Positions 1 to 64,000 of a stretch of 64,000 bases of DNA are shown piece by piece. A program made the translations under genes and the position numbers. The stretch is from Erwinia endophytica (GTDB lineage Bacteria; Pseudomonadota; Gammaproteobacteria; Enterobacterales; Enterobacteriaceae). Where the stretch lies: positions 1-64,000 of the forward strand of contig NZ_RQVV01000013.1 of the NCBI RefSeq assembly GCF_009295515.1. Direction: 5' to 3'. A model generated the notes under the pieces. That model saw nothing but the letters and a program-made list of their open reading frames with translations. It ran no database searches and was not told where the DNA came from. How positions within the stretch are numbered: the stretch's first letter is position 1; every line of letters begins with the position of its first letter.

Positions 1-43
1 AAATCAGCGCCCATGCATCATCAGGGAAATCGTAACGAGCCAA
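1..43 (-). pseudogene. 5' end of an IS5-family-type transposase, running off the window
   Basis: Read on the minus strand from position 43, a TTG codon is followed by ARYDFPDDAWALI. This looks like the usual N-terminus of IS5-family (IS427-like) transposases, which begin roughly MARYDLxDEAWALI. Only 14 codons are in the window, so it is unclear whether an intact element lies to the left or only a fragment. It abuts an IS1-type remnant at 71-211, which fits a transposon-rich junction. The assignment rests on a short match from memory. Confidence 0.4.
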
Positions 44-70
44 ATTGAAGAATTTCTTTGTAGTTAAACC

Positions 71-211
71 ATGAGCCAGATTGTACAAAAAATAGTTACG
101 GGACACACTCTAAAACGACTGAACCGCAAGACACTGGGGTACTCAAAATCAGCTGAAATGCATGACAGGATCATTGGTACGTTTATTGAGCGTGAGCATT
201 ATGCATCATAA
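71..211 (+). pseudogene. C-terminal remnant of an IS1-family InsB transposase
   Basis: The 46-codon frame from 71 contains LKRLNRKTLGYSKSAEMHD (codons 14-32) and ends near GTFIEREHYAS. This is the characteristic C-terminal tail of IS1 InsB (RLxRKTxxxSKSxExHDxxIGxFI). The InsB similarity starts around 110, there is a stop codon in frame at 65-67, and the first two thirds of the transposase are missing. It is a dead fragment, probably cut by later insertion of the element at the left edge. No clear IS1 inverted repeat is visible after the stop. Confidence 0.6.
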
Positions 212-538
212 TACCAATCACCATATTGAATACATAACCAAAAAATGACTTAAACACCAAAATGCTAATAATTTCATTTAGCATGAAAATAGTATTTTTG
301 ATTTAAAACAATATGTTAGAGCTCATCTTTAAATTATTCTTTCTTGATTAATACCAAGACCAACGGAAGCAACCTGTTATCAAAGCCGATTTTGGAGTGA
401 AGTTTAGCTCATATGAGAAGTGTCAATTTATGTTTTAATTTTGAGCTTACACGTGTACACTGAAATCTTGATGTACCCTTTCATGCAAAAGCAACAAGGT
501 CGCAAACCCAAAAACTATAGGTAGGAGTTGGTTCTCTA
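212..538. other. AT-rich spacer upstream of the ketosynthase gene
   Basis: About 330 bases, very AT-rich, with no plausible gene. It presumably holds the promoter of the ketosynthase gene at 539. A Shine-Dalgarno-like GTAGGAG lies about 13 bases before that ATG. No other structure was recognised. Confidence 0.4.
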
Positions 539-1819
539 ATGAATGGAAAACATGTAAAACGTGTCGTTGTTACTGGTGTTGGATTGGTATCGCCACTTGC
601 TGCAAATAGCACTGTCTCATGGGAAAGATTACTCAAGGGGCTTTCAGGCGTAAAAAGATTACCCCCGGAGAGTTATGGTGATTGTCCGGTCCGCATTGCA
701 GGAATTATTCCATCCTATGAAGACGACCCCATAGGTGGATTAGATATGAATCGTTACATTCCCTTAAAAGAGCAAAAAAAAGCAGATCGATTTATTCAGC
801 TCGCTCTTGTTGCTGCGGAGGAAGCAATAAACGATGCCAATCTCTTACCTTTAAGCGATGACGAAAAACTAGATATAGCAACTATTGTTGCTACTGGTAT
901 TGGTGGTTTTCATTCGATTACTAATGCAGTAAATACTGTTGCTACAAAAGGAAGTAGAAAGCTATCTCCATTTACGATCCCATCTTTCATAGCAAACCTT
1001 GCAGCAGGACAGATTTCAATAAAATATGGCTTTAAAGGAATGATTGGAGCACCAGTTTCTGCGTGTGCGGCAAGTATACAAGCAATTGGTGATGGTTTCC
1101 GAGCTATTCAATCAGGATACGCTAATATTGCATTAGTTGGTGGCAGTGAATCGTGTATTAATAATGTTTCATTAGGAGGGTTCCACGCAGCCAGGGCTTT
1201 AACTACAAATTATAATGATGCTCCTGAACGTGCTTCTCGGCCATTCGATTCACAACGAGATGGTTTCGTTATGAGTGAAGGAGCAGGCATATTGATACTA
1301 GAAGACTTAGAGAATGCTTTAAAGCGAAACGCAAAAATTCTCGCTGAAATAATAGGTTACGGAACAACCTCAGACGCCTGGCATATAACTTCTGGTCCTG
1401 AAGATGGCTCCGGTGCAGCTAGATCGATGCAGAAAGCACTTAATGATGCTCATTTAAAAGCAGATGATATTGATTATATTAACGCTCATTCAACATCAAC
1501 TTTTGTCGGCGATAGCGCTGAAATTGCAGCTATAAAAAGTGTATTTAATAACTCAAACACTTATATATCATCAACCAAATCTTCTACTGGTCATATGTTA
1601 GGCGCAGCCGGTGCAGCTGCAACAATATTTTCTATTAAAGCAATTAATGATGGAATTGCTCCTCCTTCAATAAATATTGATGATTTGGACGATAGTACTG
1701 ATGGACTAAACATTATAACAAACACACCGAAAGAAACATCTATAAAAAATGTTCTTATAAATGGATTCGGGTTTGGCGGGGTGAATGCTTCATTAATAAT
1801 TTCAGATTTTGTTAATTGA
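539..1819 (+). CDS. beta-ketoacyl-ACP synthase, KAS II (FabF) type
   Basis: The product is a 426-residue condensing enzyme of the thiolase fold that would join malonyl-ACP to an acyl chain. The Cys-His-His triad is visible: Cys176 in VSACAAS, His317 in NAHSTST and His352 in SSTGHMLGAAGA. The length matches FabF. The gene stands alone, without an acyl carrier protein, malonyltransferase or reductase beside it. It is far more AT-rich than the flanking chromosome and is bracketed by insertion-sequence remnants, so it looks horizontally acquired. The motif usually read as NAHGTSTPxGD is NAHSTSTFVGD here. It is probably not the housekeeping fabF, which normally sits in the fab cluster next to acpP; its pathway is unknown. 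A strong hairpin follows the stop codon. Confidence 0.85.
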   Translation: MNGKHVKRVVVTGVGLVSPLAANSTVSWERLLKGLSGVKRLPPESYGDCPVRIAGIIPSYEDDPIGGLDMNRYIPLKEQKKADRFIQLALVAAEEAINDANLLPLSDDEKLDIATIVATGIGGFHSITNAVNTVATKGSRKLSPFTIPSFIANLAAGQISIKYGFKGMIGAPVSACAASIQAIGDGFRAIQSGYANIALVGGSESCINNVSLGGFHAARALTTNYNDAPERASRPFDSQRDGFVMSEGAGILILEDLENALKRNAKILAEIIGYGTTSDAWHITSGPEDGSGAARSMQKALNDAHLKADDIDYINAHSTSTFVGDSAEIAAIKSVFNNSNTYISSTKSSTGHMLGAAGAAATIFSIKAINDGIAPPSINIDDLDDSTDGLNIITNTPKETSIKNVLINGFGFGGVNASLIISDFVN

Positions 1820-1826
1820 TTTATAA

Positions 1827-1855
1827 TTTAAGGTGCATTATCTATGCACCTTAAA
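1827..1855 (+). terminator. 12-bp perfect hairpin after the ketosynthase gene
   Basis: TTTAAGGTGCAT (1827-1838) and ATGCACCTTAAA (1844-1855) are perfectly complementary around a TATCT loop, 7 bases after the stop codon. There is no long T-run, so it may be a terminator or a 3'-end-protecting hairpin. Confidence 0.55.
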
Positions 1856-1861
1856 TGTATT

Positions 1862-2334
1862 GATCTGACACATGGCCTTGAAAGGTTGATAGTTACCGGT
1901 TTTGATATGGGGGTCGAAGCCTTATACAAAACACGAGGTAACTCTCATGCATCATACTACCAATCCCGTTATCAAACACAAAGCCGGTTTGCTGAACCTG
2001 GCTGAAGAACTCAGCAATGTGTCGAAGGCTTGCAAAATCATGGGTGTCTCGCGTGATACGTTTTATCGTTATCGCGAACTGGCTGATGAAGGTGGCGTGG
2101 ATGCACTGATTAATCGCAGCCGTCGCACTCCTAACCTTAAGAACCGAACCGATGACCACTGAGCGGGCTGTGTTGTTGATTATGCTGTCGCATTCCCGGC
2201 TCACGGCCAGCACAGGACCAGCAACGAGCCGCGTAAACAAGGTGTTTTTATCTCCGGAAGCGGCGTTCGTTCAGTCTGGCTGCGCCACAGCCTTGAGAAT
2301 TTCAAAAAACGGCTGAAAGCGCTGGAAGAAAAAG
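1862..2334 (+). pseudogene. 5' fragment of an IS481-family-type transposase, frameshifted
   Basis: An ATG at 1947 opens a helix-turn-helix N-terminus with VSKACKIMGVSRDTFYRYREL and INRSRRTPNL, typical of an IS481-type integrase/transposase. The frame breaks near 2160. The homologous protein continues in another frame (VVDYAVAFPAHGQHR, then GVFISGSGVRSVWLRHSLENF), so at least one frameshift is present. Homology stops exactly at the left inverted repeat of the IS66 element at 2335. The rest of the transposase, including the DDE catalytic domain, is not found on the far side of the IS66 element. The left boundary near 1862 is approximate. Confidence 0.7.
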
Positions 2335-2419
2335 GTAAGCGTCCGGCAAACTCATATTGTTAACAAAACTCTGCTGCCACATGCTGCCTTCACTCAATAA
2401 AACGAACCTGAGGTAAAAT

Positions 2420-2764
2420 ATGGCAAAACGCTATTCTCACCTTGAACGGCAACAGCATCTCGACGCCTGGCAACAGAGCGGGTTAACTAAACAACACTAT
2501 TGCCGGCAACACGATTTGAACCTGGCCACCTTTTATTACTGGCTCAAACATCATCACGATGACGCTACCGTGACCGCTCCCGCAGCATTCATTCCTGCGC
2601 GCCGGGTTATGCTAGGGAATAACGACGCCGACACGGTGACGCTCAACCTTCCCAACGGGTGTTCGGTCCGGTGTCTTCCCGCTCAGTTGCGGGCCGTGAT
2701 GCAGGCCTTGTCCCTGTCCCTCAGTGTCAGGATAGTTGTCACCCCCTCTGAAAAATCATCCTGA
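2420..2764 (+). CDS. tnpA: IS66 accessory protein TnpA, 3' end disrupted by insertion
   Basis: This is the small IS66-family accessory protein with an N-terminal helix-turn-helix (QQHLDAWQQSGLTKQHYCRQ and LATFYYWLK). The native reading frame runs to about 2724. The last 13 or so codons and the stop come from the left end of the IS3-family insertion. The normal protein ends near the QALSLS motif, so little real sequence is lost. It cannot work alone, because TnpC of this copy is broken. Confidence 0.75.
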   Translation: MAKRYSHLERQQHLDAWQQSGLTKQHYCRQHDLNLATFYYWLKHHHDDATVTAPAAFIPARRVMLGNNDADTVTLNLPNGCSVRCLPAQLRAVMQALSLSLSVRIVVTPSEKSS

Positions 2765-2781
2765 GGGCAGTGGAGTGACAA

Positions 2782-3263
2782 ATGAAACGAATTTCCCCTG
2801 AGCGAAGGCCGCGACGCTGGCTAAACTGCTGCCTCCTTACAACATGACCGTTTCCGCCGTTGCGCAGATGGAAGGAATATCTGAAGCTACCCTCTATAAC
2901 TGGCGTAATCAGGCTAAACAGGAGGGAAAACCGGAGCCCGGTGCTGACAAAAACAGTGAACAGTGGCCTGCGGAGGCCCGCTTCGCCGCCATCGTGGAGA
3001 CGGCCACGCTTTCAGAGGCGGAAGTGGCGGAGTACTGTCGTAAAAAGGGCCTTTATCCGGACCAACTGACGCAGTGGAAGCAGGCATTTTTACAGACCTC
3101 CGTGCCGGATGATAAGGCAGCCCTGAAGCAGAGCCAGAAACGCATCAGACAGCTGGAGAAAGAGCTGACCCGCAAGGAGAAAGCGCTGGCGGAGGCGGCC
3201 GCGATACTGGTGCTGCGAAAAAAGCTCAGGGATTACTACGGGGAAACCGACGGGGACGACTGA
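2782..3263 (+). pseudogene. IS3-family OrfA, frameshifted near its start
   Basis: The natural start is the ATG at 2782 (MKRISPE). A one-base loss near 2808 throws the frame, and the homologous sequence resumes in the frame open from the ATG at 2844 (MTVSAVAQMEGISEATLYNW). The protein has a helix-turn-helix, then a leucine-zipper-like coiled coil (KALAEAAAILVLRKKL), as expected for IS3-family OrfA. A shortened protein from 2844 could still be made but would lack the first 20 or so residues. Confidence 0.7.
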
Positions 3264-3986
3264 CCCCGAAGAATGAACGTCAGCAGTTCATTCTGTGGAT
3301 TAACGAGGCGGTAGCTGCCGGTGCCCGGTGTGCCGTTGCCTGCTGGGAAGTCAGCCTGAGCCTGCGCACCTGGCGACGCTGGCAAAAGCATCATGAGGAT
3401 GGCAGAACGACAGCCGTCAGGCCGGTGCCCGTTAATCGCCTCAGTGCGGAGGAAGAGCGACAGATACGGGAGGTCTGCCATCAGCCGGTGTATGCGAGCC
3501 TGCCGCCCTCTCAGATAGTGCCGCGTCTGGCAGACAGCGGTATTTACCTGGCGAGTGAATCAACCTTTTACCGGGTGCTGCGCCGCCATGGAGAAGTCCA
3601 TCACCGGGCTGCCGTCGGTAGTGCGCGGACGCTGGTACTATCTGTACCTGATTGAGGACGTGTTCAGCCGTAAAATCACCGGCGCGGAAGTGTATGAAAC
3701 GGAAAGCGGCGAGCAGGCAGCGGCGCTGATGCAAAGGACGGTGTTGCGGGAGCGCTGCTGGCGACACCCTCTGGTACTGCACGCAGATAACGGGGCGGCA
3801 ATGAAGTCACAGACGCTGCAGGTAAAGCTTGCAGAGCTGAAAATCACGCCGTCGCACAGCAGGCCGCGGGTGAGCAATGACAATGCGTACGTTGAATCAC
3901 TGTACCGGACGTTGAAATATGTGCCGCAGTGGCCGTCGTCGGGCTTTAAAACGCTGAACCCGGAACGGGAAAAACAGGCAGCATAA
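3260..3986 (+). pseudogene. IS3-family OrfB (DDE transposase), two internal deletions
   Basis: Similarity begins just after the OrfA stop (TPKNERQQFILWI) and runs in one frame to about 3600. It then jumps frame at ITGLPSVVRGRWYYLYLIEDVF. The junction at ATCACCGGG has removed the region with the first catalytic Asp (the usual WSWDIT block). The second Asp (LHADNGAAMKS) and the Glu (NDNAYVESLYRTLKY) are still visible. A second deletion joins SSGFKT directly to the C-terminal LNPEREKQAA. The enzyme must be inactive. Confidence 0.75.
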
Positions 3987-3998
3987 CGAACGTCAGGG

Positions 3999-4361
3999 GT
4001 GACAACTTCGTTGACACTTACCGCTGTGTTAACGCCGCAACACATCTGGCTGGCGTGGGAGCCGGTCGATATGCGCCGGGGGATTGATACCCTGACCCAA
4101 TACATTACCGACCACCTGCACCAACCCTGGCAAGGGGAAGCCGCTTTTGTCTTCTGCAACAAAGCGCGCTCGCGTATCAAAGTCCTGCGCTGGGACAGGC
4201 ACGGCGTCTGGCTGTGTCTTCGTCGCCTTCATCAGGGGCATTTTATCTGGCCGAAACAGGGGGATGTCGCCTGGATGCTGTCGCCGGAACAGTTCGACTG
4301 GCTGATGAAAGGCATCGACTGGAAACGCGTCGACGGGCTGGATTTAACTCAATGGAAATAA
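3999..4361 (+). CDS. tnpB: IS66 accessory protein TnpB
   Basis: This is the IS66-family Orf2 protein, with the family hallmarks PVDMRRGIDTL, FVFCNKARSRIKVL and WDRHGVWLC. The longest frame starts at a GTG (3999) inside the right terminal repeat of the IS3-family insertion. The native start is more likely the GTG at 4026 (MLTPQHIW). The IS3 insertion therefore lies immediately upstream and would cut it off from the IS66 promoter. The coding sequence itself looks intact. Confidence 0.75.
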   Translation: MTTSLTLTAVLTPQHIWLAWEPVDMRRGIDTLTQYITDHLHQPWQGEAAFVFCNKARSRIKVLRWDRHGVWLCLRRLHQGHFIWPKQGDVAWMLSPEQFDWLMKGIDWKRVDGLDLTQWK

Positions 4362-4427
4362 AGATAAAAATTAATTAAGGCATTGATTTTAAATGACAAT
4401 AATATCCTTTCTTGATAAAATAAAGGC

Positions 4428-5504
4428 ATGGATATCGACTTGCTGCTGACTTCACAAAACCCCGATGACCTGCGCTCTCTGGCGTTGAAATTACTCGCGG
4501 ACCTTGAGCAGTACATGCAACGTAATCAGACGCAGGCAGGTTATATCCAGCAACTGGAAGAGGCGCTGAAAAATGCCCGTCACTGGCGTTTTGGCCGTAA
4601 AAGTGAAGCCTTCCGGGGTGAACAGCGCGGACTGTTCGATGAAGATATCGAGGCCGATGCCGCCGATATCGAGCAGCAGTTGGTCACATTATTACCCGAA
4701 CCTAATGTGCTCCAGGCCGACGAAACCCCGCTGTCCATCCTCGACCCCGGCAAGGGTAAAACCCGGCGTGGTTACCTCCGGGCCTATATCACCGCCCGGG
4801 GTGCTAACCGGTCGATAGTGCTTTATGACTGTCAGCCGGGACGCAGCGGACAGTATGCCCGCGACCTCCTTGAGGGCTGGCGCGGCACCCTGGTGGTGGA
4901 CGGTTATGCCGGTTACCAGGCGCTGTTCGACAGCGGCTAGGCACTTGAGGCCGACTGCTGGGCACACGCGCGGTGCAAGTTCTTCGAACTGTTCACTGCC
5001 AACAAAAGCCCGGTAGCCAAACTGCCTCTCGATGCTATCCGTGAGTTGTACAAACTTGAGCGTAAAATCAAACAGCGTCCGGCGGATAAAAAACGCCAGT
5101 GGCGACAGCGCTATGCGAAACCCCGGCTTGAGGTCTTCCATCAGTGGCTGGTGTCGCAACAGCCGCAGGCCGCGCCCAACTCCGCACTGCGCAAAGCGCT
5201 GGATTACACCCTGAAACGCTGGCCGGCGTTGCTGAGTTATCTGGACGATGGCCGGGTACCCATCGATAATAACCGCACGGAAAACTGCATCCGTCCGGTA
5301 GCCGTAGGCCGCAAGAACTGGCTTTTTGCCGGATCGCTGCGCGCCGGGCAAAGGATGGCGTCTATCCTGAGCCTGCTGGAAACCGCGAAACTCAACGACC
5401 ACGATCCTTATATCTGGCTACGTGACGTATTAACGCGCTTGCCTACCTGGCCCAACAACCGGATCAGCGAGTTGTTGCCCTACGCCGAAAATAGCTTTAG
5501 CTGA
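4428..5504 (+). pseudogene. tnpC: IS66 transposase TnpC, internal deletion plus in-frame stop
   Basis: The N-terminal coiled coil and the GRKSEAF motif (up to about 4690) are followed directly by VLQADETPLSILDPGKGKTRRGYL, which belongs well into the catalytic domain. About 150 residues, including the zinc-finger and start of the DDE region, are missing. The frame then meets a TAG at 4938-4940. It stays in the same frame afterwards through NNRTENCIRPVAVGRKNWLFAGS to the normal C-terminus at 5504. The remaining length is 358 codons against roughly 510 in intact relatives. The transposase is dead. Confidence 0.85.
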
Positions 5505-5562
5505 TATCGACCAGTCTATAATGTTACTTCAGTGGCGCAATGTGAGTTCGCCGAGCGGTTAC

Positions 5563-5835
5563 ATTGCTGGCACAACATAATACGTTTAGACGTCAGGCCG
5601 GTGGGACATTTTTCCTACCGGCTTTTTTCTGATTGAAATCAGCTCCCACGCCTTCAGGGATCAGGCTGGCGGCAGAATGCACCATGGTGGTGCTTCCGCC
5701 GCTCCGCGTTTTCTGCCTGAGACGCTATTTCACCTGAGCCGCAGTGCTCCGACGATGTCGTATGACTCGCGCGTCATCGTACTGGCACGCTTTGTGCACA
5801 TCTCTAACAGGCTCACTGACGGTGGAAGGGAAATC
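5563..5835. other. spacer between IS66 and the Anbu operon
   Basis: About 270 bases holding a strong rho-independent terminator near its left side and, presumably, the promoter of the following operon. The terminator has no matching upstream gene, because the IS66 element intervenes; it may be all that is left of a deleted gene. A longer reading of the next gene from 5677 is possible but unlike the family. Confidence 0.5.
5597..5629 (+). terminator. orphan rho-independent terminator
   Basis: GCCGGTGGGA (5597-5606) pairs with TCCTACCGGC (5613-5622) with one G-T wobble, followed by TTTTTT. This is a textbook terminator with no gene left in front of it. Confidence 0.75.
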
Positions 5836-7272
5836 ATGAATCAAGGCTATGAACCCGTATCAGGCTTTTATGATGAAATGCTGTTGAGCAATGGCCAATA
5901 TCGCCAGCATTATCGCGATTACTGGCACTGGCTGAAGCAGGCCGATCAACAGGCTATCGCCCACAAAAGAGAAGAGGCCGAACTGCTGTTTCACCGCGTC
6001 GGGATAACCTTCAATGTCTACGGACAGGATGGCGGTGCCGAGCGCTTGATCCCATTCGATAGCGTCCCCCGCATTATTCCGGCCAGCGAATGGGCAATGC
6101 TGGACCATGGCATCCGCCAGCGGGTACAGGTCCTCAACATGTTTCTCCACGATATCTATCATGAACAGCGGATTCTGAAAGCAGGGATAATCCCGGCGGA
6201 ACAGGTGCTGGTCAACGATCAGTATCAACCCTGTATGCAGGGGCTGAATCTGCACCGTGATATTTACGCGCATATCTGTGGTGTGGATATGGTGCGTAAT
6301 AGTGATGGCGAATACTACGTGTTGGAGGACAACCTGCGTACACCGTCCGGTGTTTCCTACATGTTGGAAAACCGTAAAATGATGATGCGGCTTTATCCGG
6401 AGTTGTTCGCGCAGCAACGTATAGCCCCGGTTGAACGCTATCCCTCTCATTTGTTGCAAACGCTGCGGGAAAGCTCGCCGGTTAATGATCCTGTGGTGGT
6501 GGTACTGACGCCTGGCCGCTTTAACAGCGCCTACTTTGAGCACAGTTTTCTGGCGCAGCAAATGGGGGTGGAGCTGGTGGAAAGCGCCGATCTGTTTGTG
6601 AAGGATGGCGTGGTCATGATGCGTACCACTGCCGGGCCATGCAAAGTGGATGTCATTTACCGCCGGGTGGATGATGCTTTTCTTGATCCGCTGGCCTTCC
6701 GGGCGGATTCGCTGCTTGGCGTACCGGGGCTGTTGTCGGTCTATCGCACTGGCAATGTGGTGTTGGCGAACGCGATAGGGACCGGCGTGGCGGATGATAA
6801 ATCCATCTACCCGTACGTGCCGGATATGGTGCGGTTTTACCTGTCTGAAGAACCGGTCCTGAACAACGTACCGACCTGGCAGTGTCGCCGACCAGATGAA
6901 CTGTCGTGGGTACTGGCTAACCTGCCGGAGCTGGTGGTGAAAGAGGTTCATGGCGCCGGGGGGTACGGCATGTTGATTGGCCCGGTAGCCAGCCAGCAGC
7001 AACTGGCTGATTTTCGCGCGCGGTTGTTAGCCCGACCAGAAAACTACATTGCCCAGCATACGCTGGCGCTCTCCACTTGTCCGACATTTGTTGAACAAGG
7101 GCTGGCACCCCGACATATTGATCTGCGTCCTTTTGCCCTCAGCGGCGCGGAAATTCGGCTGGTGCCGGGGGGATTGACGCGTGTGGCGTTGACCGAAGGT
7201 TCGCTGGTGGTGAACTCGTCTCAGGGCGGTGGCACCAAAGATACCTGGGTTTTGGAGGATGACGCATGCTGA
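5836..7272 (+). CDS. circularly permuted ATP-grasp protein of the Anbu operon
   Basis: A 478-residue protein of the circularly permuted ATP-grasp family (DUF404/DUF407 type). Members are thought to form amide or peptide-like bonds using ATP. Visible conserved blocks are LEDNLRTPSGVSYMLENR, a glycine loop GAGGYGM and, near the end, IDLRPFALSG. The ATG at 5836 is chosen because GGAAGGG lies just before it and MNQGYEPVSGFYDEM matches the usual family start; the frame is open from 5677 but that extension looks non-coding. The stop overlaps the next start by 7 bases, so translation is probably coupled. This is the first gene of a four-gene unit. The substrate is unknown. Confidence 0.85.
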   Translation: MNQGYEPVSGFYDEMLLSNGQYRQHYRDYWHWLKQADQQAIAHKREEAELLFHRVGITFNVYGQDGGAERLIPFDSVPRIIPASEWAMLDHGIRQRVQVLNMFLHDIYHEQRILKAGIIPAEQVLVNDQYQPCMQGLNLHRDIYAHICGVDMVRNSDGEYYVLEDNLRTPSGVSYMLENRKMMMRLYPELFAQQRIAPVERYPSHLLQTLRESSPVNDPVVVVLTPGRFNSAYFEHSFLAQQMGVELVESADLFVKDGVVMMRTTAGPCKVDVIYRRVDDAFLDPLAFRADSLLGVPGLLSVYRTGNVVLANAIGTGVADDKSIYPYVPDMVRFYLSEEPVLNNVPTWQCRRPDELSWVLANLPELVVKEVHGAGGYGMLIGPVASQQQLADFRARLLARPENYIAQHTLALSTCPTFVEQGLAPRHIDLRPFALSGAEIRLVPGGLTRVALTEGSLVVNSSQGGGTKDTWVLEDDAC

Positions 7273-8195
7273 GTCGCACAGCCAGTGGCCTGTACTGGAT
7301 GGCCCGCTATTTAGAACGGGCTGAAAATATCGCCCGGGTATTGGACGTCACCAACCGACTGTCGCTGATGCCCGTACGCAACAGCCACGATGATGAGCTG
7401 CGGGTCCCGCTTAATCTGACCAGCACCAGTGAGCTGTTTTGGACGCTGAACGACAAGTTGGCGATGCCGCAGTTGTTTACCTTTTTTGTCCTTGACCAAC
7501 GTAATCCCGGCAGTATTTTCAGTTGCTGGGAGGCCGCCTGGAATAATGCCCATGCGGTACGCGGCAGTTTGTCTTCAGAAGTGTGGGAGAGTATTAACTC
7601 CAGTTGGATTGAACTGCGTAAGCTGAACCGCAAAGGGGTGGACAGCCGTGGAGCGGATGCTTTTTTTGATTGGGTGAAAGAGCGTTCGCATTTGTTTCGC
7701 GGTGCGATGTTTGGCACGTTGATGCGTGGCGATGCCATGAGTTTTATTCGTCTTGGTACTCTGCTGGAGCGGGCTGACTGTACGGCGCGGTTGCTGGATG
7801 TTACGCAGTATCTCACCAGACAGGACGAGGATTCGGTACGGGAATATTACCGTCTTGACACGTTGTTACGTTCCGTCTCCGCTCGTGAGGCTTATCACAC
7901 TATCTACAAGCAGCAACTGGCCAGCGCCAGCGTTAACGAGCTGCTGATCCTGCGCGAAGAAAGCCCGAGATCACTACGATCCTGCCTTGAGGAGATCGGC
8001 AAACAGTTGGATTTGATCGGCGGAAGTGGGGAAAACCGTCCCCGTTTGCTGGTGACGATACTGCATGCCGCGCTGCGCTTCAACAGCTACGAGACGCTGA
8101 TTAGCGCTGGATTACATGACTGGCTGCGTAATTTCCTGAGCGACTTGAACGATATTGCCGGAAGTATTCAACAGACTTACCTGGAGGCCAAATGA
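7266..8195 (+). CDS. alpha-E domain protein (DUF403)
   Basis: A 309-residue, mostly helical protein beginning MLSRTASGLYWMARYLERAENIAR, the standard opening of the alpha-E (DUF403) family. Its genes are nearly always next to the permuted ATP-grasp and transglutaminase-like genes, as here. No enzymatic activity has been firmly assigned to the family; a partner role to the ATP-grasp enzyme is inferred from linkage. It overlaps the upstream gene by 7 bases and the downstream gene by an ATGA junction, so the proteins are likely made in fixed proportions. Confidence 0.85.
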   Translation: MLSRTASGLYWMARYLERAENIARVLDVTNRLSLMPVRNSHDDELRVPLNLTSTSELFWTLNDKLAMPQLFTFFVLDQRNPGSIFSCWEAAWNNAHAVRGSLSSEVWESINSSWIELRKLNRKGVDSRGADAFFDWVKERSHLFRGAMFGTLMRGDAMSFIRLGTLLERADCTARLLDVTQYLTRQDEDSVREYYRLDTLLRSVSAREAYHTIYKQQLASASVNELLILREESPRSLRSCLEEIGKQLDLIGGSGENRPRLLVTILHAALRFNSYETLISAGLHDWLRNFLSDLNDIAGSIQQTYLEAK

Positions 8196-8992
8196 AACTG
8201 GATATTGCCCATAAGACGTGCTTCAGTTACCAGAGCCTGGTGAAACAGAGCACCCAGTACCTGCGCCTGACCCCGCAGGATTCAGTGCATCAGACCATCA
8301 TTTCCTGGGAGCTACGGCTGCCCACGCAGGCGATGTGCACCACCGACACTTATGGCAACGTGTTGCATGTGCTGACGCTGGATACGCCGCATCAATCGAT
8401 TGAAATTGAGGCGCGGGGTGTAGTGGAAATCCTGGATGAAGAGGAGACGACGGCCGATCCGCACAGCGTGCTGTCGCCGCTGGTGTTTCTGCGGAGCACC
8501 CCGCTAACCCAGCCTGATCAGGCTATTCGTGAGTTCGCCTTGCGCTATTTCCGTCCTGAAGCGCCATTGCCCAGCCTTGAGCGGCTGATGGGCGAGTTGT
8601 TGTTGAAAATGCCTTACCAGCCGGGGAGTACGTTGGTGACCGATACGGCGGCGAAAGTATTTGCGGCGGGCACCGGGGTTTGCCAGGATCACAGCCATGT
8701 GTTTCTGGCCTGTTGTCGTAGCTTGCATATCCCTGCTCGCTATGTGAGTGGTTACCTTTATACTGATACCGCCGGGCATGTGGCGACTCATGCCTGGGTC
8801 GAGGCCTGGGTCGAGGGGAGCTGGCACAGTTTTGATATTACCAATAATACCCGCAGTACCCGGCAGCACCTGAAGCTGGCTGTCGGAGTGGATTATATGG
8901 ATGCCTGCCCGGTCAGAGGAATGCGGCTGGGCGGCGGAAGTGAAGACATGTTGGCAGTGGCTGCGGTGCAACTGGTTAATTCGCAGCAGTAA
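8192..8992 (+). CDS. transglutaminase-like cysteine protease family protein
   Basis: A 266-residue protein with an N-terminal beta-rich bacterial transglutaminase-like domain (about residues 1-85), then the catalytic core. The Cys is in GTGVCQDHSHVF (about residue 167) and the His in THAWVEAWV (about residue 204). The Asp is probably within SFDITNNTR. These are the three residues of the papain-like transglutaminase core. The protein is likely cytoplasmic, with no signal peptide, and would hydrolyse or transfer amide bonds in concert with the ATP-grasp enzyme. The start overlaps the preceding stop (ATGA). Confidence 0.85.
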   Translation: MKLDIAHKTCFSYQSLVKQSTQYLRLTPQDSVHQTIISWELRLPTQAMCTTDTYGNVLHVLTLDTPHQSIEIEARGVVEILDEEETTADPHSVLSPLVFLRSTPLTQPDQAIREFALRYFRPEAPLPSLERLMGELLLKMPYQPGSTLVTDTAAKVFAAGTGVCQDHSHVFLACCRSLHIPARYVSGYLYTDTAGHVATHAWVEAWVEGSWHSFDITNNTRSTRQHLKLAVGVDYMDACPVRGMRLGGGSEDMLAVAAVQLVNSQQ

Positions 8993-9009
8993 ATTGAATC
9001 AGGCAGACT

Positions 9010-9720
9010 ATGACTTACTGTGTGGCAATGCGTTTATCGTCAGGAATGATTTTTGTCTCCGACTCCCGTACTAATGCGGGAGTCGACCATATTTCGTCAT
9101 TCCGTAAGCTGCATGTTTTTCAGCAGGATGATGAGCGAATGCTGGTACTGCAAAGTGCCGGTAATCTGGCGACCACCCAAAGTGTATTGAGCCTGCTGCG
9201 ACGGGGTTGCGAGGATGCCGCCAGACCTAATCTGATGAGCTGTACCAATATGTACGATGTCGCCCTGCTGGTGGGGGAAACCTTGCGGGGGGTTATCAAA
9301 CGTGACGGTGAAGAGTTTGGCGGCACGTTGCTGCTGGGCGGACAGATTAAGGGGGAGGAGCCGCGACTGTTCCAGCTTTACCCCCAAGGCAATTTTATTG
9401 AGGCGAGCACTGATACGCCCTATTTCCAGATTGGCGAAAGCAAGTATGGCAAGCCGATTATCGATCGCGTGCTACGTTTTGATACGCCGCTGGATCAGGC
9501 GATGCAGTGCGCGCTGATTTCGATGGATTCCACGCTGGCGAGTAACATCTCGGTCGGTTTGCCGCTGGACGTGATGATGTATCACGCTGACAGTTTCAGT
9601 ACGGCGCAGCAGTACCATATTACCGAAAGACATCCCTACTTTTCGCAGATCCGTCAGTTGTGGAGTGCCGGATTGCTCAGCGTCTTTGCGCAATTGCCCC
9701 CATTGCAGCTCGACGATTAA
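9010..9720 (+). CDS. Anbu, proteasome-like N-terminal-threonine peptidase
   Basis: A 236-residue Ntn-hydrolase of the proteasome beta-subunit/HslV superfamily, Anbu type. Thr2 follows the initiator Met (MTYCVAMRL), so Met removal would expose the catalytic threonine without a propeptide. The conserved SDSRTNAGVDHISSFRKL block (about residues 17-34) matches Anbu proteins. No regulatory ATPase gene is adjacent, which is usual for Anbu. It lies 17 bases after the transglutaminase gene and closes the classic ATP-grasp / alpha-E / transglutaminase / Anbu operon. The family link is strong; the biological substrate is not established. Confidence 0.88.
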   Translation: MTYCVAMRLSSGMIFVSDSRTNAGVDHISSFRKLHVFQQDDERMLVLQSAGNLATTQSVLSLLRRGCEDAARPNLMSCTNMYDVALLVGETLRGVIKRDGEEFGGTLLLGGQIKGEEPRLFQLYPQGNFIEASTDTPYFQIGESKYGKPIIDRVLRFDTPLDQAMQCALISMDSTLASNISVGLPLDVMMYHADSFSTAQQYHITERHPYFSQIRQLWSAGLLSVFAQLPPLQLDD

Positions 9721-10002
9721 ATCACGTTATCATCACGCATATCCCGGCATTATTCATCGTGCGCAGTGTGATGCCTGTCAACTATTTCACGTGCTGAAAA
9801 ACAGCGGTATACCGCTGATGGTGACAGCGTGCCGCTTAACCCGGATAAACAACCGTTCAGCTATTTATCCTCCTGCCAGAAGAAAAAATTGGCCACAATA
9901 ACGACAGTCTGGCGTGGCTGTATCCTCCTGAAAACGTTGTTTGGGTCAGTTGGACGGTCCGCTTCCGTGGTTTGGTTTTTAATCTGATATCAGGCTTCGC
10001 AA
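9721..10002. other. spacer with the btsT promoter region
   Basis: About 280 bases with no supportable gene. It must contain the btsT promoter and, if the E. coli logic holds, the BtsR binding site, but I could not assign a specific operator by eye. No good Shine-Dalgarno sequence is apparent before the ATG cluster at 10003-10011. Confidence 0.4.
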
Positions 10003-12159
10003 ATGATGATGAGTAAAAAGATCGTTCGACATCTTCCCTGGGCGCTGATCGGGATAATTGGCGCGTTCTGTCTGGCTACCGTCGCCCTGCGTCGGGGCGA
10101 ACACGTCAGCGCACTGTGGATTGTGGTGGCGTCGGTTTCGGTATATCTGGTGGCGTACCGTTATTACAGCCTCTATATTGCGCAAAAGGTCATGCAACTG
10201 GACCCGACCCGCGCGACACCCGCTGTCATCAACAATGACGGCCTGAACTATGTCCCCACGAATAAATTTGTGTTGTTTGGCCACCATTTTGCGGCGATCG
10301 CCGGTGCGGGTCCGTTAGTGGGGCCGGTGCTGGCCGCGCAGATGGGGTATCTGCCCGGGGTGCTGTGGCTGCTGGCCGGCGTGGTGCTCGCCGGTGCGGT
10401 ACAGGACTTTATGGTGTTGTTTATCTCTTCTCGCCGCAACGGCGCTTCGCTGGGAGAAATGGTCAAGGAGGAAATGGGACCGGTACCGGGAACGATTGCC
10501 CTGTTTGGCTGCTTTGTCATTATGATTATCATCCTGGCGGTATTGGCGTTAATCGTGGTGAAAGCGCTGGCCGAAAGTCCGTGGGGGGTGTTTACGGTCT
10601 GTTCGACTGTCCCTATCGCGCTGTTTATGGGGATTTACATGCGCTTTATCCGCCCAGGGCGGGTCGGGGAAGTCTCGGTTATCGGCATTCTCGCGTTGGT
10701 GGCGTCAATCTGGTTTGGCGGTGTTATCGCTCACGACCCGTACTGGGGACCGGCGCTGACTTTTAAAGACACCACGATTACCTTTACGCTGATTGGCTAT
10801 GCCTTTGTTTCTGCGTTGCTGCCGGTTTGGTTGATACTCGCGCCGCGTGACTATCTGGCCACCTTCCTGAAAATTGGGGTGATAGTCGGGCTGGCGCTGG
10901 GGATTATCCTCCTCAATCCTGACCTGAAAATGCCTGCCCTGACCCAGTATATTGATGGCACCGGCCCACTGTGGAAAGGCGCGCTGTTCCCGTTCCTGTT
11001 TATCACTATCGCTTGTGGCGCGGTCTCCGGTTTCCATGCCTTGATTGCCTCTGGTACCACGCCGAAACTGTTGGCGATGGAAACTGAAGCGCGTTTTATC
11101 GGCTACGGAGCGATGCTGATGGAATCTTTTGTGGCGATGATGGCGCTGGTGGCCGCCTCCATTATCGAGCCGGGTCTCTATTTTGCCATGAATACCCCAC
11201 CGTCCGGGTTGGGTATCACCATGCCCAATCTTCATGAACTGGGGAGCGACGCGGCGCCGGCGATTATGGCGCAACTGCATGACGTCACTGTTCATGCGGC
11301 GGCGACTGTCAGTAGCTGGGGTTTTGTGATTTCACCTGAACAAATCCTGCAGACCGCTAAAGATATTGGCGAACCGTCGGTGCTGAACCGTGCGGGTGGG
11401 GCGCCGACATTGGCGGTAGGGATTGCGATGGTCTTTCACAAAATCGTTCCGATGGCGGATATGGGTTTTTGGTATCACTTCGGTATCCTGTTTGAAGCGC
11501 TGTTTATCCTTACCGCGCTGGATGCGGGTACCCGTTCTGGCCGCTTTATGTTGCAGGATCTGTTGGGCAATTTTATCCCGGTACTGAAGAAAACCGACTC
11601 GCTGGTTGCCGGGGTAATCGGTACCGCAGGCTGTGTCGGCCTGTGGGGATATCTGCTGTATCAGGGGGTGGTCGATCCGCTGGGTGGGGTAAAAAGCCTG
11701 TGGCCGCTGTTCGGTATTTCGAACCAGATGCTGGCGGCGATAGCGCTGGTGCTGGTGACGGTCATCTTGATCAAAATGAAGCGCAGTCGTTACGTCTGGG
11801 TGACGGTCATTCCGGCGATCTGGCTGCTGGTTTGCACCACCTGGGCTCTGGGGATGAAACTGTTCAGCAGCAGGCCGGAGATGGAAGGATTCTTCTATAT
11901 GGCGAGGGAATACAAGGCTCGCCTGCTGGCTGAGGGCGCGCAACTGAGCGCCCGGCAAATGGCGGATATGAGCCATATTGTGGTCAATAACTATACTAAT
12001 GCGGCGCTCAGCATCCTGTTCCTGGTGGTGGTGTACAGCATTATTTTTTACGGTATTGGCGCGGCGATGAAGGCAAGGCGTTCTCCGCAGCGTACTGATA
12101 AAGAGACACCTTATGTCGCCATCCCTCCAGAGGGGGTGAAAGTCTCTTCTGGTCACTGA
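10003..12159 (+). CDS. btsT: pyruvate/proton symporter BtsT (CstA family)
   Basis: A 718-residue inner-membrane protein with many hydrophobic segments. From memory its sequence is very close to E. coli BtsT (YjiY) and less so to CstA: RRGEHxSALWIVVASVSVYL, DPTRATPAVINNDGLNYVP and AGAGPLVGPVLAAQMGYLPG are all present, and the C-terminus VKVSSGH also resembles BtsT. BtsT imports pyruvate with high affinity when nutrients fall. Three consecutive ATG codons (10003, 10006, 10009) leave the exact start open. A small YjiX-like gene follows after a hairpin. The convergent genes on the other strand encode the BtsSR system known to induce btsT in E. coli. Confidence 0.92.
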   Translation: MMMSKKIVRHLPWALIGIIGAFCLATVALRRGEHVSALWIVVASVSVYLVAYRYYSLYIAQKVMQLDPTRATPAVINNDGLNYVPTNKFVLFGHHFAAIAGAGPLVGPVLAAQMGYLPGVLWLLAGVVLAGAVQDFMVLFISSRRNGASLGEMVKEEMGPVPGTIALFGCFVIMIIILAVLALIVVKALAESPWGVFTVCSTVPIALFMGIYMRFIRPGRVGEVSVIGILALVASIWFGGVIAHDPYWGPALTFKDTTITFTLIGYAFVSALLPVWLILAPRDYLATFLKIGVIVGLALGIILLNPDLKMPALTQYIDGTGPLWKGALFPFLFITIACGAVSGFHALIASGTTPKLLAMETEARFIGYGAMLMESFVAMMALVAASIIEPGLYFAMNTPPSGLGITMPNLHELGSDAAPAIMAQLHDVTVHAAATVSSWGFVISPEQILQTAKDIGEPSVLNRAGGAPTLAVGIAMVFHKIVPMADMGFWYHFGILFEALFILTALDAGTRSGRFMLQDLLGNFIPVLKKTDSLVAGVIGTAGCVGLWGYLLYQGVVDPLGGVKSLWPLFGISNQMLAAIALVLVTVILIKMKRSRYVWVTVIPAIWLLVCTTWALGMKLFSSRPEMEGFFYMAREYKARLLAEGAQLSARQMADMSHIVVNNYTNAALSILFLVVVYSIIFYGIGAAMKARRSPQRTDKETPYVAIPPEGVKVSSGH

Positions 12160-12169
12160 TAACCTTCCC

Positions 12170-12191
12170 AGCCCTGCTCTGGCAGGGCTTT
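12170..12191 (+). terminator. hairpin between btsT and the yjiX-like gene
   Basis: AGCCCTGC (12170-12177) pairs perfectly with GCAGGGCT (12182-12189) around TCTG, followed by only three T. It may act as a partial terminator that lowers expression of the small downstream gene, or as an mRNA-stabilising hairpin. Confidence 0.55.
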
Positions 12192-12207
12192 AACTTCAGG
12201 AATCATT

Positions 12208-12411
12208 ATGTTTGTTCATTTAGGATCAGTCAGCAAATCCCTTAGCCATGCGGCCAGGATGCTGGTCGGGATCCCGGATTACGATACCTACGTTCAGCAT
12301 ATGAGGACCCGGCATCCGGATAAACCGGTGATGAGCTATAAAGAGTTTTTCCGTGAGCGCCAGCAGGCGCGTTACGGTGGAGACGGCAAGGGCGGCATGC
12401 GCTGCTGCTAA
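12208..12411 (+). CDS. small YjiX/YbdD-like protein (DUF466)
   Basis: A 67-residue protein with the family landmarks [35 protein letters not shown] and a GMRCC C-terminus. Such short proteins are almost always encoded just after CstA/BtsT family transporters (ybdD after cstA, yjiX after btsT), as here. Work on YbdD points to a role in transporter activity. TTCAGGAATC before the ATG supplies a ribosome binding site. The function here, as an accessory to BtsT, is inferred from position. Confidence 0.88.
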
Positions 12412-12470
12412 TTACTGATAGCGCAGGACGAGCGAACAGAGGCAGTTGCCGCAGGCACTTTTTTCTGCTT

Positions 12471-13190
12471 TCAAAGACCGAGATTTTTTTTCAGCAGTTT
12501 AAGATAACGACGACTGACCGGTACGGTCAGTCCACAGCGTAACCGTAGTTCTGCCTGACCGTTGTCTTGCAGACGAATCTCCTGCAGCTGCGCCATATTC
12601 ACCAGATACTGGCGATGGCAACGCAGCAGCGAGGTCCGGTTCTCCAGTGTGCGTAACGTCAGTTCGGTCAGCCCTTCTTTACCCTCATTATTAGTGACAT
12701 AAATTCCACTCAGACGGCTGCTGACAAATGCCACCTCATCCATCTGCAGCAGATAAATCCGGCTATGTCCGCAGCAGGGAATAAACTGCAACGGTTGCTG
12801 ACTTTCTGGCAACAGTGAAATAGCCTGGATATGCCGCTCCTGCCGCAGACGGGTCAGGGTTTTGCGCAATCTATCGGCGGCCAGCGGCTTCAGTAAGTAG
12901 TCAAAGGCTTGTTCTTCAAACGCCTTCACCGCGTAATGATCAAAAGCGGTCAGAAACACGATATAAGGGCGATGATGGTCATCCAGCATCGCCACCATTT
13001 CCAGCCCGTTGATCTGTGGCATCTGAATGTCCAGAAACAGAACGTCCGGTTCAAGTCGGCGTACGGCACCAATCGCCTCAATGGCATTGGCGCACTCACC
13101 GACGAGGGTAATATCACGTTCATCCTCCAGCAGGATGCGCAGGTTCTCCCGCGCCAGCGGTTCATCATCGACAATCAATACCTTTAGCAT
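12471..13190 (-). CDS. btsR: LytTR-type response regulator BtsR
   Basis: A 239-residue response regulator, the same length as E. coli BtsR (YehT). The receiver domain (residues 1-120) has the acidic pocket VDDE, phospho-acceptor Asp54 in LFLDIQMP and Lys in YLLKPL. A LytTR DNA-binding domain fills residues 135-239 ([21 protein letters not shown]). It overlaps the end of btsS by 7 bases. In E. coli BtsSR responds to extracellular pyruvate and drives btsT, which here is the neighbouring convergent gene. Recognition is from memory of the E. coli protein. Confidence 0.9.
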
Positions 13191-14869
13191 GCTTCCTCCA
13201 GCGGCAGTCGCAGGTAGATACGGGTAAACTTTTCCTGCTCGCAGTGGATGCTGATGCCATAATTGTCGCCAAATTGTGCCCGTAAACGTTTATCCACCAG
13301 CGTCATCCCTAATCCTTTGCTGTCAGTTTGTGGCTGATACAGGCCGGCATTATCTTCAATGGTCAGGAGCAGATGCGCTGCTACCCGCCGGGCCTGAATA
13401 ACGATTTTCCCAGTGCCAAGTAGCTGGGACGTCCCGTGTTTAATTGCATTTTCAACAATCGGTTGCAGGCTGAAGGCCGGCAACTGATGATGCGCCAACT
13501 CCAGCGGGATCTGCATCTGTACCGTCAACTGTGCCTGAAAGCGCGCTTTTTCAATCTGTAAGTAAGCATTCACATGCTCAATTTCATCCGCCAGCGTCAC
13601 AATTTCTGATGGTCGCTGGAGATTTTTACGAAAGAAGGTCGACAGATACTGTACCAGCCGTCCGGCCTGCTCTTGATCGCGGCGGATCACCGCCAGCAGT
13701 GTATTCAGCGCATTGAACAGGAAATGGGGATTGACCTGGGCATGCAGTAGTTTAATCTCAGCCTGCGTTAGCAGGGTTTTTTGCTGTTCAAACTTACCGG
13801 CCAGAATCTGGGCTGACAGCAACTGCGCGATCCCTTCGCCCAGCGTGCGGTTGATTGAGCTGAACAGACGATTTTTGGCTTCATACAGTTTGATGGTGCC
13901 GATAACCCGCTGATTTTCTCCGCGTAGTGGGATAACCAATGTGGAGCCCAGTTTGCAATCAGGATGGATAGAACAGCAGTAAGGGACCTCATTACCGTCA
14001 GCGTAAACCACCTCACCGGTGGCGATGGCCCGCAAGGTATGCAGCGAAGAAATGCCTTTGCCGGGTAAATGGTGGTCATCTCCTGTACCGGTGAAGGCCA
14101 GCAATTTTTCCCGGTCGGTGATAGCGACCGCTCCGGTTTTCAGTTCGGCATAGAGCACTTGTGCCACTTTCAGGCTGTTCTCTTCATTAAATCCCTGGCG
14201 CAGGATCCCTTCGGTGGATGCGGCCACCTTCAGGGCGACAGCAGAAAAGGCCGAAGTGTATTTTTCAAACATGGCGCGTTTATCCAGCAGAATCCGCATA
14301 AACATCGCGGCGCCCAGAGAATTCGTTATCGTCATTGGCGCGGCGATGTTTTGTACCAGATGCAGCGCATCCTGAAATGGGCGGGCAATCAGCAGAATGA
14401 TCACCATCTGCAGCAGTTCAGCAACAAAAGTAATAGCACCCGCCGTCAGTGGGCTGAAGATTCTATCGGGGCGTCCTGTTTTGAAAAGCCAACTGTGCAT
14501 CAGACCACCCAGCAACCCTTCGGTGATGGTGGAGGCCATGCAACTGAGTGCGGTCATCCCGCCGAGGGAGTAGCGGTGCAGTCCGCCGGTCAGACCGACC
14601 AGTCCGCCGACCAGTGGACCGCCCAGTAGCCCGCCAATCGCGGCTCCAATGGCGCGGGTGTTGGCGAGAGAGTCCGCAATATTCAGGCTGAACCAGGACC
14701 CCATAATGCAAAAAATGGCGAAGGTGACATAGCACAGTAGCTTGTGCGGCAGACGTACTGTCACCTGCATCAGGGGGATGAACAGGCGCGTTTTGCTCAT
14801 TAGCCAGGCGATCACCAAAAACACGCACATCTGCTGTAACAGCAACAAAACCAGTTTTACTTCATACAT
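13184..14869 (-). CDS. btsS: pyruvate-sensing histidine kinase BtsS (LytS family)
   Basis: A 561-residue sensor kinase. The ATG at 14869 ([15 protein letters not shown]) gives exactly the length of E. coli BtsS (YehU); the frame is open 63 codons further upstream, but that part does not resemble the protein. Domains: an N-terminal multi-helix LytS membrane domain (about 1-200), a GAF-like domain (about 215-340), the phospho-accepting His in [14 protein letters not shown] (about residue 363), and an ATPase domain with NAIKHG and [11 protein letters not shown]. BtsS binds pyruvate and phosphorylates BtsR. It is co-transcribed with btsR. Confidence 0.9.
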
Positions 14870-15550
14870 AGCCAGTATCACGTTGGCGAAAAGAGGCAAC
14901 ATACGCCGAAATAGCGGTAAATTGTGCGGTGAGTGGAATAAAAATGTTGAATCGTGATCTCCGTCGTCATGTCCGTTCACGATGATGAGATTTGAGCTCG
15001 TTGTTCGCCGGCGCGTTTGTCCTGCAATGTGGGGCTCGGGGCCAGAGTTGTGGGGCAATATTCCTCTTGAAAAGGAGGTTGATGTTACAAAATACAGTCC
15101 ATTAATGCGATTTTAATTAGAGATTTATATCTACTTTAAATAAAATTGAAACAACATTTCATTTTTATGATTAAGGTCTGCTTATTCTTTATGTGAGTGC
15201 CATTTTTCTTTCTTTGATGGCAAAAAACAGAAGGTTGGAGATGAAAAAATAAAGAGAATGGACAAATGTTTTTATCGATGTCTGATTATTATATTTTTTA
15301 ATTATTTAAGGTGGAATAAGACCGTGTCGCTTTGCGAAATGGTCGCTACCATTTGGCGTGTGTACCGATTAATCGGGAATTATTGTTATCCGGTAATAAT
15401 ATATTTCCCTGGAAAAACAGGGGAGGATGTGATGTACGATGTTATTACTTTCAGTGCGTGATGCTTATAGGGAAATAGACTTGTTTTAGGTGGATGGGCT
15501 GAATAAATACATGGACATGGACGACAATAAGGTAAATGAGGATGTGAAAA
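14870..15550. other. AT-rich divergent control region of btsS and the KdgM-like porin
   Basis: About 680 bases without a convincing gene. It holds the btsS promoter region on the left and the porin promoter on the right. A near-perfect KdgR operator match lies at 15145-15163. A 67-codon frame at 15258-15461 has no recognisable similarity and atypical composition, so it is not called. Confidence 0.5.
15145..15163. promoter_or_regulatory. KdgR-box-like operator
   Basis: ATTGAAACAACATTTCATT matches the KdgR consensus AATRAAAYRNNRTTTYATT at 18 of 19 positions. KdgR is the IclR-family repressor of pectin and oligogalacturonate genes, and the downstream gene is a KdgM-type porin. The site lies about 390 bases before the ATG, which implies a long leader or an upstream promoter. 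Confidence 0.5.
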
Positions 15551-16300
15551 ATGAAAATATCCAATAATGGGCTATTTTTTATTGTTTTGTTTTTTTCATT
15601 TTATGGTAGCGCTTATGCTGATGTGGATTTAACGAATGTTTCGTTTGATTATCGTCATGAGTATCGTGTACGTGACAGGACACATTTCGACAGGTTGTTA
15701 TTTTCGACAACCTTACCGGCTAATTATTCTTTTTCTGCTGATGTTAAATTTAAAACGGGTGGTTCCAATCCTGTGGATAAATATTACCAGGATGAGGTTC
15801 TTAATGCTGTGGAAATGACATTGGCGAAAACGTACCAAATAGGAAATTGGAAAATCATACCGTTGATACAGCCTGAGTTTAACTCCAGCCGTACTGAATG
15901 GAAATTCGGTGTTTCTCCCTGGTATACCATCAATGAACACTGGTCTATCGGTGGGTTGTATCGTCTGGAATTAACAGATTATGCCCATGACAGTGTCTGT
16001 GACACAGTTGGTGTGGTTTGTACCACGAATAGACATCGCACGGTCAACCGGGTGGATGGGTATTTCAGTTATTCACAAGACGACTGGCAACTGGTCTACA
16101 AAATAATCTATCAGCACGGTGATGAAGATCTCTTCGCCAATAAACATTATAATTACGAACAGGAGTTGCAATTTAATTATTTTATGGGGGATAAAAAAGA
16201 GTGGTCTCCCTATATTACTTTTGGTGATATCAATCGTTCATCAATATCCAGCGAACGGCAATTGCGTCTGCGTGTTGGCGTAGTCTATGCTTTTAAATGA
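15551..16300 (+). CDS. KdgM-family oligogalacturonate-type outer-membrane porin
   Basis: A 249-residue beta-barrel protein. Residues 1-23 are a typical signal peptide ending GSAYA, and the mature part begins DVDLTNVSFDYRHEYRVRDR. The FDYRHEY motif and the alternating beta-strand pattern with many aromatic residues are typical of the KdgM/NanC monomeric porin family, which takes up acidic oligosaccharides. A lone pair of cysteines (SVCDTVGVVC) lies in a probable loop. The last residues are YAFK rather than the usual terminal Phe, so the barrel signal is off by one residue. The substrate class is inferred from family and from the KdgR-like box upstream. Confidence 0.8.
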   Translation: MKISNNGLFFIVLFFSFYGSAYADVDLTNVSFDYRHEYRVRDRTHFDRLLFSTTLPANYSFSADVKFKTGGSNPVDKYYQDEVLNAVEMTLAKTYQIGNWKIIPLIQPEFNSSRTEWKFGVSPWYTINEHWSIGGLYRLELTDYAHDSVCDTVGVVCTTNRHRTVNRVDGYFSYSQDDWQLVYKIIYQHGDEDLFANKHYNYEQELQFNYFMGDKKEWSPYITFGDINRSSISSERQLRLRVGVVYAFK

Positions 16301-16321
16301 AATAGACTGTCATGCTTCAAG

Positions 16322-16348
16322 CCGCAGGTGTGTTGGTCGCACCTGTGG
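16322..16348 (+). terminator. hairpin after the porin gene
   Basis: CCGCAGGTG (16322-16330) pairs with CACCTGTGG (16340-16348) with one wobble. It is followed by a C/T-rich stretch rather than a clean T-run, so it is a probable but imperfect terminator. Confidence 0.45.
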
Positions 16349-16568
16349 TCCCCCCCTCTTTCCCTTGTTTTTATGATCTTGGTTGTGCCCACATAACGCC
16401 GCACATTCATGCTCGACGTCCTGTCATGCCGACCTGCGCAGTCGAAATGCCCTCTCTTGACAGTGTTCCTGTGGTAGCAAATGATTGATGCAGGATATCG
16501 ATAATGTCGTCGGGGCCGCAGAGGTGTGAGGTCATATGTTGCTGATCATTTGATGACGAAACTCATTG

Positions 16569-16586
16569 TTGTCATATTTCTGTCAC
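16569..16586 (+). promoter_or_regulatory. Pho box (PhoB binding site)
   Basis: TTGTCAT-ATTT-CTGTCAC is two 7-base CTGTCAT-like repeats separated by 4 AT bases, the exact architecture of a PhoB box. It lies 58 bases before the start of the acid phosphatase gene, so phosphate-starvation induction is expected. Confidence 0.75.
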
Positions 16587-16643
16587 ACTTATCTTCCAGC
16601 ATAATTGTTATCTCTCATCCACTCAATTTTATAAGGAACGGTA

Positions 16644-17927
16644 ATGCGTACACGTTACTCACTGTTGGCGGTCGCTTTGCTGGTTAGCCAACTGGTTCAG
16701 GCAAAATCAGTCATTATCCCTCTGGATCAAATTAACGCGATGGTGGACAGCACCACACCCGCTAGCGATAACGCGCAGTTCGTCGCGTTTTCCGCCACCA
16801 TTCAGCAGGCGCTGATCAACGCGCTGAAAGGGGATGCCAGTACATTGACCCGCGCTCAATTAGCCGAAGCAAAACAGAGCAAGCCGCTTGTTGATAAAAA
16901 ATGGCTGCAGGACAGCGGCTATGATTTCGATAAAAAATCGCTCCAGCAGGCGGATATTAAACTGCTGGATGCCTTCCCGGCCCTGCCGAAAACGACTATT
17001 GCCGCCAGCCTGAAAACAGTGGAAGAGGTGAACCTGAATGCCAGTCAGGGGCAACGGACGCAGGCGTTGATCGATGCTGAAGGGCAGAATTACCTGTTTT
17101 TCCTTGCTGATGCGCTGGGGCCTAAATTGGGGCAGGCGTTTTTGAATGCTTATAACAAGGGGGAGATTGGCAAAGCCGCTGCGTTGATTAAAGCCAGCGA
17201 AGTGGGAACGGGAGCGGCGAAAAAAGCGTTCAATAATCCACGTCCGTTCCTGATCCCTGGCAATACCATTCACCTGGTACCCGATACCGCCGTTGTCAAA
17301 GACAACATGCCTTATCAGGCGACGCAAGGTTCCTACCCAAGCGGTCATACCAACACCGCCTATACCGATGCTGTGTTATTGGGGGAGATGCTGCCTGAAC
17401 GTTTCGTCCCGCTGTTGGATCGTGCGGCTCGCTACAGTTATTCCCGTATGGTGCTGGGAGTGCATTACCCGATTGACTTGATAGGGTCGAGGATGGCGGC
17501 GCAGCGTAATGTTGCTCATTACCTGAATGACCCGCAGTATCGCGTGTTGTTTATCGACGCGCGTCAGCAGTTGCGCACGGCACTGGAAAAAGAGTGCGGT
17601 ACCTCACTAGCCGTCTGCGCTAAACCGCAGGGCGCGGCAGATCCCTATACCGCGCCGCAGATAATAACTTTCTATAACCTCTCCATGAGCTGGAATTTGC
17701 CGCGGGAAAAAGTGCTGCCAGCACCACTGGTCGTGCCTGAGGGGGCGGAAGTGCTGTTGGAAGGGCCATTGCCAAACCTCAGCGCGGCCCAGCGTCGGCA
17801 TCTGATGGTGTCAACGGCGCTGGAGGCGGGTTATCCGCTATCGGGTTCCACGCCGGAGCAGAATTTTTGGCAGCGTTTGAATTTGTCCGCAGCTGCCAGC
17901 AGCGGTCAGCATATTTATGGCGGTTGA
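16644..17927 (+). CDS. periplasmic PAP2-family acid phosphatase
   Basis: A 427-residue secreted phosphatase. Residues 1-20 are a signal peptide ending VQA. The three PAP2 motifs are present in order: KKAFNNPRP (the K..RP phosphate-binding motif, about residue 194), SYPSGHTNT (about 231, with the nucleophile-polarising His) and SRMVLGVHYPID (about 269, with the catalytic His). These mark a class A non-specific acid phosphatase-like enzyme, although it is clearly longer than the 230-250 residues of classic PhoN because of N- and C-terminal extensions. The good Pho box upstream fits phosphate scavenging from organic phosphates. A terminator follows. Confidence 0.85.
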   Translation: MRTRYSLLAVALLVSQLVQAKSVIIPLDQINAMVDSTTPASDNAQFVAFSATIQQALINALKGDASTLTRAQLAEAKQSKPLVDKKWLQDSGYDFDKKSLQQADIKLLDAFPALPKTTIAASLKTVEEVNLNASQGQRTQALIDAEGQNYLFFLADALGPKLGQAFLNAYNKGEIGKAAALIKASEVGTGAAKKAFNNPRPFLIPGNTIHLVPDTAVVKDNMPYQATQGSYPSGHTNTAYTDAVLLGEMLPERFVPLLDRAARYSYSRMVLGVHYPIDLIGSRMAAQRNVAHYLNDPQYRVLFIDARQQLRTALEKECGTSLAVCAKPQGAADPYTAPQIITFYNLSMSWNLPREKVLPAPLVVPEGAEVLLEGPLPNLSAAQRRHLMVSTALEAGYPLSGSTPEQNFWQRLNLSAAASSGQHIYGG

Positions 17928-17950
17928 ACAGATAATTATCTGTCGTTTTT

Positions 17951-17975
17951 GGGCGGATGAGTTCCGCCCTTTTTC
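17951..17975 (+). terminator. rho-independent terminator after the acid phosphatase gene
   Basis: GGGCGGA (17951-17957) pairs with TCCGCCC (17963-17969) around a 5-base loop, followed by TTTTT. It sits 24 bases after the phosphatase stop codon. Confidence 0.75.
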
Positions 17976-18073
17976 GGGGCCGACAGAGTGGAAGCCCAAT
18001 CTGCAACAGGAGGTCGCCAGGTTGTTTATGGCGACCGCCGTTGTCGTTTTCAGCCTGCTCTGTGCGTTAACGG

Positions 18074-19387
18074 CTATTCTTTCCGAAAATGTTGAATATT
18101 GCAGGCCAGCGTCACCAGGGTTTTCACCGCAATGGCGATCACCTCTTCATTGAAGTCGAACTTCTCATTGTGGTGCCCGGCGCTCAGTTCCGTACCGAAA
18201 ATAAGGTAGGATGCCTGGCCGCCCATTTCTTTTACCCGTTCCATCATATAGGTGGCGTCTTCTGAACCGGCGGCCTGTTCTTTGCTGTCAACCAGCGAGG
18301 TCAGTTCGGGGATCTGACGGGCTTGCTGGCGGATGTAGTTAACCCAGGGTTGAGTGGGTTGACTACTGCGGGCGGCGCCCATCAGCCTGACCTCATGCTG
18401 TACGCCATACATTGTCGCCGCACCGGCCAGAACCTGAAGCGCCTGTTGATAGATAAAATCGTTGATTTCATTGGTTGCTCCGCGAGTTTCCACCTTCATC
18501 AGCGCATGATCAGCCACCACATTCCGTCCGCTCCCCCCTTGCAACACGCCGACGTTAATCCGTGAACTGCCCGCGCTATGTTGCGGTAGAGTATGCAGTG
18601 CTAAGGTCGCCTGAGCGGCGGCCAGCAGGGCATTTTTTCCTTCCTCTGGTCGCGCTCCGGCATGTGAAGCGACTCCCCGGAATGTCACGTCCAGCTTGGT
18701 GGTAGCGAGGAAACTGTCACAACCACAAATCAGTTCTCCCGCCGGGATGCCAAGACCAAGATGGCTGGCCGTGAAGAAATCCACATCATCCAGCACGCCG
18801 GCCGCCACCATTGATTTCGCGCCACGCGTGCCTTCTTCCGCCGGCTGGAAAATCAGTTTAATGGTGCCGCACAGCCGGGATTCAAACTGTTTCAGCACAT
18901 GCGCCATGCCGATGCCGATACTGGTATGACCGTCGTGACCGCAGGCATGCATCATACCGACATTACAGGAAGCAAAGCCTTCGGCAAACGGCCGGTGATC
19001 CTGCGCCAGCCGTTCTGACATATCTAACGCATCCATATCCACACGGAATGCCATCACCGGGCCAGGACGATCGGTTTTCAGTGTGGCGACGATGCCGCAA
19101 AACCCGCCGGAAAAATGAGGCAGCCACTGGGGCAGCGCCCCTTGCTCAATAGCCCGTTGTTCCTGCTGCGCCAGTACTTCAGCAGAAGGCAGACCCATGC
19201 GGGATTCGGCATCGATAACCTCTTTACCTAACTGTAGAGAATAGCCCAGGCAATGTAGCTCTTCGGCCACCAGCGTGGCGGTACGAAACTCCAGCCAGCC
19301 GGATTCGGCAAATTTGTGCAGGTCGCGTCGCCAGGCCTGCAGACGTGGCGTTATTTCTCTCACAAAGTCATCAACAGCGTGATCCAT
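18074..19387 (-). CDS. abgA: aminobenzoyl-glutamate hydrolase subunit A-like M20 amidohydrolase
   Basis: A 437-residue metallopeptidase of the M20 family, almost the length of E. coli AbgA (436), which with AbgB splits p-aminobenzoyl-glutamate, a folate breakdown product. It resembles AbgA throughout: WRRDLHKFAESGWLEFRTATLVAEEL, NVGMMHACGHDGHTSIG (metal ligands), IFQPAEEGTRGAKSMV (catalytic Glu) and AGHHNEKFDF. The ATG at 19387 is chosen over the longer frame because GAGAGG precedes it and the family starts there. The divergent gene encodes an AbgR-like regulator. The AbgB subunit and the AbgT transporter are not in the neighbourhood, so the physiological substrate is uncertain. Confidence 0.82.
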   Translation of the reverse strand: MDHAVDDFVREITPRLQAWRRDLHKFAESGWLEFRTATLVAEELHCLGYSLQLGKEVIDAESRMGLPSAEVLAQQEQRAIEQGALPQWLPHFSGGFCGIVATLKTDRPGPVMAFRVDMDALDMSERLAQDHRPFAEGFASCNVGMMHACGHDGHTSIGIGMAHVLKQFESRLCGTIKLIFQPAEEGTRGAKSMVAAGVLDDVDFFTASHLGLGIPAGELICGCDSFLATTKLDVTFRGVASHAGARPEEGKNALLAAAQATLALHTLPQHSAGSSRINVGVLQGGSGRNVVADHALMKVETRGATNEINDFIYQQALQVLAGAATMYGVQHEVRLMGAARSSQPTQPWVNYIRQQARQIPELTSLVDSKEQAAGSEDATYMMERVKEMGGQASYLIFGTELSAGHHNEKFDFNEEVIAIAVKTLVTLACNIQHFRKE

Positions 19388-19515
19388 TCTTTTACCTCTC
19401 GGGGGAGCGACTACAAGGTGGTGTTTTTTTCGACTGTACACACTGGCGGCACAGGGCAGAAGATGACAATATCTTTATATTGATAAATAACAGTTATCAC
19501 TGTGCCCGGAGCGTT

Positions 19516-20460
19516 ATGCCTGCAACGATCAAACTTCATCAACTCAGAGCCTTCGTTGACATTGTCCGGCAGGGGAGCATTCGCGCCGCCAGCCGGGCGG
19601 CCAATCTGTCGCAACCCGCCCTGACCAAATCGATCCAGGAACTGGAGTCAATTCTTGGCGCACGGCTGTTGGTACGCCGTCGACAGGGGGTTGAACTGAC
19701 TGAAATGGGGGAGGCCTTCTTTCAGCGTGCCAGTCTGATTTTGCAGGAGTTGCGTGTGGCGCAGGAGGATATTCAGCAACGTCTGGGGCTGCGCGGTGGT
19801 GCGGTGAGTATCGGGATTGGGGGCAGTATCGCCAGGACGGTGATGCCGCAGGTGATAACTCAATTTCATCGCCAGTTTCCTGATGTTAAGGTGCGAATAG
19901 TGGAAGGGCAACTGGTGTCGATGTTGCCTGAACTGCGTCAGGGGGCGCTGGATTTCACTATCAACAGCTATGACCAAAGTTATCTGGATAATGAGCTGAA
20001 CTATGAAAAGCTGATGGAACGTGAGTATTGCGTGGTGGTGCGTAAAGGGCATCCACTGGAGCATGCCGCTTCACTGGCGGAGCTACAGCATGGCGACTGG
20101 ACCATGCCAACGCCGAAAGGCAGCCATTATCGGCTCCTGCACGAGCGCTTTAGCGGCATGGGGATGGCACCCTCGATCAAGGTAACCTGTGAAACGTTTA
20201 TGGCCTGTACCAGCCTGGTGGCGCAGAGTGATTTTATTAGCGTCCTGTCGCGGGACGTGATGGCAGATCCTGTCCTTGGCAATCAACTGGTAGCGTTGAA
20301 TATCAAAGAAAAAATACCGCCAGCGGTGTTTTATTTAATCCAGCGTAAGGATACCACGCTGACCCCAATGGGGGCTCACCTCGCCCGACTGTTTCGTCTG
20401 TACTGCCGTGGCGTTAAATTTCCGCCCAGTGAGAGGCAGGTTCTCGCTGCCGATGAGTAA
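19516..20460 (+). CDS. abgR: LysR-family regulator, AbgR-like
   Basis: A 314-residue LysR-type transcription factor. The N-terminal winged helix (KLHQLRAFVDIVRQGSIRAASR, LSQPALTKSIQELE) is followed by a substrate-binding domain with VRIVEGQLVSMLPELRQGALDFTIN, which closely parallels E. coli AbgR. The ATG at 19516 is the natural start; the longer frame from 19345 runs over the abgA start and looks non-coding. It is divergent from abgA with 128 bases between starts, the usual arrangement for LysR control of the neighbour. The ligand is unknown, by analogy an aminobenzoyl-glutamate-like amide. Confidence 0.82.
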   Translation: MPATIKLHQLRAFVDIVRQGSIRAASRAANLSQPALTKSIQELESILGARLLVRRRQGVELTEMGEAFFQRASLILQELRVAQEDIQQRLGLRGGAVSIGIGGSIARTVMPQVITQFHRQFPDVKVRIVEGQLVSMLPELRQGALDFTINSYDQSYLDNELNYEKLMEREYCVVVRKGHPLEHAASLAELQHGDWTMPTPKGSHYRLLHERFSGMGMAPSIKVTCETFMACTSLVAQSDFISVLSRDVMADPVLGNQLVALNIKEKIPPAVFYLIQRKDTTLTPMGAHLARLFRLYCRGVKFPPSERQVLAADE

Positions 20461-20508
20461 ACAACGCACGATTGCCGGCTCTGGCGCATTAAGGTCAGAT
20501 GTCAGCAA

Positions 20509-21366
20509 ATGTTGCGCTGTCTGTTTTTCAGACCGCCATCAGATAAAACGGTTCTGCCGGACAGCAGTCAGAGTGCGGAATGGAACCGGGGGGCTTATCT
20601 GGTCCAGGGACTGGGGCACTGCGGCAGTTGCCATACGCTGCGCGGGATTGGTTTTCAGGAAAAGGCGCGGGATCAGCACAATGCGGCTTATCTTACCGGT
20701 GGAACGCTGGAGGGCTGGCATGCACCGGATCTGACCAGTAATCAGCAAGAAGGTCTGGGGAACGGGTCTCAGCAGGATATGGTCAATTTTCTGAAAACCG
20801 GCTGGACTGGCAACATCGCCGCCTTTGGCGCGATGACCGAGGTGATTGAGCACAGTACCCAGTATCTTAGCGACCAGGACCTGCAGGCGATAGCGGTCTA
20901 CCTGAAGAGTCTGAAATCATCTGACCCGCAAGCGCAGGTGCCCAAAGCAGATGAGAGAACGCAGGCAGCGTTGGTAAAAGGGGATATGAGCCAACCGGGA
21001 GCACAAGTCTATATGGATAATTGCGCAGCCTGTCACCGTACTGACGGTAAAGGTTACCGCAATACCTTCCCGGCACTGGCCGATAACCCGGCTTTGTTGA
21101 GCGACGATCTGTCATCACTGGTCAGTATCATATTGCGAGGCAGTAAAGCCGCTGTTACTGATCAGGCGGTGAGCGGATTAACCATGCCGGATTTTGCCTG
21201 GCGTCTGGATGATCAGCAAGTCGCGGATCTGTCGACCGTCGTACGCAGAAGTTGGGGCAACAATGCTTCTGCGGTTACCGTGGATCAGGTGAAAGAACTG
21301 CGCAAAATAGCCCCGCCTGTTGTGCGCAAAGAGCCCGACCAACAGCAAAAGCCACCAGGGCAGTAG
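20509..21366 (+). pseudogene. beheaded triheme cytochrome c subunit of a membrane-bound dehydrogenase
   Basis: The 285-residue frame matches the last two thirds of the cytochrome c subunit that serves bacterial gluconate, sorbitol or alcohol dehydrogenases. Only two of the three heme sites are present: CGSCH (about residue 40) and CAACH (about residue 172). The first heme domain and the signal peptide are missing, so the protein could not be exported or matured. The frame stays open for a few codons above 20509 and then runs into the regulator gene. No dehydrogenase subunit is adjacent. It is best read as a deletion relic of a two- or three-gene periplasmic oxidase. Confidence 0.75.
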
Positions 21367-21504
21367 ATGTGAGGTGAAAGCCTGATACAGGTCACCTTAA
21401 GGTGGCCCGTATCAGGTTTAAAGTACGATATATTCTGGCCGCTTATTGGACGGATATTAAAGCGTTCCGTTTTATGCCGGCATGCGGAAAACACGAACTG
21501 AAAC

Positions 21505-22011
21505 TTAAGCCGGAGTGCTGCCAGTGGTCATCTTCATCAGGTCTTTATCCACGAAGAACAACGCCTTACCGCTGGAACCGACCAGGGCCAGTTTATCCAA
21601 CAGCGATTTGAACAGTTTTTCTTCTTCATGCTGTTCAGACACATACCATTGCAGGAAGTTAAAGGTAGAGTAGTCCTGAGTCGTGATGGCCGCGTGTGCC
21701 AACTGGTTGATTTTAACCGTAATCAGTTGCTCATGTTGATAAGCCTGCTCCAGCACGTCGTTGAGAGAGTTAAAGGCCACAGGCGGTGCGGCGATAGTGC
21801 CCAGAATTGGCATGGCGCCAGTATCGCTCAGGTAGTTAAACAGGCGCTGCATATGTTGCATTTCTTCCGTCGCGTGTTCACGCAGAAACGCGGCGGCACC
21901 TTCAAAGCCTTTATCGGTACACCAGGCACTCATTTGTAAATAGAGGTTGGCAGAGAAGAATTCGAGGTTTAACTGATCATTCAATTTCTCAGTCATTTCG
22001 GTGGTCAGCAT
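21505..22011 (-). CDS. ftnA: ferritin FtnA
   Basis: A 168-residue non-heme ferritin of the bacterial FtnA type that oxidises and stores iron in a 24-subunit shell. Ferroxidase ligands can be read: Glu17 ([11 protein letters not shown]), Glu50 and His53 (HATEEMQHM) and Glu residues in the [13 protein letters not shown] helix. The length is standard. It is monocistronic, with TGGAGTCGCT upstream of the ATG. A GATAATTATTATC-like sequence about 130 bases upstream might respond to iron. Confidence 0.93.
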
Positions 22012-22449
22012 AGCGACTCCATATTTAAACAGGGAAGTTAGTAAGAATAGTTAAGTACATTATGCATGACTGTTACAGAAATAAAAACTGTTCATCGGTG
22101 TTTTTATGCAGAAAGTCATTAACTTAACACCATGAAAGATAAGTGATAATTATTATCGCCATCATTAAAATCATTCCTGTTTTTAAATGGTTTTGATAAC
22201 CATTCTTATTATTGTTTTTCGATAGGGAAGGAACGAAAATAATTATTTTTCCTGGGTTGATTAATGTCCCTCCTCTAAAGAGAGAGTGAGACGCATTTAT
22301 TTATCATCAGATGCTTGAGAATGGCCTGTGCTGTTTTCACCCGATGTTAATGCGACAGGACATTTATCTCTCACGGAGATACCTTGATGTTACTTTCGAC
22401 AATAATGATCAACGGGTAAACCCGCTAATGATGCGTCTGATCGGTGATG
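22012..22449. other. AT-rich ftnA upstream region, then unassigned sequence
   Basis: It contains the ftnA promoter region. GATAATTATTATC (about 22143-22155) has the look of half a Fur box but is not a strong match. Between 22300 and 22450 there is nothing I can identify; it borders the decayed IS3 remnant. Confidence 0.35.
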
Positions 22450-22765
22450 TGGTTGGTGTGGCAAAGCTATTCGAGTGTTGTGGATGGCGGGCTTCCGCTT
22501 CATCCGTATACGCTGGCAGTCTGGGATTGTTCACGCTCAGAGACAGAGGAGGATTGCTGATTTTTACTCCGCCAGTTGTATCACTGCGATTCATACAGAT
22601 TGAGCTCGCGGGCTGCCGCAGCGATACCGATACGTTCAGCGAGCTTCAGGGCTTCCTGACGAAATTCGGGGGGATGCTGCTTACGGGGTTTCTTCGTGGT
22701 TGATGCGGGTTTTGTCATGTGAGCTACCTCCTGGTTGAGAGTTTACTCACTTAGTGGCGTGTCCA
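22450..22765 (-). pseudogene. IS3-family remnant with broken OrfA
   Basis: The minus strand from 22718 reads MTKPASTTKKPRKQHPPEF and RQEALKLAERIGIAAAAREL, then LYESQ and a premature stop, with YNWRSKNQ continuing after it. This is the N-terminal helix-turn-helix of an IS3-family OrfA. A terminal-repeat-like TGGACACGCCACTAAGTGAG (reverse strand, from about 22765) precedes it, with GGAGGTAGC as ribosome site. OrfB and the other end are gone. The left limit is approximate. Confidence 0.6.
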
Positions 22766-22781
22766 CTATTGCTGGGTAAGA

Positions 22782-23110
22782 TCATACCACCGGTGATGAA
22801 GAAAGATATCCGGCCAGCAGTATGGGCGCCAGTCTGTCCACCCGTTCTGCCAGGTCACACTGATGGATAGGTTTTTGCCGCAGGGTCAGGGCGGCCATAC
22901 GTCTTTTATGGCCTGCTTCGAGATGGCGTTGCATCGCCGTTATGGCATAGCGCATTAGCCGAAACGCCATGTGTTTATCCGGGGTCGACTGATGCTCGAT
23001 CAGAACGTGGGTATCGCCATCGCCGGCGGTGGTTTTCAGGCTGTAAAGCACACCGCTGAAGTACTGGCGGAAGTCCTCTTCCACAAAGGCGCCTGATTCC
23101 AGCTTGAGGT
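22782..23110 (-). pseudogene. Rpn-family recombination-promoting nuclease remnant
   Basis: On the minus strand, HLKLESGAFVEEDFRQYF, then VLIEHQSTPDKHMAFRLMRYA and MQRHLEAGHK, match the PD-(D/E)XK core of Rpn (YhgA-like) proteins. The frame then jumps directly to RRMAALTLRQK and LAPILLAGYLSSS, which normally lie far downstream. About 100 or more residues have therefore been deleted in frame. The N-terminal start and the C-terminal tail are also absent. It lies against the IS3 remnant. Confidence 0.65.
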
Positions 23111-23360
23111 GCTTTGGTTTTTTTGTCGTCTTTTGGGTAAATGATTTCAGATATCAATCCGGTTACCGGTCAAAATGCCCGCGTATTTTGAACTGTATCG
23201 CTGATGTTGCCGCCACTGCTGTGGATTGCCGTCTGTGAGGCTTATATCAGATAAATAAATTGATGTGGGGAGATGAACAGAAAAGACGTTTTTTACTTTT
23301 AAATATCACTTGAGCTGTTTTTTATTTATTTTTGGAAATTATTGATTATATTTTTCCAAA

Positions 23361-23579
23361 TCAAAACTCTATTATATTTTTAATTTCAATTTCTAATCCT
23401 TCGGCAAGAATAGCGATGACTTCCAGCGTCGGATTACGCAAACCACGTTCAATGCCACTGATATAAGTACGATCCAGTCCACATTTATGTGCAAGTGCTT
23501 CTTGTGACAGGCCGGCCTGGAGCCTGAGAAACTTTACCCTTTTACCAAAAAGTATTTTTGTGGCATGCAATTTTTCCAT
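23361..23579 (-). CDS. orphan restriction-modification-type controller protein (XRE family)
   Basis: A 72-residue all-helical DNA-binding protein with the XRE helix-turn-helix GLSQEALAHKCGLDRTYISG followed by IERGLRNPTLEVIAILAEGL. Size and sequence (DRTYISGIERxxRNxT) resemble the C proteins of type II restriction-modification systems, such as C.Esp1396I. Those proteins bind C-boxes upstream of their own gene to time endonuclease expression. A C-box-like palindrome lies 29-42 bases upstream of the start. No restriction or methyltransferase gene is visible nearby, so it is an orphan. The flanks are decayed mobile DNA, and the gene is AT-rich compared with the backbone. Confidence 0.7.
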   Translation of the reverse strand: MEKLHATKILFGKRVKFLRLQAGLSQEALAHKCGLDRTYISGIERGLRNPTLEVIAILAEGLEIEIKNIIEF

Positions 23580-23604
23580 GCGTTCAGCATTGCGTTTTGC
23601 AGTC

Positions 23605-23670
23605 TATTAGTCCACGGACTATTAGTCACATTTAAACAGCGTTATGGAATATTGGTGACTTATAGTCCAC
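23605..23670. promoter_or_regulatory. two C-box-like operators between divergent regulators
   Basis: TAGTCCACGGACTA (23608-23621) is a perfect palindrome. Read on the reverse strand its surroundings give ATGTGACTAATAGTCCGTGG, very like known controller-protein boxes (GTGACTTATAGTCCGTG). A second copy, GTGACTTATAGTCCAC, lies at 23655-23670. The two sit 26-91 bases upstream of the controller-like gene and 39-104 bases upstream of the Ner-like gene at 23709. Confidence 0.65.
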
Positions 23671-23708
23671 AATCAGGATCTTTTTTAAGCTTCATGCTGA
23701 GATGAATT

Positions 23709-23924
23709 ATGCGTAAACAGGATTGGCACCCCGCAGATATCATTGCGGGGCTGCGAAAAAAAGGAACTAATTTATCGGCATTGTCCCGTGATTGCGGACT
23801 GGCATCTTCCACTTTAGCCAATGCATTGCGTCGCCCCTGGCCAAAGGGGGAAAAGTTGATTGCCGAGGCGCTGGACGAAAAGCCAGAAAATATCTGGCCG
23901 ACACGCTATCAGAAGAAACGTTAG
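23709..23924 (+). CDS. Ner/Nlp (SfsB)-family DNA-binding protein
   Basis: A 71-residue helix-turn-helix protein: DWHPADIIAGLRKKGTNLSALSR followed by GLASSTLANALRRPWPKGE and LDEKPENIWPTRY. This is the signature of the phage Mu Ner repressor and its chromosomal relative Nlp/SfsB. It is divergent from the controller-like gene, and one of the C-boxes lies only about 40 bases upstream, so the two regulators may be cross-controlled. Its own target is unknown; a prophage origin is possible. Confidence 0.8.
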   Translation: MRKQDWHPADIIAGLRKKGTNLSALSRDCGLASSTLANALRRPWPKGEKLIAEALDEKPENIWPTRYQKKR

Positions 23925-24155
23925 TGTCTGTTTACTGACGGCGGAAAACCCCCTCGTTTTCCGGTGCCTTTGATTATTTCTGTCATGTCTGACGGCCTGT
24001 GGTTGGCTTTGCTCTGCCAGCCATACGTACCGCCCTGCTGTGAAAACCGCTTAATGTCAGCAGGATAACCACGCCCTGCCTGGTCTGCGTATGCGAAAAT
24101 GGCGCTGCCAGAGGCGGAGTCGACTACCATACGGAATGTAATCGTTGCACAGGCA

Positions 24156-26699
24156 TCAGCACCGGGAGTGGGCAGGGGTGTTGCTCAGAAGCCAGTAATG
24201 ATGAGGATTTTCGCTTAAATATTGCAGCGCCTGACGTAAATTTGTCATTGAAATCTGTGGATAAATTTCCTGGGTTAATGGCGATATAGTCAGTTGATGA
24301 TCCAGCCAGTGCTCCACACATTGCGCCGGATTACCGGCTGGCAGCACCGGCAGGGCATGTTGCAGGGCGCGTATTTTTTCCTGCAATTCTTCTGCGGATA
24401 AAGTGACGATAACCTCGGCCATTTCACCGATAAAAGCGCGGATGCAGTGATAAAGCTCCGTTGTCGGGATGGTGGGGGATTGCAGGGCAAACAGCAAACC
24501 AGCCTGGCCCGCGGTCTGGTGAAAACGGCAACTGACCACATAACCGATATTCTTTTCTACCCGCAATCGCTGGAAGAAGCGCGGGGCGAAAAGTGCTGCC
24601 AGCAACTGCCCTGTCGCCCGGGTTAATGGGCTAAACGTTGCCAGCGGGCAGAAGACAATCACCGCCGCATCGTGACTTTGTGTGGTAAAGGTGTATTCCT
24701 TACGGGCGGGTAATGCCGGCGTGTTGTTGGGGCGGTGAGCGTGCAAGGTGGCGGGAAAACGTGACAGCAAACGCGCCAATGCTTGATGCAATTCTCGATC
24801 ACCACCATACAATGCCGCTTGCCATATGACCTCGCCGTCATCTTCTGTCGGGGACTGTAGCAGCGTTGGCAACTGGTTTAGCAGGCAGCGCACGGCGATA
24901 TCACTGACAAGGGCCTGGCGGGTCTGACGATACAGTCGCTCGCTCTGGGCGATAGCCGCTGTCGGGGGGATGTTCAGCGCGGTCAGTACTTTATCCAGGC
25001 TGAACAACAGTAATTCGCTGCTACCGCTGAGTTGTAGCAGCCAGATCCCCTGCTGCTGTGAAAAGTATAGCTCTCCGCCGTAGTGCTGGCACTCTGCCAT
25101 GACCGGTTGCAGGGTGGCGGCGATTAGCGCGGCTTTGCGCGGTGCCAGTTGTTGGCCGGCAAACGGGCTGAGCAACAGCGTAGCCTCGCCGTTCGCCGGG
25201 AACGCCTGTAATGCGGTGGTCGCTACTGGCAGGGAAGGCAATGGCAGCGTGGCGCCAGGTTGGTGGAACGCCATGTTCGCCAGCACGTCGCCGTCACCGT
25301 GAGTTGACTGCCGGGGGGAGTGTGCATCCTGAGCGGCAGGCAGGAGCGGCCAGTCGATCGGGGCGGAACGCAGCGCAAAACCCTGGGCGTGGGTGACGGG
25401 GAGAGAGGCATCCGCTGTCAGCCACAGCCGAGTGGTGTTTTCCGGTGTCAACTGCGCCAGCAGCGTATGCCAGTTGTCCAGCCAGACTGGTGGATGTGCC
25501 GCGGAAGGAGGCGATATCGCCGTGGTGACCGGCGGAAATCCGAAGGCCAGCGCCCGTAGCTGGTCAAGAGGCGTCTGCCGGGCAAAGTGACGTTGCGACA
25601 GACTGGCATAATGCGCTAACTGCTGCGGGGTCAGGTCAGCCAGGCATTGTCGCCAGCGGCGGAACACGGCCTCAATCTCGGCACATTGTTCACGGTGGGG
25701 AGCGCTGAGCTGAAACACCACACTTAGCAGCGATTGTTGCGGGCTACGGTAAGGCTCCCACAACTGAATGTCATGACATAATCCCAACGCCTGTAACGTA
25801 GAAAGCAGGCTGTTTGCCGCCGGGTCAGTCAGCAGTTCCCGTAATACCGACAGCATTGCTGGCGCGACCTGGGTCAGCGGAAAGCTCAACAACAGTTGCT
25901 CAGCGGCGGGACTCTGTAGGGCAAAAGCGCGTTCAGCGCGCAGGATGAGTGGCGCTGGCGGCTGAACATCATTAACGGGGACGGCAGGGAGAGCGGATCC
26001 CGCCTCCTGCCCCACAACTGAGCGGGATGTTGAGGCCGTCGATACCGGGCTGAATGCCAGACCCAGAGTCTTCGCCAGCGCGGCCAGTTCGGCCATGGGG
26101 TGTGGGCCTTGTAGCCACAATCGTAAATGCGGCGCCCGGAAATAACACTGATGATATTGCTGTAATGCCTGACGCAACGCGGGAAGATCCTCGCCAAAGT
26201 GCGCCAGATTGCCCACGTGGAAATGGTGGAAAGGATGAGGAGCGACAAATGCCTGGCTGAGCGCGGCTTCACACCGTGTGGCGTTGTGGCTGGTCAGCAT
26301 CTGGTATTCCGCGTCGATAACCCTGACTTCCTGTTCCACGGCGGCAGCGCTCAGCAGCGGTCTTGCCAGCATATCAACCAGTCTGTTGAGACCGTCAGCC
26401 AGCAGCGGAGGCGTTATCTCAAAGAACCACGCGGTTTGACTGGCCAGCGTGGTGGCATTCAGTCTGGCTCCTTGTGCTGGTGCCCAGGCCATCAAGCGTT
26501 GTTCGTCCTGAAATCCCTCGCTACCGGCAAACAGCACATGTTCCAGCAGATGTGCCAGACCTGGCCACTCAGTCGGTTCCTGATGGCTGCCTGCCGCCAG
26601 TTGGATCAGTGCCGCGGCTCGCGTGGCATACGGATCGTGGATCAGGGTGATACCTAATCCGTTCTCCAGCGTGAGGGACTGCTGATCTGGCGGGTTCAT
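24156..26699 (-). CDS. pqqF: PqqF, M16-family metalloprotease of PQQ biosynthesis
   Basis: An 847-residue zinc protease of the insulinase/pitrilysin (M16) family. The inverted zinc motif HLLEH (His50, Glu53, His54) sits near the N-terminus, and the distal Glu is expected in EQEVRVIDAEYQM. PqqF, usually with PqqG, releases the cross-linked Glu-Tyr dipeptide from PqqA. It is the last gene of pqqABCDEF, starting 10 bases after pqqE, with length as in Klebsiella and Serratia. The C-terminal half (about 430-847) is the inactive M16 repeat and is the least conserved part. Confidence 0.9.
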   Translation of the reverse strand: MNPPDQQSLTLENGLGITLIHDPYATRAAALIQLAAGSHQEPTEWPGLAHLLEHVLFAGSEGFQDEQRLMAWAPAQGARLNATTLASQTAWFFEITPPLLADGLNRLVDMLARPLLSAAAVEQEVRVIDAEYQMLTSHNATRCEAALSQAFVAPHPFHHFHVGNLAHFGEDLPALRQALQQYHQCYFRAPHLRLWLQGPHPMAELAALAKTLGLAFSPVSTASTSRSVVGQEAGSALPAVPVNDVQPPAPLILRAERAFALQSPAAEQLLLSFPLTQVAPAMLSVLRELLTDPAANSLLSTLQALGLCHDIQLWEPYRSPQQSLLSVVFQLSAPHREQCAEIEAVFRRWRQCLADLTPQQLAHYASLSQRHFARQTPLDQLRALAFGFPPVTTAISPPSAAHPPVWLDNWHTLLAQLTPENTTRLWLTADASLPVTHAQGFALRSAPIDWPLLPAAQDAHSPRQSTHGDGDVLANMAFHQPGATLPLPSLPVATTALQAFPANGEATLLLSPFAGQQLAPRKAALIAATLQPVMAECQHYGGELYFSQQQGIWLLQLSGSSELLLFSLDKVLTALNIPPTAAIAQSERLYRQTRQALVSDIAVRCLLNQLPTLLQSPTEDDGEVIWQAALYGGDRELHQALARLLSRFPATLHAHRPNNTPALPARKEYTFTTQSHDAAVIVFCPLATFSPLTRATGQLLAALFAPRFFQRLRVEKNIGYVVSCRFHQTAGQAGLLFALQSPTIPTTELYHCIRAFIGEMAEVIVTLSAEELQEKIRALQHALPVLPAGNPAQCVEHWLDHQLTISPLTQEIYPQISMTNLRQALQYLSENPHHYWLLSNTPAHSRC

Positions 26700-26709
26700 T
26701 GGCGTGGGT

Positions 26710-27843
26710 TCAGACCTTGAAGATCAACTGAGAATTAACGCGGTTGCGAAATTGCAACTGGTCGATCTGGATATTGCTGCAATTGGCCTGTTGGCGTGCC
26801 TCAAGGATCTTGCCATGATGCGGCGATTTGCTGCATACCGGATCGGCGTTATCCGCATTGCCGGTCAGCATAAAGGCCTGACAGCGGCAACCGCCAAAGT
26901 CCTGCTCTTTTTCATCGCAGGATCGACAAGGTTCCGGCATCCAGTCGACGCCGCGATATTTGTTAAAACCGAAGGACTCATACCAGATTTCCTGCAACGT
27001 GTGCTCCAGTACCGACGGGAATTGCACGGGTAACTGGCGGGCGCTGTGGCAGGGCAGGGCCATGCCTTCCGGGGTGACGCTGAGAAAGATCGCCCCCCAT
27101 CCGCCCATACAGCCTTTGGGCCGCTCTTCGTAATAGTCTGGCGTGACGAACAGCAGGTTAGCCAGATTACTGCTGGCGCTCATTTTTTCCCGATAGCGCT
27201 GCACCACTGCTTCCGCCTGGGCAATTTGCTCGCGGGTGGGCAGCAGACCTTCCCGGTTTAGCTGTGCCCAGCCATAAAACTGACAGGTCGCCAGCTCAAC
27301 GTCATCGGCTTCCAGCTCAATAGACAGGTCGATAATACGATCAATTTGATCAATGTTATGCCGGTGCAGTACGAAGTTCAGCACCATCGGGTAGCCATGT
27401 GCTTTTACCGCTTTGGCCATCGCCAGCTTTTGTTGGAAGGCTTTTTGCGAGCCAGCCAGGGCGGCGTTCAGCGTTTCATCGCTGGCCTGAAAGCTAATCT
27501 GGATATGATCCAGTCCAGCTTGTGCGAAGGTATCGATCTTTTTCTCGGTCAGGCCGATACCGGAGGTGATCAGATTGGTATAAAAACCCAATTCGCGCGC
27601 CGCCCGGATCAGATCAGGCAGATCTTTACGCACCAGAGGCTCGCCGCCAGAAAAGCCCAGTTGTACGGCACCCATCTGGCGGGCCTGTTTAAAGACCTCG
27701 ATCCACTGCGCAGTGCTCAGCTCTTTTTCTTGCTGAGCAAAATCCAGCGGGTTGGAGCAGTACGGACACTGCAATGGACAGCGGTAGGTCAGTTCCGCCA
27801 ACAACCACAATGGCGGGTTAATCTGAGGTTTAAGCTGGTTCAC
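26710..27843 (-). CDS. pqqE: PqqE, radical SAM PqqA-peptide cyclase
   Basis: A 377-residue radical SAM enzyme that forms the Glu-Tyr carbon-carbon bond in the PqqA peptide. The radical SAM cluster motif is Cys22, Cys26, Cys29 (RCPLQCPYC). A C-terminal SPASM domain carries further cysteines ([25 protein letters not shown]) for auxiliary clusters. It overlaps pqqD by 14 bases, so they are translationally coupled. PqqD is the peptide chaperone delivering PqqA to it. Confidence 0.95.
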
Positions 27844-28114
27844 GGAAAATTATCCACTTTTGTTCAAAAGCCTGGCCGAAGAATGCCTTCACATCGTCGT
27901 CCACTCCGCCGGCATCCGGGAATGCCACGTTCAGTTCAGCGATGAGCGCGGCCACCGGGCGCACGCCATCCACCCGTTGCAGGATGGCGGCGGCACTCTC
28001 ATTCAGTTTAGCCATGCCTTCCGGATAGAGGATCACATGGCAGTTCTGCGTCGCTTCCCATTGCAGGCGGTAGCCGCGACGAAAAGCCGGAATATGCTGG
28101 TCGTTAATCTCCAT
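27830..28114 (-). CDS. pqqD: PqqD, PqqA-binding peptide chaperone
   Basis: A 94-residue RiPP-recognition-element protein. Conserved blocks are [35 protein letters not shown] and VKAFFGQAF. It binds the PqqA precursor and presents it to PqqE. The start codon overlaps the last base of pqqC and the end overlaps pqqE, a tightly packed operon. The length is normal for the family. Confidence 0.95.
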
Positions 28115-28902
28115 TACAGCAGCCTCTGATGATGCCAGACCACCTGGTCGGTCACGGTGTGATAAGGCGGACGGTGCAGCTCATAGGCCATGCTCATCGC
28201 ATCCAGCATGCTCCACAAAATATCCAGCTTGAACTGCAGAATTTGCAGCATGCGCTGTTGTTTCTCGACTGTGGTGCAGTAGGCTTTCGCCAGCGCCAGA
28301 CCGTGTTCAACATCACGACGGGCCTGGCTCAGACGGCTGCGGAAATAGTCGTAGCCTGCCGCTTCAATCCACGGGTAATGCTGCGGCCAGCCATCCAGCC
28401 GCGCCTGATGGATTTGCGGGGCGAACAGCTCAGTCAGTGAGCTACAGGCCGCTTCCTGCCAGACGGCGCGACGGGCAAAGTTGACGTAGGCATCCACCGC
28501 AAAACGCACGCCGGGCAGTACCATCTCTTCCGACAGCAGTCTTTTACGATCCAGTCCCACGGCTTCACCCAGCCGCAGCCAGGCTTCAATACCGCCTTCG
28601 TTATCTGCGTGTCCATCGTGATCGAGAATACGTTGCACCCATTTACGCCGGGTTTGTGGGTCCGGACAGTTGGCCATAATCGCAGCGTCTTTCAGCGGGA
28701 TACTGGTCTGGTAATAGAAACGGTTTGCCACCCAACCCTGGATTTGCTGGCGGTTAGCCTGCCCGTTGTGCATCGCAATGTGGTATGGATGATGGATATG
28801 GTAATAAGCGCCCCGGGCGCGCAACGCCTGCTCGAACGCCTCAGGCGTCATCAGTTCTGCCGTCATGGTGTCTGGCTTCATCTTCATCTCACTAAAGGTC
28901 AA
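28114..28902 (-). CDS. pqqC: PqqC, pyrroloquinoline-quinone synthase
   Basis: A cofactor-free oxidase of 251-262 residues that performs the last ring closure and eight-electron oxidation to PQQ. Strong landmarks are [54 protein letters not shown] and [12 protein letters not shown]. The frame opens at 28902 inside the end of pqqB. Internal ATGs a few codons later (28887, 28881, 28863) could be the true start, since relatives begin close to the [10 protein letters not shown] block. Confidence 0.94.
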
Positions 28903-29803
28903 TTTGCATCCCGTCCCAACTGACTTCGATTCCGGCTTGCGTCAGCGCCTGACGTTCAGCCGACTCTTCGTCAAGGATCGGGTTGGTGTTATTGATATGA
29001 ATCAGGATTTTGCGTTCCGCCGGCAGTGAGGACAGCAGCGCTATCAGTCCCTGTTCCTCCGCCAGCGCCAGGTGCCCCATATCTCTGCCAGTATGGTGTC
29101 CAACGCCGGTGGTCTCCATCTCGTTATCCTGCCAGAGCGTACCGTCAATCAGCAGACAGTCGGCACGGCGTAACCAGCCCATCAGCGCGCGGTCTGTTTC
29201 GCCCAGACCCGGCGCATACAGCAGGGTTTTACCGTTACGGCTATCTTCGATAAACAGCGCGACGTTATGGCCAGGCAGCGGTTTATTGCGGTACTGCGAA
29301 TAGGGCGGCGCGTTGCTGAGCAGCGGGATAGCCGTGAACTTCAACGCGGGACAGACGGCGACAGAGAAAGGTTCTCCGGGCTGGATGGGATGATGGACCA
29401 GGCCACCATTCCAGTGACTGAGCAGGTTGAAAATCGGGAAACCCGTGGTCAGGTCATCGTGCACTTCCGACGTACACCATACCTGATGCGGACAACCTTC
29501 GCGCAGACTTAGCAGACCGGTGGTATGGTCTATCTGGCTGTCGGTCAGGATAATCGAGCCAATCCCGGTGCCACGTAGCACGCCTTTTTTGTTCAGCGCA
29601 GGCGTGGCGGCAATCTGATGCGCGATATCCGGCGAAGCGTTGCACAGGACAAAGTCGATGCCATTATCACTGATGGCGATCGAAGACTGGGTGCGCGCGG
29701 AGGCTTTTATGGTGCCGTTACGCACGCCCTGACAGTTTCTGCAGTTGCAGTTCCACTGAGGGAAACCGCCACCCGCTGCAGAACCGAGCACGTTAATCTG
29801 CAT
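28892..29803 (-). CDS. pqqB: PqqB, metallo-beta-lactamase-fold oxygenase of PQQ biosynthesis
   Basis: A 303-residue protein of the metallo-hydrolase fold that hydroxylates the Glu-Tyr intermediate. The start [24 protein letters not shown] is diagnostic. Metal-site residues include the modified HxHxDH region ([12 protein letters not shown]). It follows pqqA after a 55-base gap containing a terminator-like hairpin and overlaps pqqC by 11 bases. Confidence 0.95.
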
Positions 29804-29828
29804 GTGTAGACCAGGCTAAGAAATAAAA

Positions 29829-29851
29829 GAAAATGCCCACTGTTGTGGGCA
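29829..29851 (-). terminator. attenuator-like hairpin between pqqA and pqqB
   Basis: TGCCCAC (29834-29840) and GTGGGCA (29845-29851) form a perfect 7-bp stem. On the transcribed minus strand it is followed by TTTTCTTTTATTT, so it is a plausible partial terminator. Such an element lets pqqA be made in excess over pqqBCDEF. Confidence 0.7.
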
Positions 29852-29858
29852 TAAGGGA

Positions 29859-29930
29859 TTAGCGGTTAGAGATGTACAGCGTTACTTCTAAGCCCAGGCG
29901 TAAATCAACAAATTCAGGTTTAGTCCACAT
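29859..29930 (-). CDS. pqqA: PqqA, PQQ precursor peptide
   Basis: A 23-residue precursor peptide, [20 protein letters not shown] followed by SNR. The E-x-x-x-Y pair that becomes PQQ is Glu15 and Tyr19 within LEVTLY. A good ribosome site (AGAGGAG) lies 10 bases upstream. It is too short for usual gene-finding but certain, given that it matches the known PqqA almost residue for residue and heads the pqqBCDEF operon. Confidence 0.97.
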
Positions 29931-30093
29931 GGTAAAACTCCTCTTGTTATTAACAAATGTCTGCCGTTAAGTTCGGCAGGTAATCAGCTTATTGTCAAAT
30001 ATCGACGATTTGGCGGCGCAAATGTTGCGCCTATGTCACATCGAGGTCAACCCTGTAAGCCGCAGGAATGAGAGATAATGAAACGTCATGCGC

Positions 30094-31143
30094 TCATTCT
30101 CCCCATGTTTTTTTCAGTACCTGTAGCCAGTTACGCCAGCAGATTTTTTCAATCAGCCTGGTGGAATAACCTGCTGAGGCCATGGCGTCGACCAGACGCG
30201 GTAACCCGGCAACATCGCCCAGTTCATTCGGCACGCTGATGCCATCGAAATCCGATCCCAGCCCGACGTGGTCTTCACCCAGCTTATCGATCAGGGCATC
30301 CAGATGACGGACAATCTCGCTGAGCGGGGTATTCTGGTCGCGTTTACCATCGGCGCGCAGAAACGCGTTGCCGAAGTTAACACCCACCAGCCCTTTGCTT
30401 TCAGCAATCGCCTGTAACTGGCGGTCCGTCAGATTACGTGGCTGTGGGCACAACGCATGCACGTTGGAATGGCTGGCGACCAGCGGCGCGGTACTGTGTT
30501 CCGCGGTCTGCCAGAAGGCTTGCTCATTCATATGGGAAAGATCGATCAGCAATTTTTTCTGATTACAGACCCGCAGTAGATTCAGGCCGGCGGGAGTCAG
30601 CCCTTCGCCGCTGTCTGGTGAACAGGGAAAATCACCCGTGACGCCGGTGCCAAACACATTCCGCAGGTTCCACAACGGCCCGATACTGCGCAATCCAGCG
30701 GCTACCCAGCTATCTAACTGACTGCATTCTGCGTCCAGCGCTTCAGCGCCTTCAATATGCAGCACCATGGCCAGCACTCCCTGCGCGATGCACTGTTCGA
30801 TTTCACCCGCGCTACGGCAGATGCGGGCCTGACCAGCAGACTGCGCGGCAATGCGATGCAACAGGGCTATTTGCGCCTCAGTAATCGCCAGCGGGCAGTG
30901 CTGCTCTTCGCGGTACGCGGCGTTATGCTGCTTAGCATACTGCGCTGGCGGGACAAAAACGGCGAATAAGCCACCCGCAAAACCGCCCCGGCGCATCCGC
31001 GCCATATCCAGATGTCCACTCAGTGAGCCGTGGAGAAAATCGGTCATGGCAGCATCCGTCGACGGTTGCAACCATAGCCGCAGCAGCACGTCGTTATGTC
31101 CGTCAAAGACAGGAAAGGGAGCAACAGAGGGTATCGGGATCAT
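30094..31143 (-). CDS. M19-family (membrane/renal-type) dipeptidase
   Basis: A 349-residue zinc dipeptidase of family M19. Metal-binding signatures are FDGHNDVLLRLW near the N-terminus, LHIEGAEALD (bridging Glu), IDLSHMNEQAFWQ, VASHSNVHALCPQPRNLTD and GLGSDFDGI. It has no signal peptide and is probably cytoplasmic. It lies 163 bases upstream of pqqA on the same strand. A role in PQQ-peptide turnover is suggested only by position; it could equally process unrelated dipeptides. Confidence 0.88.
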   Translation of the reverse strand: MIPIPSVAPFPVFDGHNDVLLRLWLQPSTDAAMTDFLHGSLSGHLDMARMRRGGFAGGLFAVFVPPAQYAKQHNAAYREEQHCPLAITEAQIALLHRIAAQSAGQARICRSAGEIEQCIAQGVLAMVLHIEGAEALDAECSQLDSWVAAGLRSIGPLWNLRNVFGTGVTGDFPCSPDSGEGLTPAGLNLLRVCNQKKLLIDLSHMNEQAFWQTAEHSTAPLVASHSNVHALCPQPRNLTDRQLQAIAESKGLVGVNFGNAFLRADGKRDQNTPLSEIVRHLDALIDKLGEDHVGLGSDFDGISVPNELGDVAGLPRLVDAMASAGYSTRLIEKICWRNWLQVLKKTWGE

Positions 31144-31498
31144 CGGCTCAAGATTGTCGGTTATTATGAATCAAAAGGTTCATTATGGCATTAATAATAG
31201 CCTAAAGCGTGCTGATGGCGCCCCGCTAAAAAGTGCGGTGAAAAGTAAAGATAGCGCCAGAACAGTGGATAAATGTTACGACAGACTGATACTTTCCCGG
31301 CATTTTTCATCTTACCAGCGTGCTGCTGACGTGAGCCGGTTCCGCCTACCTGACGGGTAACCCCCTGAGGGCTGTTTGCCGGGCGCCATCCCTTGTCGGA
31401 AACCAAAAACATTTTTAGCGGTTTTACCCTGTAACTGGAATGACTCAGGGTGTAGATTATCGTCATATCATTAACTATATAACGATGAGTTTCCAACG
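31144..31498. other. divergent control region upstream of the molybdate/tungstate genes
   Basis: About 355 bases with no gene. It contains a ModE operator at 31459-31486 and GC-rich potential stems further up: CCCGGCA near 31288 with TGCCGGG near 31376, and ACCCTG with CAGGGT at about 31426-31452. These may form a structured leader, but I could not match a known riboswitch class. Confidence 0.5.
31459..31486. promoter_or_regulatory. ModE operator
   Basis: ATCGTCATAT then 8 bases then ATATAACGAT. The two arms are inverted repeats with one mismatch, and the 28-base layout equals the ModE consensus ATCGnTATATA-n6-TATATAACGAT. It sits 12 bases before the start of the binding-protein gene, where ModE-molybdate would block transcription. 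Confidence 0.85.
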
Positions 31499-32440
31499 AT
31501 GTTTGATTTGAAAATATTGAATCCGATCCGCCTGGCAGGAACGGTTGTCGTACTGTTTGCGCTGTCCTCCCCGGTGGTCCATGCCGCGGAGGATTTTCGC
31601 GTCACTTATGCCGGTTCGATGGGCGTGGTAATGGACAAAGCCCTCGGTCCGGCTTTTGCCAAAGCCAACCAGGTGAATTATCAGGGCCAGGGGCAGGGGG
31701 CATATGGGATGGCTAATCTGCTGGCCAGCAAAAAAGTGGTGGCGGATGTGTTTGTTTCTATCACTCCCGGGCCAATAGCCGTGTTGCAAAAAGCGGGGCT
31801 GGTGGATAAAGCCGTGCCGGTCGCCAGCACCAGCATGGTGATTGCTTATAACCCGAAAGGAAAATACGCCGGGGCTTTTAATGCCATTCGTGACCATAGA
31901 CCAGGTGCGCAGCCGTGGTGGCAAGTGTTGCAAACCCCCTCACTGCGTTTTGGTCGTACCGATCCGGCGACAGATCCTCAGGGGCAGAACATCATTTTCA
32001 CCATGATGCTGGCCAGCCGTTATTATCAACAGCCGGGCCTGGCGGAAAAGATTCTGGGCGAAACGCAAAACCCACAGCAGGTGTTCGCGGAAGGTGGCCT
32101 GCTGACACGGCTGGAGGCGGGACAGATTGACGCTTCTTCTGGTTATGAGAGCGCCACCCGTTCTGCGCATCTGCCTTATATCACCCTGCCGGATGAAATT
32201 AATCTGAGCAATCCTGACATGGATGCTGACTGGTACAGCAAAGTGAGCTTTGACATCACTGATGCCAAAGGTCAGAAAAAAACGCTGCACACTCAACCGC
32301 TGGTGTTCTACGCCGCAGTGCTGAAAAATGCCCCACATCCGGAACTGGCGCAGAAGTTTGTCCAGTTTATGCAGAGCAAAGCGGGTCAGGCACTGTTTGA
32401 GAAAAACGGTTACGGCGCGCCAAAAGGCGGGGCAATGTAA
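31499..32440 (+). CDS. periplasmic molybdate/tungstate-binding protein
   Basis: A 313-residue ABC-transporter binding protein. The signal peptide (about 1-29) ends VVHAAED. The mature part opens FRVTYAGSMGVVMDKALGPAFAKA, with VFVSITPGPIAVL and SSGYESATRSAHLPYITLP, resembling WtpA/tungstate-molybdate binding proteins more than classic ModA. The ModE operator immediately upstream independently supports a molybdate or tungstate role. The permease gene follows at once. Specificity between molybdate and tungstate cannot be read from the sequence by eye. Confidence 0.8.
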   Translation: MFDLKILNPIRLAGTVVVLFALSSPVVHAAEDFRVTYAGSMGVVMDKALGPAFAKANQVNYQGQGQGAYGMANLLASKKVVADVFVSITPGPIAVLQKAGLVDKAVPVASTSMVIAYNPKGKYAGAFNAIRDHRPGAQPWWQVLQTPSLRFGRTDPATDPQGQNIIFTMMLASRYYQQPGLAEKILGETQNPQQVFAEGGLLTRLEAGQIDASSGYESATRSAHLPYITLPDEINLSNPDMDADWYSKVSFDITDAKGQKKTLHTQPLVFYAAVLKNAPHPELAQKFVQFMQSKAGQALFEKNGYGAPKGGAM

Positions 32441-32441
32441 A

Positions 32442-33209
32442 TTGCGTTCGCTGTGGCTGGGGGTGCCAGCGGTTCTGTTGCTGCTGCTTCCCTTTTTGAC
32501 CCTGACGTGGATAACCCCGTGGTCCGGTTTTCACCTTGCGTATGGTGATGGTCAGGCGGTTGCCACCTCGCTGGGGATGAGCGCTATCGCTATCCCATTG
32601 ATTATCCTGCTTGGCTTACCGCTGGCGTTATGGCTGGCGAGAACTGGCTCCCGCTGGCGAGGCATGGTAGAGGTGGCGGTGTTGATGCCCCTGCTGGCCC
32701 CGCCCCTGGCGATGGGGATCCTGTTGGTGTCGGTTTTTGGGCCCTATGGTTCGATAGGCGAGGCGCTTTCCGCCATAGGGCTGGCGTTAAATAACAACGC
32801 TGGAGCCTTTGTTATCGCCCAGATTTATGGCGGGTTACCCTATTTTGTGTTGTCTGCGCGCGCTGCGTTTGAGAACGTGCCGGTGGATATTGAAGAAGCG
32901 GGCCAGACGTTGGGGGCATCGGTCTGGCAAATTTTCTGGCGACTGACCCTGCCGCAGGCGGCAAGAGGGCTGGCAGCGGCGCTGGCGATCACCTGGGTCA
33001 GGGTGATTGGCGAGTTCGGCATCGTGTTGGTGTTCAGCTACTTCCCCCAGGGGATCCCGGTCAAATTGTTTATCAACCTGCAAAATGAGGGGGTTGATTC
33101 CGTTTATGCCTTGCTGTGGGTGCTGCTGGCAACCACGTTGCCATTGCCTTTATGGTGCGTGATGCGCGCCGGACGCCAGGCCTTATTAAGGCATCGTGAC
33201 GTATCTTGA
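32442..33209 (+). CDS. molybdate/tungstate ABC transporter permease
   Basis: A roughly 255-residue inner-membrane permease with about six hydrophobic segments and the binding-protein-dependent transport (EAA) loop EEAGQTLGASVWQIFWRLTLPQA. The start is taken as TTG at 32442, one base after the upstream stop codon, because the earlier part of the frame overlaps the binding-protein gene in another frame. Coupled translation with the binding protein is likely. No ATP-binding subunit follows; the next gene is an unrelated regulator on the other strand. The ATPase must come from elsewhere, or the system is incomplete. Confidence 0.8.
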   Translation: MRSLWLGVPAVLLLLLPFLTLTWITPWSGFHLAYGDGQAVATSLGMSAIAIPLIILLGLPLALWLARTGSRWRGMVEVAVLMPLLAPPLAMGILLVSVFGPYGSIGEALSAIGLALNNNAGAFVIAQIYGGLPYFVLSARAAFENVPVDIEEAGQTLGASVWQIFWRLTLPQAARGLAAALAITWVRVIGEFGIVLVFSYFPQGIPVKLFINLQNEGVDSVYALLWVLLATTLPLPLWCVMRAGRQALLRHRDVS

Positions 33210-34151
33210 ACGCATTCGTGGCTTCAGGGTGCCGGGTGTCGTCCCGGTGATGCGCTTAAAGGCGCGACTGAATGCCGCCAGCGAGCCATAACCCAGGCGC
33301 CAGGCTACGGTTTCAATGGCTTCGCCATCACGTCCTATCCACTGCATTGCCAGTTGCATGCGCAACTCTGTTAAGTAACGCAGCGGGGGCATGCCAGTAA
33401 CGGCCAGAAAACGTTCGGCAAATACCGAGCGAGAGCTGCCCATTTCGGCTGCCAACTGCGCGACGGTCCAGTTTTTACCCGGTTCCCGATGCAGGGCGAC
33501 CAGCGCTTTCCCCAACCGTGGATCACGCAGTGCCTGCAGCCAGCCGCTTGTATTGCCACAGCCGGATTCGACCCAGGCACGGACGATCAAGGCCGCCACG
33601 ACATCAGCTAATCGGGACAGGATCCCTGCATAGCCTGCGCGCCGGGCCAGCGATTCCCGCTCCATCGCCTCCAGCATGGGTTGTACTTCCGGATGTTGGC
33701 GCATGAGCGTATCCGCCAGCAGCACTTCCGGCATGGCGCTGACCAGCATCTGCATCCCACCGAGATCGAACTCCATGCAACCACTGAAAATCAGCGTGGT
33801 TGGCATCTGCGGCTCCAGAGGACAGGCTTTAACGCAGCAAACGTTGGCGCACACCGGGGTGCCGACGAAGGTACGAATATCTTTACAAGCCACATCGGGT
33901 GAGGAAAGTAACACGTGATCAACTCCCTGCGGCAGAAGCAGCGCATCACCGGTGTTGAGTGAATAAATGTTGCCGTTACCCGTACGTAGCAGCGCCTGGC
34001 CGCGGCTGACAAAGTGAAATTGGGCGCGTCCAGGGATGCTGATAAAGCCAATGCCGAACGGAGCGGCTAGTTCAATACGTTTGTACTGCACGCCCAGCAG
34101 CCGCATGCCCAGCAGCAGTTCATTGGCAAGATCGTGGCTTTCAGTGCTCAT
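33186..34151 (-). CDS. AraC-family regulator with N-terminal cupin domain
   Basis: A 321-residue transcription factor. The N-terminal half is an AraC-binding cupin domain (FHFVSRGQALLR, SLNTGDALLLPQGVDHVL). The C-terminal double helix-turn-helix is complete: WTVAQLAAEMGSSRSVFAERF and ETVAWRLGYGSLAAFSRAFKRITGTTPG. The 3' end overlaps the end of the permease gene by 24 bases on the opposite strand. It is divergent from the MFS exporter at 34259 with about 107 bases between, so that exporter is the likely target. Such pairs often respond to small toxic or signalling compounds. Confidence 0.85.
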   Translation of the reverse strand: MSTESHDLANELLLGMRLLGVQYKRIELAAPFGIGFISIPGRAQFHFVSRGQALLRTGNGNIYSLNTGDALLLPQGVDHVLLSSPDVACKDIRTFVGTPVCANVCCVKACPLEPQMPTTLIFSGCMEFDLGGMQMLVSAMPEVLLADTLMRQHPEVQPMLEAMERESLARRAGYAGILSRLADVVAALIVRAWVESGCGNTSGWLQALRDPRLGKALVALHREPGKNWTVAQLAAEMGSSRSVFAERFLAVTGMPPLRYLTELRMQLAMQWIGRDGEAIETVAWRLGYGSLAAFSRAFKRITGTTPGTLKPRMRSRYVTMP

Positions 34152-34258
34152 GACTCAGCCTTCGGACGAATAATCAATAATTGCGTATCTTATATCATAG
34201 ACCATCCGACGCCAGCCTTTTACGCTGAGACGCTCTCAATCCTGATGGAAAACTTTCG

Positions 34259-35464
34259 ATGACGACAGAACAACCGGCCATTCCGGCTAATGAAAAGCCT
34301 CTGTGGGGCGCCGTCTTTTCAATGGCACTGGGTGTGTTCGGGCTGGTGACCGCAGAATTTCTGCCAGCCAGTTTGCTGACGCCAATGTCTGCCAGTCTTG
34401 GCGTGACCGAGGGGATGACAGGCCAGACGGTGACGGTGACAGCGATCTTTGCGTTACTGACCAGTTTCTGTAGCGCTATCGCTACCCGCCGGATCGATCG
34501 TCGTTGGGTGATGCTGGCTTTCACAGCGATGCTGATTGTCTCTAATCTGCTGGTGGCTTTCGCGCCCGATCTGTCGTTTATCCTTGCCGCACGAGTACTA
34601 CTGGGGATTGCGATAGGCGGCTTCTGGACGCTGGCTGCCGCCACTGCGATGCGGCTGGTGCCGGAAGCGATGATCCCGCGCGCGTTATCGATTGTTTTTA
34701 GCGGCGTGTCGGTCGCGACGATTGTCGCCGCACCGATGGGCAGCTATTTCGGCCAGTTGCTCGGCTGGCGTAATGTGTTTGTCGCCGCCTCTTTTATTGG
34801 CTTGTTGGCGCTGGGCTGGCAGATGGCTGCGTTGCCCAGGATGCCGCCGAACCCATTGAGTAAAGCCAGCTCGTTATTCGCACTGATGAAGCGTCCGGGT
34901 ATGCAGACCGTGTTGTTGGCGATTATTCTGATATTCTCCGGCCACTTTGCCTTCTTCACCTACCTTCGCCCCTTTCTTGAAAGCGTCACGGGCGTGGGGG
35001 TTAATGAGCTTTCAATGATTCTGCTGGGCTTTGGCGTCGCTAACTTCGCCGGCACGTTGATTGCCGGCATACTGTTGGAACGCAATCTGTATCTGACACT
35101 GACAGGTATGCCGCTGGCGATGGGCGTACTGGGCGTGGCGTTAGTCGGGCTGGGTTCCGCCCCAATCAGCGATGCGGTGTTGGTAGCATTGTGGGGGATG
35201 GCGTTTGGCGCCATGCCGGTGGGCTGGTCGACCTGGATAACCCGTACTATGCCGGAAGAAGCTGAGAGCGGCGGAGGACTGCTGGTCGCGGCTATCCAAC
35301 TGGCCATTACCATTGGCGCGGCAGCGGGTGGGATGATTTTCAACACCAGTGGAGTGAAAGGCGTGTTCATGGGAAGTACGCTGGCGTTGCTGATTGCCAC
35401 CCTGGTTATCTTTACCGCGTTACGGCCTGAATCCACGACGGCTTGTGATGCTGATAGTGACTAA
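34259..35464 (+). CDS. MFS exporter, NepI-like
   Basis: A 401-residue major facilitator of the DHA1 drug/metabolite exporter group with 12 predicted membrane helices. VTAEFLPASLLTPMSASLGVTEGMTGQ and the ending region GWSTWITRTMPEEAE resemble E. coli NepI, a purine ribonucleoside exporter, and motif A-like sequence (ATRRIDRRW) follows helix 2. The substrate is not certain. It is divergent from the AraC regulator and followed by a bidirectional terminator shared with the next, convergent MFS gene. Confidence 0.82.
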   Translation: MTTEQPAIPANEKPLWGAVFSMALGVFGLVTAEFLPASLLTPMSASLGVTEGMTGQTVTVTAIFALLTSFCSAIATRRIDRRWVMLAFTAMLIVSNLLVAFAPDLSFILAARVLLGIAIGGFWTLAAATAMRLVPEAMIPRALSIVFSGVSVATIVAAPMGSYFGQLLGWRNVFVAASFIGLLALGWQMAALPRMPPNPLSKASSLFALMKRPGMQTVLLAIILIFSGHFAFFTYLRPFLESVTGVGVNELSMILLGFGVANFAGTLIAGILLERNLYLTLTGMPLAMGVLGVALVGLGSAPISDAVLVALWGMAFGAMPVGWSTWITRTMPEEAESGGGLLVAAIQLAITIGAAAGGMIFNTSGVKGVFMGSTLALLIATLVIFTALRPESTTACDADSD

Positions 35465-35476
35465 ATTTATTAAAAA

Positions 35477-35508
35477 ATAACGCCGGGAAAAGCGTCTCCC
35501 GACGTTAT
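35477..35508. terminator. bidirectional terminator between convergent MFS genes
   Basis: AATAACGcCGGGA and TCCCGaCGTTATT form a long hairpin with one internal mismatch, flanked by A-runs on the left and T-rich sequence on the right. It can terminate transcription from both sides. Confidence 0.7.
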
Positions 35509-35570
35509 TCTCACGTTCCCTCTCAGCCTCAGCCCCGGATGATCGGACGGTAGCGATATAACGTTTAGGG

Positions 35571-36788
35571 TCAGAGTAAGTCAGTGGAACTCACGGAGGT
35601 TTGCTTGCGATCGGCCACTTCTTTCAACAGTGCGAAAATAAAGATAACCATCCCCATCACCGGCAGGATAGCCCCAACGCTGGCGGTTTGGGTCATTGGA
35701 TGTCCCTGTTGCACCACATAAGCGCCGAGGGTGGCGCCCAGTGCATTGGCGATGTTAAATGCCGAGTGATTTAGCGTCGCGGCCAGCGTTTGGGCTTTAC
35801 CGGCCACCTGCATCAGGCGGACCTGAAGCGGTGTGCCCAGCGCCAGATTGGTGCCGATCAGGAAAGCCCCAAACATGATGCCGGTAACGGAACTGACCAT
35901 CAGCGGGAAGATCGATAACACCATGACGCTCCACGTCAGGATGCAGAAAATCGACAACATAATCCTGCGATCGGCCAGCTTGCCGCCGGCCAGATTTCCC
36001 AGCACCATTCCCAGACCAAATGCGAATAACACGAACGGTAACCAGAAGGCCGACAGATGGGCGCTGAGCGTCAGGATCGGCGTGATGTAGCTGATCACGG
36101 CGAACATGCCGCCGAAGCCGATGGCGGCGATACCCAGCGTCAGCCAGATACGCACGTTAACCAGTCCCTTAAGCTCTTTCAGCGGTGAACTTCGCTCCTC
36201 TTGCTGTTGCGCCGGAAACAACTTGAAGATCAGCAGCGCAGTAACCAGAGACAATATTGACACGCAGGCAAAAGCCCAGCGCCAGTTGAGATGTTCGCCC
36301 AGCACGGTGGCTGCCGGGTTGCCCAGCAGCGAGGCCAGCGTCAGCCCCAGCATCACTTTGCCAACGGCCTGGCCGCGGCGATGTTCCGCCACCATCGAAG
36401 CGGCAGTCAGCGCCGCCACACCGAGGAATGCCCCGTGCGGCAGGCCGCTGAGAAAGCGGGAGATCATCAATCCATGCGCGTTACTCGCCAGCATGCTGCT
36501 GACATTGCCCAACAGAAACAGGGTGATAAAGCACATTAACTGGTGTTTACGACACAAACGCGCCGTGCTGAGGGAAAACAGCGGGGCGCCGACCACCACC
36601 CCCAGCGCGTAGTAGCTGATAAAACGACTGCCTTCCGCCAGACTGACGTGCAGGGCGCTGGCGACCTGCGGCAGCAGGCCCATAATAACAAATTCACTCA
36701 GGCCGATGGCGAAAGCGCCCAGAGACAAGGCAAAGAGTCGCGGGCCAATGGCATGCGCCGCAACAGGATTTGAGCTCACAATGTTCAT
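35571..36788 (-). CDS. MFS exporter, AraJ-like
   Basis: A 405-residue major facilitator with 12 hydrophobic segments. LSLGAFAIGLSEFVIMGLLPQVA, ISYYALGVVVGAPLF, SGLPHGAFLGV and FAFGLGMVLGNLAGGKLADR resemble E. coli AraJ and related DHA1 exporters. The substrate is unknown. It is a single gene, convergent with the NepI-like gene and followed on the left by their shared terminator. No dedicated regulator is adjacent on its upstream side. Confidence 0.8.
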   Translation of the reverse strand: MNIVSSNPVAAHAIGPRLFALSLGAFAIGLSEFVIMGLLPQVASALHVSLAEGSRFISYYALGVVVGAPLFSLSTARLCRKHQLMCFITLFLLGNVSSMLASNAHGLMISRFLSGLPHGAFLGVAALTAASMVAEHRRGQAVGKVMLGLTLASLLGNPAATVLGEHLNWRWAFACVSILSLVTALLIFKLFPAQQQEERSSPLKELKGLVNVRIWLTLGIAAIGFGGMFAVISYITPILTLSAHLSAFWLPFVLFAFGLGMVLGNLAGGKLADRRIMLSIFCILTWSVMVLSIFPLMVSSVTGIMFGAFLIGTNLALGTPLQVRLMQVAGKAQTLAATLNHSAFNIANALGATLGAYVVQQGHPMTQTASVGAILPVMGMVIFIFALLKEVADRKQTSVSSTDLL

Positions 36789-37010
36789 GACAATGCACTT
36801 AAAATTAGCGATGAATGCCAGTGCCTGTACACAATAGGCGACAGGCGCGCAGGTTTTTCCGCAGGGTAGATAAGAACGTTTATTTTTATCGTTTCAGGCC
36901 ATGAGGGCGGGCCTGTATGGTGATTGTCGTCGCGCTGTCGGCAGGGCCAGACAGCGCACGTTGAGTCTACCGTGAAGCAGGTTAATGACACAAGGATGAT
37001 GTGATTTACA

Positions 37011-37862
37011 TCACATTTCAGTCCAGATCGCGCCTTCCCCCGCCGGGCTGAGTTGTCCCACGGCACTGCCGGAAAAATGGACGGTAAACAGTGTGGCCTG
37101 ATGTTTGATCGCATAGTCAAACAGCCAGGTTCTGGCGTGATGGGCTGCAGTTTTATCCCGGCAGAATACTGAGGCGAGTTCCGGGTGGGAGACTTGCAGC
37201 TTGCTGTGCATGACGTCACCAGTGAACAGCGCAATCTGTCCTGCTGATGCAAAGGCGATACTCATATGACTGATACTGTGGCCGTGGGTCGGCAGGAAGT
37301 GAATACCGGGCAAATATTCTCCACCGTTATCCGTGATGGTGGCTACTTTTCCGGCCTCGATGAGAGGTTGCACGCTGTCAGCAAAAATGATGGCGCGCGG
37401 AACGGACTCTGGCGTCTGATACCAGGCGATTTCTCCTTCAGGGATAACCCATCTGGCATTGGGAAACGTGGCAACCCAGCGTTCGCCATCCCATCGGGTA
37501 TTCCAGCCGACGTGATCAGTGTGCAGGTGGGTGTGCAGGACATAATCAATATCTTCCGGACGCAGGCCGGTCGCCAGGAAGTTATCCATCCACGGACTGT
37601 TCAGTTGATCGAACATTGGGCTGAAAGGGCGCGATTTACCATTACCGGTGGCGGTATCAATCAGAAAGCGTCCCTGCGGTGATTCCACCAGCCAGCTGTG
37701 CACACTCATTGCCAGCGGACTTTCCCGCGTCATGCCGTCAGCAAAATGTTGCAGCTGTTCTTCTGTCACCTCTGGGTAGAGTTTTACCGCAGGCAGGCTG
37801 AAGATCTGCTCGAACAGTTTGGTTATTTTCAGTTCGCCTACGTGCCATGTGTGGTTGGTCAT
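37011..37862 (-). CDS. MBL-fold metallo-hydrolase
   Basis: A 283-residue metallo-beta-lactamase-fold hydrolase with the di-zinc motif HTHLHTDHVGW, a third ligand in LPTHGHSISHMS and the Asp in LFTGDVMHSK. It resembles the YtnP/AttM-like branch, which includes some lactonases, but nothing here proves a quorum-quenching activity. No signal peptide is present. It is followed upstream, on the same strand, by a small Rdx protein gene only 29 bases away; the two may form an operon. Confidence 0.82.
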   Translation of the reverse strand: MTNHTWHVGELKITKLFEQIFSLPAVKLYPEVTEEQLQHFADGMTRESPLAMSVHSWLVESPQGRFLIDTATGNGKSRPFSPMFDQLNSPWMDNFLATGLRPEDIDYVLHTHLHTDHVGWNTRWDGERWVATFPNARWVIPEGEIAWYQTPESVPRAIIFADSVQPLIEAGKVATITDNGGEYLPGIHFLPTHGHSISHMSIAFASAGQIALFTGDVMHSKLQVSHPELASVFCRDKTAAHHARTWLFDYAIKHQATLFTVHFSGSAVGQLSPAGEGAIWTEM

Positions 37863-37891
37863 ATTTGCCTTTATTGTTTTAAATTAAGCTG

Positions 37892-38173
37892 TTATGCCTT
37901 ATCAATGTGCCCTAAATCCCGCGTTGGGAAACAGCAATCCCGTACCCGTTGCTTCAGTTCTTTCACTTGTGGAAACCCGCCATCCGTTTTGCGATCCCAA
38001 ATCAACTGCCCGTCGAGCGTTATCTGATAAATGCCGCCAGTGCCTGGCACCAGGGTGACCGAGGCCAGATCGGTACTGAAAGTGTGCAGGAGTTCCTGCG
38101 CCATCCAGCTTGCGCGCAATAACCAGTTGCACTGGGAACAGTAGTGGATAGCCACGGCGGGAGCGGTTTTCAT
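37892..38173 (-). CDS. Rdx/SelW-like thioredoxin-fold protein
   Basis: A 93-residue protein of the SelT/SelW/SelH (Rdx) family. The redox motif is CSQC (Cys12 and Cys15) in AIHYCSQCNWLLRASWMAQELL, with the second half GGIYQITLDGQLIWDRKTDGGFPQVKELKQRVRD. Both positions are ordinary cysteines, as in most bacterial members. A thiol-redox role is assumed from the fold. It precedes the MBL hydrolase gene on the same strand. Confidence 0.88.
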   Translation of the reverse strand: MKTAPAVAIHYCSQCNWLLRASWMAQELLHTFSTDLASVTLVPGTGGIYQITLDGQLIWDRKTDGGFPQVKELKQRVRDCCFPTRDLGHIDKA

Positions 38174-38289
38174 GGTGTCTTCCCTCAGAGAACAGAACTC
38201 ACATCTTCTGGCGGCTGGATAAGGCTGTCAACAGCGTTTTTTGGGGAATTGTGAATTAAGTATGGAGATTATTGCTATATGTAATCTAT

Positions 38290-38308
38290 ATGATTATCAT
38301 TCTCATTC
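38290..38308. promoter_or_regulatory. Fur-box-like site upstream of the heme receptor
   Basis: ATGATTATCATTCTCATT contains the GATTATCATTCTCATT pattern of a Fur box (consensus GATAATGATAATCATTATC read in part). It lies about 125 bases before the heme receptor gene, as expected for iron-repressed heme uptake. Confidence 0.6.
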
Positions 38309-38430
38309 GTAACTATAGGTCAAGGATCGACATGATATAACGCGCAGCAAGTGCCTGCTCTTTTTGCGGTTTACGCCTGCGGCAGCAATGTATGAGTCGA
38401 TACTAATAATTAATAAAGGCTGACTAAATT

Positions 38431-40827
38431 ATGCGTAAATATTTCTCCTCTCAGGGAATTATCCACACCTCTGTCTTGTTTGGCACACTCGCGGCTTCCG
38501 GTATTTCCATCGGGGCAGAGACTGCCACGGAGACGCCCTTAGTGGGCACGACATCTGGTCAGTCACTGGAGATCGACAACAAAAAACATCTTCCATCTGA
38601 GCCGCAGATGGTGGTGGTTTCTCCAGGACAGGTGAAAGAAGCGGGCAGTAAGACCACCATTACTGCCGAAGAAATGCAGAAAAAAGGCACCAATGATTTT
38701 GGTTCCATCATGCGTTACCAACCGTTGATCAGCGCTACTGGCGTAAGCGGCGGTTCTTCGGCAGGCAAGAGTGGGTTCGACCGCGGCGGCTACACCGGTT
38801 ACAACATTCGTGGTCTGGAAAGCAACCGTGTCGGGCTGGATATTGATGGTATTCCGCAACCCGCGGCGACCGGTCGTAGCTACGCCAGTCGTGCCGGGCT
38901 GAACACGTTTGGTATCGGGCGCGATTACATCGATCCTTATATCTATGGCCGGGTTGAGATCGACGCTGGGGCGACTTCCTCTTCTCAGGCGAATAATGCC
39001 ATTGGCGGCGCAGTCTCTTTCATGGCGAAATCGGCGGATGATTATCTGACGCCGTATAAGTCAACCTACTTTGGCTATCAGTCGGATTACGACTCCGCCA
39101 ACCGCAGTTGGCATAATGGCATCACTGCCGCAGCCGGAGACGAAACGCTGCGCGGCGTCTTGGTTTACAGTCGTCGTGACGGCCAGGAAACCCGAAACAA
39201 CAGTGGGACGATTGATGCTTATCCGGCCAACTGGCATTCCAATGCATTGCTGGGCTCCGCTATCTGGCAACCTAATGATCAGCACAAACTGACCGGTACT
39301 GTGGATTATTACGATAAGACTAACCATACCCATTACGACACCTGGAATAACAGCGGCGATACTATCTGGGGAACCGCCCGGCAGCAGAGCAATACACGTC
39401 GCTGGGGGCTCAGTCTGAAAGATGAATGGACGCCAGCCAATGCCTTTGTCGACAGCCTGACCTCGCGCGTTTACTACCAACAGACCCAGGCCCATGACAA
39501 TACGTATATGCCTTCCAGTGCGACGGCGATGCAGCGGGTATATTCTGATTACGATGTTGACACCTATGGCTTTGAAGTCCAGATGGCAAAAATGTTGGGA
39601 CGTCACGAGTTGAGCGGCGGCCTGAATGGCAGTATCAGTGATACTAAACGCCCATTCCGTCAGGATCCAGCCGCCAGCCAGTACAATGTGATCATGCAAC
39701 CGGATGCCGACAGCCACAGTTATATCCTGGGGGGATATGTACAAGACCAGATTCATTTTAATCTTGCTGATCATGACTTCAGCATTGTGCCGGGTGTGCG
39801 CGTGGCTCATCAGTCCACCAGGCCTGAGAACCTCGATAGTCTGACCATCGGCAGCAGTGTGCTCACCGAGTCTCAGTTGCACTCGTTGTACGGTAAAAAG
39901 AACCGCGATACCCAACTGCTGCCATCGCTGAGCTTTAACTATGATCTGACGCCGACGCTGATGACTTACGTGATGTACCGACGTGGCGCTCAGTTCCCTA
40001 ACGCCAGCCAGTTGTATGGTTCATGGAACCTCGGTTCCAGCTATGCCGGTTCCGCACAGTATGCGCTCATTGGTAACAGTGACCTGAAGACCGAAACCAG
40101 CAATAACCTCGAGTGGGGCCTGAAAGGGCAGGTGGTGGAGGGGGTGTCGCTGAATGCGGCGATGTTCTACAACACCTATAAAAACTTTATTGCGTATACG
40201 CGTTACACCCGCGCACGTCATCCTGATCAGTTTACCAACGTACCATCGAATATCTATACCGCGTATACCGCTGAAAATCGTGATAAAGCCTATATCTATG
40301 GCGGTCAGCTCAGCACTAAACTGAATTTCGGCAGTTGGTTTGAGGAGGTCAACGGCCTGAGCGCCACTTTTGCTCTGGGTTACAGCAAAGGGAAATCGAA
40401 GTCTGATTACAACGGCGACAGCTATGTCGACCTTGACAGCGTGGCGCCGATGAAAGCGATTGTGGGGGTGGCATGGGATGACCCAGCTAAACGTTATGGC
40501 GCTGCGGTGACCGCGACCTTTGTGAAAGGTAAACGTGCCACGGATACCAACCGCGAAAGCTACAGCAACAGTGGTAGCGTCCTCACCGAGGCCAGCAGTG
40601 AATATATGCGTGTGCCGGGTTACGGCATGGTCGATATGACCGCGTACTGGCAGGTGGCGAAAAACGTGAAGATTAACGGCGGGATCTACAATCTGACTGA
40701 TCGTAAATATTGGGATTACCTCAGTAGCCGTAATCTGACGGAAACAACGTCTCAGGACGCTTACGACAAAGCACTGGCGGTGATGCCAGGTCGTACTTTC
40801 CAACTGGGTGTTAATATCGATTTCTAA
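38431..40827 (+). CDS. TonB-dependent outer-membrane heme/hemoglobin receptor
   Basis: A 798-residue outer-membrane receptor. A signal peptide (about 1-28) is followed by a TonB-box/plug region (ITAEEMQKKGTNDFGSIMRYQPL, NIRGLESNRVGLDIDGIPQP) and a 22-strand barrel ending in NIDF with a terminal Phe. The heme-receptor blocks normally written FRAP and NPDL appear as YRRGAQFPNASQLYG and GNSDLKTETSNNLEWG. It is about 110 residues longer than Yersinia HmuR-type receptors. The hmuSTUV genes follow after 65 bases, which confirms heme uptake. A Fur-box-like site precedes it. Confidence 0.88.
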   Translation: MRKYFSSQGIIHTSVLFGTLAASGISIGAETATETPLVGTTSGQSLEIDNKKHLPSEPQMVVVSPGQVKEAGSKTTITAEEMQKKGTNDFGSIMRYQPLISATGVSGGSSAGKSGFDRGGYTGYNIRGLESNRVGLDIDGIPQPAATGRSYASRAGLNTFGIGRDYIDPYIYGRVEIDAGATSSSQANNAIGGAVSFMAKSADDYLTPYKSTYFGYQSDYDSANRSWHNGITAAAGDETLRGVLVYSRRDGQETRNNSGTIDAYPANWHSNALLGSAIWQPNDQHKLTGTVDYYDKTNHTHYDTWNNSGDTIWGTARQQSNTRRWGLSLKDEWTPANAFVDSLTSRVYYQQTQAHDNTYMPSSATAMQRVYSDYDVDTYGFEVQMAKMLGRHELSGGLNGSISDTKRPFRQDPAASQYNVIMQPDADSHSYILGGYVQDQIHFNLADHDFSIVPGVRVAHQSTRPENLDSLTIGSSVLTESQLHSLYGKKNRDTQLLPSLSFNYDLTPTLMTYVMYRRGAQFPNASQLYGSWNLGSSYAGSAQYALIGNSDLKTETSNNLEWGLKGQVVEGVSLNAAMFYNTYKNFIAYTRYTRARHPDQFTNVPSNIYTAYTAENRDKAYIYGGQLSTKLNFGSWFEEVNGLSATFALGYSKGKSKSDYNGDSYVDLDSVAPMKAIVGVAWDDPAKRYGAAVTATFVKGKRATDTNRESYSNSGSVLTEASSEYMRVPGYGMVDMTAYWQVAKNVKINGGIYNLTDRKYWDYLSSRNLTETTSQDAYDKALAVMPGRTFQLGVNIDF

Positions 40828-40892
40828 TCGTCTGGCTTTTTTATTGACCATGTGAGCCCAGCGGTTTGGCGCGGGGCCCGAAGGAGAACAAA

Positions 40893-41939
40893 ATGGAAAT
40901 GAGTACTCTTTATCAACGTTATCAGGTGCTGAAAGCAGAGCAGCCGAAGAAATATGCCCGTGAACTGGCGGGGTTGCTGGGTGTCAGTGAAGCCGAGCTA
41001 ACCCAGGCCCGCACTCAGGATGACGCAGTGGTCCTGAAGCCTGATTTCCATGCATTGTTGTCCTCACTGGAAGCCGTAGGAGAAACCAAGTCCATTACCC
41101 GTAATGAATATGCTGTGCATGAACAGGTGGGACGTTACGAAAACTTGCATCTGAAGGCGGGGGCACACGCTGGACTGATCCTTAACCCGCGCGCCCTTGA
41201 CCAACGCTTATTCCCTTTGCAGTGGAAAAGCGCCTTTGCGCTGCATGAGAAAACCGCGCGTGGCGAGCGTCACAGCATCCAGATTTTTGATGCGTATGGT
41301 GACGCAATCTTGAAAATTTACACCACGCCGGAAACCAATATGACGGCCTGGCAGGCGCTGGTGACTGACTTCACCGCTAAAAATGCCCCTAAACTGGTCA
41401 TTAGCCCTGTGCTACCGGCGGCGTTTAACCCGTATCCAGACTCTGCGTTGATCGAACAGGAATGGCGGGCAATGACTGACGTGCACCAGTTCTTTGGCCT
41501 GTTAAAGCGGCATAATATCTCCCGTCAGCAGGCTTTTCGCGCGGTGAGTCATGATTTGGCGAAAAAGGTGGATAACCGTACATTGGGTGAGTTGTTGAAG
41601 TTGGCGCAAAATGACGGCAACGAGATCATGATTTTCATTGGGAATCGGGGATGTGTGCAGATCTTCACCGGCGTTGTGGAGAAGCTGATGCCGATGGAAA
41701 ATTGGCTGAATATCTTCACGCCAACGTTCACTATGCACTTGATAGAAGACGCCATCGCTGAGAGTTGGGTCACTCATAAAGCCACGGCTAATGGCATGGT
41801 GACCAGTCTGGAATTGTTCGCTGCAGACGGTACACAGATTGCCCAGTTGTATGGTCAGCGTACCGAAGGGGAGCCAGAACAGACTCGCTGGCGCGAGCAA
41901 ATCGCCTTGTTGACTGATGGTGTTGGGGCCGCCGCATGA
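40893..41939 (+). CDS. hmuS: HmuS, cytoplasmic heme-handling/degrading protein
   Basis: A 348-residue protein of the HemS/HmuS/ChuS family with two tandem repeats. The first holds LGVSEAELTQA and the second NDGNEIMIFIGNRGCVQIFTGVVEKL and MHLIEDAIAESWVTHKATANG. The family binds and in some members degrades heme to free iron. The ATG at 40893 is preferred over the longer frame because AAGGAGAAC lies directly before it and relatives start there. The stop overlaps the hmuT start (ATGA). Confidence 0.9.
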   Translation: MEMSTLYQRYQVLKAEQPKKYARELAGLLGVSEAELTQARTQDDAVVLKPDFHALLSSLEAVGETKSITRNEYAVHEQVGRYENLHLKAGAHAGLILNPRALDQRLFPLQWKSAFALHEKTARGERHSIQIFDAYGDAILKIYTTPETNMTAWQALVTDFTAKNAPKLVISPVLPAAFNPYPDSALIEQEWRAMTDVHQFFGLLKRHNISRQQAFRAVSHDLAKKVDNRTLGELLKLAQNDGNEIMIFIGNRGCVQIFTGVVEKLMPMENWLNIFTPTFTMHLIEDAIAESWVTHKATANGMVTSLELFAADGTQIAQLYGQRTEGEPEQTRWREQIALLTDGVGAAA

Positions 41940-42754
41940 AAACCTGGCTGATAGCGTTGCTGGCGCTGCCTTTTTCGTTAATGGCGGAAGAGCGGGTGGT
42001 GTCGATTGGCGGTGATGTGACGGAAATCATCTACGCGCTGGATGCGCAGCAGAGCCTGGTGGCGCGAGACTCCACCAGTCAGCAGCCTGCGGTGGTCACT
42101 AAACTGCCGGATGTGGGCTATATGCGCCAACTGAATGCGGAAGGGATCCTGGCGATGAAGCCCACGCTGGTTATTGCCAGTGCGCTGGCGAAGCCCTCGA
42201 TTGCTTTACAGCAAGTCGGGCAGGTGGGCGTAAAGGTGGTGACGGTGACAGGTGAAGCTTCGCTGAGCGCTATCCATCAGAAAATTGCCACGATTTCCCG
42301 TGTGCTGCATTGTGAAGAGCAGGGAAAAATGTTGGAAGCGAAGGTTGACAGGCAATTGGCCAGTGTGTCGAACAAACCGCTGCCAGTTAAAGTGCTTTAT
42401 ATCCTGAATCACTCAGGGATGAAGGCGCTGGCCGCCGGGACAGGGACCGCTGCCGATGGCGCTATCCGTAGCGCAGGATTACAGAATGCTATGGGTAATA
42501 TTGCGCATTATCAGGCACTGACCCAGGAGGGTATTGTCGCCAGCGCGCCGCAGTTGGTGGTGATTGGCGAAGATGGCCTGAAAGCGATGGGGGGCGAGGA
42601 TAAAATCTGGCAGCTGCCCGGTCTGTCGCTGACGCCAGCCGGGAAGAATCATAACCTGTTGGTGGTGGATGAAATGGCGTTGTTGGGTTTTGGCCTGCAG
42701 ACGCCGGGTGCGATTGTTAAATTACGTCAAGCCGCGGAAGCCATAATGCAATGA
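41936..42754 (+). CDS. hmuT: HmuT, periplasmic heme-binding protein
   Basis: A 272-residue ABC-transporter binding protein of the class III (siderophore/heme) type. A short signal peptide (about 1-18, ending LMAEE) precedes VVSIGGDVTEIIYALDAQQSLVARDSTS, typical of HmuT, and the two-lobe fold ends near LVVDEMALLGFGLQTPGAI. It delivers heme to HmuUV. Its start overlaps hmuS and its end overlaps hmuU, both by ATGA-type junctions, so the four proteins are made as one unit. Confidence 0.9.
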   Translation: MKTWLIALLALPFSLMAEERVVSIGGDVTEIIYALDAQQSLVARDSTSQQPAVVTKLPDVGYMRQLNAEGILAMKPTLVIASALAKPSIALQQVGQVGVKVVTVTGEASLSAIHQKIATISRVLHCEEQGKMLEAKVDRQLASVSNKPLPVKVLYILNHSGMKALAAGTGTAADGAIRSAGLQNAMGNIAHYQALTQEGIVASAPQLVVIGEDGLKAMGGEDKIWQLPGLSLTPAGKNHNLLVVDEMALLGFGLQTPGAIVKLRQAAEAIMQ

Positions 42755-43752
42755 AAACAGTGAAGGTGCGGCGCGGACTGCTGCTGATGTTGTTGCTGAT
42801 GGTGGCGATGGTGCTGCTGGCGGCTAACATTGGCGCGATGCGCCTGTCGTTGCCGATCCTCTGGCATGCGCCAGCTGACAGCATTATCTGGCAAGTCTGG
42901 TGGAATATCCGTCTGCCACGCGTGCTTCTTGCGGTGTTGGTCGGGGCGGCGCTGGCGCTCTCCGGTGCGGTGATGCAGGGGCTGTTTCGTAATCCTTTGG
43001 CTGATCCTGGTTTGTTGGGGATTAGCAGCGGTGCTGCGTTGATGCTGGCTTTTGCCATTGTGATTCCTGTCGCGCTCCCTGCCGCGCTGGCCTTATGGTG
43101 GCCGATGCTGGCCGCCTTCGCTGGCAGTATTGCGGTCGCGGTGATTATTTTTATCCTCAGCCGTTATCGCAGTACCACGCTCTCCAGGTTACTACTGGCT
43201 GGCATTGCCATCAATGCTATCTGTGCGTCGGCGGTGGGCGTTCTTGCCTGGATCAGTAACGATCAACAACTACGCCAGCTTTCGTTATGGGGGATGGGGT
43301 CTTTAGGCCAGGCACAGTGGTCAACGGTCACGGTTTGCGCTGTGCTGATCCTGCCGACGATGCTGGCCACTCAGAAGCAGGCTCAGCGACTCAATTTGTT
43401 GCAACTGGGAGATGAAGAAGCTCATTACCTGGGGGTGGATGTTCGGCGTACCCAACGTATTTTGCTGGCGCTCAGCGCTTTGCTGGTCGCTGCGGCGGTC
43501 GCGGTCAGCGGGGTGATTGGTTTTGTGGGTCTGGTGGTGCCGCATTTGATCCGCTTAGTGATGGGAGGCGATCATCGCGGGTTGCTGCCCGGTGCCGCAT
43601 TGTTAGGGGCGATGTTAATGCTGATAGCCGACACGCTGGCCCGCACGATGGTGGCACCGGCAGAAATGCCCGTGGGATTGCTGACCAGCTTACTCGGTGC
43701 GCCGTGGTTTTTATGGCTGATCCTGCGTCGCCAGGTGGGTCGCTATGAGTAA
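42751..43752 (+). CDS. hmuU: HmuU, heme ABC transporter permease
   Basis: A 333-residue FecCD-family permease with about ten membrane helices. Landmarks are [38 protein letters not shown] and [23 protein letters not shown]. It forms the membrane channel through which heme passes from HmuT to the cytoplasm. It overlaps hmuT by 4 and hmuV by 8 bases. Confidence 0.92.
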
Positions 43753-44524
43753 CGTTTTACAAGCTGTTGGGGTGTCTTATCAGGTGGGGAAACGTCTGCT
43801 ACTTGACCGGGTTTCACTTACCTTGCAACCGGGGGAAATGGTGGCGCTCATTGGCCCTAACGGCGCCGGGAAATCCACCCTGCTGCGGATACTCACCGGC
43901 TATTTGTCCGCCAGTCAGGGTCATTGCCTGATTGACAGTCAACGGATTGAATGCTGTCCGCGCGACCAGTTGGCCCGCTGTCGGGCAGTGATGCGTCAGC
44001 AAAGCCACATTGAGTTTGCGGTACCGGTAAGAGAGGTGGTGGCGATGGGGCGATCGCCGTGGCCGGGCCGACTTGACCAGCAGATGATTGACCAGGTCAT
44101 ACAACTGACGGGATGTGACTATCTGGCGCAGCGCGACTATCGTTTGCTCTCCGGTGGGGAACAGCAGCGGGTACAACTGGCGAGGGCACTGGCGCAGCTC
44201 TGGCATGATGATGGCCCGCAAGGCTGGCTGTTTCTTGATGAACCGACGTCGGCGCTGGATCTTTACCATCAGCAACATGTTTTGCGGTTGTTGCGCCAGC
44301 TCACCCGTCAGGGGCGACTAACGGTCTGTTGTGTGCTGCATGACCTGAATCTGGCAGCGCTGTGGGCGGACAGAATGCTGTTGTTACATCAGGGAGCATT
44401 GGTTGCCAGTGGTTCCCCAGCAGAGGTGATGACCGAAGAGACATTAGCCCGTTGGTATCAGGCTGATCTGCAAGTACATCACTATAGTCAGGACGCCGTA
44501 CCGCAAATTGTGTTGCGGCGTTAG
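43745..44524 (+). CDS. hmuV: HmuV, heme ABC transporter ATPase
   Basis: A 259-residue ABC ATPase with Walker [13 protein letters not shown]-loop near RQQSHIEF, signature [15 protein letters not shown], Walker [14 protein letters not shown] and H-loop VLHDLN. The sequence is typical of the heme/iron-siderophore ATPases. It completes the receptor-hmuSTUV operon. The stop lies about 125 bases before the convergent PBP2 gene. Confidence 0.93.
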
Positions 44525-44648
44525 AGGCAGGTTCAGGCAATAAAGTAGCCAGGCCTGAGGGCGGCCTCGATCGATAAAAAGGTCATCTCTGTTAAGAGAG
44601 AAGGGGGGCGCCAGCTCATTCCGCTGTGCACCTCGCCCCATTCCCTGG

Positions 44649-46544
44649 CTACTGTGCGGTGGTATTGCTGGAGGGATCGGCGGTCTCCGGCATTGGTGCG
44701 ACATCCGGCGGAAGGAAGATATGATCGAGAATATTTCTTGCCAATGGTGCTGCGGTTACCCCGTTAACCCCGCCGTTTTCAAGGATCAACGCCATCGCCA
44801 CTTTAGGATCATTGAACGGGGCGAAAGCGGTGTAGAAGATATGATCGCGCAGGCGTTGCGGGATCATTTTCGCGTTATAGACCTGATTCTGTTTCAGCCC
44901 GAATACCTGTGAGGTGCCACTCTTGGCTGCGATGCCGTAAGGCGCGGTATGGAAATACTTATAGCCGGTGCCGTTGGGCGCGTTGGCCATGCCGAACATC
45001 GCATGACGGACCAGGTTCCAGTAAGGCGAGTTGGGATCGCCAATTTGTTGGCTGGGGAGGGTCTGTTTCCATGGCACGACCTCTTTGCCCTGTTTCTCTT
45101 CGTACATCAGATGGGGCTGGATGACCCGCCCGTTGTTGATCAACGTATCAAGCGCTTTTACCATCTGAATCGGCGTGGCTATCCAGTAACCCTGACCGAT
45201 GCCGACTGAGACGGTATCCCCTTGATACCAGGCCTTTTTATGTACTTTTTGTTTCCATTCGCGGCTTGGCAGCAGGCCGCTATATTCTTCATTCAGGTCA
45301 ATACCGGTGGGCTTGCCGTAACCGAACTGGCTGAGCATGGTGTGGATCCGGTCAATCCCCATCATAAACGCCACCTGGTAGAAAAAGGTATCGGCGGACT
45401 CTTCAATGGCGTGGGTCACATCCAGTATACCGTGGCCGGTTTTTTTCCAGTCACGATATTTACGCTGGGTACCCGGCAGCGTCCAGGTGGGGGCGCCGAA
45501 GAAGGTCGTCGATGGAGTGATGACGTGGGTTAACAAGGCCGACATCGCCATATACGGCTTAACGGTGGAAGCTGGCGGATAAAGACCCTGGGTGACGCGG
45601 TTGATCAGTGGCAGGTCTTTATTATCCAGTAGCGTTTTGTAGGCTTTATAGCTGATACCTTTCACAAACGGGTTAGGATCGTAACTGGGGCTGGACACCA
45701 TCGCCAGCACTTCGCCATCTTTTGGATTTTCGATCAGTACCGCGGCACGTTGCCCGACCAGTTGGCTTTCAACATATTGTTGCAGATGCAGATCCAGGGT
45801 CAGATAGATATCTTTACCGGCGACTGGCTGGACTTCTTTCAGCACGCGGATCACCCGGCCATGGTTATCCACTTCGACTTCCTGGTAGCCTGTTTTGCCG
45901 TGGAGTACTGATTCGTAATAGCCCTCAATACCCTGTTTCCCGATGTTGTGATCGGCGGCATAGTTCTCACTGATGCCTTCTTTATCCAGCCGTTTGAAGT
46001 CGTTATCGTTAATTTTGGAAACGTAGCCGATCACATGAGCCAGGTCCGGCCCGTAAGGGTACTGGCGATCTTCGTAGCTGTTGATAACCACGCCGGTGAA
46101 GCGGTACTGATTCACCGAGAAGCGAGCGATTTCTTCATCGGTGAGCTCAGTTTTTAGCACGACAGGTTTGTAACGGCTGTTAGCGTGCAGCGCGCGGGTG
46201 AAGGTATCAATATCATCCGGGGTGAGGTCAACAATCGGGGTCAACTGTGCCAGCAGTGTTTTCATGTCCTGCACTTTGTACGGCAGGATTTCGATATCAT
46301 ACCAGGTCACATTCTTCACCAGCGGAATGCCATTGCGGTCAAAGATAATACCGCGCGTCGGTGCGATAGGGATCATCTTGATGTCATTCTGGTTAGAACG
46401 GGTTTGATAATACTGATTTTGCACGATCTGCAGATGATAGAGGTTCACCACCAGCGTGACGAACCCTGCCGCGACCACCCCAAAGGCGATGATTGCCCTG
46501 CGAACAAACAGTTTTTTTTCTTCGTCAAAATCTCTAAGCTTCAT
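44649..46544 (-). CDS. mrdA: penicillin-binding protein 2 (class B transpeptidase)
   Basis: A 631-residue PBP2 of nearly the length of E. coli MrdA. It has a short cytoplasmic tail and one membrane anchor (about 15-40), a pedestal domain, and a transpeptidase domain with SxxK (STVKPYM), SxD (ESADTFF) and KSGT (AAKSGTSQV). It makes lateral-wall cross-links with the RodA glycosyltransferase. No rodA, rlpA or ybeB gene is next to it, so it may be a second PBP2 paralogue rather than the housekeeping copy of the rod cluster. The gene stands alone. The symbol reflects the family, not a proven single-copy status. Confidence 0.85.
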   Translation of the reverse strand: MKLRDFDEEKKLFVRRAIIAFGVVAAGFVTLVVNLYHLQIVQNQYYQTRSNQNDIKMIPIAPTRGIIFDRNGIPLVKNVTWYDIEILPYKVQDMKTLLAQLTPIVDLTPDDIDTFTRALHANSRYKPVVLKTELTDEEIARFSVNQYRFTGVVINSYEDRQYPYGPDLAHVIGYVSKINDNDFKRLDKEGISENYAADHNIGKQGIEGYYESVLHGKTGYQEVEVDNHGRVIRVLKEVQPVAGKDIYLTLDLHLQQYVESQLVGQRAAVLIENPKDGEVLAMVSSPSYDPNPFVKGISYKAYKTLLDNKDLPLINRVTQGLYPPASTVKPYMAMSALLTHVITPSTTFFGAPTWTLPGTQRKYRDWKKTGHGILDVTHAIEESADTFFYQVAFMMGIDRIHTMLSQFGYGKPTGIDLNEEYSGLLPSREWKQKVHKKAWYQGDTVSVGIGQGYWIATPIQMVKALDTLINNGRVIQPHLMYEEKQGKEVVPWKQTLPSQQIGDPNSPYWNLVRHAMFGMANAPNGTGYKYFHTAPYGIAAKSGTSQVFGLKQNQVYNAKMIPQRLRDHIFYTAFAPFNDPKVAMALILENGGVNGVTAAPLARNILDHIFLPPDVAPMPETADPSSNTTAQ

Positions 46545-46749
46545 TACCAGGCAATCGCGTTATGTGTTCATTTGGCTTGCCTAATGATAAAGATTACGCA
46601 ATAAATCACGACCCGAAAGATACATTCTGGCCGGTTAAAGTGTGACATTTGTTGAATATGTAACAGAGTGAGTCGGCTTATACCGGGTGGAGTAAGAGCA
46701 GGTCTCCAACTGGCCTGCTCATAGTATCACCTCTGCGAGTCACTTTTGC

Positions 46750-47355
46750 TTACCTGGGGCCTCCAGCCTGCCTGACAGACGAGCGGTTAAACTCGGCATA
46801 CAGCGTGATGATTTGGCGGTAGCACAGCAGCGACATGTCGTTCATCCTCGCCATGCCCAGTTTACGAAAAGCATTTTGTTTATGAGAGCTGATGGTCTTG
46901 ACCGACAGGTTGAGTTTCCTTGAGATAAAATGAGTTGAACGTCCTCCCGCCAGTTCTCTGAGTACAATATTTTCTTTTTTGGAAAGATGGTCCGTCTGCT
47001 TATGAGCATGGGTGGTGAGCTGTTTCAACAGTGGCATAATTTTCTTAAATGGGCATTTTTTGGATACCAGCCAGTAGGGATGAAAACCGCTGTATTCCCC
47101 CAGTAAAGGCAAGTCAACAACAAAAACCAGGTTTACGCCAAAGTAGTCGGTTGGCTGGGTCATCCTGGGGGTAGGGGTGGTGCTGGTATAGTTGACATCG
47201 ATAACAACAATATCATCTTGTCTGAATTTACCACAATAAAGAAACGTTAATCCGTCAGCATAACTAAATTCTTTTATTTCCACATCGTTAGCGGAAAGTA
47301 CATATTTTAGTCCACTGACAAAAAAAATATCATCAGAAATAATATAGATGCACAT
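46750..47355 (-). CDS. LuxR-family transcriptional regulator without a phosphorylation site
   Basis: A 201-residue protein with a degenerate receiver-like N-terminal part (residues 1-120) and a C-terminal LuxR-type helix-turn-helix, LSKKENIVLRELAGGRSTHF followed by ISRKLNLSVKTISSHKQNAF. The expected phospho-acceptor pocket is poorly preserved (VVIDVNYTSTTP). The layout resembles RcsA- or fimbrial-type auxiliary regulators. It stands alone in an AT-rich region, so its targets are unknown. No family name is claimed. Confidence 0.7.
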   Translation of the reverse strand: MCIYIISDDIFFVSGLKYVLSANDVEIKEFSYADGLTFLYCGKFRQDDIVVIDVNYTSTTPTPRMTQPTDYFGVNLVFVVDLPLLGEYSGFHPYWLVSKKCPFKKIMPLLKQLTTHAHKQTDHLSKKENIVLRELAGGRSTHFISRKLNLSVKTISSHKQNAFRKLGMARMNDMSLLCYRQIITLYAEFNRSSVRQAGGPR

Positions 47356-47949
47356 AATTCCCTCTGCGATTGATTATCCTTAAAAGTGCGGTCGTGCTTC
47401 AGGTCTTGTTTCAGTAATCATGAAAGTGAGGGTAGCCTCGCTTTTTTCGATATGACGATACTGGATATAGCGGGCCAGTCGCGCTAACGACTGTTGAGCA
47501 GAACCGACGTCCGGCAAAGGGAATGGTGGGCTTTCGCCAAAATTTCGCCTGCCGTAGCGACGGATACTTTTCACTCCCTCCGGTCTGTTGGATATCCACT
47601 CCGGGAGCCCTTCTGCTATCTTCATCGCCAGAATACCCCTTAGTGCTGTCGATGATGTGGTATTGCGCAGGCATCAGGTTGATGCAGTTACTGATTTTGC
47701 ACGCCGTTCAAAAACACCCTGGCATTTTTCTCCTGCAAAGTGAATGCGTTAAGGTATAACACAAAAAAAATGACGGTGTCCTCGCCTTACCCTAAATAAT
47801 TCGGGAGGGATGAAGGCAGCAAGACCGCAGGCTCCCAGTTGTATAGAGGGGAAGAATGGAGCCACTACACGCATCCCCCTGAAGTCGTTGAGCAGACTCC
47901 GTATTCCCTCCCAACTATGCGAGGGGGTCAGGCAGACGACAACACCTTA
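47356..47949. other. intergenic region with a repeat element
   Basis: About 590 bases between two regulators. Overlapping short frames on the minus strand (47380-47674) show no recognisable protein. A palindromic intergenic repeat begins near 47788. Confidence 0.35.
47788..47912. repeat. enterobacterial intergenic repeat, divergent copy
   Basis: It starts TACCCTAAATAATTCGGGAG and continues with ATGAAGGCAGCAAG, which resembles, from memory, a repeat common between genes of Yersinia, Serratia and Pectobacterium (TACCCTAAATAATTCGAGTTGCAGGAAGGCGGCAAG). GGGAGGG (47803-47809) and CCCTCCC (47906-47912) form terminal inverted repeats. A fragment of the same core (ATTCGAGTTGCAG) is seen near 49091. 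Confidence 0.4.
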
Positions 47950-48348
47950 TTATTCATAATAATAAATGGCTTTGACTTTATTTTCGGCAATGTGGTATCC
48001 CCGGAGTGGACCGCTCTCTACACGAGTAATAAAATCTTCGGAGAGTCCTAATCTGGCCAGTTTATTCCGCAAACTTTTCATCACTTGCCACAAGCGTTGA
48101 GATGATGAGCTGAGCCCATATTTGTCCCAGACGTTCAATAAAATATCTTCGTGCTGGATGATGTTACCTTTAGAATTTTCAAGCAGATAAATAAAAAGCC
48201 GCATCATCGTTTCCCTCATGAGTACGACAGACTGGTTGTTATTCCTCGTTAACTGCTTGATATTGATTACTTTATTTTGAAAGATATGGACCTGAATATC
48301 CTTTTCTATCACATAGCCAAAGAGCCTTCTACTATGTTGATGATCCAT
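47950..48348 (-). CDS. winged-helix (OmpR/CadC-type) DNA-binding protein without other domains
   Basis: A 132-residue protein consisting essentially of a Trans_reg_C winged helix (about residues 45-125), with MMRLFIYLLENSKGNIIQHE, LLNVWDKYGLSSSSQRLWQV and VESGPLRGYHI. There is no receiver domain and no membrane segment, unlike OmpR or CadC. The ATG at 48348 is chosen because GGAGGCTGT lies before it. It is AT-rich and next to the LuxR-type regulator. The function is unknown; stand-alone winged helices of this type often control fimbrial or surface genes. Confidence 0.65.
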   Translation of the reverse strand: MDHQHSRRLFGYVIEKDIQVHIFQNKVINIKQLTRNNNQSVVLMRETMMRLFIYLLENSKGNIIQHEDILLNVWDKYGLSSSSQRLWQVMKSLRNKLARLGLSEDFITRVESGPLRGYHIAENKVKAIYYYE

Positions 48349-49311
48349 GTTACAGCCTCCATTATTGTGCATCCATCTATGACGATGTTTCAGATGCGTC
48401 CTGCTGTCCTGTCGTTTTTATGAACACGATTCATATTACCTTTTCTTATGGAAATACCTCAACCATACGACAAAAGTTAGCATGGTGATTAATTCAGGGG
48501 TAATTTGGTTTTTATGGTTTGTTTTTTATTGAGATATGGTTTTATATTTCTTTTTTTCTTGTTTTTATATAATTATTCACTGAATTGACAGTTAATAAAT
48601 TTATCAGGATGACATGCTTTTTTTATGGGGGATTGCAGAATTTAATCGGGTGAATGAGGTGTGTTGTTTTGATAATGTTAAAAATCACCAAGGTGATTTC
48701 ATTAACTAATTTTGAGATGATGATATCATTATTATCTATTTTACTTGAATATTAACTGGTTATCTTAAGTGGTTGTTATTGGATTAAGTCATTCAGGTCA
48801 TCCGGGAGGTTAATGGTTGTAAAATAAAGACCAGGACAATTCTTGATTGTAAAATAATTTATAGTTAACGGCCTGGGAATCATGTTTTTGAGTTGTGGTT
48901 AATAAGAATCCTCTCATATTATCCCGATATACCAGGGGGTAATAAAGTTATTTTTAACTTTGTGATGTATATCGCGAAAATGAGTGTGGTGGGGATTTTT
49001 AAATTTCTGTCACTCTGTCTCCTGGCATTCTGAGGCCAGGCATTGTTCAGATTTTGTATGTACTCAGTCTCCGCTGTATCTTCCCTGCTCATTCGAGTTG
49101 CAGTTCCAAAAAACGTCCGGGTGTTTTTTGAACTGTGTCAGCGCGTCGATGACGGGATGAGACTGTCAGGCTGAATCATATGGCGAACGAAGACCTCTTC
49201 GCGACCGGGTTGGGCGATGCGTCTGACTCTCTGTTCGCGCTATTTTATCCCCGGGCGCGAATCCGGCAGGGGATTGCGGTGACGGGTTGACTGAGGGCGA
49301 AACTGCCGTGG
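48349..49311. other. AT-rich gene-poor region
   Basis: Nearly 1 kb with no supportable gene. It is strongly AT-rich, with long stop-rich stretches in all frames. A short GC-richer patch around 49080-49300 looks like decayed coding or repeat sequence but is unidentifiable. Confidence 0.4.
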
Positions 49312-49536
49312 TCAGCGCTGTTTTTTTTGCGGATGCGACAGACAGCAGAAGTAACAGGTTTTGACATTTTCACCAAAGCGAACTTTGGCAACGGTCAATG
49401 CCTGTAATGAGTTATAAAGGCTACCGATAAAGACCAGTGAATTTGGGGGCGGTAGTTTGATACATCCCCTGCGGTGCAGTAAATGAAAGTTGGTCTGATC
49501 AGTTTGCTTCGTAACATAATAATATTCTGCTGGCAT
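49312..49536 (-). CDS. small CxxC protein with possible zinc site
   Basis: A 74-residue protein with the pattern LLHRRGCIKLP, FIGSLYNSLQALTVAKVRFG and KTCYFCCLSH. The HxxxC plus CxxCC residues could bind one zinc ion. I recall short bacterial proteins with the same layout (HxxxC, then a loop FxGSFxxxxxAxxxAK, then CxxCC), but no function is known to me. It is isolated in an AT-rich region. The conserved residue pattern suggests a real gene, though no strong ribosome site is seen. Confidence 0.5.
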   Translation of the reverse strand: MPAEYYYVTKQTDQTNFHLLHRRGCIKLPPPNSLVFIGSLYNSLQALTVAKVRFGENVKTCYFCCLSHPQKKQR

Positions 49537-49670
49537 GTTAAAGGGCTCATCTATAAGAAACTAAAACAAAATGTTTTATTGGTATTTTTATGTTGTGAGA
49601 CCAATTATAAAACGATTTAGCGTTGTAGAATTATTTTACAGATTCCCCCTACTGGCGATGATAAGGAGGG

Positions 49671-49689
49671 CTTCACCTTTAAGGTGAAG
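49671..49689. other. perfect hairpin of unknown role
   Basis: CTTCACCTT and AAGGTGAAG form a 9-bp stem around one T. On the plus strand it is followed after a gap by TTAAATTTTT. It could be a terminator of an unannotated small RNA or a remnant; no gene is attached to it. Confidence 0.35.
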
Positions 49690-50373
49690 TGTTAAATTTT
49701 TGCTTATGAATCACGTCGAGCCCTGAGACAGCGCGCTCCCGTTGGGTATCTGTCAACAGGGTGATTTACCAGGAATAGCAGGTACTGTTACTGACGAATT
49801 GACAAGTGGAATTAACGATTATTTTAAAATTAATCATGCTGCTATCAGGCATATTGGCTTTTTTTACTACCATCGGTTCGCTCATTTTTAGGACCATTTA
49901 TTCAATGTTAATATTAGTAAGCTGGCATTTTTTAACATCGTTATGCCTGGGTTAATAGCACATGAAATAGTGCAGGAATATTGTATGTCGGGTATGGTGG
50001 TCGTTCAAAAAATATTAATAATGATATATATAAAAATAATTTATCTCCCTCAGTCGCTAACTGGGATGTGCTGGCATCGCCAGTGCCCCGATAGTTTGAA
50101 GTATGGCAGAGATAGCTGAATGATGGTTCTTTTTATGCTGGCGCTAATACTTGCGGACAGACCTCGATCCCTTGTTGTGTCTTATCTTTTTCAATGCCAG
50201 TCAGATATGGGGGGATGGATTGCGCTCAACGCTGAGGCGGGGTCAAACTCCAGCTCATTGATTGCACAAGAAGCATTTTCATTAATGAGCACCTTCTGTC
50301 GCCTCTGTTTGGCATCTTCGGCAGGGGAGGTTAGCCCGGCGCATTGAGAGCCACACAGGCGACAACATCAGCG

Positions 50374-50395
50374 AATGTTATATAGATCACAATTT
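50374..50395. promoter_or_regulatory. possible CRP binding site
   Basis: TGTTA-TATAGA-TCACA matches the CRP consensus TGTGA-N6-TCACA with one mismatch. It lies about 120-140 bases before the IolE-like gene. Catabolite control is sensible for a sugar or polyol operon. Confidence 0.45.
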
Positions 50396-50514
50396 TAACA
50401 ATTCATTCACCTCATGGCCGCCAAATGAGGGTTTACCATCATTGAAGCGGTTACTTCTGTCATTCGGCTGTTCCTATAGTGACGCCATGGTGTCCTGTGA
50501 AAGGAGCGTTACTC

Positions 50515-51420
50515 ATGAGTTCACGTATGCGGGCAGGGGTCAGCCCACTGAGTTGGACCAACGATGTGCTGGAGGATTTTGGCGCGGATATTGCGCTGGA
50601 AACCTGTCTTCGGCAGGCGGCCCAGGCGGGGTATCAGGGGATTGAGCTCGGACGTAAATTTCCCCGCACGGTTGCCGCGTTGACGCCGTTATTACAAGCG
50701 GTGGGATTGCAGCTGGCCTCGGGCTGGTACAGCGGGTTTCTGGCGCAACGTACGACAGAAGAGGAACTGGAGGCGGTGGCGCCTCATGCCCATTTATTGC
50801 AGGCGCTGGGCGTGAAGGTGATGGTCTACGGCGAGTGTGGCAGGATGCCTGGTGAGGCGCCGCTGGATCAGCCCATGTCGTTGTCTCCGCCATTAAGCTT
50901 GCTGGATCTGAGTGATTACGCCAGCAAAATGAATGCATTTTCTGCGGCGTTGCAGCGTGAGTATGGGCTGCAACTGGCCTATCACCACCACCTGATGATG
51001 CTGGTGGAGCGCCACGGCGAATTACAGGATTTTCTGGCGCACACCGATGACTGCGTCGGCCTGGTACTGGACACGGGGCACGCCTTTGCCGGTGGCGTGG
51101 AGATTACCACGCTGCTAAAAGAATATGGTCGTCGTATTGTGCATATTCACCTGAAAGATGTGCGACCCGAGGTGCTGCAACGGGTTCATGATGAAGATCT
51201 GAGCTTTAACGAGGCGGTCCGTGCGGGGTTGTTTACCATTCCCGGCGAGGGGGCCATCGACTATGCGCCATTGATTGAATTTGTCGAAAACTCGGGTTAC
51301 CAGGGATGGTTGATTATCGAAGCCGAGCAGGACCCACAACAGGCTGAACCATTCACTACCGTTTGCCGCGCCTTCCGTTGGCTACAGCAGACTTTCATGA
51401 CTGAGGAGACCACCAAATGA
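50515..51420 (+). CDS. IolE-like sugar-phosphate isomerase/epimerase family (inosose dehydratase-like) protein
   Basis: A 301-residue TIM-barrel protein of the xylose-isomerase-like superfamily. It resembles myo-inosose dehydratase IolE: VSPLSWTNDVLEDFGADIALETCL, YQGIELGRKFPR, LASGWYSGFL, LAYHHHLMMLVE (metal ligand region), VGLVLDTGHAFAGG and VHIHLKDV. The ATG at 50515 follows AAAGGAGCG and is preferred to the longer frame. It overlaps the next oxidoreductase gene by 4 bases (ATGA). With two Gfo/Idh/MocA genes and a LacI regulator it makes a compact catabolic unit for an inositol-like or related polyol. The exact substrate is unproven. Confidence 0.8.
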   Translation: MSSRMRAGVSPLSWTNDVLEDFGADIALETCLRQAAQAGYQGIELGRKFPRTVAALTPLLQAVGLQLASGWYSGFLAQRTTEEELEAVAPHAHLLQALGVKVMVYGECGRMPGEAPLDQPMSLSPPLSLLDLSDYASKMNAFSAALQREYGLQLAYHHHLMMLVERHGELQDFLAHTDDCVGLVLDTGHAFAGGVEITTLLKEYGRRIVHIHLKDVRPEVLQRVHDEDLSFNEAVRAGLFTIPGEGAIDYAPLIEFVENSGYQGWLIIEAEQDPQQAEPFTTVCRAFRWLQQTFMTEETTK

Positions 51421-52592
51421 AAGCGAGGCTGAATATTGGCCTGATTGGATCGGGCTTTATGGGACAGGCGCATGCCGATGCTTATCACCGCGTGGCGATG
51501 ATGTATCCCGACTTGCCCAAACGGCCTTGTCTGTATGCGCTGGCTGATCAGAATCAACCACTGGCACAGCAAAATGCCGATCGTTTTGGTGCGGAAAAGG
51601 CCTATGGTAATTGGCGTGACCTGGTGAATGATCCTCGCGTGGACGTTGTCGATATTACCTCGCCGAACCATCTGCATTATGACATGGCGCTGGCGGCCAT
51701 GGCGGCAGGCAAGCATGTCTATTGTGAAAAACCGCTGGCGGTGAGTGCGGAACAGGCGAGAGAAATGGTTGAGGCGGCCCGTCAGGCGGGAGTAAAAACC
51801 ATGGTTGCCTTCAACAACATCAAAACGCCGGCGACCTTGCTGGCAAAACAGATTATTGAGCGTGGCGAAATCGGTACGCTGGTGCGTTTTCGCGGCACTT
51901 TCGATCAGGGATTTTATAACGATCCCACACTGCCCTGGTCGTGGCGCTGTTCAAAAGCCTTGGGAGGCAGCGGGGCGCTGGGGGATTTAGGCGCGCATAC
52001 GCTTTCCGTCGCGCAGTTCCTGATGGGCGGGATCCGCAATGTCACCGCTAACGCACAAACCTACTTACGCCAGCGTCCGGTACCGGCAGTGGATGCCGGT
52101 TATGCCAGTCAGACGGATGAACACGCCGAATGGCGCGCGGTGGAGAATGACGACCAGGTCCAGTGCCTGGTGAATTTCGACAGCGGCGCTTCCGGTGTAA
52201 TTGAGGCCTCACGCATCGCGGCGGGCCGTATTTTTGGCGTTTACTGGGAGGTCTCCGGCACGAAAGGTACGCTGTATATGGATGGTGAGCGTTTTAATGA
52301 GTTGCAGGTTTATCGTTTTAACGATGACCGGCATGATCGCGGTTTCAAGACACTGTACGCGGGCAGTCAGATCCCTGCTTATTCCGGCTTCTTCGGTTTT
52401 GATTTTGGCGGAGGGGGACTGGGTTATTTTGATGTGAAGGTGATTGAGGTGCATGACCTGGTGAAGGGGATTTGTAGCGAGGAGGATTGTTTCCCCAATT
52501 TCGCCTTTGGCCTGCACAACCAGCAAATTCTCACGGCTATTGAACAGTCGATGGTTTCGCAGCAGTGGGTGACCGTGGCGAAAAGCCACTAA
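51417..52592 (+). CDS. Gfo/Idh/MocA-family oxidoreductase
   Basis: A 391-residue NAD(P)-dependent dehydrogenase. The N-terminal Rossmann fold starts NIGLIGSGFMGQAHADAYH, and the family signature CEKPLAVSAEQAREM follows. The C-terminal domain carries the substrate site, with GGSGALGDLGAHTLSVAQFL holding the catalytic region. It overlaps the IolE-like gene and precedes a second family member by 25 bases. It likely oxidises the ring hydroxyl of an inositol-like or sugar substrate. Specificity cannot be read from sequence. Confidence 0.85.
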   Translation: MKARLNIGLIGSGFMGQAHADAYHRVAMMYPDLPKRPCLYALADQNQPLAQQNADRFGAEKAYGNWRDLVNDPRVDVVDITSPNHLHYDMALAAMAAGKHVYCEKPLAVSAEQAREMVEAARQAGVKTMVAFNNIKTPATLLAKQIIERGEIGTLVRFRGTFDQGFYNDPTLPWSWRCSKALGGSGALGDLGAHTLSVAQFLMGGIRNVTANAQTYLRQRPVPAVDAGYASQTDEHAEWRAVENDDQVQCLVNFDSGASGVIEASRIAAGRIFGVYWEVSGTKGTLYMDGERFNELQVYRFNDDRHDRGFKTLYAGSQIPAYSGFFGFDFGGGGLGYFDVKVIEVHDLVKGICSEEDCFPNFAFGLHNQQILTAIEQSMVSQQWVTVAKSH

Positions 52593-52617
52593 ATACGCAA
52601 TTTAAGAAGGAGTTGCG

Positions 52618-53652
52618 ATGTTCCCTTCCTCATTACCTAAACCTCGGGGCCTGGCGCCGCAGGCGGTTCCCGTCCTGCGCTGGGGCATTATTGGTCCTGG
52701 CTGGATTGCCGCGCATTTTGCCAAAGCATTGCAGGAAAAAACCACTCAGCGACTGGTTGCCGTCGCGGGGCGCCATCTGGATAAAGTCCGCGCCTTTGCT
52801 GAACAGTGGGCAATACCGCAGGCCTTTGGCGATGCTGATGAGATGCTGGCGCTGAAAGATCTGGATGTGGTGTACATTGCCACGCCGCATAACCATCACT
52901 TCCCCGACGGTATGAAAGCGCTGGGGGCGGGCAAACATGTATTGATTGAAAAGCCGCTGGCGCTGAATGCGCGCGAGGGGGCGGCATTACAGCAGAAGGC
53001 GCAGCGGCAGGGCGTGCTGTGTATGGAAGCGATGTGGTGCGATTTTACGCCGAAATATGACGTATTGCGCCAGTTGCTGGCTGACGGCGCGTTGGGCGAA
53101 TTGCATACGCTGATTGCCGATCACGGCGAGTTCTTTACTGCGGATCACCGCATTTTTAACGCCGACCTGGCGGGGGGGCCGATGCTCGATCTGGGCAGCT
53201 ACCTGGTGTCGTTGAGCGTGATGGTGGGCGGCGGCGCACCCGCAGAAATTATTGCTCGCGGACAGTCAGCAGAGCAGGGCGTTAATGGGCAGGTATCTAT
53301 GCTGATGCAACACCCCAATGGCATGCATTCAGTATTGCACACCACATTGTTCAGCAATACGCCTGGTGGAGCGGTGATTGCCGGGCGTGACGCCAGCATA
53401 GTGCTCGACGGACAGTTTTACGCACCGGGCGGTTTTGTCCTGACCTCCAGTCAGGGCAATAAAACCCTGCGTTGGGAAGAGCCGTTAAATCGTTATCAGC
53501 AGTTGTATCATGAGGCGGAACACGTCGCCTGGTGTATCGGCCAGGGGCGTACTGATTCTCCGCTTCGTCCGCTGGCGACGTCGTTAATCACGGTATCGAC
53601 GATGGATGAGGTGCGCAGACAACTGGGTATTGTCTTTAACGAAGAACGCTGA
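52618..53652 (+). CDS. second Gfo/Idh/MocA-family oxidoreductase
   Basis: A 344-residue dehydrogenase of the same superfamily but a different branch (trans-1,2-dihydrobenzene-diol dehydrogenase-like). The nucleotide fold is LRWGIIGPGWIAAHFAKAL, the signature is IEKPLALNAREGAAL and the active site lies around GGPMLDLGSYLVSLSVMV. AAGAAGGAGTTGCG supplies a strong ribosome site. Last structural gene of the unit; the divergence from its neighbour means they probably act on different intermediates. Confidence 0.84.
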   Translation: MFPSSLPKPRGLAPQAVPVLRWGIIGPGWIAAHFAKALQEKTTQRLVAVAGRHLDKVRAFAEQWAIPQAFGDADEMLALKDLDVVYIATPHNHHFPDGMKALGAGKHVLIEKPLALNAREGAALQQKAQRQGVLCMEAMWCDFTPKYDVLRQLLADGALGELHTLIADHGEFFTADHRIFNADLAGGPMLDLGSYLVSLSVMVGGGAPAEIIARGQSAEQGVNGQVSMLMQHPNGMHSVLHTTLFSNTPGGAVIAGRDASIVLDGQFYAPGGFVLTSSQGNKTLRWEEPLNRYQQLYHEAEHVAWCIGQGRTDSPLRPLATSLITVSTMDEVRRQLGIVFNEER

Positions 53653-53875
53653 GTTTGACCGTCTGGCGGAACACCCACCCCGTTGGGGGATTTTACTTTA
53701 GTCACGCCGCGTTGTGGCGCATGAGGAAAGGATCATCCAGGGCAAATTCTTTTCTCTGTCATGAGCCATTCCTGTCTGTCAGATCACCGTTCAGCAATAA
53801 AGTCATTGCCAAATTAGCGCGTTTGCTTACCCTGAAACAGGGCAGTTTTGACGGATTTCCCTCAACAGATAACCA

Positions 53876-54892
53876 ATGAAAACCATGACTCTTGACGAAC
53901 TGGCGCGCGTGTCGGGCGTCAGTGTGGCAACGGTGGATCGCGTACTGAATGAACGCGGCGGCGTCTCGCCACGGACGACGAAAAAAGTACTCCAGGCAGC
54001 ACGAGAAGCCGGGCTGAAGCGCATTCTGCCGGAGGAGCATCGCCAGCCATGGCAAATTGAGGTGATGCTGAGCGGCAATGATTCGTTCTTCTTTAAGCAA
54101 CTGGCCAGTGACTTTGCCACAGTAGCGACCGCTCTCGGCTACCGGCGCATTGTTTTGCATCGTACTTTCATTCCAGAATCTCGCCCGGATAAGCTCGCCG
54201 CCCACATTATTGCCAGTAGCCAGCGGTGTGACGGTCTGATCGTTTTTGCCCATGAACATCCGGCGATTTATGACGCACTGAGCGTATGCAAACGGCGAGG
54301 CGTGCCGGTGGTCACTCTGGTGACAGATTTACCTGGTGCTGAGCGGCTTTGTCATGTGGGGATTAATCAGTTGCAGGCGGGCCGAACGGCGGGACTGATG
54401 ATGGGGAATTTTCTAAAGCGGGAAGGTGAGGTGATTATGGTCAGCGGGCGATTTGAGTACAGCGCGCACCAGCAACGGATCCAGGGGTTTCGTGATGTGT
54501 TGCATGAACGTTTTCCACACCTTGTATTAAAGGAAGCGCTGGCCGGGCAGGAGAGCCGGAACACGATCAGTAAACTGCTGGAAAAACAGCTGGTGCAGTC
54601 GAAAACGGTGGTGGGGGTCTACAACACCGGGCTGGGCAATACCCAGGTAAGCGAGGCGCTGGCACGCCACCGGTTGACCGACTCCTGCATACTGATAACC
54701 CACGAGCTTTATGCCACGACCCGGGCGCTGTTTGCTAAAGGTACGTTAGCGCTGACCCTCGACCAGAATACCCGCCGTCATGCTCAATTGTCCGTTGATA
54801 TGTTGCTGCGTTACCTTGAAAAGGGAGTCGTGCCGGCAGCGCAAGACGGCAAGGTGAAATTTATGCTTTATACTGCCGAGAACTATCATTGA
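53876..54892 (+). CDS. LacI-family transcriptional regulator
   Basis: A 338-residue repressor/activator. The N-terminal LacI helix-turn-helix is MTLDELARVSGVSVATVDRV and LNERGGVSPRTTKKVLQAA; the rest is a periplasmic-binding-protein-like ligand domain. The VATVDRVLNERGGV variant is frequent in LacI regulators of inositol and polyol clusters. It lies about 220 bases downstream of the catabolic genes on the same strand, with its own spacer, and is the likely local regulator. Confidence 0.86.
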   Translation: MKTMTLDELARVSGVSVATVDRVLNERGGVSPRTTKKVLQAAREAGLKRILPEEHRQPWQIEVMLSGNDSFFFKQLASDFATVATALGYRRIVLHRTFIPESRPDKLAAHIIASSQRCDGLIVFAHEHPAIYDALSVCKRRGVPVVTLVTDLPGAERLCHVGINQLQAGRTAGLMMGNFLKREGEVIMVSGRFEYSAHQQRIQGFRDVLHERFPHLVLKEALAGQESRNTISKLLEKQLVQSKTVVGVYNTGLGNTQVSEALARHRLTDSCILITHELYATTRALFAKGTLALTLDQNTRRHAQLSVDMLLRYLEKGVVPAAQDGKVKFMLYTAENYH

Positions 54893-55678
54893 TCCGCCTC
54901 AAAAAACAGTATGGTATGAAAAGTTGTACATATAAAAATAAAGAATTTTTGTTTATGGTGAAAACACCGCTGAAATGCAAATCCTTCCACATATTTATCA
55001 GTTAAAGAATAATTTAAAAAAATAAAAAATATTTTTTGAAGACCGCTATCACCGACATTCAATGGATTACTCTCTCGGAGAGAATAGCCCTGCCGGGTGA
55101 ATAAATGGTTTTTAGCTGTCAATGTAAATATTTTTATTTCTTTTTGGTTAAATGCTAAGTTTTTTATTGAAATGCTATGAGTAAATAACATTACTTCTGC
55201 TCATGTTTGAGCAACATTCCTAACTATGTATTTACAAAAATTAGATATCTTTCGCATGAGAAATTTTCGCCTTATAGCACCGAAAAGTTGGAATGTGATA
55301 GATAAAAAAAGTAAGGTATTCTTTTATTTTTCAGTCTTTCTATTCCTGTTAACAACTTATTTTGTTTAGTCTAACCCAGTCAGATGAGTTCTCGGATCTC
55401 TAACGATGAAATCCAGACGGAGCTATTTTAGAGATTATCAGCATCAGGCCTTTAAATCCGATTCCAGCAGTAACATAAGATAAATATGCCTTCCGCCCGT
55501 GAGCAACCTGGTGCATGATCGTTGACGATATCGGGCTGTTTTTTTGGGCACCAGGAACACAAAGGTTGGCACGAATGTTACTCCCATTCAGCGAGACTGA
55601 CGGGGATTGCATTACCAAATTTTCCCCGTTATGCCTGCTCACTGGATGTCGTGGTTCTCATACATCGGCATGAGGAGA
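54893..55678. other. AT-rich intergenic region with unidentifiable remnants
   Basis: About 790 bases. The left 500 are very AT-rich. A GC-richer part at 55390-55640 contains an 80-codon minus-strand frame with no similarity I recognise and no ribosome site, so it is not called. It separates the polyol unit from the citrate locus. Confidence 0.4.
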
Positions 55679-56377
55679 TCACGCTGTCACGTGGACACGC
55701 CGGTATATTCGCCGCGGATGGCCAATTTTGCCGTACTTGCATTCCACGGTCAGGAAGCCGATTTCCACGCAATGTTCCAGATAGCGACGGGTGGTGGTTT
55801 TACTCAGTCCGGTTTCGTTCATCACCTCATCCACTGAAAAACAGCGCGTGGCCTGATGCTCAAACAATTTTTGCACCCGCGCCAGGGTACTCTCTTCAAT
55901 ACCTTTACTGCTGTTATCTTTGCGGTAATTTTTCGCCTGCAGTTGATAGAGTGAGTCAACATTGTGCTGGTCGACAATCTTCCATGTTTGCTGCTGTTCG
56001 GTGAATTGCACAAAACGCGCCAGCGACTGATTTAAACGTTTCCAGGAGACGGGTTTAAGAATGTAATCAAACGCGCCATTGCGGATAGCCTGGCTACAGG
56101 TGTCCATATCACTGGCGGCGGTGATGAAAATCACCGAACAGTTGGCGCGAATAATCAGTGGATCACTGATAAGCGTAATGCCTTTGCCATCCGGAAGAAA
56201 GTTATCGAGCAGAATCAGCCGCGATGAAGTCCTGTTCAGCAACACCCGCGCTTCAGCAAGGGAAGAGGCCATTCCCGCCAGTCTCAAACGCGGATGTTTG
56301 TTGATCAGCTCGGCATAAAGTTGAGCCAGTACATTTTCATCTTCTACTATCAGCACATCTATCAGTTCATGATACAT
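55679..56377 (-). CDS. citB: CitB, response regulator of citrate fermentation
   Basis: A 232-residue response regulator of the CitB/DcuR family. The receiver domain (1-120) has IVEDENVL, phospho-acceptor Asp58 in LILLDNFLPDG and Lys in YILKPVSW. The C-terminal helix-turn-helix is CFSVDEVMNETGLSKTTTRR with YLEHCVEIGFL. The ATG at 56377 gives the normal length; the longer frame overlaps the kinase gene. It overlaps the citA gene by 11 bases. It should bind the AT-rich repeats in the citA-citS interval. Confidence 0.88.
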   Translation of the reverse strand: MYHELIDVLIVEDENVLAQLYAELINKHPRLRLAGMASSLAEARVLLNRTSSRLILLDNFLPDGKGITLISDPLIIRANCSVIFITAASDMDTCSQAIRNGAFDYILKPVSWKRLNQSLARFVQFTEQQQTWKIVDQHNVDSLYQLQAKNYRKDNSSKGIEESTLARVQKLFEHQATRCFSVDEVMNETGLSKTTTRRYLEHCVEIGFLTVECKYGKIGHPRRIYRRVHVTA

Positions 56378-58007
56378 AATTTTGATCTTCCATGAAGAGA
56401 ACGGGGTGAGGGGCGGCATTGCTCGTTTCAGGAATAAACACAGAGAAAGTGGTGCCGCATGGCAGGTTAGCGGAGATATCGATCGAACCACCCGCGTGAG
56501 TGACATAACTGGCGATGAGATACAGACCAATACCATGATCGCCACTGCGTTTGGTGGTTATCCCGCGTTCAAAAATCCGTTCACGTATCGCCGGGTCGAT
56601 ACCGATACCGTGATCCATTACCTCAATAATCAGTTCCCGACGATTAAGCAGGATCAACACTTCCACCGGAGCATGGGGCGGAATAGCGCGCTGAGTGGCC
56701 TCGATAGCGTTATCCAGCAAATTACCAATGATCGAAATCAGCTCGGCTTCGCCAAGAGAATGGCAAGCCTTTTCCATACTGCACAGTGGGTCAAAGATCA
56801 GTGCAATGCCTTTTTCTTGTGCGTGTGCGGCTTTACCAAGTAGCAACCCGCATAATGTCGGTGAGCTAAAGCGTGCAGAGACAAAGTCCAACAGTGCCTG
56901 CGCGTGTTCCGACTGCGACTGAATGTAATGTAGCGCTTCATCATAGCGTTCCATATGCAACAGACCGGAAAGTGTCGTCATGCGGTTTAGTGACTCGTGG
57001 CGCATAATGCGCAGATTATCAACATAGCGTTTTACCTGACTGAGCTGAACGCTCAGCGTGTCGATTTCATTACGATCACGAAAGGTGATAACCCATCCCT
57101 GCAACTTGTCCTCCAGCATAATGCGTACCCTGCTGGCGATCACCGTTAGCTGATTGAAGTGGCAGATTTCGTCATGCGTATCGTTTTTCAGCATCACTTT
57201 CCGGGTGAAAAACGTGACCGGAGCAATCACCTCGCCGATGGTCTGTCCGCACAGGGCCTCGGTGGATTGGCTTAAGTCCAGCAAATGGCGTGCCGCCTGG
57301 TTGATCACTTCAATACGCCGTTCGCTGTCGAGAGCTATCACCCCTTCATAAATGGACTCCATCATGGCTTTTTGCTGTCGTACCAGCAGACCAATTTCGC
57401 GAGGTTCCAGCGAAAAAATCTGCTTTTTAATGCTGCGAGTGAAAAACCAGGAAAAGATAAACAGCGCCGCCAGTAATAATATGATGACAATAGAGATATT
57501 GAGCACTTTGTCCAGGGTGATGACATCGAGGTGGCGAGTCAGATAACCGACCGAGACAATACCGATCACCTGTCCACCATCGTCAAAAATCGGTGCCTTG
57601 CTACGGAGCGAAATACCAAGACCTCCTTCGCGGATGGTAATAGTACTGCGTCCTTGCAGTACGTCTTCATTATCTCCGCCTTCCAGCGGTTTCCCGACTA
57701 CATCGGCACGTACTGAATGAAATAGGTGAATACCTTTGTTATCGCCAATAACAATAAAACTCGCATCGCTGTGTGATACGACTTTTTTCATAAACTGGGT
57801 GAGTGCTGGAATATCTTTTTCGCTAATGGCTTTGCGTAACATTGGAATGATAGCTATTTCTTCTGCCTGTATTTTGGCTCTGGAACTCATTTCCTGGTAT
57901 AGCTGTCGACCCACGTCCTGATAATGAAAAATACCAAGGAGAGTTAAAATAATAGAGAAAAAAAGTATCAGGTAAATAAAAAGTTTAATTTGGAAAGAGA
58001 CTTTCAT
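56367..58007 (-). CDS. citA: CitA, citrate-sensing histidine kinase
   Basis: A 546-residue membrane kinase (an alternative GTG start at 58025 would add 6 residues). It has two membrane segments (about 5-27 and 170-190) around a periplasmic PAS-type sensor domain (EEIAIIPMLRKAI, DASFIVIGDNKGIHLFHS). A cytoplasmic PAS domain follows, then the phospho-accepting His in IMRHESLNRM and an ATPase domain (ISIIGNLLDNAIEAT, DHGIGIDP, GDHGIGLYLI). The length matches Klebsiella CitA. It is divergent from citS. Confidence 0.88.
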   Translation of the reverse strand: MKVSFQIKLFIYLILFFSIILTLLGIFHYQDVGRQLYQEMSSRAKIQAEEIAIIPMLRKAISEKDIPALTQFMKKVVSHSDASFIVIGDNKGIHLFHSVRADVVGKPLEGGDNEDVLQGRSTITIREGGLGISLRSKAPIFDDGGQVIGIVSVGYLTRHLDVITLDKVLNISIVIILLLAALFIFSWFFTRSIKKQIFSLEPREIGLLVRQQKAMMESIYEGVIALDSERRIEVINQAARHLLDLSQSTEALCGQTIGEVIAPVTFFTRKVMLKNDTHDEICHFNQLTVIASRVRIMLEDKLQGWVITFRDRNEIDTLSVQLSQVKRYVDNLRIMRHESLNRMTTLSGLLHMERYDEALHYIQSQSEHAQALLDFVSARFSSPTLCGLLLGKAAHAQEKGIALIFDPLCSMEKACHSLGEAELISIIGNLLDNAIEATQRAIPPHAPVEVLILLNRRELIIEVMDHGIGIDPAIRERIFERGITTKRSGDHGIGLYLIASYVTHAGGSIDISANLPCGTTFSVFIPETSNAAPHPVLFMEDQNYVS

Positions 58008-58025
58008 AACAGAATACACAGTCAC

Positions 58026-58337
58026 CAGGAAAGCGCCAATGTATCATCTTTTGATATGGACGCACGTTGTTTTCCAAATACTTGTGATCCCTTGCACAAT
58101 CAGGCTTAAGGTCTGAAAGATAAACTACTTTATTCACAATTTTCAAATGTTATGAAATTGTCTTCTCTATATAAAAAACCATAAAAACCACGGAAATAAT
58201 TAAGGCCGAAATCACATGGAGTAAAAAACCATAAAAACCATAAATACCATTAAAATTCTTACTTATTATGCTTTTTCTCACATTACGTATCTGTCTGGCC
58301 TTTTACCCTGTAAGCACAAAGATAACAACGGGGCTTA
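58026..58337. other. divergent citA/citS control region
   Basis: About 310 bases, AT-rich, with a 19-base direct repeat (58172-58190 and 58222-58240) described separately. No gene is present. Confidence 0.6.
58172..58240. promoter_or_regulatory. two 19-base direct repeats, candidate CitB operators
   Basis: TAAAAAACCATAAAAACCA occurs at 58172-58190 and, identically, at 58222-58240, exactly 50 bases apart, followed by a partial third unit TAAATACCAT (58241-58250). The position between citA and citS and the AT-rich sequence fit phosphorylated CitB binding. The last unit lies about 90 bases before citS. Confidence 0.55.
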
Positions 58338-59705
58338 ATGATGAGTACAACGGATGATGCAATGACGATGACCTCTGAAACGCTGACGATTAAAAAAACG
58401 TCACTGAAGGAGAAGTGGTGGCACATTATGGATACCTGGAAGGTAGGGATTATTCCACTGCCTTTATTTCTACTGGCTGGCGTATTAATTGCCATCGACT
58501 GCCTTTATGGCTCGTTGCCCAGTGATATTGTGGTGATGGTCGCCACGCTGGCGTTCTTCGGTTTTGCCTGCGGCGAGTTCGGTAAACGTCTGCCGATCGT
58601 CGGTAAATTAGGGGCGGCGGCGATCTGCGCGACCTTTATTCCGTCGGCCATGGTCTATTATGGTTTATTGCCGGATACGGTGGTTGAATCCACCACCCGG
58701 TTTTACAAATCCACCAATATTCTCTATCTCTACATTTGCTGCATTATTGTCGGCAGTATTATGAGCATGAATCGCGATACGTTGATTCAGGGCTTCATGC
58801 GTATCTTCTTCCCGATGCTCTGCGGTGAAATCGTTGGCATGTTGGTGGGAATGGGCGTGGGGCTGTCACTGGGGATGGAACCGTTCCAGATCTTCTTCTT
58901 TATCATTCTGCCGATTATGGCCGGCGGGGTGGGAGAAGGCGCTATTCCGCTCTCTATTGGTTATGCCGCATTGTTGCATATGGAGCAGGGCGTTGCGCTC
59001 GGGCGTATATTGCCGATGGTGATGCTCGGTAGCCTGACCGCCATCATTATTTCCGGTTGCCTGAACCAACTGGGTAAACGTTTCCCACATCTGACTGGTG
59101 AAGGGCAATTGATGCCTGACCGCAGAAATGTTGACCAACCCACCGCATCCGCGCCGTTGTTCTCCGCTAAAACCGATGTCACCACTATCGCGGCAGGTGT
59201 TCTGCTGGCGGTACTGCTGTATATGATCGGGATGCTCGGCCATAAATTGATTGGCTTGCCCGCACCGGTTGGCATGTTGTTTGTCGCGGTACTGATCAAG
59301 CTGGTACACGGCGTATCTCCGCGCCTGCTGGAAGGTTCCCAGGTGGTGTACAAATTCTTCCAGACCTCCGTGACTTATCCCATCCTTTTTGCTGTTGGTG
59401 TGGCGATTACGCCATGGCAAGAACTGCTACATGCTTTTACTCTCAATAACCTGTTGGTGATTGTGAGTACGGTCTCCGCACTGGTCGCGACAGGCTTTGT
59501 GGTGGGTAAAAAGATCGGCATGCATCCTATTGATGTGGCCATTATTTCCTGCTGTCAGAGTGGTCAGGGCGGGACCGGGGATGTGGCGATTCTCACGGCG
59601 GGAAACCGCATGAGTCTGATGCCGTTTGCCCAGATAGCCACTCGTATTGGCGGGGCTATCAACGTGTCGGTATCGCTGCTGGTTCTTGGCAATTTCCTTA
59701 TTTGA
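58338..59705 (+). CDS. citS: CitS, citrate/sodium symporter (2-hydroxycarboxylate transporter family)
   Basis: A 455-residue inner-membrane transporter. Both re-entrant-loop signatures of the 2HCT family are present: MAGGVGEGAIPLSIGYAALL and CQSGQGGTGDVAILTAGNRM. KWWHIMDTWKVGIIPLPLFLLAG is a typical opening. It imports citrate with sodium. Two ATGs (58338, 58341) are possible starts. It leads the citrate operon and is divergent from citA. Confidence 0.9.
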   Translation: MMSTTDDAMTMTSETLTIKKTSLKEKWWHIMDTWKVGIIPLPLFLLAGVLIAIDCLYGSLPSDIVVMVATLAFFGFACGEFGKRLPIVGKLGAAAICATFIPSAMVYYGLLPDTVVESTTRFYKSTNILYLYICCIIVGSIMSMNRDTLIQGFMRIFFPMLCGEIVGMLVGMGVGLSLGMEPFQIFFFIILPIMAGGVGEGAIPLSIGYAALLHMEQGVALGRILPMVMLGSLTAIIISGCLNQLGKRFPHLTGEGQLMPDRRNVDQPTASAPLFSAKTDVTTIAAGVLLAVLLYMIGMLGHKLIGLPAPVGMLFVAVLIKLVHGVSPRLLEGSQVVYKFFQTSVTYPILFAVGVAITPWQELLHAFTLNNLLVIVSTVSALVATGFVVGKKIGMHPIDVAIISCCQSGQGGTGDVAILTAGNRMSLMPFAQIATRIGGAINVSVSLLVLGNFLI

Positions 59706-59727
59706 CAGGTGTATTACAGGAACGAAT

Positions 59728-60591
59728 ATGAAACTCGCAAGCTTTATCTATCAAGGGATCCGTAGCTACGGCATCGTCAGGGACGATGGCGTGGTTAATC
59801 TGGGGGCGCGGCTTGGCAATCGCTATGTTGATTTGAAATCGCTGCTCGCGGCTAACGCGCTGGATGAGGCGCAACGATTGAGTGGTGAGGCGATAGATAT
59901 TCATTTTGACGCGATCGAATTTCTGCCGGTAATCGATAACCCAGGGAAAATTCTCTGTGTCGGCATGAATTACGCCGAAAAGCGCAAAGAATTCGATCAA
60001 CACAACCCGGCGCCGACATTGTTCGTCCGCTTTGCGGACTCACAAACCGGCCATAACACCCCCATTCTGAAACCACGTTACTCCAGTGAGTTTGACTATG
60101 AAGGTGAGCTGGCGGTGATCATCGGGACCGGTGGCGAAGATATTCCCCGAGAGGTTGCGCTCAGCCATGTCGCTGGCTACAGCTGCTATATGGATGGTTC
60201 CGCGCGTGACTGGCAGCATAGCTGGTTTACCGCAGGAAAAAACTGGCGGCAGACCGGCGCATTTGGTCCGTGGATGACCACGGCCGATGAGATCCCGGAT
60301 CCGCATCAACTGGCGATCCGTACCTGGTTGAATGGCCACATGGTACAGGACGATAACACTTGCCACATGATCCATCAGGTTGCCGAGCTTATCGAATACA
60401 TCAGTACCTTTACTCGCCTGGCGCCTGGTGACGTGATCATCACTGGTTCGCCTGGCGGAGTGGGAAAGAAACGTAACCCGCCGCTCTTTATGCAGGCAGG
60501 TGATTGTATTGAAGTGGAGATCGAAAACATCGGCCACCTCAGTAACGTGATTATCGATGCGCCAGCTCATGCGTTGACGGCGGCGCACTAA
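59728..60591 (+). CDS. fumarylacetoacetate-hydrolase-family protein in the citrate operon
   Basis: A 287-residue protein of the FAH superfamily. The core has LCVGMNYAEKRKEF, SSEFDYEGELAVIIG (metal-binding Glu residues), GYSCYMDGSARDWQ and DVIITGSPGGVGKKRNPPLFMQAGD. Its best guess is an oxaloacetate decarboxylase or tautomerase, because some FAH proteins (FAHD1 and FAHD2 types) act on oxaloacetate and this gene lies between citS and citC. The ATG at 59728 follows AGGAACGAAT and comes 22 bases after citS. Classical citrate clusters have oadGAB for the same step, and no oad gene is in the window. The function is an inference. Confidence 0.8.
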   Translation: MKLASFIYQGIRSYGIVRDDGVVNLGARLGNRYVDLKSLLAANALDEAQRLSGEAIDIHFDAIEFLPVIDNPGKILCVGMNYAEKRKEFDQHNPAPTLFVRFADSQTGHNTPILKPRYSSEFDYEGELAVIIGTGGEDIPREVALSHVAGYSCYMDGSARDWQHSWFTAGKNWRQTGAFGPWMTTADEIPDPHQLAIRTWLNGHMVQDDNTCHMIHQVAELIEYISTFTRLAPGDVIITGSPGGVGKKRNPPLFMQAGDCIEVEIENIGHLSNVIIDAPAHALTAAH

Positions 60592-60607
60592 GGATCAAGG
60601 CAATACA

Positions 60608-61648
60608 ATGCAAGCACAATGGCCGATTGATTTCCGCGTGGTGGAAGTGAACCGCAACCCTCGCTCGCTGGCCGCGATCCGCACCTTGCTCTCCGGCAAT
60701 GGACTGGGTCTGGACCGTGACATCACCACCTTTGTTGCCGCCTGGTCGGGAGAGCGGTTGATGGGGTGCGCTGGTCTTGCCGCCAATGTTATCAAGTGTG
60801 TGGTAGTGGATGAACAACTGCGTGGTGAAAACCTCAGTGCGCGGCTGCTGGCGGAAGTGGAACAGCTTGCGCTGGCTCGCGGACATTTTCATCTGTTTCT
60901 GTATACCCGTTCCTGTCACCGGGAGCGTTTTCAGCACAATGGTTTCTGGCCCATCGCCGAGAGCTCTAACCATGCACTCCTGATGGAGAACACGCCGCAG
61001 GGCCTCCAGCGTTACTGTCGTTCGCTACAGGCAAGTCGTATGCCGGGACAGCGTATTGGCGCGATAGTGATGAACGCCAATCCTTTTACTCTGGGACACC
61101 GTTATTTGGTGGAGCAGGCTGCGCGAGCATGCGACTGGTTACAGTTGTTTGTCGTGCGTGAAGACGCGTCGTTCTTTCCCTTCTCGACCCGGTTGAAAAT
61201 GGTACAAGCGGGCGTGGCTCATCTGCCGAATGTCACGGTACATCAAGGTTCTCACTACATTATCTCCCGCGCTACTTTTCCTGCCTACTTCCTGAAAGAG
61301 CACAGTGAAGTGCAACAGGCGTGGAGTGAGATAGATCTGCTTATTTTTCGCAATGCGATAGCCCCGGCGCTGGGGATTACTCATCGCTTCATCGGCAGCG
61401 AGCCGTTTTGTGAAATAACCCGGCAGTACAATCAATCTATGCACCAGTTATTAGCGGGAGCGGTAGATGTCGTGGAGATCCAACGGATTAGCACTGCCGG
61501 TCATGTTATTTCCGCATCGGAAGTGCGTCGTTTACTTAACACTCAGCAGTTTTCCAGACTTCGGGACATGGTGCCGGATACCACTTTCGCGTATCTCGAC
61601 CCTTGTTACCGTGCGGAACTCGCTGAGGAATCAGGAATATCGTTATGA
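60608..61648 (+). CDS. citC: CitC, [citrate (pro-3S)-lyase] ligase
   Basis: A 346-residue enzyme that acetylates the phosphoribosyl-dephospho-CoA arm of citrate lyase to activate it. An N-terminal GNAT-like domain (about 10-130) precedes the nucleotidyl-transferase-like domain with GAIVMNANPFTLGHRYLVEQ and ISASEVRRLL. It begins 16 bases after the FAH gene and overlaps citD by 4 bases. The length fits the family. Confidence 0.9.
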   Translation: MQAQWPIDFRVVEVNRNPRSLAAIRTLLSGNGLGLDRDITTFVAAWSGERLMGCAGLAANVIKCVVVDEQLRGENLSARLLAEVEQLALARGHFHLFLYTRSCHRERFQHNGFWPIAESSNHALLMENTPQGLQRYCRSLQASRMPGQRIGAIVMNANPFTLGHRYLVEQAARACDWLQLFVVREDASFFPFSTRLKMVQAGVAHLPNVTVHQGSHYIISRATFPAYFLKEHSEVQQAWSEIDLLIFRNAIAPALGITHRFIGSEPFCEITRQYNQSMHQLLAGAVDVVEIQRISTAGHVISASEVRRLLNTQQFSRLRDMVPDTTFAYLDPCYRAELAEESGISL

Positions 61649-61938
61649 ATATTGTGAGGGAAGCACTGGTCGGGACGTTGGAGTCCAGTGACCTGAGGGT
61701 GAAAGTTGCCCCCGCCGCAGGTGAGCTGGATATTGTTATTCACAGCGAAGTGATCAAACAGTTTGGTGATCAGATCCACCAGGTGGTGAACGCCACATTG
61801 CGTGCAATGGAGGTGAATCAGGGGTTGATCATTATTGAAGATAAAGGCGCGCTGGATTGTGTGATCCGCGCTCGTCTGCAAAGCGCTATTCTGCGTGCCG
61901 CCGATGTCAGTGAGAGCGACTGGGGGAAACTGCTGTGA
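61645..61938 (+). CDS. citD: CitD, citrate lyase acyl-carrier protein (gamma subunit)
   Basis: A 97-residue acyl carrier. The prosthetic group attaches to Ser14 in [10 protein letters not shown], and the rest of the small fold ([29 protein letters not shown]) is conserved. Overlaps at both ends (ATGA and GTGA junctions) show tight coupling with citC and citE. Confidence 0.93.
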
Positions 61939-62810
61939 GAAAACTTCGTCGTAGCATGTTATTTCTACCGGGTGCTAACGCCGCCATGCTCTCCACTGCC
62001 TTTGTCTATCGACCGGATTCAATCATGTTCGACCTGGAGGATGCGGTGGCTCTGCGTGAAAAAGACAGTGCGCGTTTGCTGGTATTTCATGCTCTGCAAC
62101 ATCCGATGTACCAGGATATCGAAACGGTGGTGCGGATCAACCCGTTGAATACACCATTTGGCTTGCCGGATCTGGAGGCGGTGGTCCGCGCGGGGGTTGA
62201 TGTGGTGCGTTTACCGAAAACGGATACCCCGGAAGATATTCACGAGCTGGAACGTCACCTGGCGCGTATCGAACGGGCTTGTGGGCGTGAAGTAGGCTCA
62301 ACCCGGTTAATGGCGGCGATAGAATCTGCAATTGGCGTGATTAACGCGGTGGCCATTGCCCGTAGTTCTCCACGTTTGATTGGTATTGCGTTGGCGGCCT
62401 TTGATTATGTGATGGATATGCAAACTGAGCGAGGCGACGGCACCGAGCTGTTTTATGCCCGCTGCGCCGTGTTGCATGCTGCCCGCGCGGCTGGCATTGA
62501 CGCCTTCGACGTGGTGTGGTCGGACGTGAATGATGAAGCCGGTTTCCTGCGGGAAGTTGAGTTGGCGCGCAAGATGGGTTTTAACGGTAAGTCGTTGATC
62601 AACCCGCGTCAAATTGAGCTCCTGCATAATGCTTACGCGCCAACCCAACAGGAAGTTGAGTACGCCCAACGGGTTATCGCAGCGGCAGAAGAGGGGGAAC
62701 GCAATGGCCTGGGAGTGGTGTCGCTAAACGGCAAAATGATCGACGCTCCTGTTATTAACCATGCCCAGAGGGTACTGGAACGTGCGGCTGCATCCGGCAT
62801 CCGTCGTTAA
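61935..62810 (+). CDS. citE: CitE, citrate lyase beta subunit (citryl-ACP lyase)
   Basis: A 291-residue HpcH/HpaI-fold lyase that splits citryl-ACP to oxaloacetate and acetyl-ACP. Landmarks are [65 protein letters not shown] and [11 protein letters not shown]. The start is a GTG at 61935, overlapping the citD stop. Length is normal. Confidence 0.93.
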
Positions 62811-62821
62811 GGACAGAAACC

Positions 62822-64000
62822 ATGAATCTCACAGAACTTCGCCAGATTAACCTTCCGCATTTGCCTGATTTAAAACTCTTTGACAGTGCCAGTGCGGCCA
62901 CCCCGTGGTTGGCGGAGGTGAATATGAAGCACCGACGTAAGCTGTGCGCGTCGCTGGAAGAGGCGATCACGCGCAGTGGATTGCAAGACGGTATGACTAT
63001 TTCATTCCACCACGCGTTTCGCGAAGGCGACCGGGTGATTAATCATGTGGTCGCCATGCTGGCGCGGTTGGGTTTTAAAAATCTGACACTGGCTTCCAGT
63101 TCGCTGATGGCCTGCAATGATGCACTGATCGAGCCTATTCAGAGCGGAGTGATCACTCGCATCTATACTTCCGGGCTACGCGGAAAGCTGGCTGAGGCCA
63201 TCTCTCATGGTTTAATGGACGAACCCGTGCAGATCCACTCACATGGCGGCCGTGTAAAACTGTTGCAGGATGGCGAGCTGAAAATTGATGTCGCTTTTCT
63301 TGGCGTACCGTGTAGCGATGAATTCGGTAACGCTAACGGCACACAGGGTCAATCTGCCTGCGGTTCATTGGGTTATGCGATGGTGGATGCCCAATTTGCT
63401 CAGAAAGTGATATTGCTGACCGAAGAACTGGTGCCGTTCCCCAATATGCCTGCCAGCCTCAGCCAGGATCAGGTGGATATGATAGTCCAGGTAGAGAGTG
63501 TAGGCGATGCGGAGAAAATCAGTGTTGGCGCCGCTCGTGTCACCAGCAACCCGCGCGAACTGATGATTGCCCGCTATGCGACGGAGGTGATTGAACACTC
63601 TGGCTATTTTAACGACGGTTTTTCCCTGCAGACGGGGTCTGGCGCGGCAGCAACGGCGGTGACCCAGTTTATGGCCGAGAAAATGGTGCGTCATGGCGTG
63701 AAAGCGCGTTTTGCCCTTGGTGGTATCACTGGCAGTCTGGTGGCGTTGCATGAGCAAGGGTTGATTGAAAAATTGCTTGATACCCAGTGCTTTGACGGTG
63801 TGGCGGCGGACTCTCTGCGCCGTAATCCGAACCACGTCGAAATCTCTACCAATGAGTACGCTAATCCTGGCAGTAAAGCGGCCTGCTGTGATCAACTGGA
63901 TGTGGTTATCCTCAGTGCGCTGGAGATTGATATCGACTTCAACGTCAATGTTATTACCGGATCTGATGGCGTGATGCGCGGGGCGTCTGGTGGTCACTGC
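62822..64000 (+). CDS. citF: CitF, citrate lyase alpha subunit (citrate CoA-transferase), 3' end beyond the window
   Basis: An open frame of 393 codons from the ATG at 62822 to the last base of the window with no stop. It would be about 505 residues when complete. It catalyses exchange of the acetyl-ACP for citryl-ACP. Landmarks are MTISFHHAFREGDRV, GVPCSDEFGNANGTQGQSAC and FSLQTGSGAAATAVTQFM, with GVMRGASGGHC at the end of the window. GGACAGAAACC precedes the start. citX and citG, if present, lie outside the window. Confidence 0.93.
   Translation, partial: MNLTELRQINLPHLPDLKLFDSASAATPWLAEVNMKHRRKLCASLEEAITRSGLQDGMTISFHHAFREGDRVINHVVAMLARLGFKNLTLASSSLMACNDALIEPIQSGVITRIYTSGLRGKLAEAISHGLMDEPVQIHSHGGRVKLLQDGELKIDVAFLGVPCSDEFGNANGTQGQSACGSLGYAMVDAQFAQKVILLTEELVPFPNMPASLSQDQVDMIVQVESVGDAEKISVGAARVTSNPRELMIARYATEVIEHSGYFNDGFSLQTGSGAAATAVTQFMAEKMVRHGVKARFALGGITGSLVALHEQGLIEKLLDTQCFDGVAADSLRRNPNHVEISTNEYANPGSKAACCDQLDVVILSALEIDIDFNVNVITGSDGVMRGASGGHC

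Follow-up and report, generated by a model that had tools for sequence, protein, structure and literature searches.

An FAH-superfamily gene in the citrate lyase operon of Erwinia endophytica and its possible role in oxaloacetate disposal

What does a gene of the fumarylacetoacetate hydrolase (FAH) superfamily do in a citrate lyase operon? In anaerobic citrate breakdown, E. coli reduces oxaloacetate to succinate. The cit operons of lactic acid bacteria encode CitM, a soluble, non-pumping oxaloacetate decarboxylase that belongs to the malic enzyme family and has a fold unrelated to FAH. Klebsiella is reported to break down citrate anaerobically with a sodium-pumping decarboxylase (PMC2735749). 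The Erwinia endophytica DNA analyzed here, a 64,000-nucleotide stretch hereafter called the window, carries an FAH gene next to its citrate lyase genes and, as the first-pass annotation had stated, no oadGAB genes for such a pump. Our analyses suggest that many citrate-splitting bacteria carry an FAH gene ahead of their citrate lyase genes and that its product probably disposes of oxaloacetate.

Gene organization of the citrate lyase locus

The FAH gene encodes a protein of 287 amino acids and is flanked by a citrate-type transporter gene and citC, with gaps of 22 and 16 bp, respectively (Table 1); the open reading frame, its coordinates and its tight spacing were confirmed as first described. 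The citC, citD and citE products exceed their NCBIfam cut-offs, as does citF, whose score is that of the part inside the window. Past the window end follow citX (179 bits, cut-off 105.25) and then citG (301.4 bits, cut-off 272.3). A minus-strand regulator pair (55679-58025) diverges from the plus-strand transporter–FAH–citCDEF series, the start of the response regulator being chosen as the Met ahead of YHELID.

Table 1. Features of the citrate lyase locus and of the FAH gene within it
Feature	Position in window	Strand	Evidence or remark
CitB/DpiA-like response regulator, divergent	55679..56377	-	NF007467 185 bits, under cut-off 264
CitA/DpiB-like sensor kinase, divergent	56367..58025	-	NF011627 466.6 bits, under cut-off 656
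CitW-like 2HCT citrate transporter	58338..59705	+	PF03390 465.1 bits; under CitS cut-off
FAH-superfamily gene, putative oxaloacetate decarboxylase/tautomerase	59728..60591	+	PF01557 206.4 bits; fold prediction; synteny with Pectobacterium 'citY'
K85-E88 codons, lid position of FAHD1 His30/Glu33, Lys replacing His	59980..59991	+	alignment
E125, E127, D156, R160, Q163, K171 codons	60100..60240	+	FAHD1 counterparts E71, E73, D102, R106, Q109, K123
citC, citrate lyase ligase	60608..61648	+	TIGR00124 411.6 bits, cut-off 262.1
citD, citrate lyase acyl carrier protein	61645..61938	+	TIGR01608 101.1 bits, cut-off 63.5
citE, citrate lyase beta subunit	61935..62810	+	TIGR01588 481.7 bits, cut-off 443.4
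citF, citrate lyase alpha subunit	62822..64000, on to contig position 64348	+	TIGR01584 582 bits, cut-off 501.45

The gene upstream of FAH had been annotated as citS, an identification that we rejected. The protein scores 218.9 bits against NF047943, for which the cut-off is 600, and shares ∼29% identity with a CitS-type protein from an Oad-linked locus. It is a CitW-like 2HCT carrier, 82 to 83% identical to syntenic Pectobacterium proteins and the syntenic match of the Pectobacterium gene named citW (PMC7843439), whose product is described in that paper as a citrate/acetate antiporter. Indeed, the gene order is the same as in the Pectobacterium cluster citAB-citW-citYCDEFXG (PMC7843439), where citY is the FAH gene by synteny (L094). 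The accessible portions of that paper place citY in the citYCDEFXG operon and state no function for it. The name is ambiguous because citYZ has been used for a two-component system in Klebsiella (PMC2735749). The Klebsiella cluster, citS-oadGAB-citAB plus citCDEFG, resembles the window locus in its citrate lyase genes, its regulators of the CitAB type and its 2HCT carrier, but it has CitS and the sodium pump OadGAB where the window has the CitW-like carrier and FAH (PMC2735749). A literature search, with most subscription journals outside its coverage, found no paper joining citrate lyase, fumarylacetoacetate hydrolase and operon, and the titles and abstract starts among the matches listed gave FAH proteins no oxaloacetate role in citrate breakdown.

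The search for OadA and OadB was extended to the whole E. endophytica genome (61 contigs, 4.23 Mb, completeness 99.99%). There were zero PF03977 matches (OadB) across the genome, and no OadA match reached the cut-off, the best scoring 59.5 against 756.5 bits. Genes of the LDH/MDH family are present, as are genes for fumarate reductase, PEPCK and malic enzyme. Another FAH protein, resembling YcgM, is encoded on contig 24, and the possibility that the window protein is itself the housekeeping YcgM protein was therefore rejected.

Recurrence of the FAH gene in oxaloacetate-producing operons

Citrate lyase loci were surveyed in 295 genomes of the order, a sample weighted to Orbaceae, with thresholds of E<=1e-60 for FAH and OadB and E<=1e-100 for citF. 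FAH was found in 33 genomes, citF in 39 (44 loci) and OadB in 142. In 30 of the 44 loci an FAH gene lies no more than 12 kb from citF, as against 3 with OadB within 15 kb; none has both, and 11 have neither. The arrangement in the window is thus a common operon type and is not peculiar to one genome. By hand count, FAH-type loci are found in 8 genera, Oad-type loci in 3 and loci with neither in 10, one genus having both types. Nine of 39 FAH matches are distant from citF. OadB is encoded elsewhere in the genome in two cases of the FAH type (G163 and G186) and three of the 'neither' class (G074, G185 and G226), which we count against a decarboxylase function for FAH.

The citrate lyase locus has three layouts: FAH-type, Oad-type and a type with a CitT-like DASS carrier. 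FAH-type loci have as neighbors a CitW-like 2HCT carrier, or PrpF and MFS genes (in which case AcnB follows citrate lyase), or an AEC carrier. Two of the three Oad-type loci (L059 and L153) have a CitS-like 2HCT carrier, and the stretch read of the third (L154) shows none. A CitT-like DASS carrier is present in 10 of the 11 'neither' loci (nine by Pfam, L160 by identity); the remaining one, L152, is cut by a contig end. CitT is a citrate/succinate exchanger, and such a carrier would fit reduction of oxaloacetate to succinate. Even at E<=1e-3, the 11 'neither' stretches gave no FAH match. This absence favors decarboxylation as the function of FAH, since a tautomerase serving malate dehydrogenase (MDH) would be expected there too. 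Exceptions are three PrpF-type loci (L052, L108 and L110) in which FAH and a DASS carrier occur together, and these we count against the decarboxylase function. Three loci were seen in genome G186: a citrate lyase locus with CitS and Oad, an FAH locus of the PrpF type, and L043 (8116-11622), a remnant that retains a CitW-like carrier, FAH and a citC divided over two ORFs. No citDEF genes lie near L043, which is probably an operon copy in decay.

Of the 30 FAH-type loci, all but the second locus of G169 were opened, and in each of these 29 FAH is immediately 5′ of citC, on the same strand. In a set of named genomes comprising the best 80 of 572 confirmed places, FAH is directly before citC in 52, with gaps between matches of 14 to 175 bases (median 32); upstream of it stand a 2HCT gene in 46, PrpF and MFS genes in 5 and an AEC carrier gene in 1. 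Such regularity, with three kinds of upstream gene, argues strongly against FAH being a bystander that plays no part in citrate breakdown and owes its place to chance or co-transcription alone, and we regard that explanation as highly improbable. Among the other 28 of these best 80 of 572, 3 are near Oad genes, 1 has its cit genes reordered and 24 lack citC, citE and Oad in the retrieved stretch. Named hosts in which FAH stands with citrate lyase include, among the matches listed, Kosakonia, Phytobacter, Enterobacter, Raoultella, Kluyvera, Pectobacterium, Dickeya, Aeromonas, Gilliamella, Uliginosibacterium and Paludibacterium.

Eight loci (L052, L057, L058, L095, L098, L105, L108 and L110) combine LysR, a PrpF-like isomerase, MFS, FAH, the citrate lyase genes and aconitase B. 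In L052 and L057, AcnB scores over its cut-off (1379 and 1403 bits), and the PrpF-like protein is by score a 4-oxalomesaconate tautomerase (518 and 509 bits against a cut-off of 440); its role as an aconitate isomerase is therefore one that we infer. Operons of this type likely serve the breakdown of aconitate isomers via isomerase, aconitase B and citrate lyase. FAH also occurs with tartrate genes. Specifically, in Kosakonia oryzendophytica (L143) it lies directly downstream of the genes for the two L(+)-tartrate dehydratase subunits, which at 533.6 and 370.2 bits exceed their cut-offs, and in Vogesella margarita (L123) both subunits (537.6 and 374.2 bits) are followed by one chemoreceptor gene and then FAH. 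Oxaloacetate is the product common to the PrpF/aconitase B/citrate lyase and the L-tartrate dehydratase settings. Oad, too, is reported from two settings, the citrate cluster and the vicinity of ttdA/ttdB (PMC2735749), and the same two kinds of operon therefore appear to recruit either enzyme, depending on the bacterium.

Strict mutual exclusion of FAH and Oad was rejected on the evidence of three loci. In a citrate lyase locus of Tolumonas osonensis (L109), FAH is next to OadA (933 bits) and OadB (612 bits), both complete. In Formivibrio citricus it lies by Oad-like genes, with OadB at 435 bits in L131 and an OadA model match of 673 bits, under the cut-off, in L141. The retrieved Formivibrio stretches (L131 7980-12233 and L141 1151-3652) hold no citrate lyase genes. 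In Azospirillum thermophilum (L171), FAH follows a malic enzyme gene within a citrate lyase operon.

Relatives with 54 to 64% identity are found with LeuCD-like, ManD-like and MR/MLE enzymes, with a D-Glu racemase and an oligopeptide transporter, and with others. Because these neighbors are so diverse, membership in the subfamily leaves the substrate unfixed, and on present evidence the subfamily is not confined to oxaloacetate pathways. A module of MFS, LeuC/LeuD-like dehydratase, FAH relative and LysR was seen in L172 (2576-8765), on the Klebsiella pneumoniae plasmid pKP12 (IncHI1B) beside IS elements, and in L173 (1998-10377), on an island of E. coli FAM21845 by tRNA-Asn with an integrase. 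In L174 (4638-7963) and L175 (4444-7903), the gene for an FAH relative stands between one for a DHDPS-family protein and one for an anaerobic C4-dicarboxylate transporter, the three coming after a LacI regulator. The DHDPS–FAH–transporter row was present in 2 of the 3 E. coli records opened, and DNA matches to the FAH gene were found in 18 of 5426 E. coli genomes.

Family assignment and active site of the FAH protein

The neighborhoods with dehydratases and other catabolic genes among the 54 to 64% relatives, together with the DHDPS-family protein adjoining the E. coli relatives found by DNA, would be in keeping with an enzyme that acts on some other 2-oxo acid (an oxaloacetate/pyruvate condensation or damage product, or a 2,4-dioxo acid) and serves several acid pathways. 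The family searches bear on this alternative. The protein belongs to PF01557 (FAA_hydrolase), scoring 206.4 bits against a gathering score of 23.9, and has 6 NCBIfam matches, none of which reaches its cut-off. The best of these, NF053535, 2,4-didehydro-3-deoxy-L-rhamnonate hydrolase, speaks for the alternative at 167.4 bits, but its cut-off is 500. TIGR02303 (HpaG C-terminal decarboxylase/isomerase) gave 163.5 bits against 276.4, and NF007967 (PRK10691), presumably the YcgM-type model, 95.6 against 201. Also arguing against another 2-oxo acid are the linkage to citrate lyase, which is steady whatever the carrier, and the active-site lysine described below; we consider this alternative unlikely.

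The predicted structure is an ordinary FAH fold (mean pLDDT 80.5, with low confidence near residues 81-90 and 161-172) that best matches Corynebacterium glutamicum fumarylpyruvate hydrolase and Bacillus subtilis YisK. The fold is shared with Cg1458, the soluble oxaloacetate decarboxylase of C. glutamicum, with 26 to 34% identity over the Foldseek-aligned parts. To our knowledge, Cg1458 is not part of any citrate operon.

Residues E125, E127, D156, R160, Q163 and K171 are invariant across the 116 distinct stretches with 54% identity or more, that of the window among them. As befits a superfamily member, these comprise E125, E127 and D156, which we take to be the two Glu and one Asp metal ligands. 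Numbering relative to FAHD1 was counted on the alignment, and the K171 assignment rests on gapped alignments; the roles of the FAHD1 residues are those given in PMC8398924 and PMC7116474. Q163 corresponds to FAHD1 Q109 by the equal spacing D-x3-R-x2-Q. The Cg1458 counterpart of Q109 is Q154, a Gln reported to be needed for decarboxylation by Cg1458 (PMC7116474). D156 and R160 match FAHD1 D102 and R106, whose double mutation is reported to abolish FAHD1 tautomerase activity (PMC10825186), and the protein thus also has the OAT1-type residues.

The lid differs. FAHD1 His30 is described as part of a His-Glu lid dyad (PMC8398924, PMC7116474). In its place the window protein has Lys85, as do all 116 distinct stretches, whereas Glu88 is retained in 115 of 116; the hydrolytic His-Glu dyad is thus lacking, and the replacement of His by Lys argues against the usual hydrolytic role. 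Beyond the set of at least 54% identity, a relative at 53.8% has Lys, and four others, all below 42%, have His (2) or Arg (2). His occupies the lid position in 10 of 10 PDB relatives with printed alignments. The OAT1-type tautomerases FAHD1, E. coli YcgM and B. subtilis YisK share the FAH fold with the window protein, which keeps the E-E-D-R-Q-K set of FAHD1, but they have His where its subfamily has Lys, and the window gene differs in standing in a citrate lyase operon. Lys85 was rejected as a marker of citrate-linked members only: all retrieved relatives that reach 54% identity have it, irrespective of their neighbors, and it is therefore of no use for that purpose. In a quick tree with many weak forks, most citrate-linked proteins fell in one group with LeuCD-linked ones.

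Decarboxylation, tautomerization and the fate of oxaloacetate

The proposal that the FAH protein is either an oxaloacetate decarboxylase or a tautomerase is supported in part by a genome with no OadB and no OadA over the cut-off, by the linkage to citrate lyase and by neighbors that make oxaloacetate. We put at roughly 50% the probability that FAH is a soluble, biotin-free, non-pumping oxaloacetate decarboxylase whose cycle includes keto-enol conversion. In the scheme that we infer for the substrate, reaction, metal need and physiology of the FAH protein, citrate would enter through the CitW-like carrier, perhaps against acetate, and would be split by citrate lyase into acetate and oxaloacetate. 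The soluble, metal-dependent FAH enzyme would then convert oxaloacetate to pyruvate and CO2, and pyruvate would yield acetate and formate. Retention of all six FAHD1 binding and catalytic residues, the Gln included, counts for the decarboxylase.

FAH might possibly be an OAT1-like oxaloacetate keto-enol tautomerase that keeps the keto form available for MDH, Oad, malic enzyme or a transaminase, a reading to which we give some, though limited, credence. All ten FAHD enzymes tested, E. coli YcgM included, are reported to be strong tautomerases with slight decarboxylase activity, on average ∼20,000-fold better as tautomerases (PMC10825186); a review disputes that decarboxylation by FAHD1 is minor (PMC12176266). 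Dehydratases recur as FAH neighbors. The company of Oad genes in Tolumonas and Formivibrio and of malic enzyme in Azospirillum would also suit a tautomerase, and it counts against the decarboxylase, since a second decarboxylase there looks redundant. Against a tautomerase count the lack of FAH in the 11 'neither' stretches, 10 of which have a CitT-like carrier and where MDH would have the greatest need of keto-oxaloacetate, and the YcgM-like protein that the window genome already encodes.

The Orbaceae offer a further test. The set consists of the 10 genomes with the operon, the label of this family (f27) resting on FAH stretches identical to those of named Gilliamella. OadB (E<=1e-60), the fumarate reductase/succinate dehydrogenase flavoprotein (E<=1e-80) and LDH/MDH-family MDH each gave 0 of 10; PF02866 was found in 4 of 10, all four being L-lactate dehydrogenases over the NCBIfam cut-off. 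PEPCK was found in 1 of 10. The screen covered these oxaloacetate enzymes together with malic enzyme and Ldh_2. Orbaceae thus retain FAH though all 10 genomes lack matches to this MDH and to the flavoprotein as well as to OadB, and decarboxylation is therefore favored over tautomerization. Against the decarboxylase stand a malic enzyme-like protein in 9 of 10 (4 of the 9 typed), which might itself decarboxylate oxaloacetate, and an Ldh_2 protein in 5 of 10, which might reduce it; one genome, G102, matches neither malic enzyme nor Ldh_2. The operon FAH is the sole PF01557 protein in 7 of the 10 genomes (G221, G211, G143, G117, G102, G270 and G261).

More tentatively, and with real doubt, the Lys85 subfamily could form a separate class of biotin-free oxaloacetate decarboxylases in citrate, aconitate and tartrate operons, in which the lid dyad has turned into a lysine-based site and Lys85 acts as a proton donor or forms an imine. 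If so, anaerobic citrate breakdown would have, besides Oad and CitM, a third kind of enzyme for its oxaloacetate step.

Because the operon dedicates one FAH enzyme to an oxaloacetate-producing pathway, it would provide a sharp test of the dispute over whether FAH enzymes are decarboxylases or tautomerases. If the decarboxylase reading is correct, many Enterobacterales, bee-gut Orbaceae and some other Pseudomonadota would need no sodium pump to break down citrate, aconitate and perhaps tartrate, and the FAH layout would be a common third layout, with a dedicated enzyme, beside the Oad pump and reduction to succinate.
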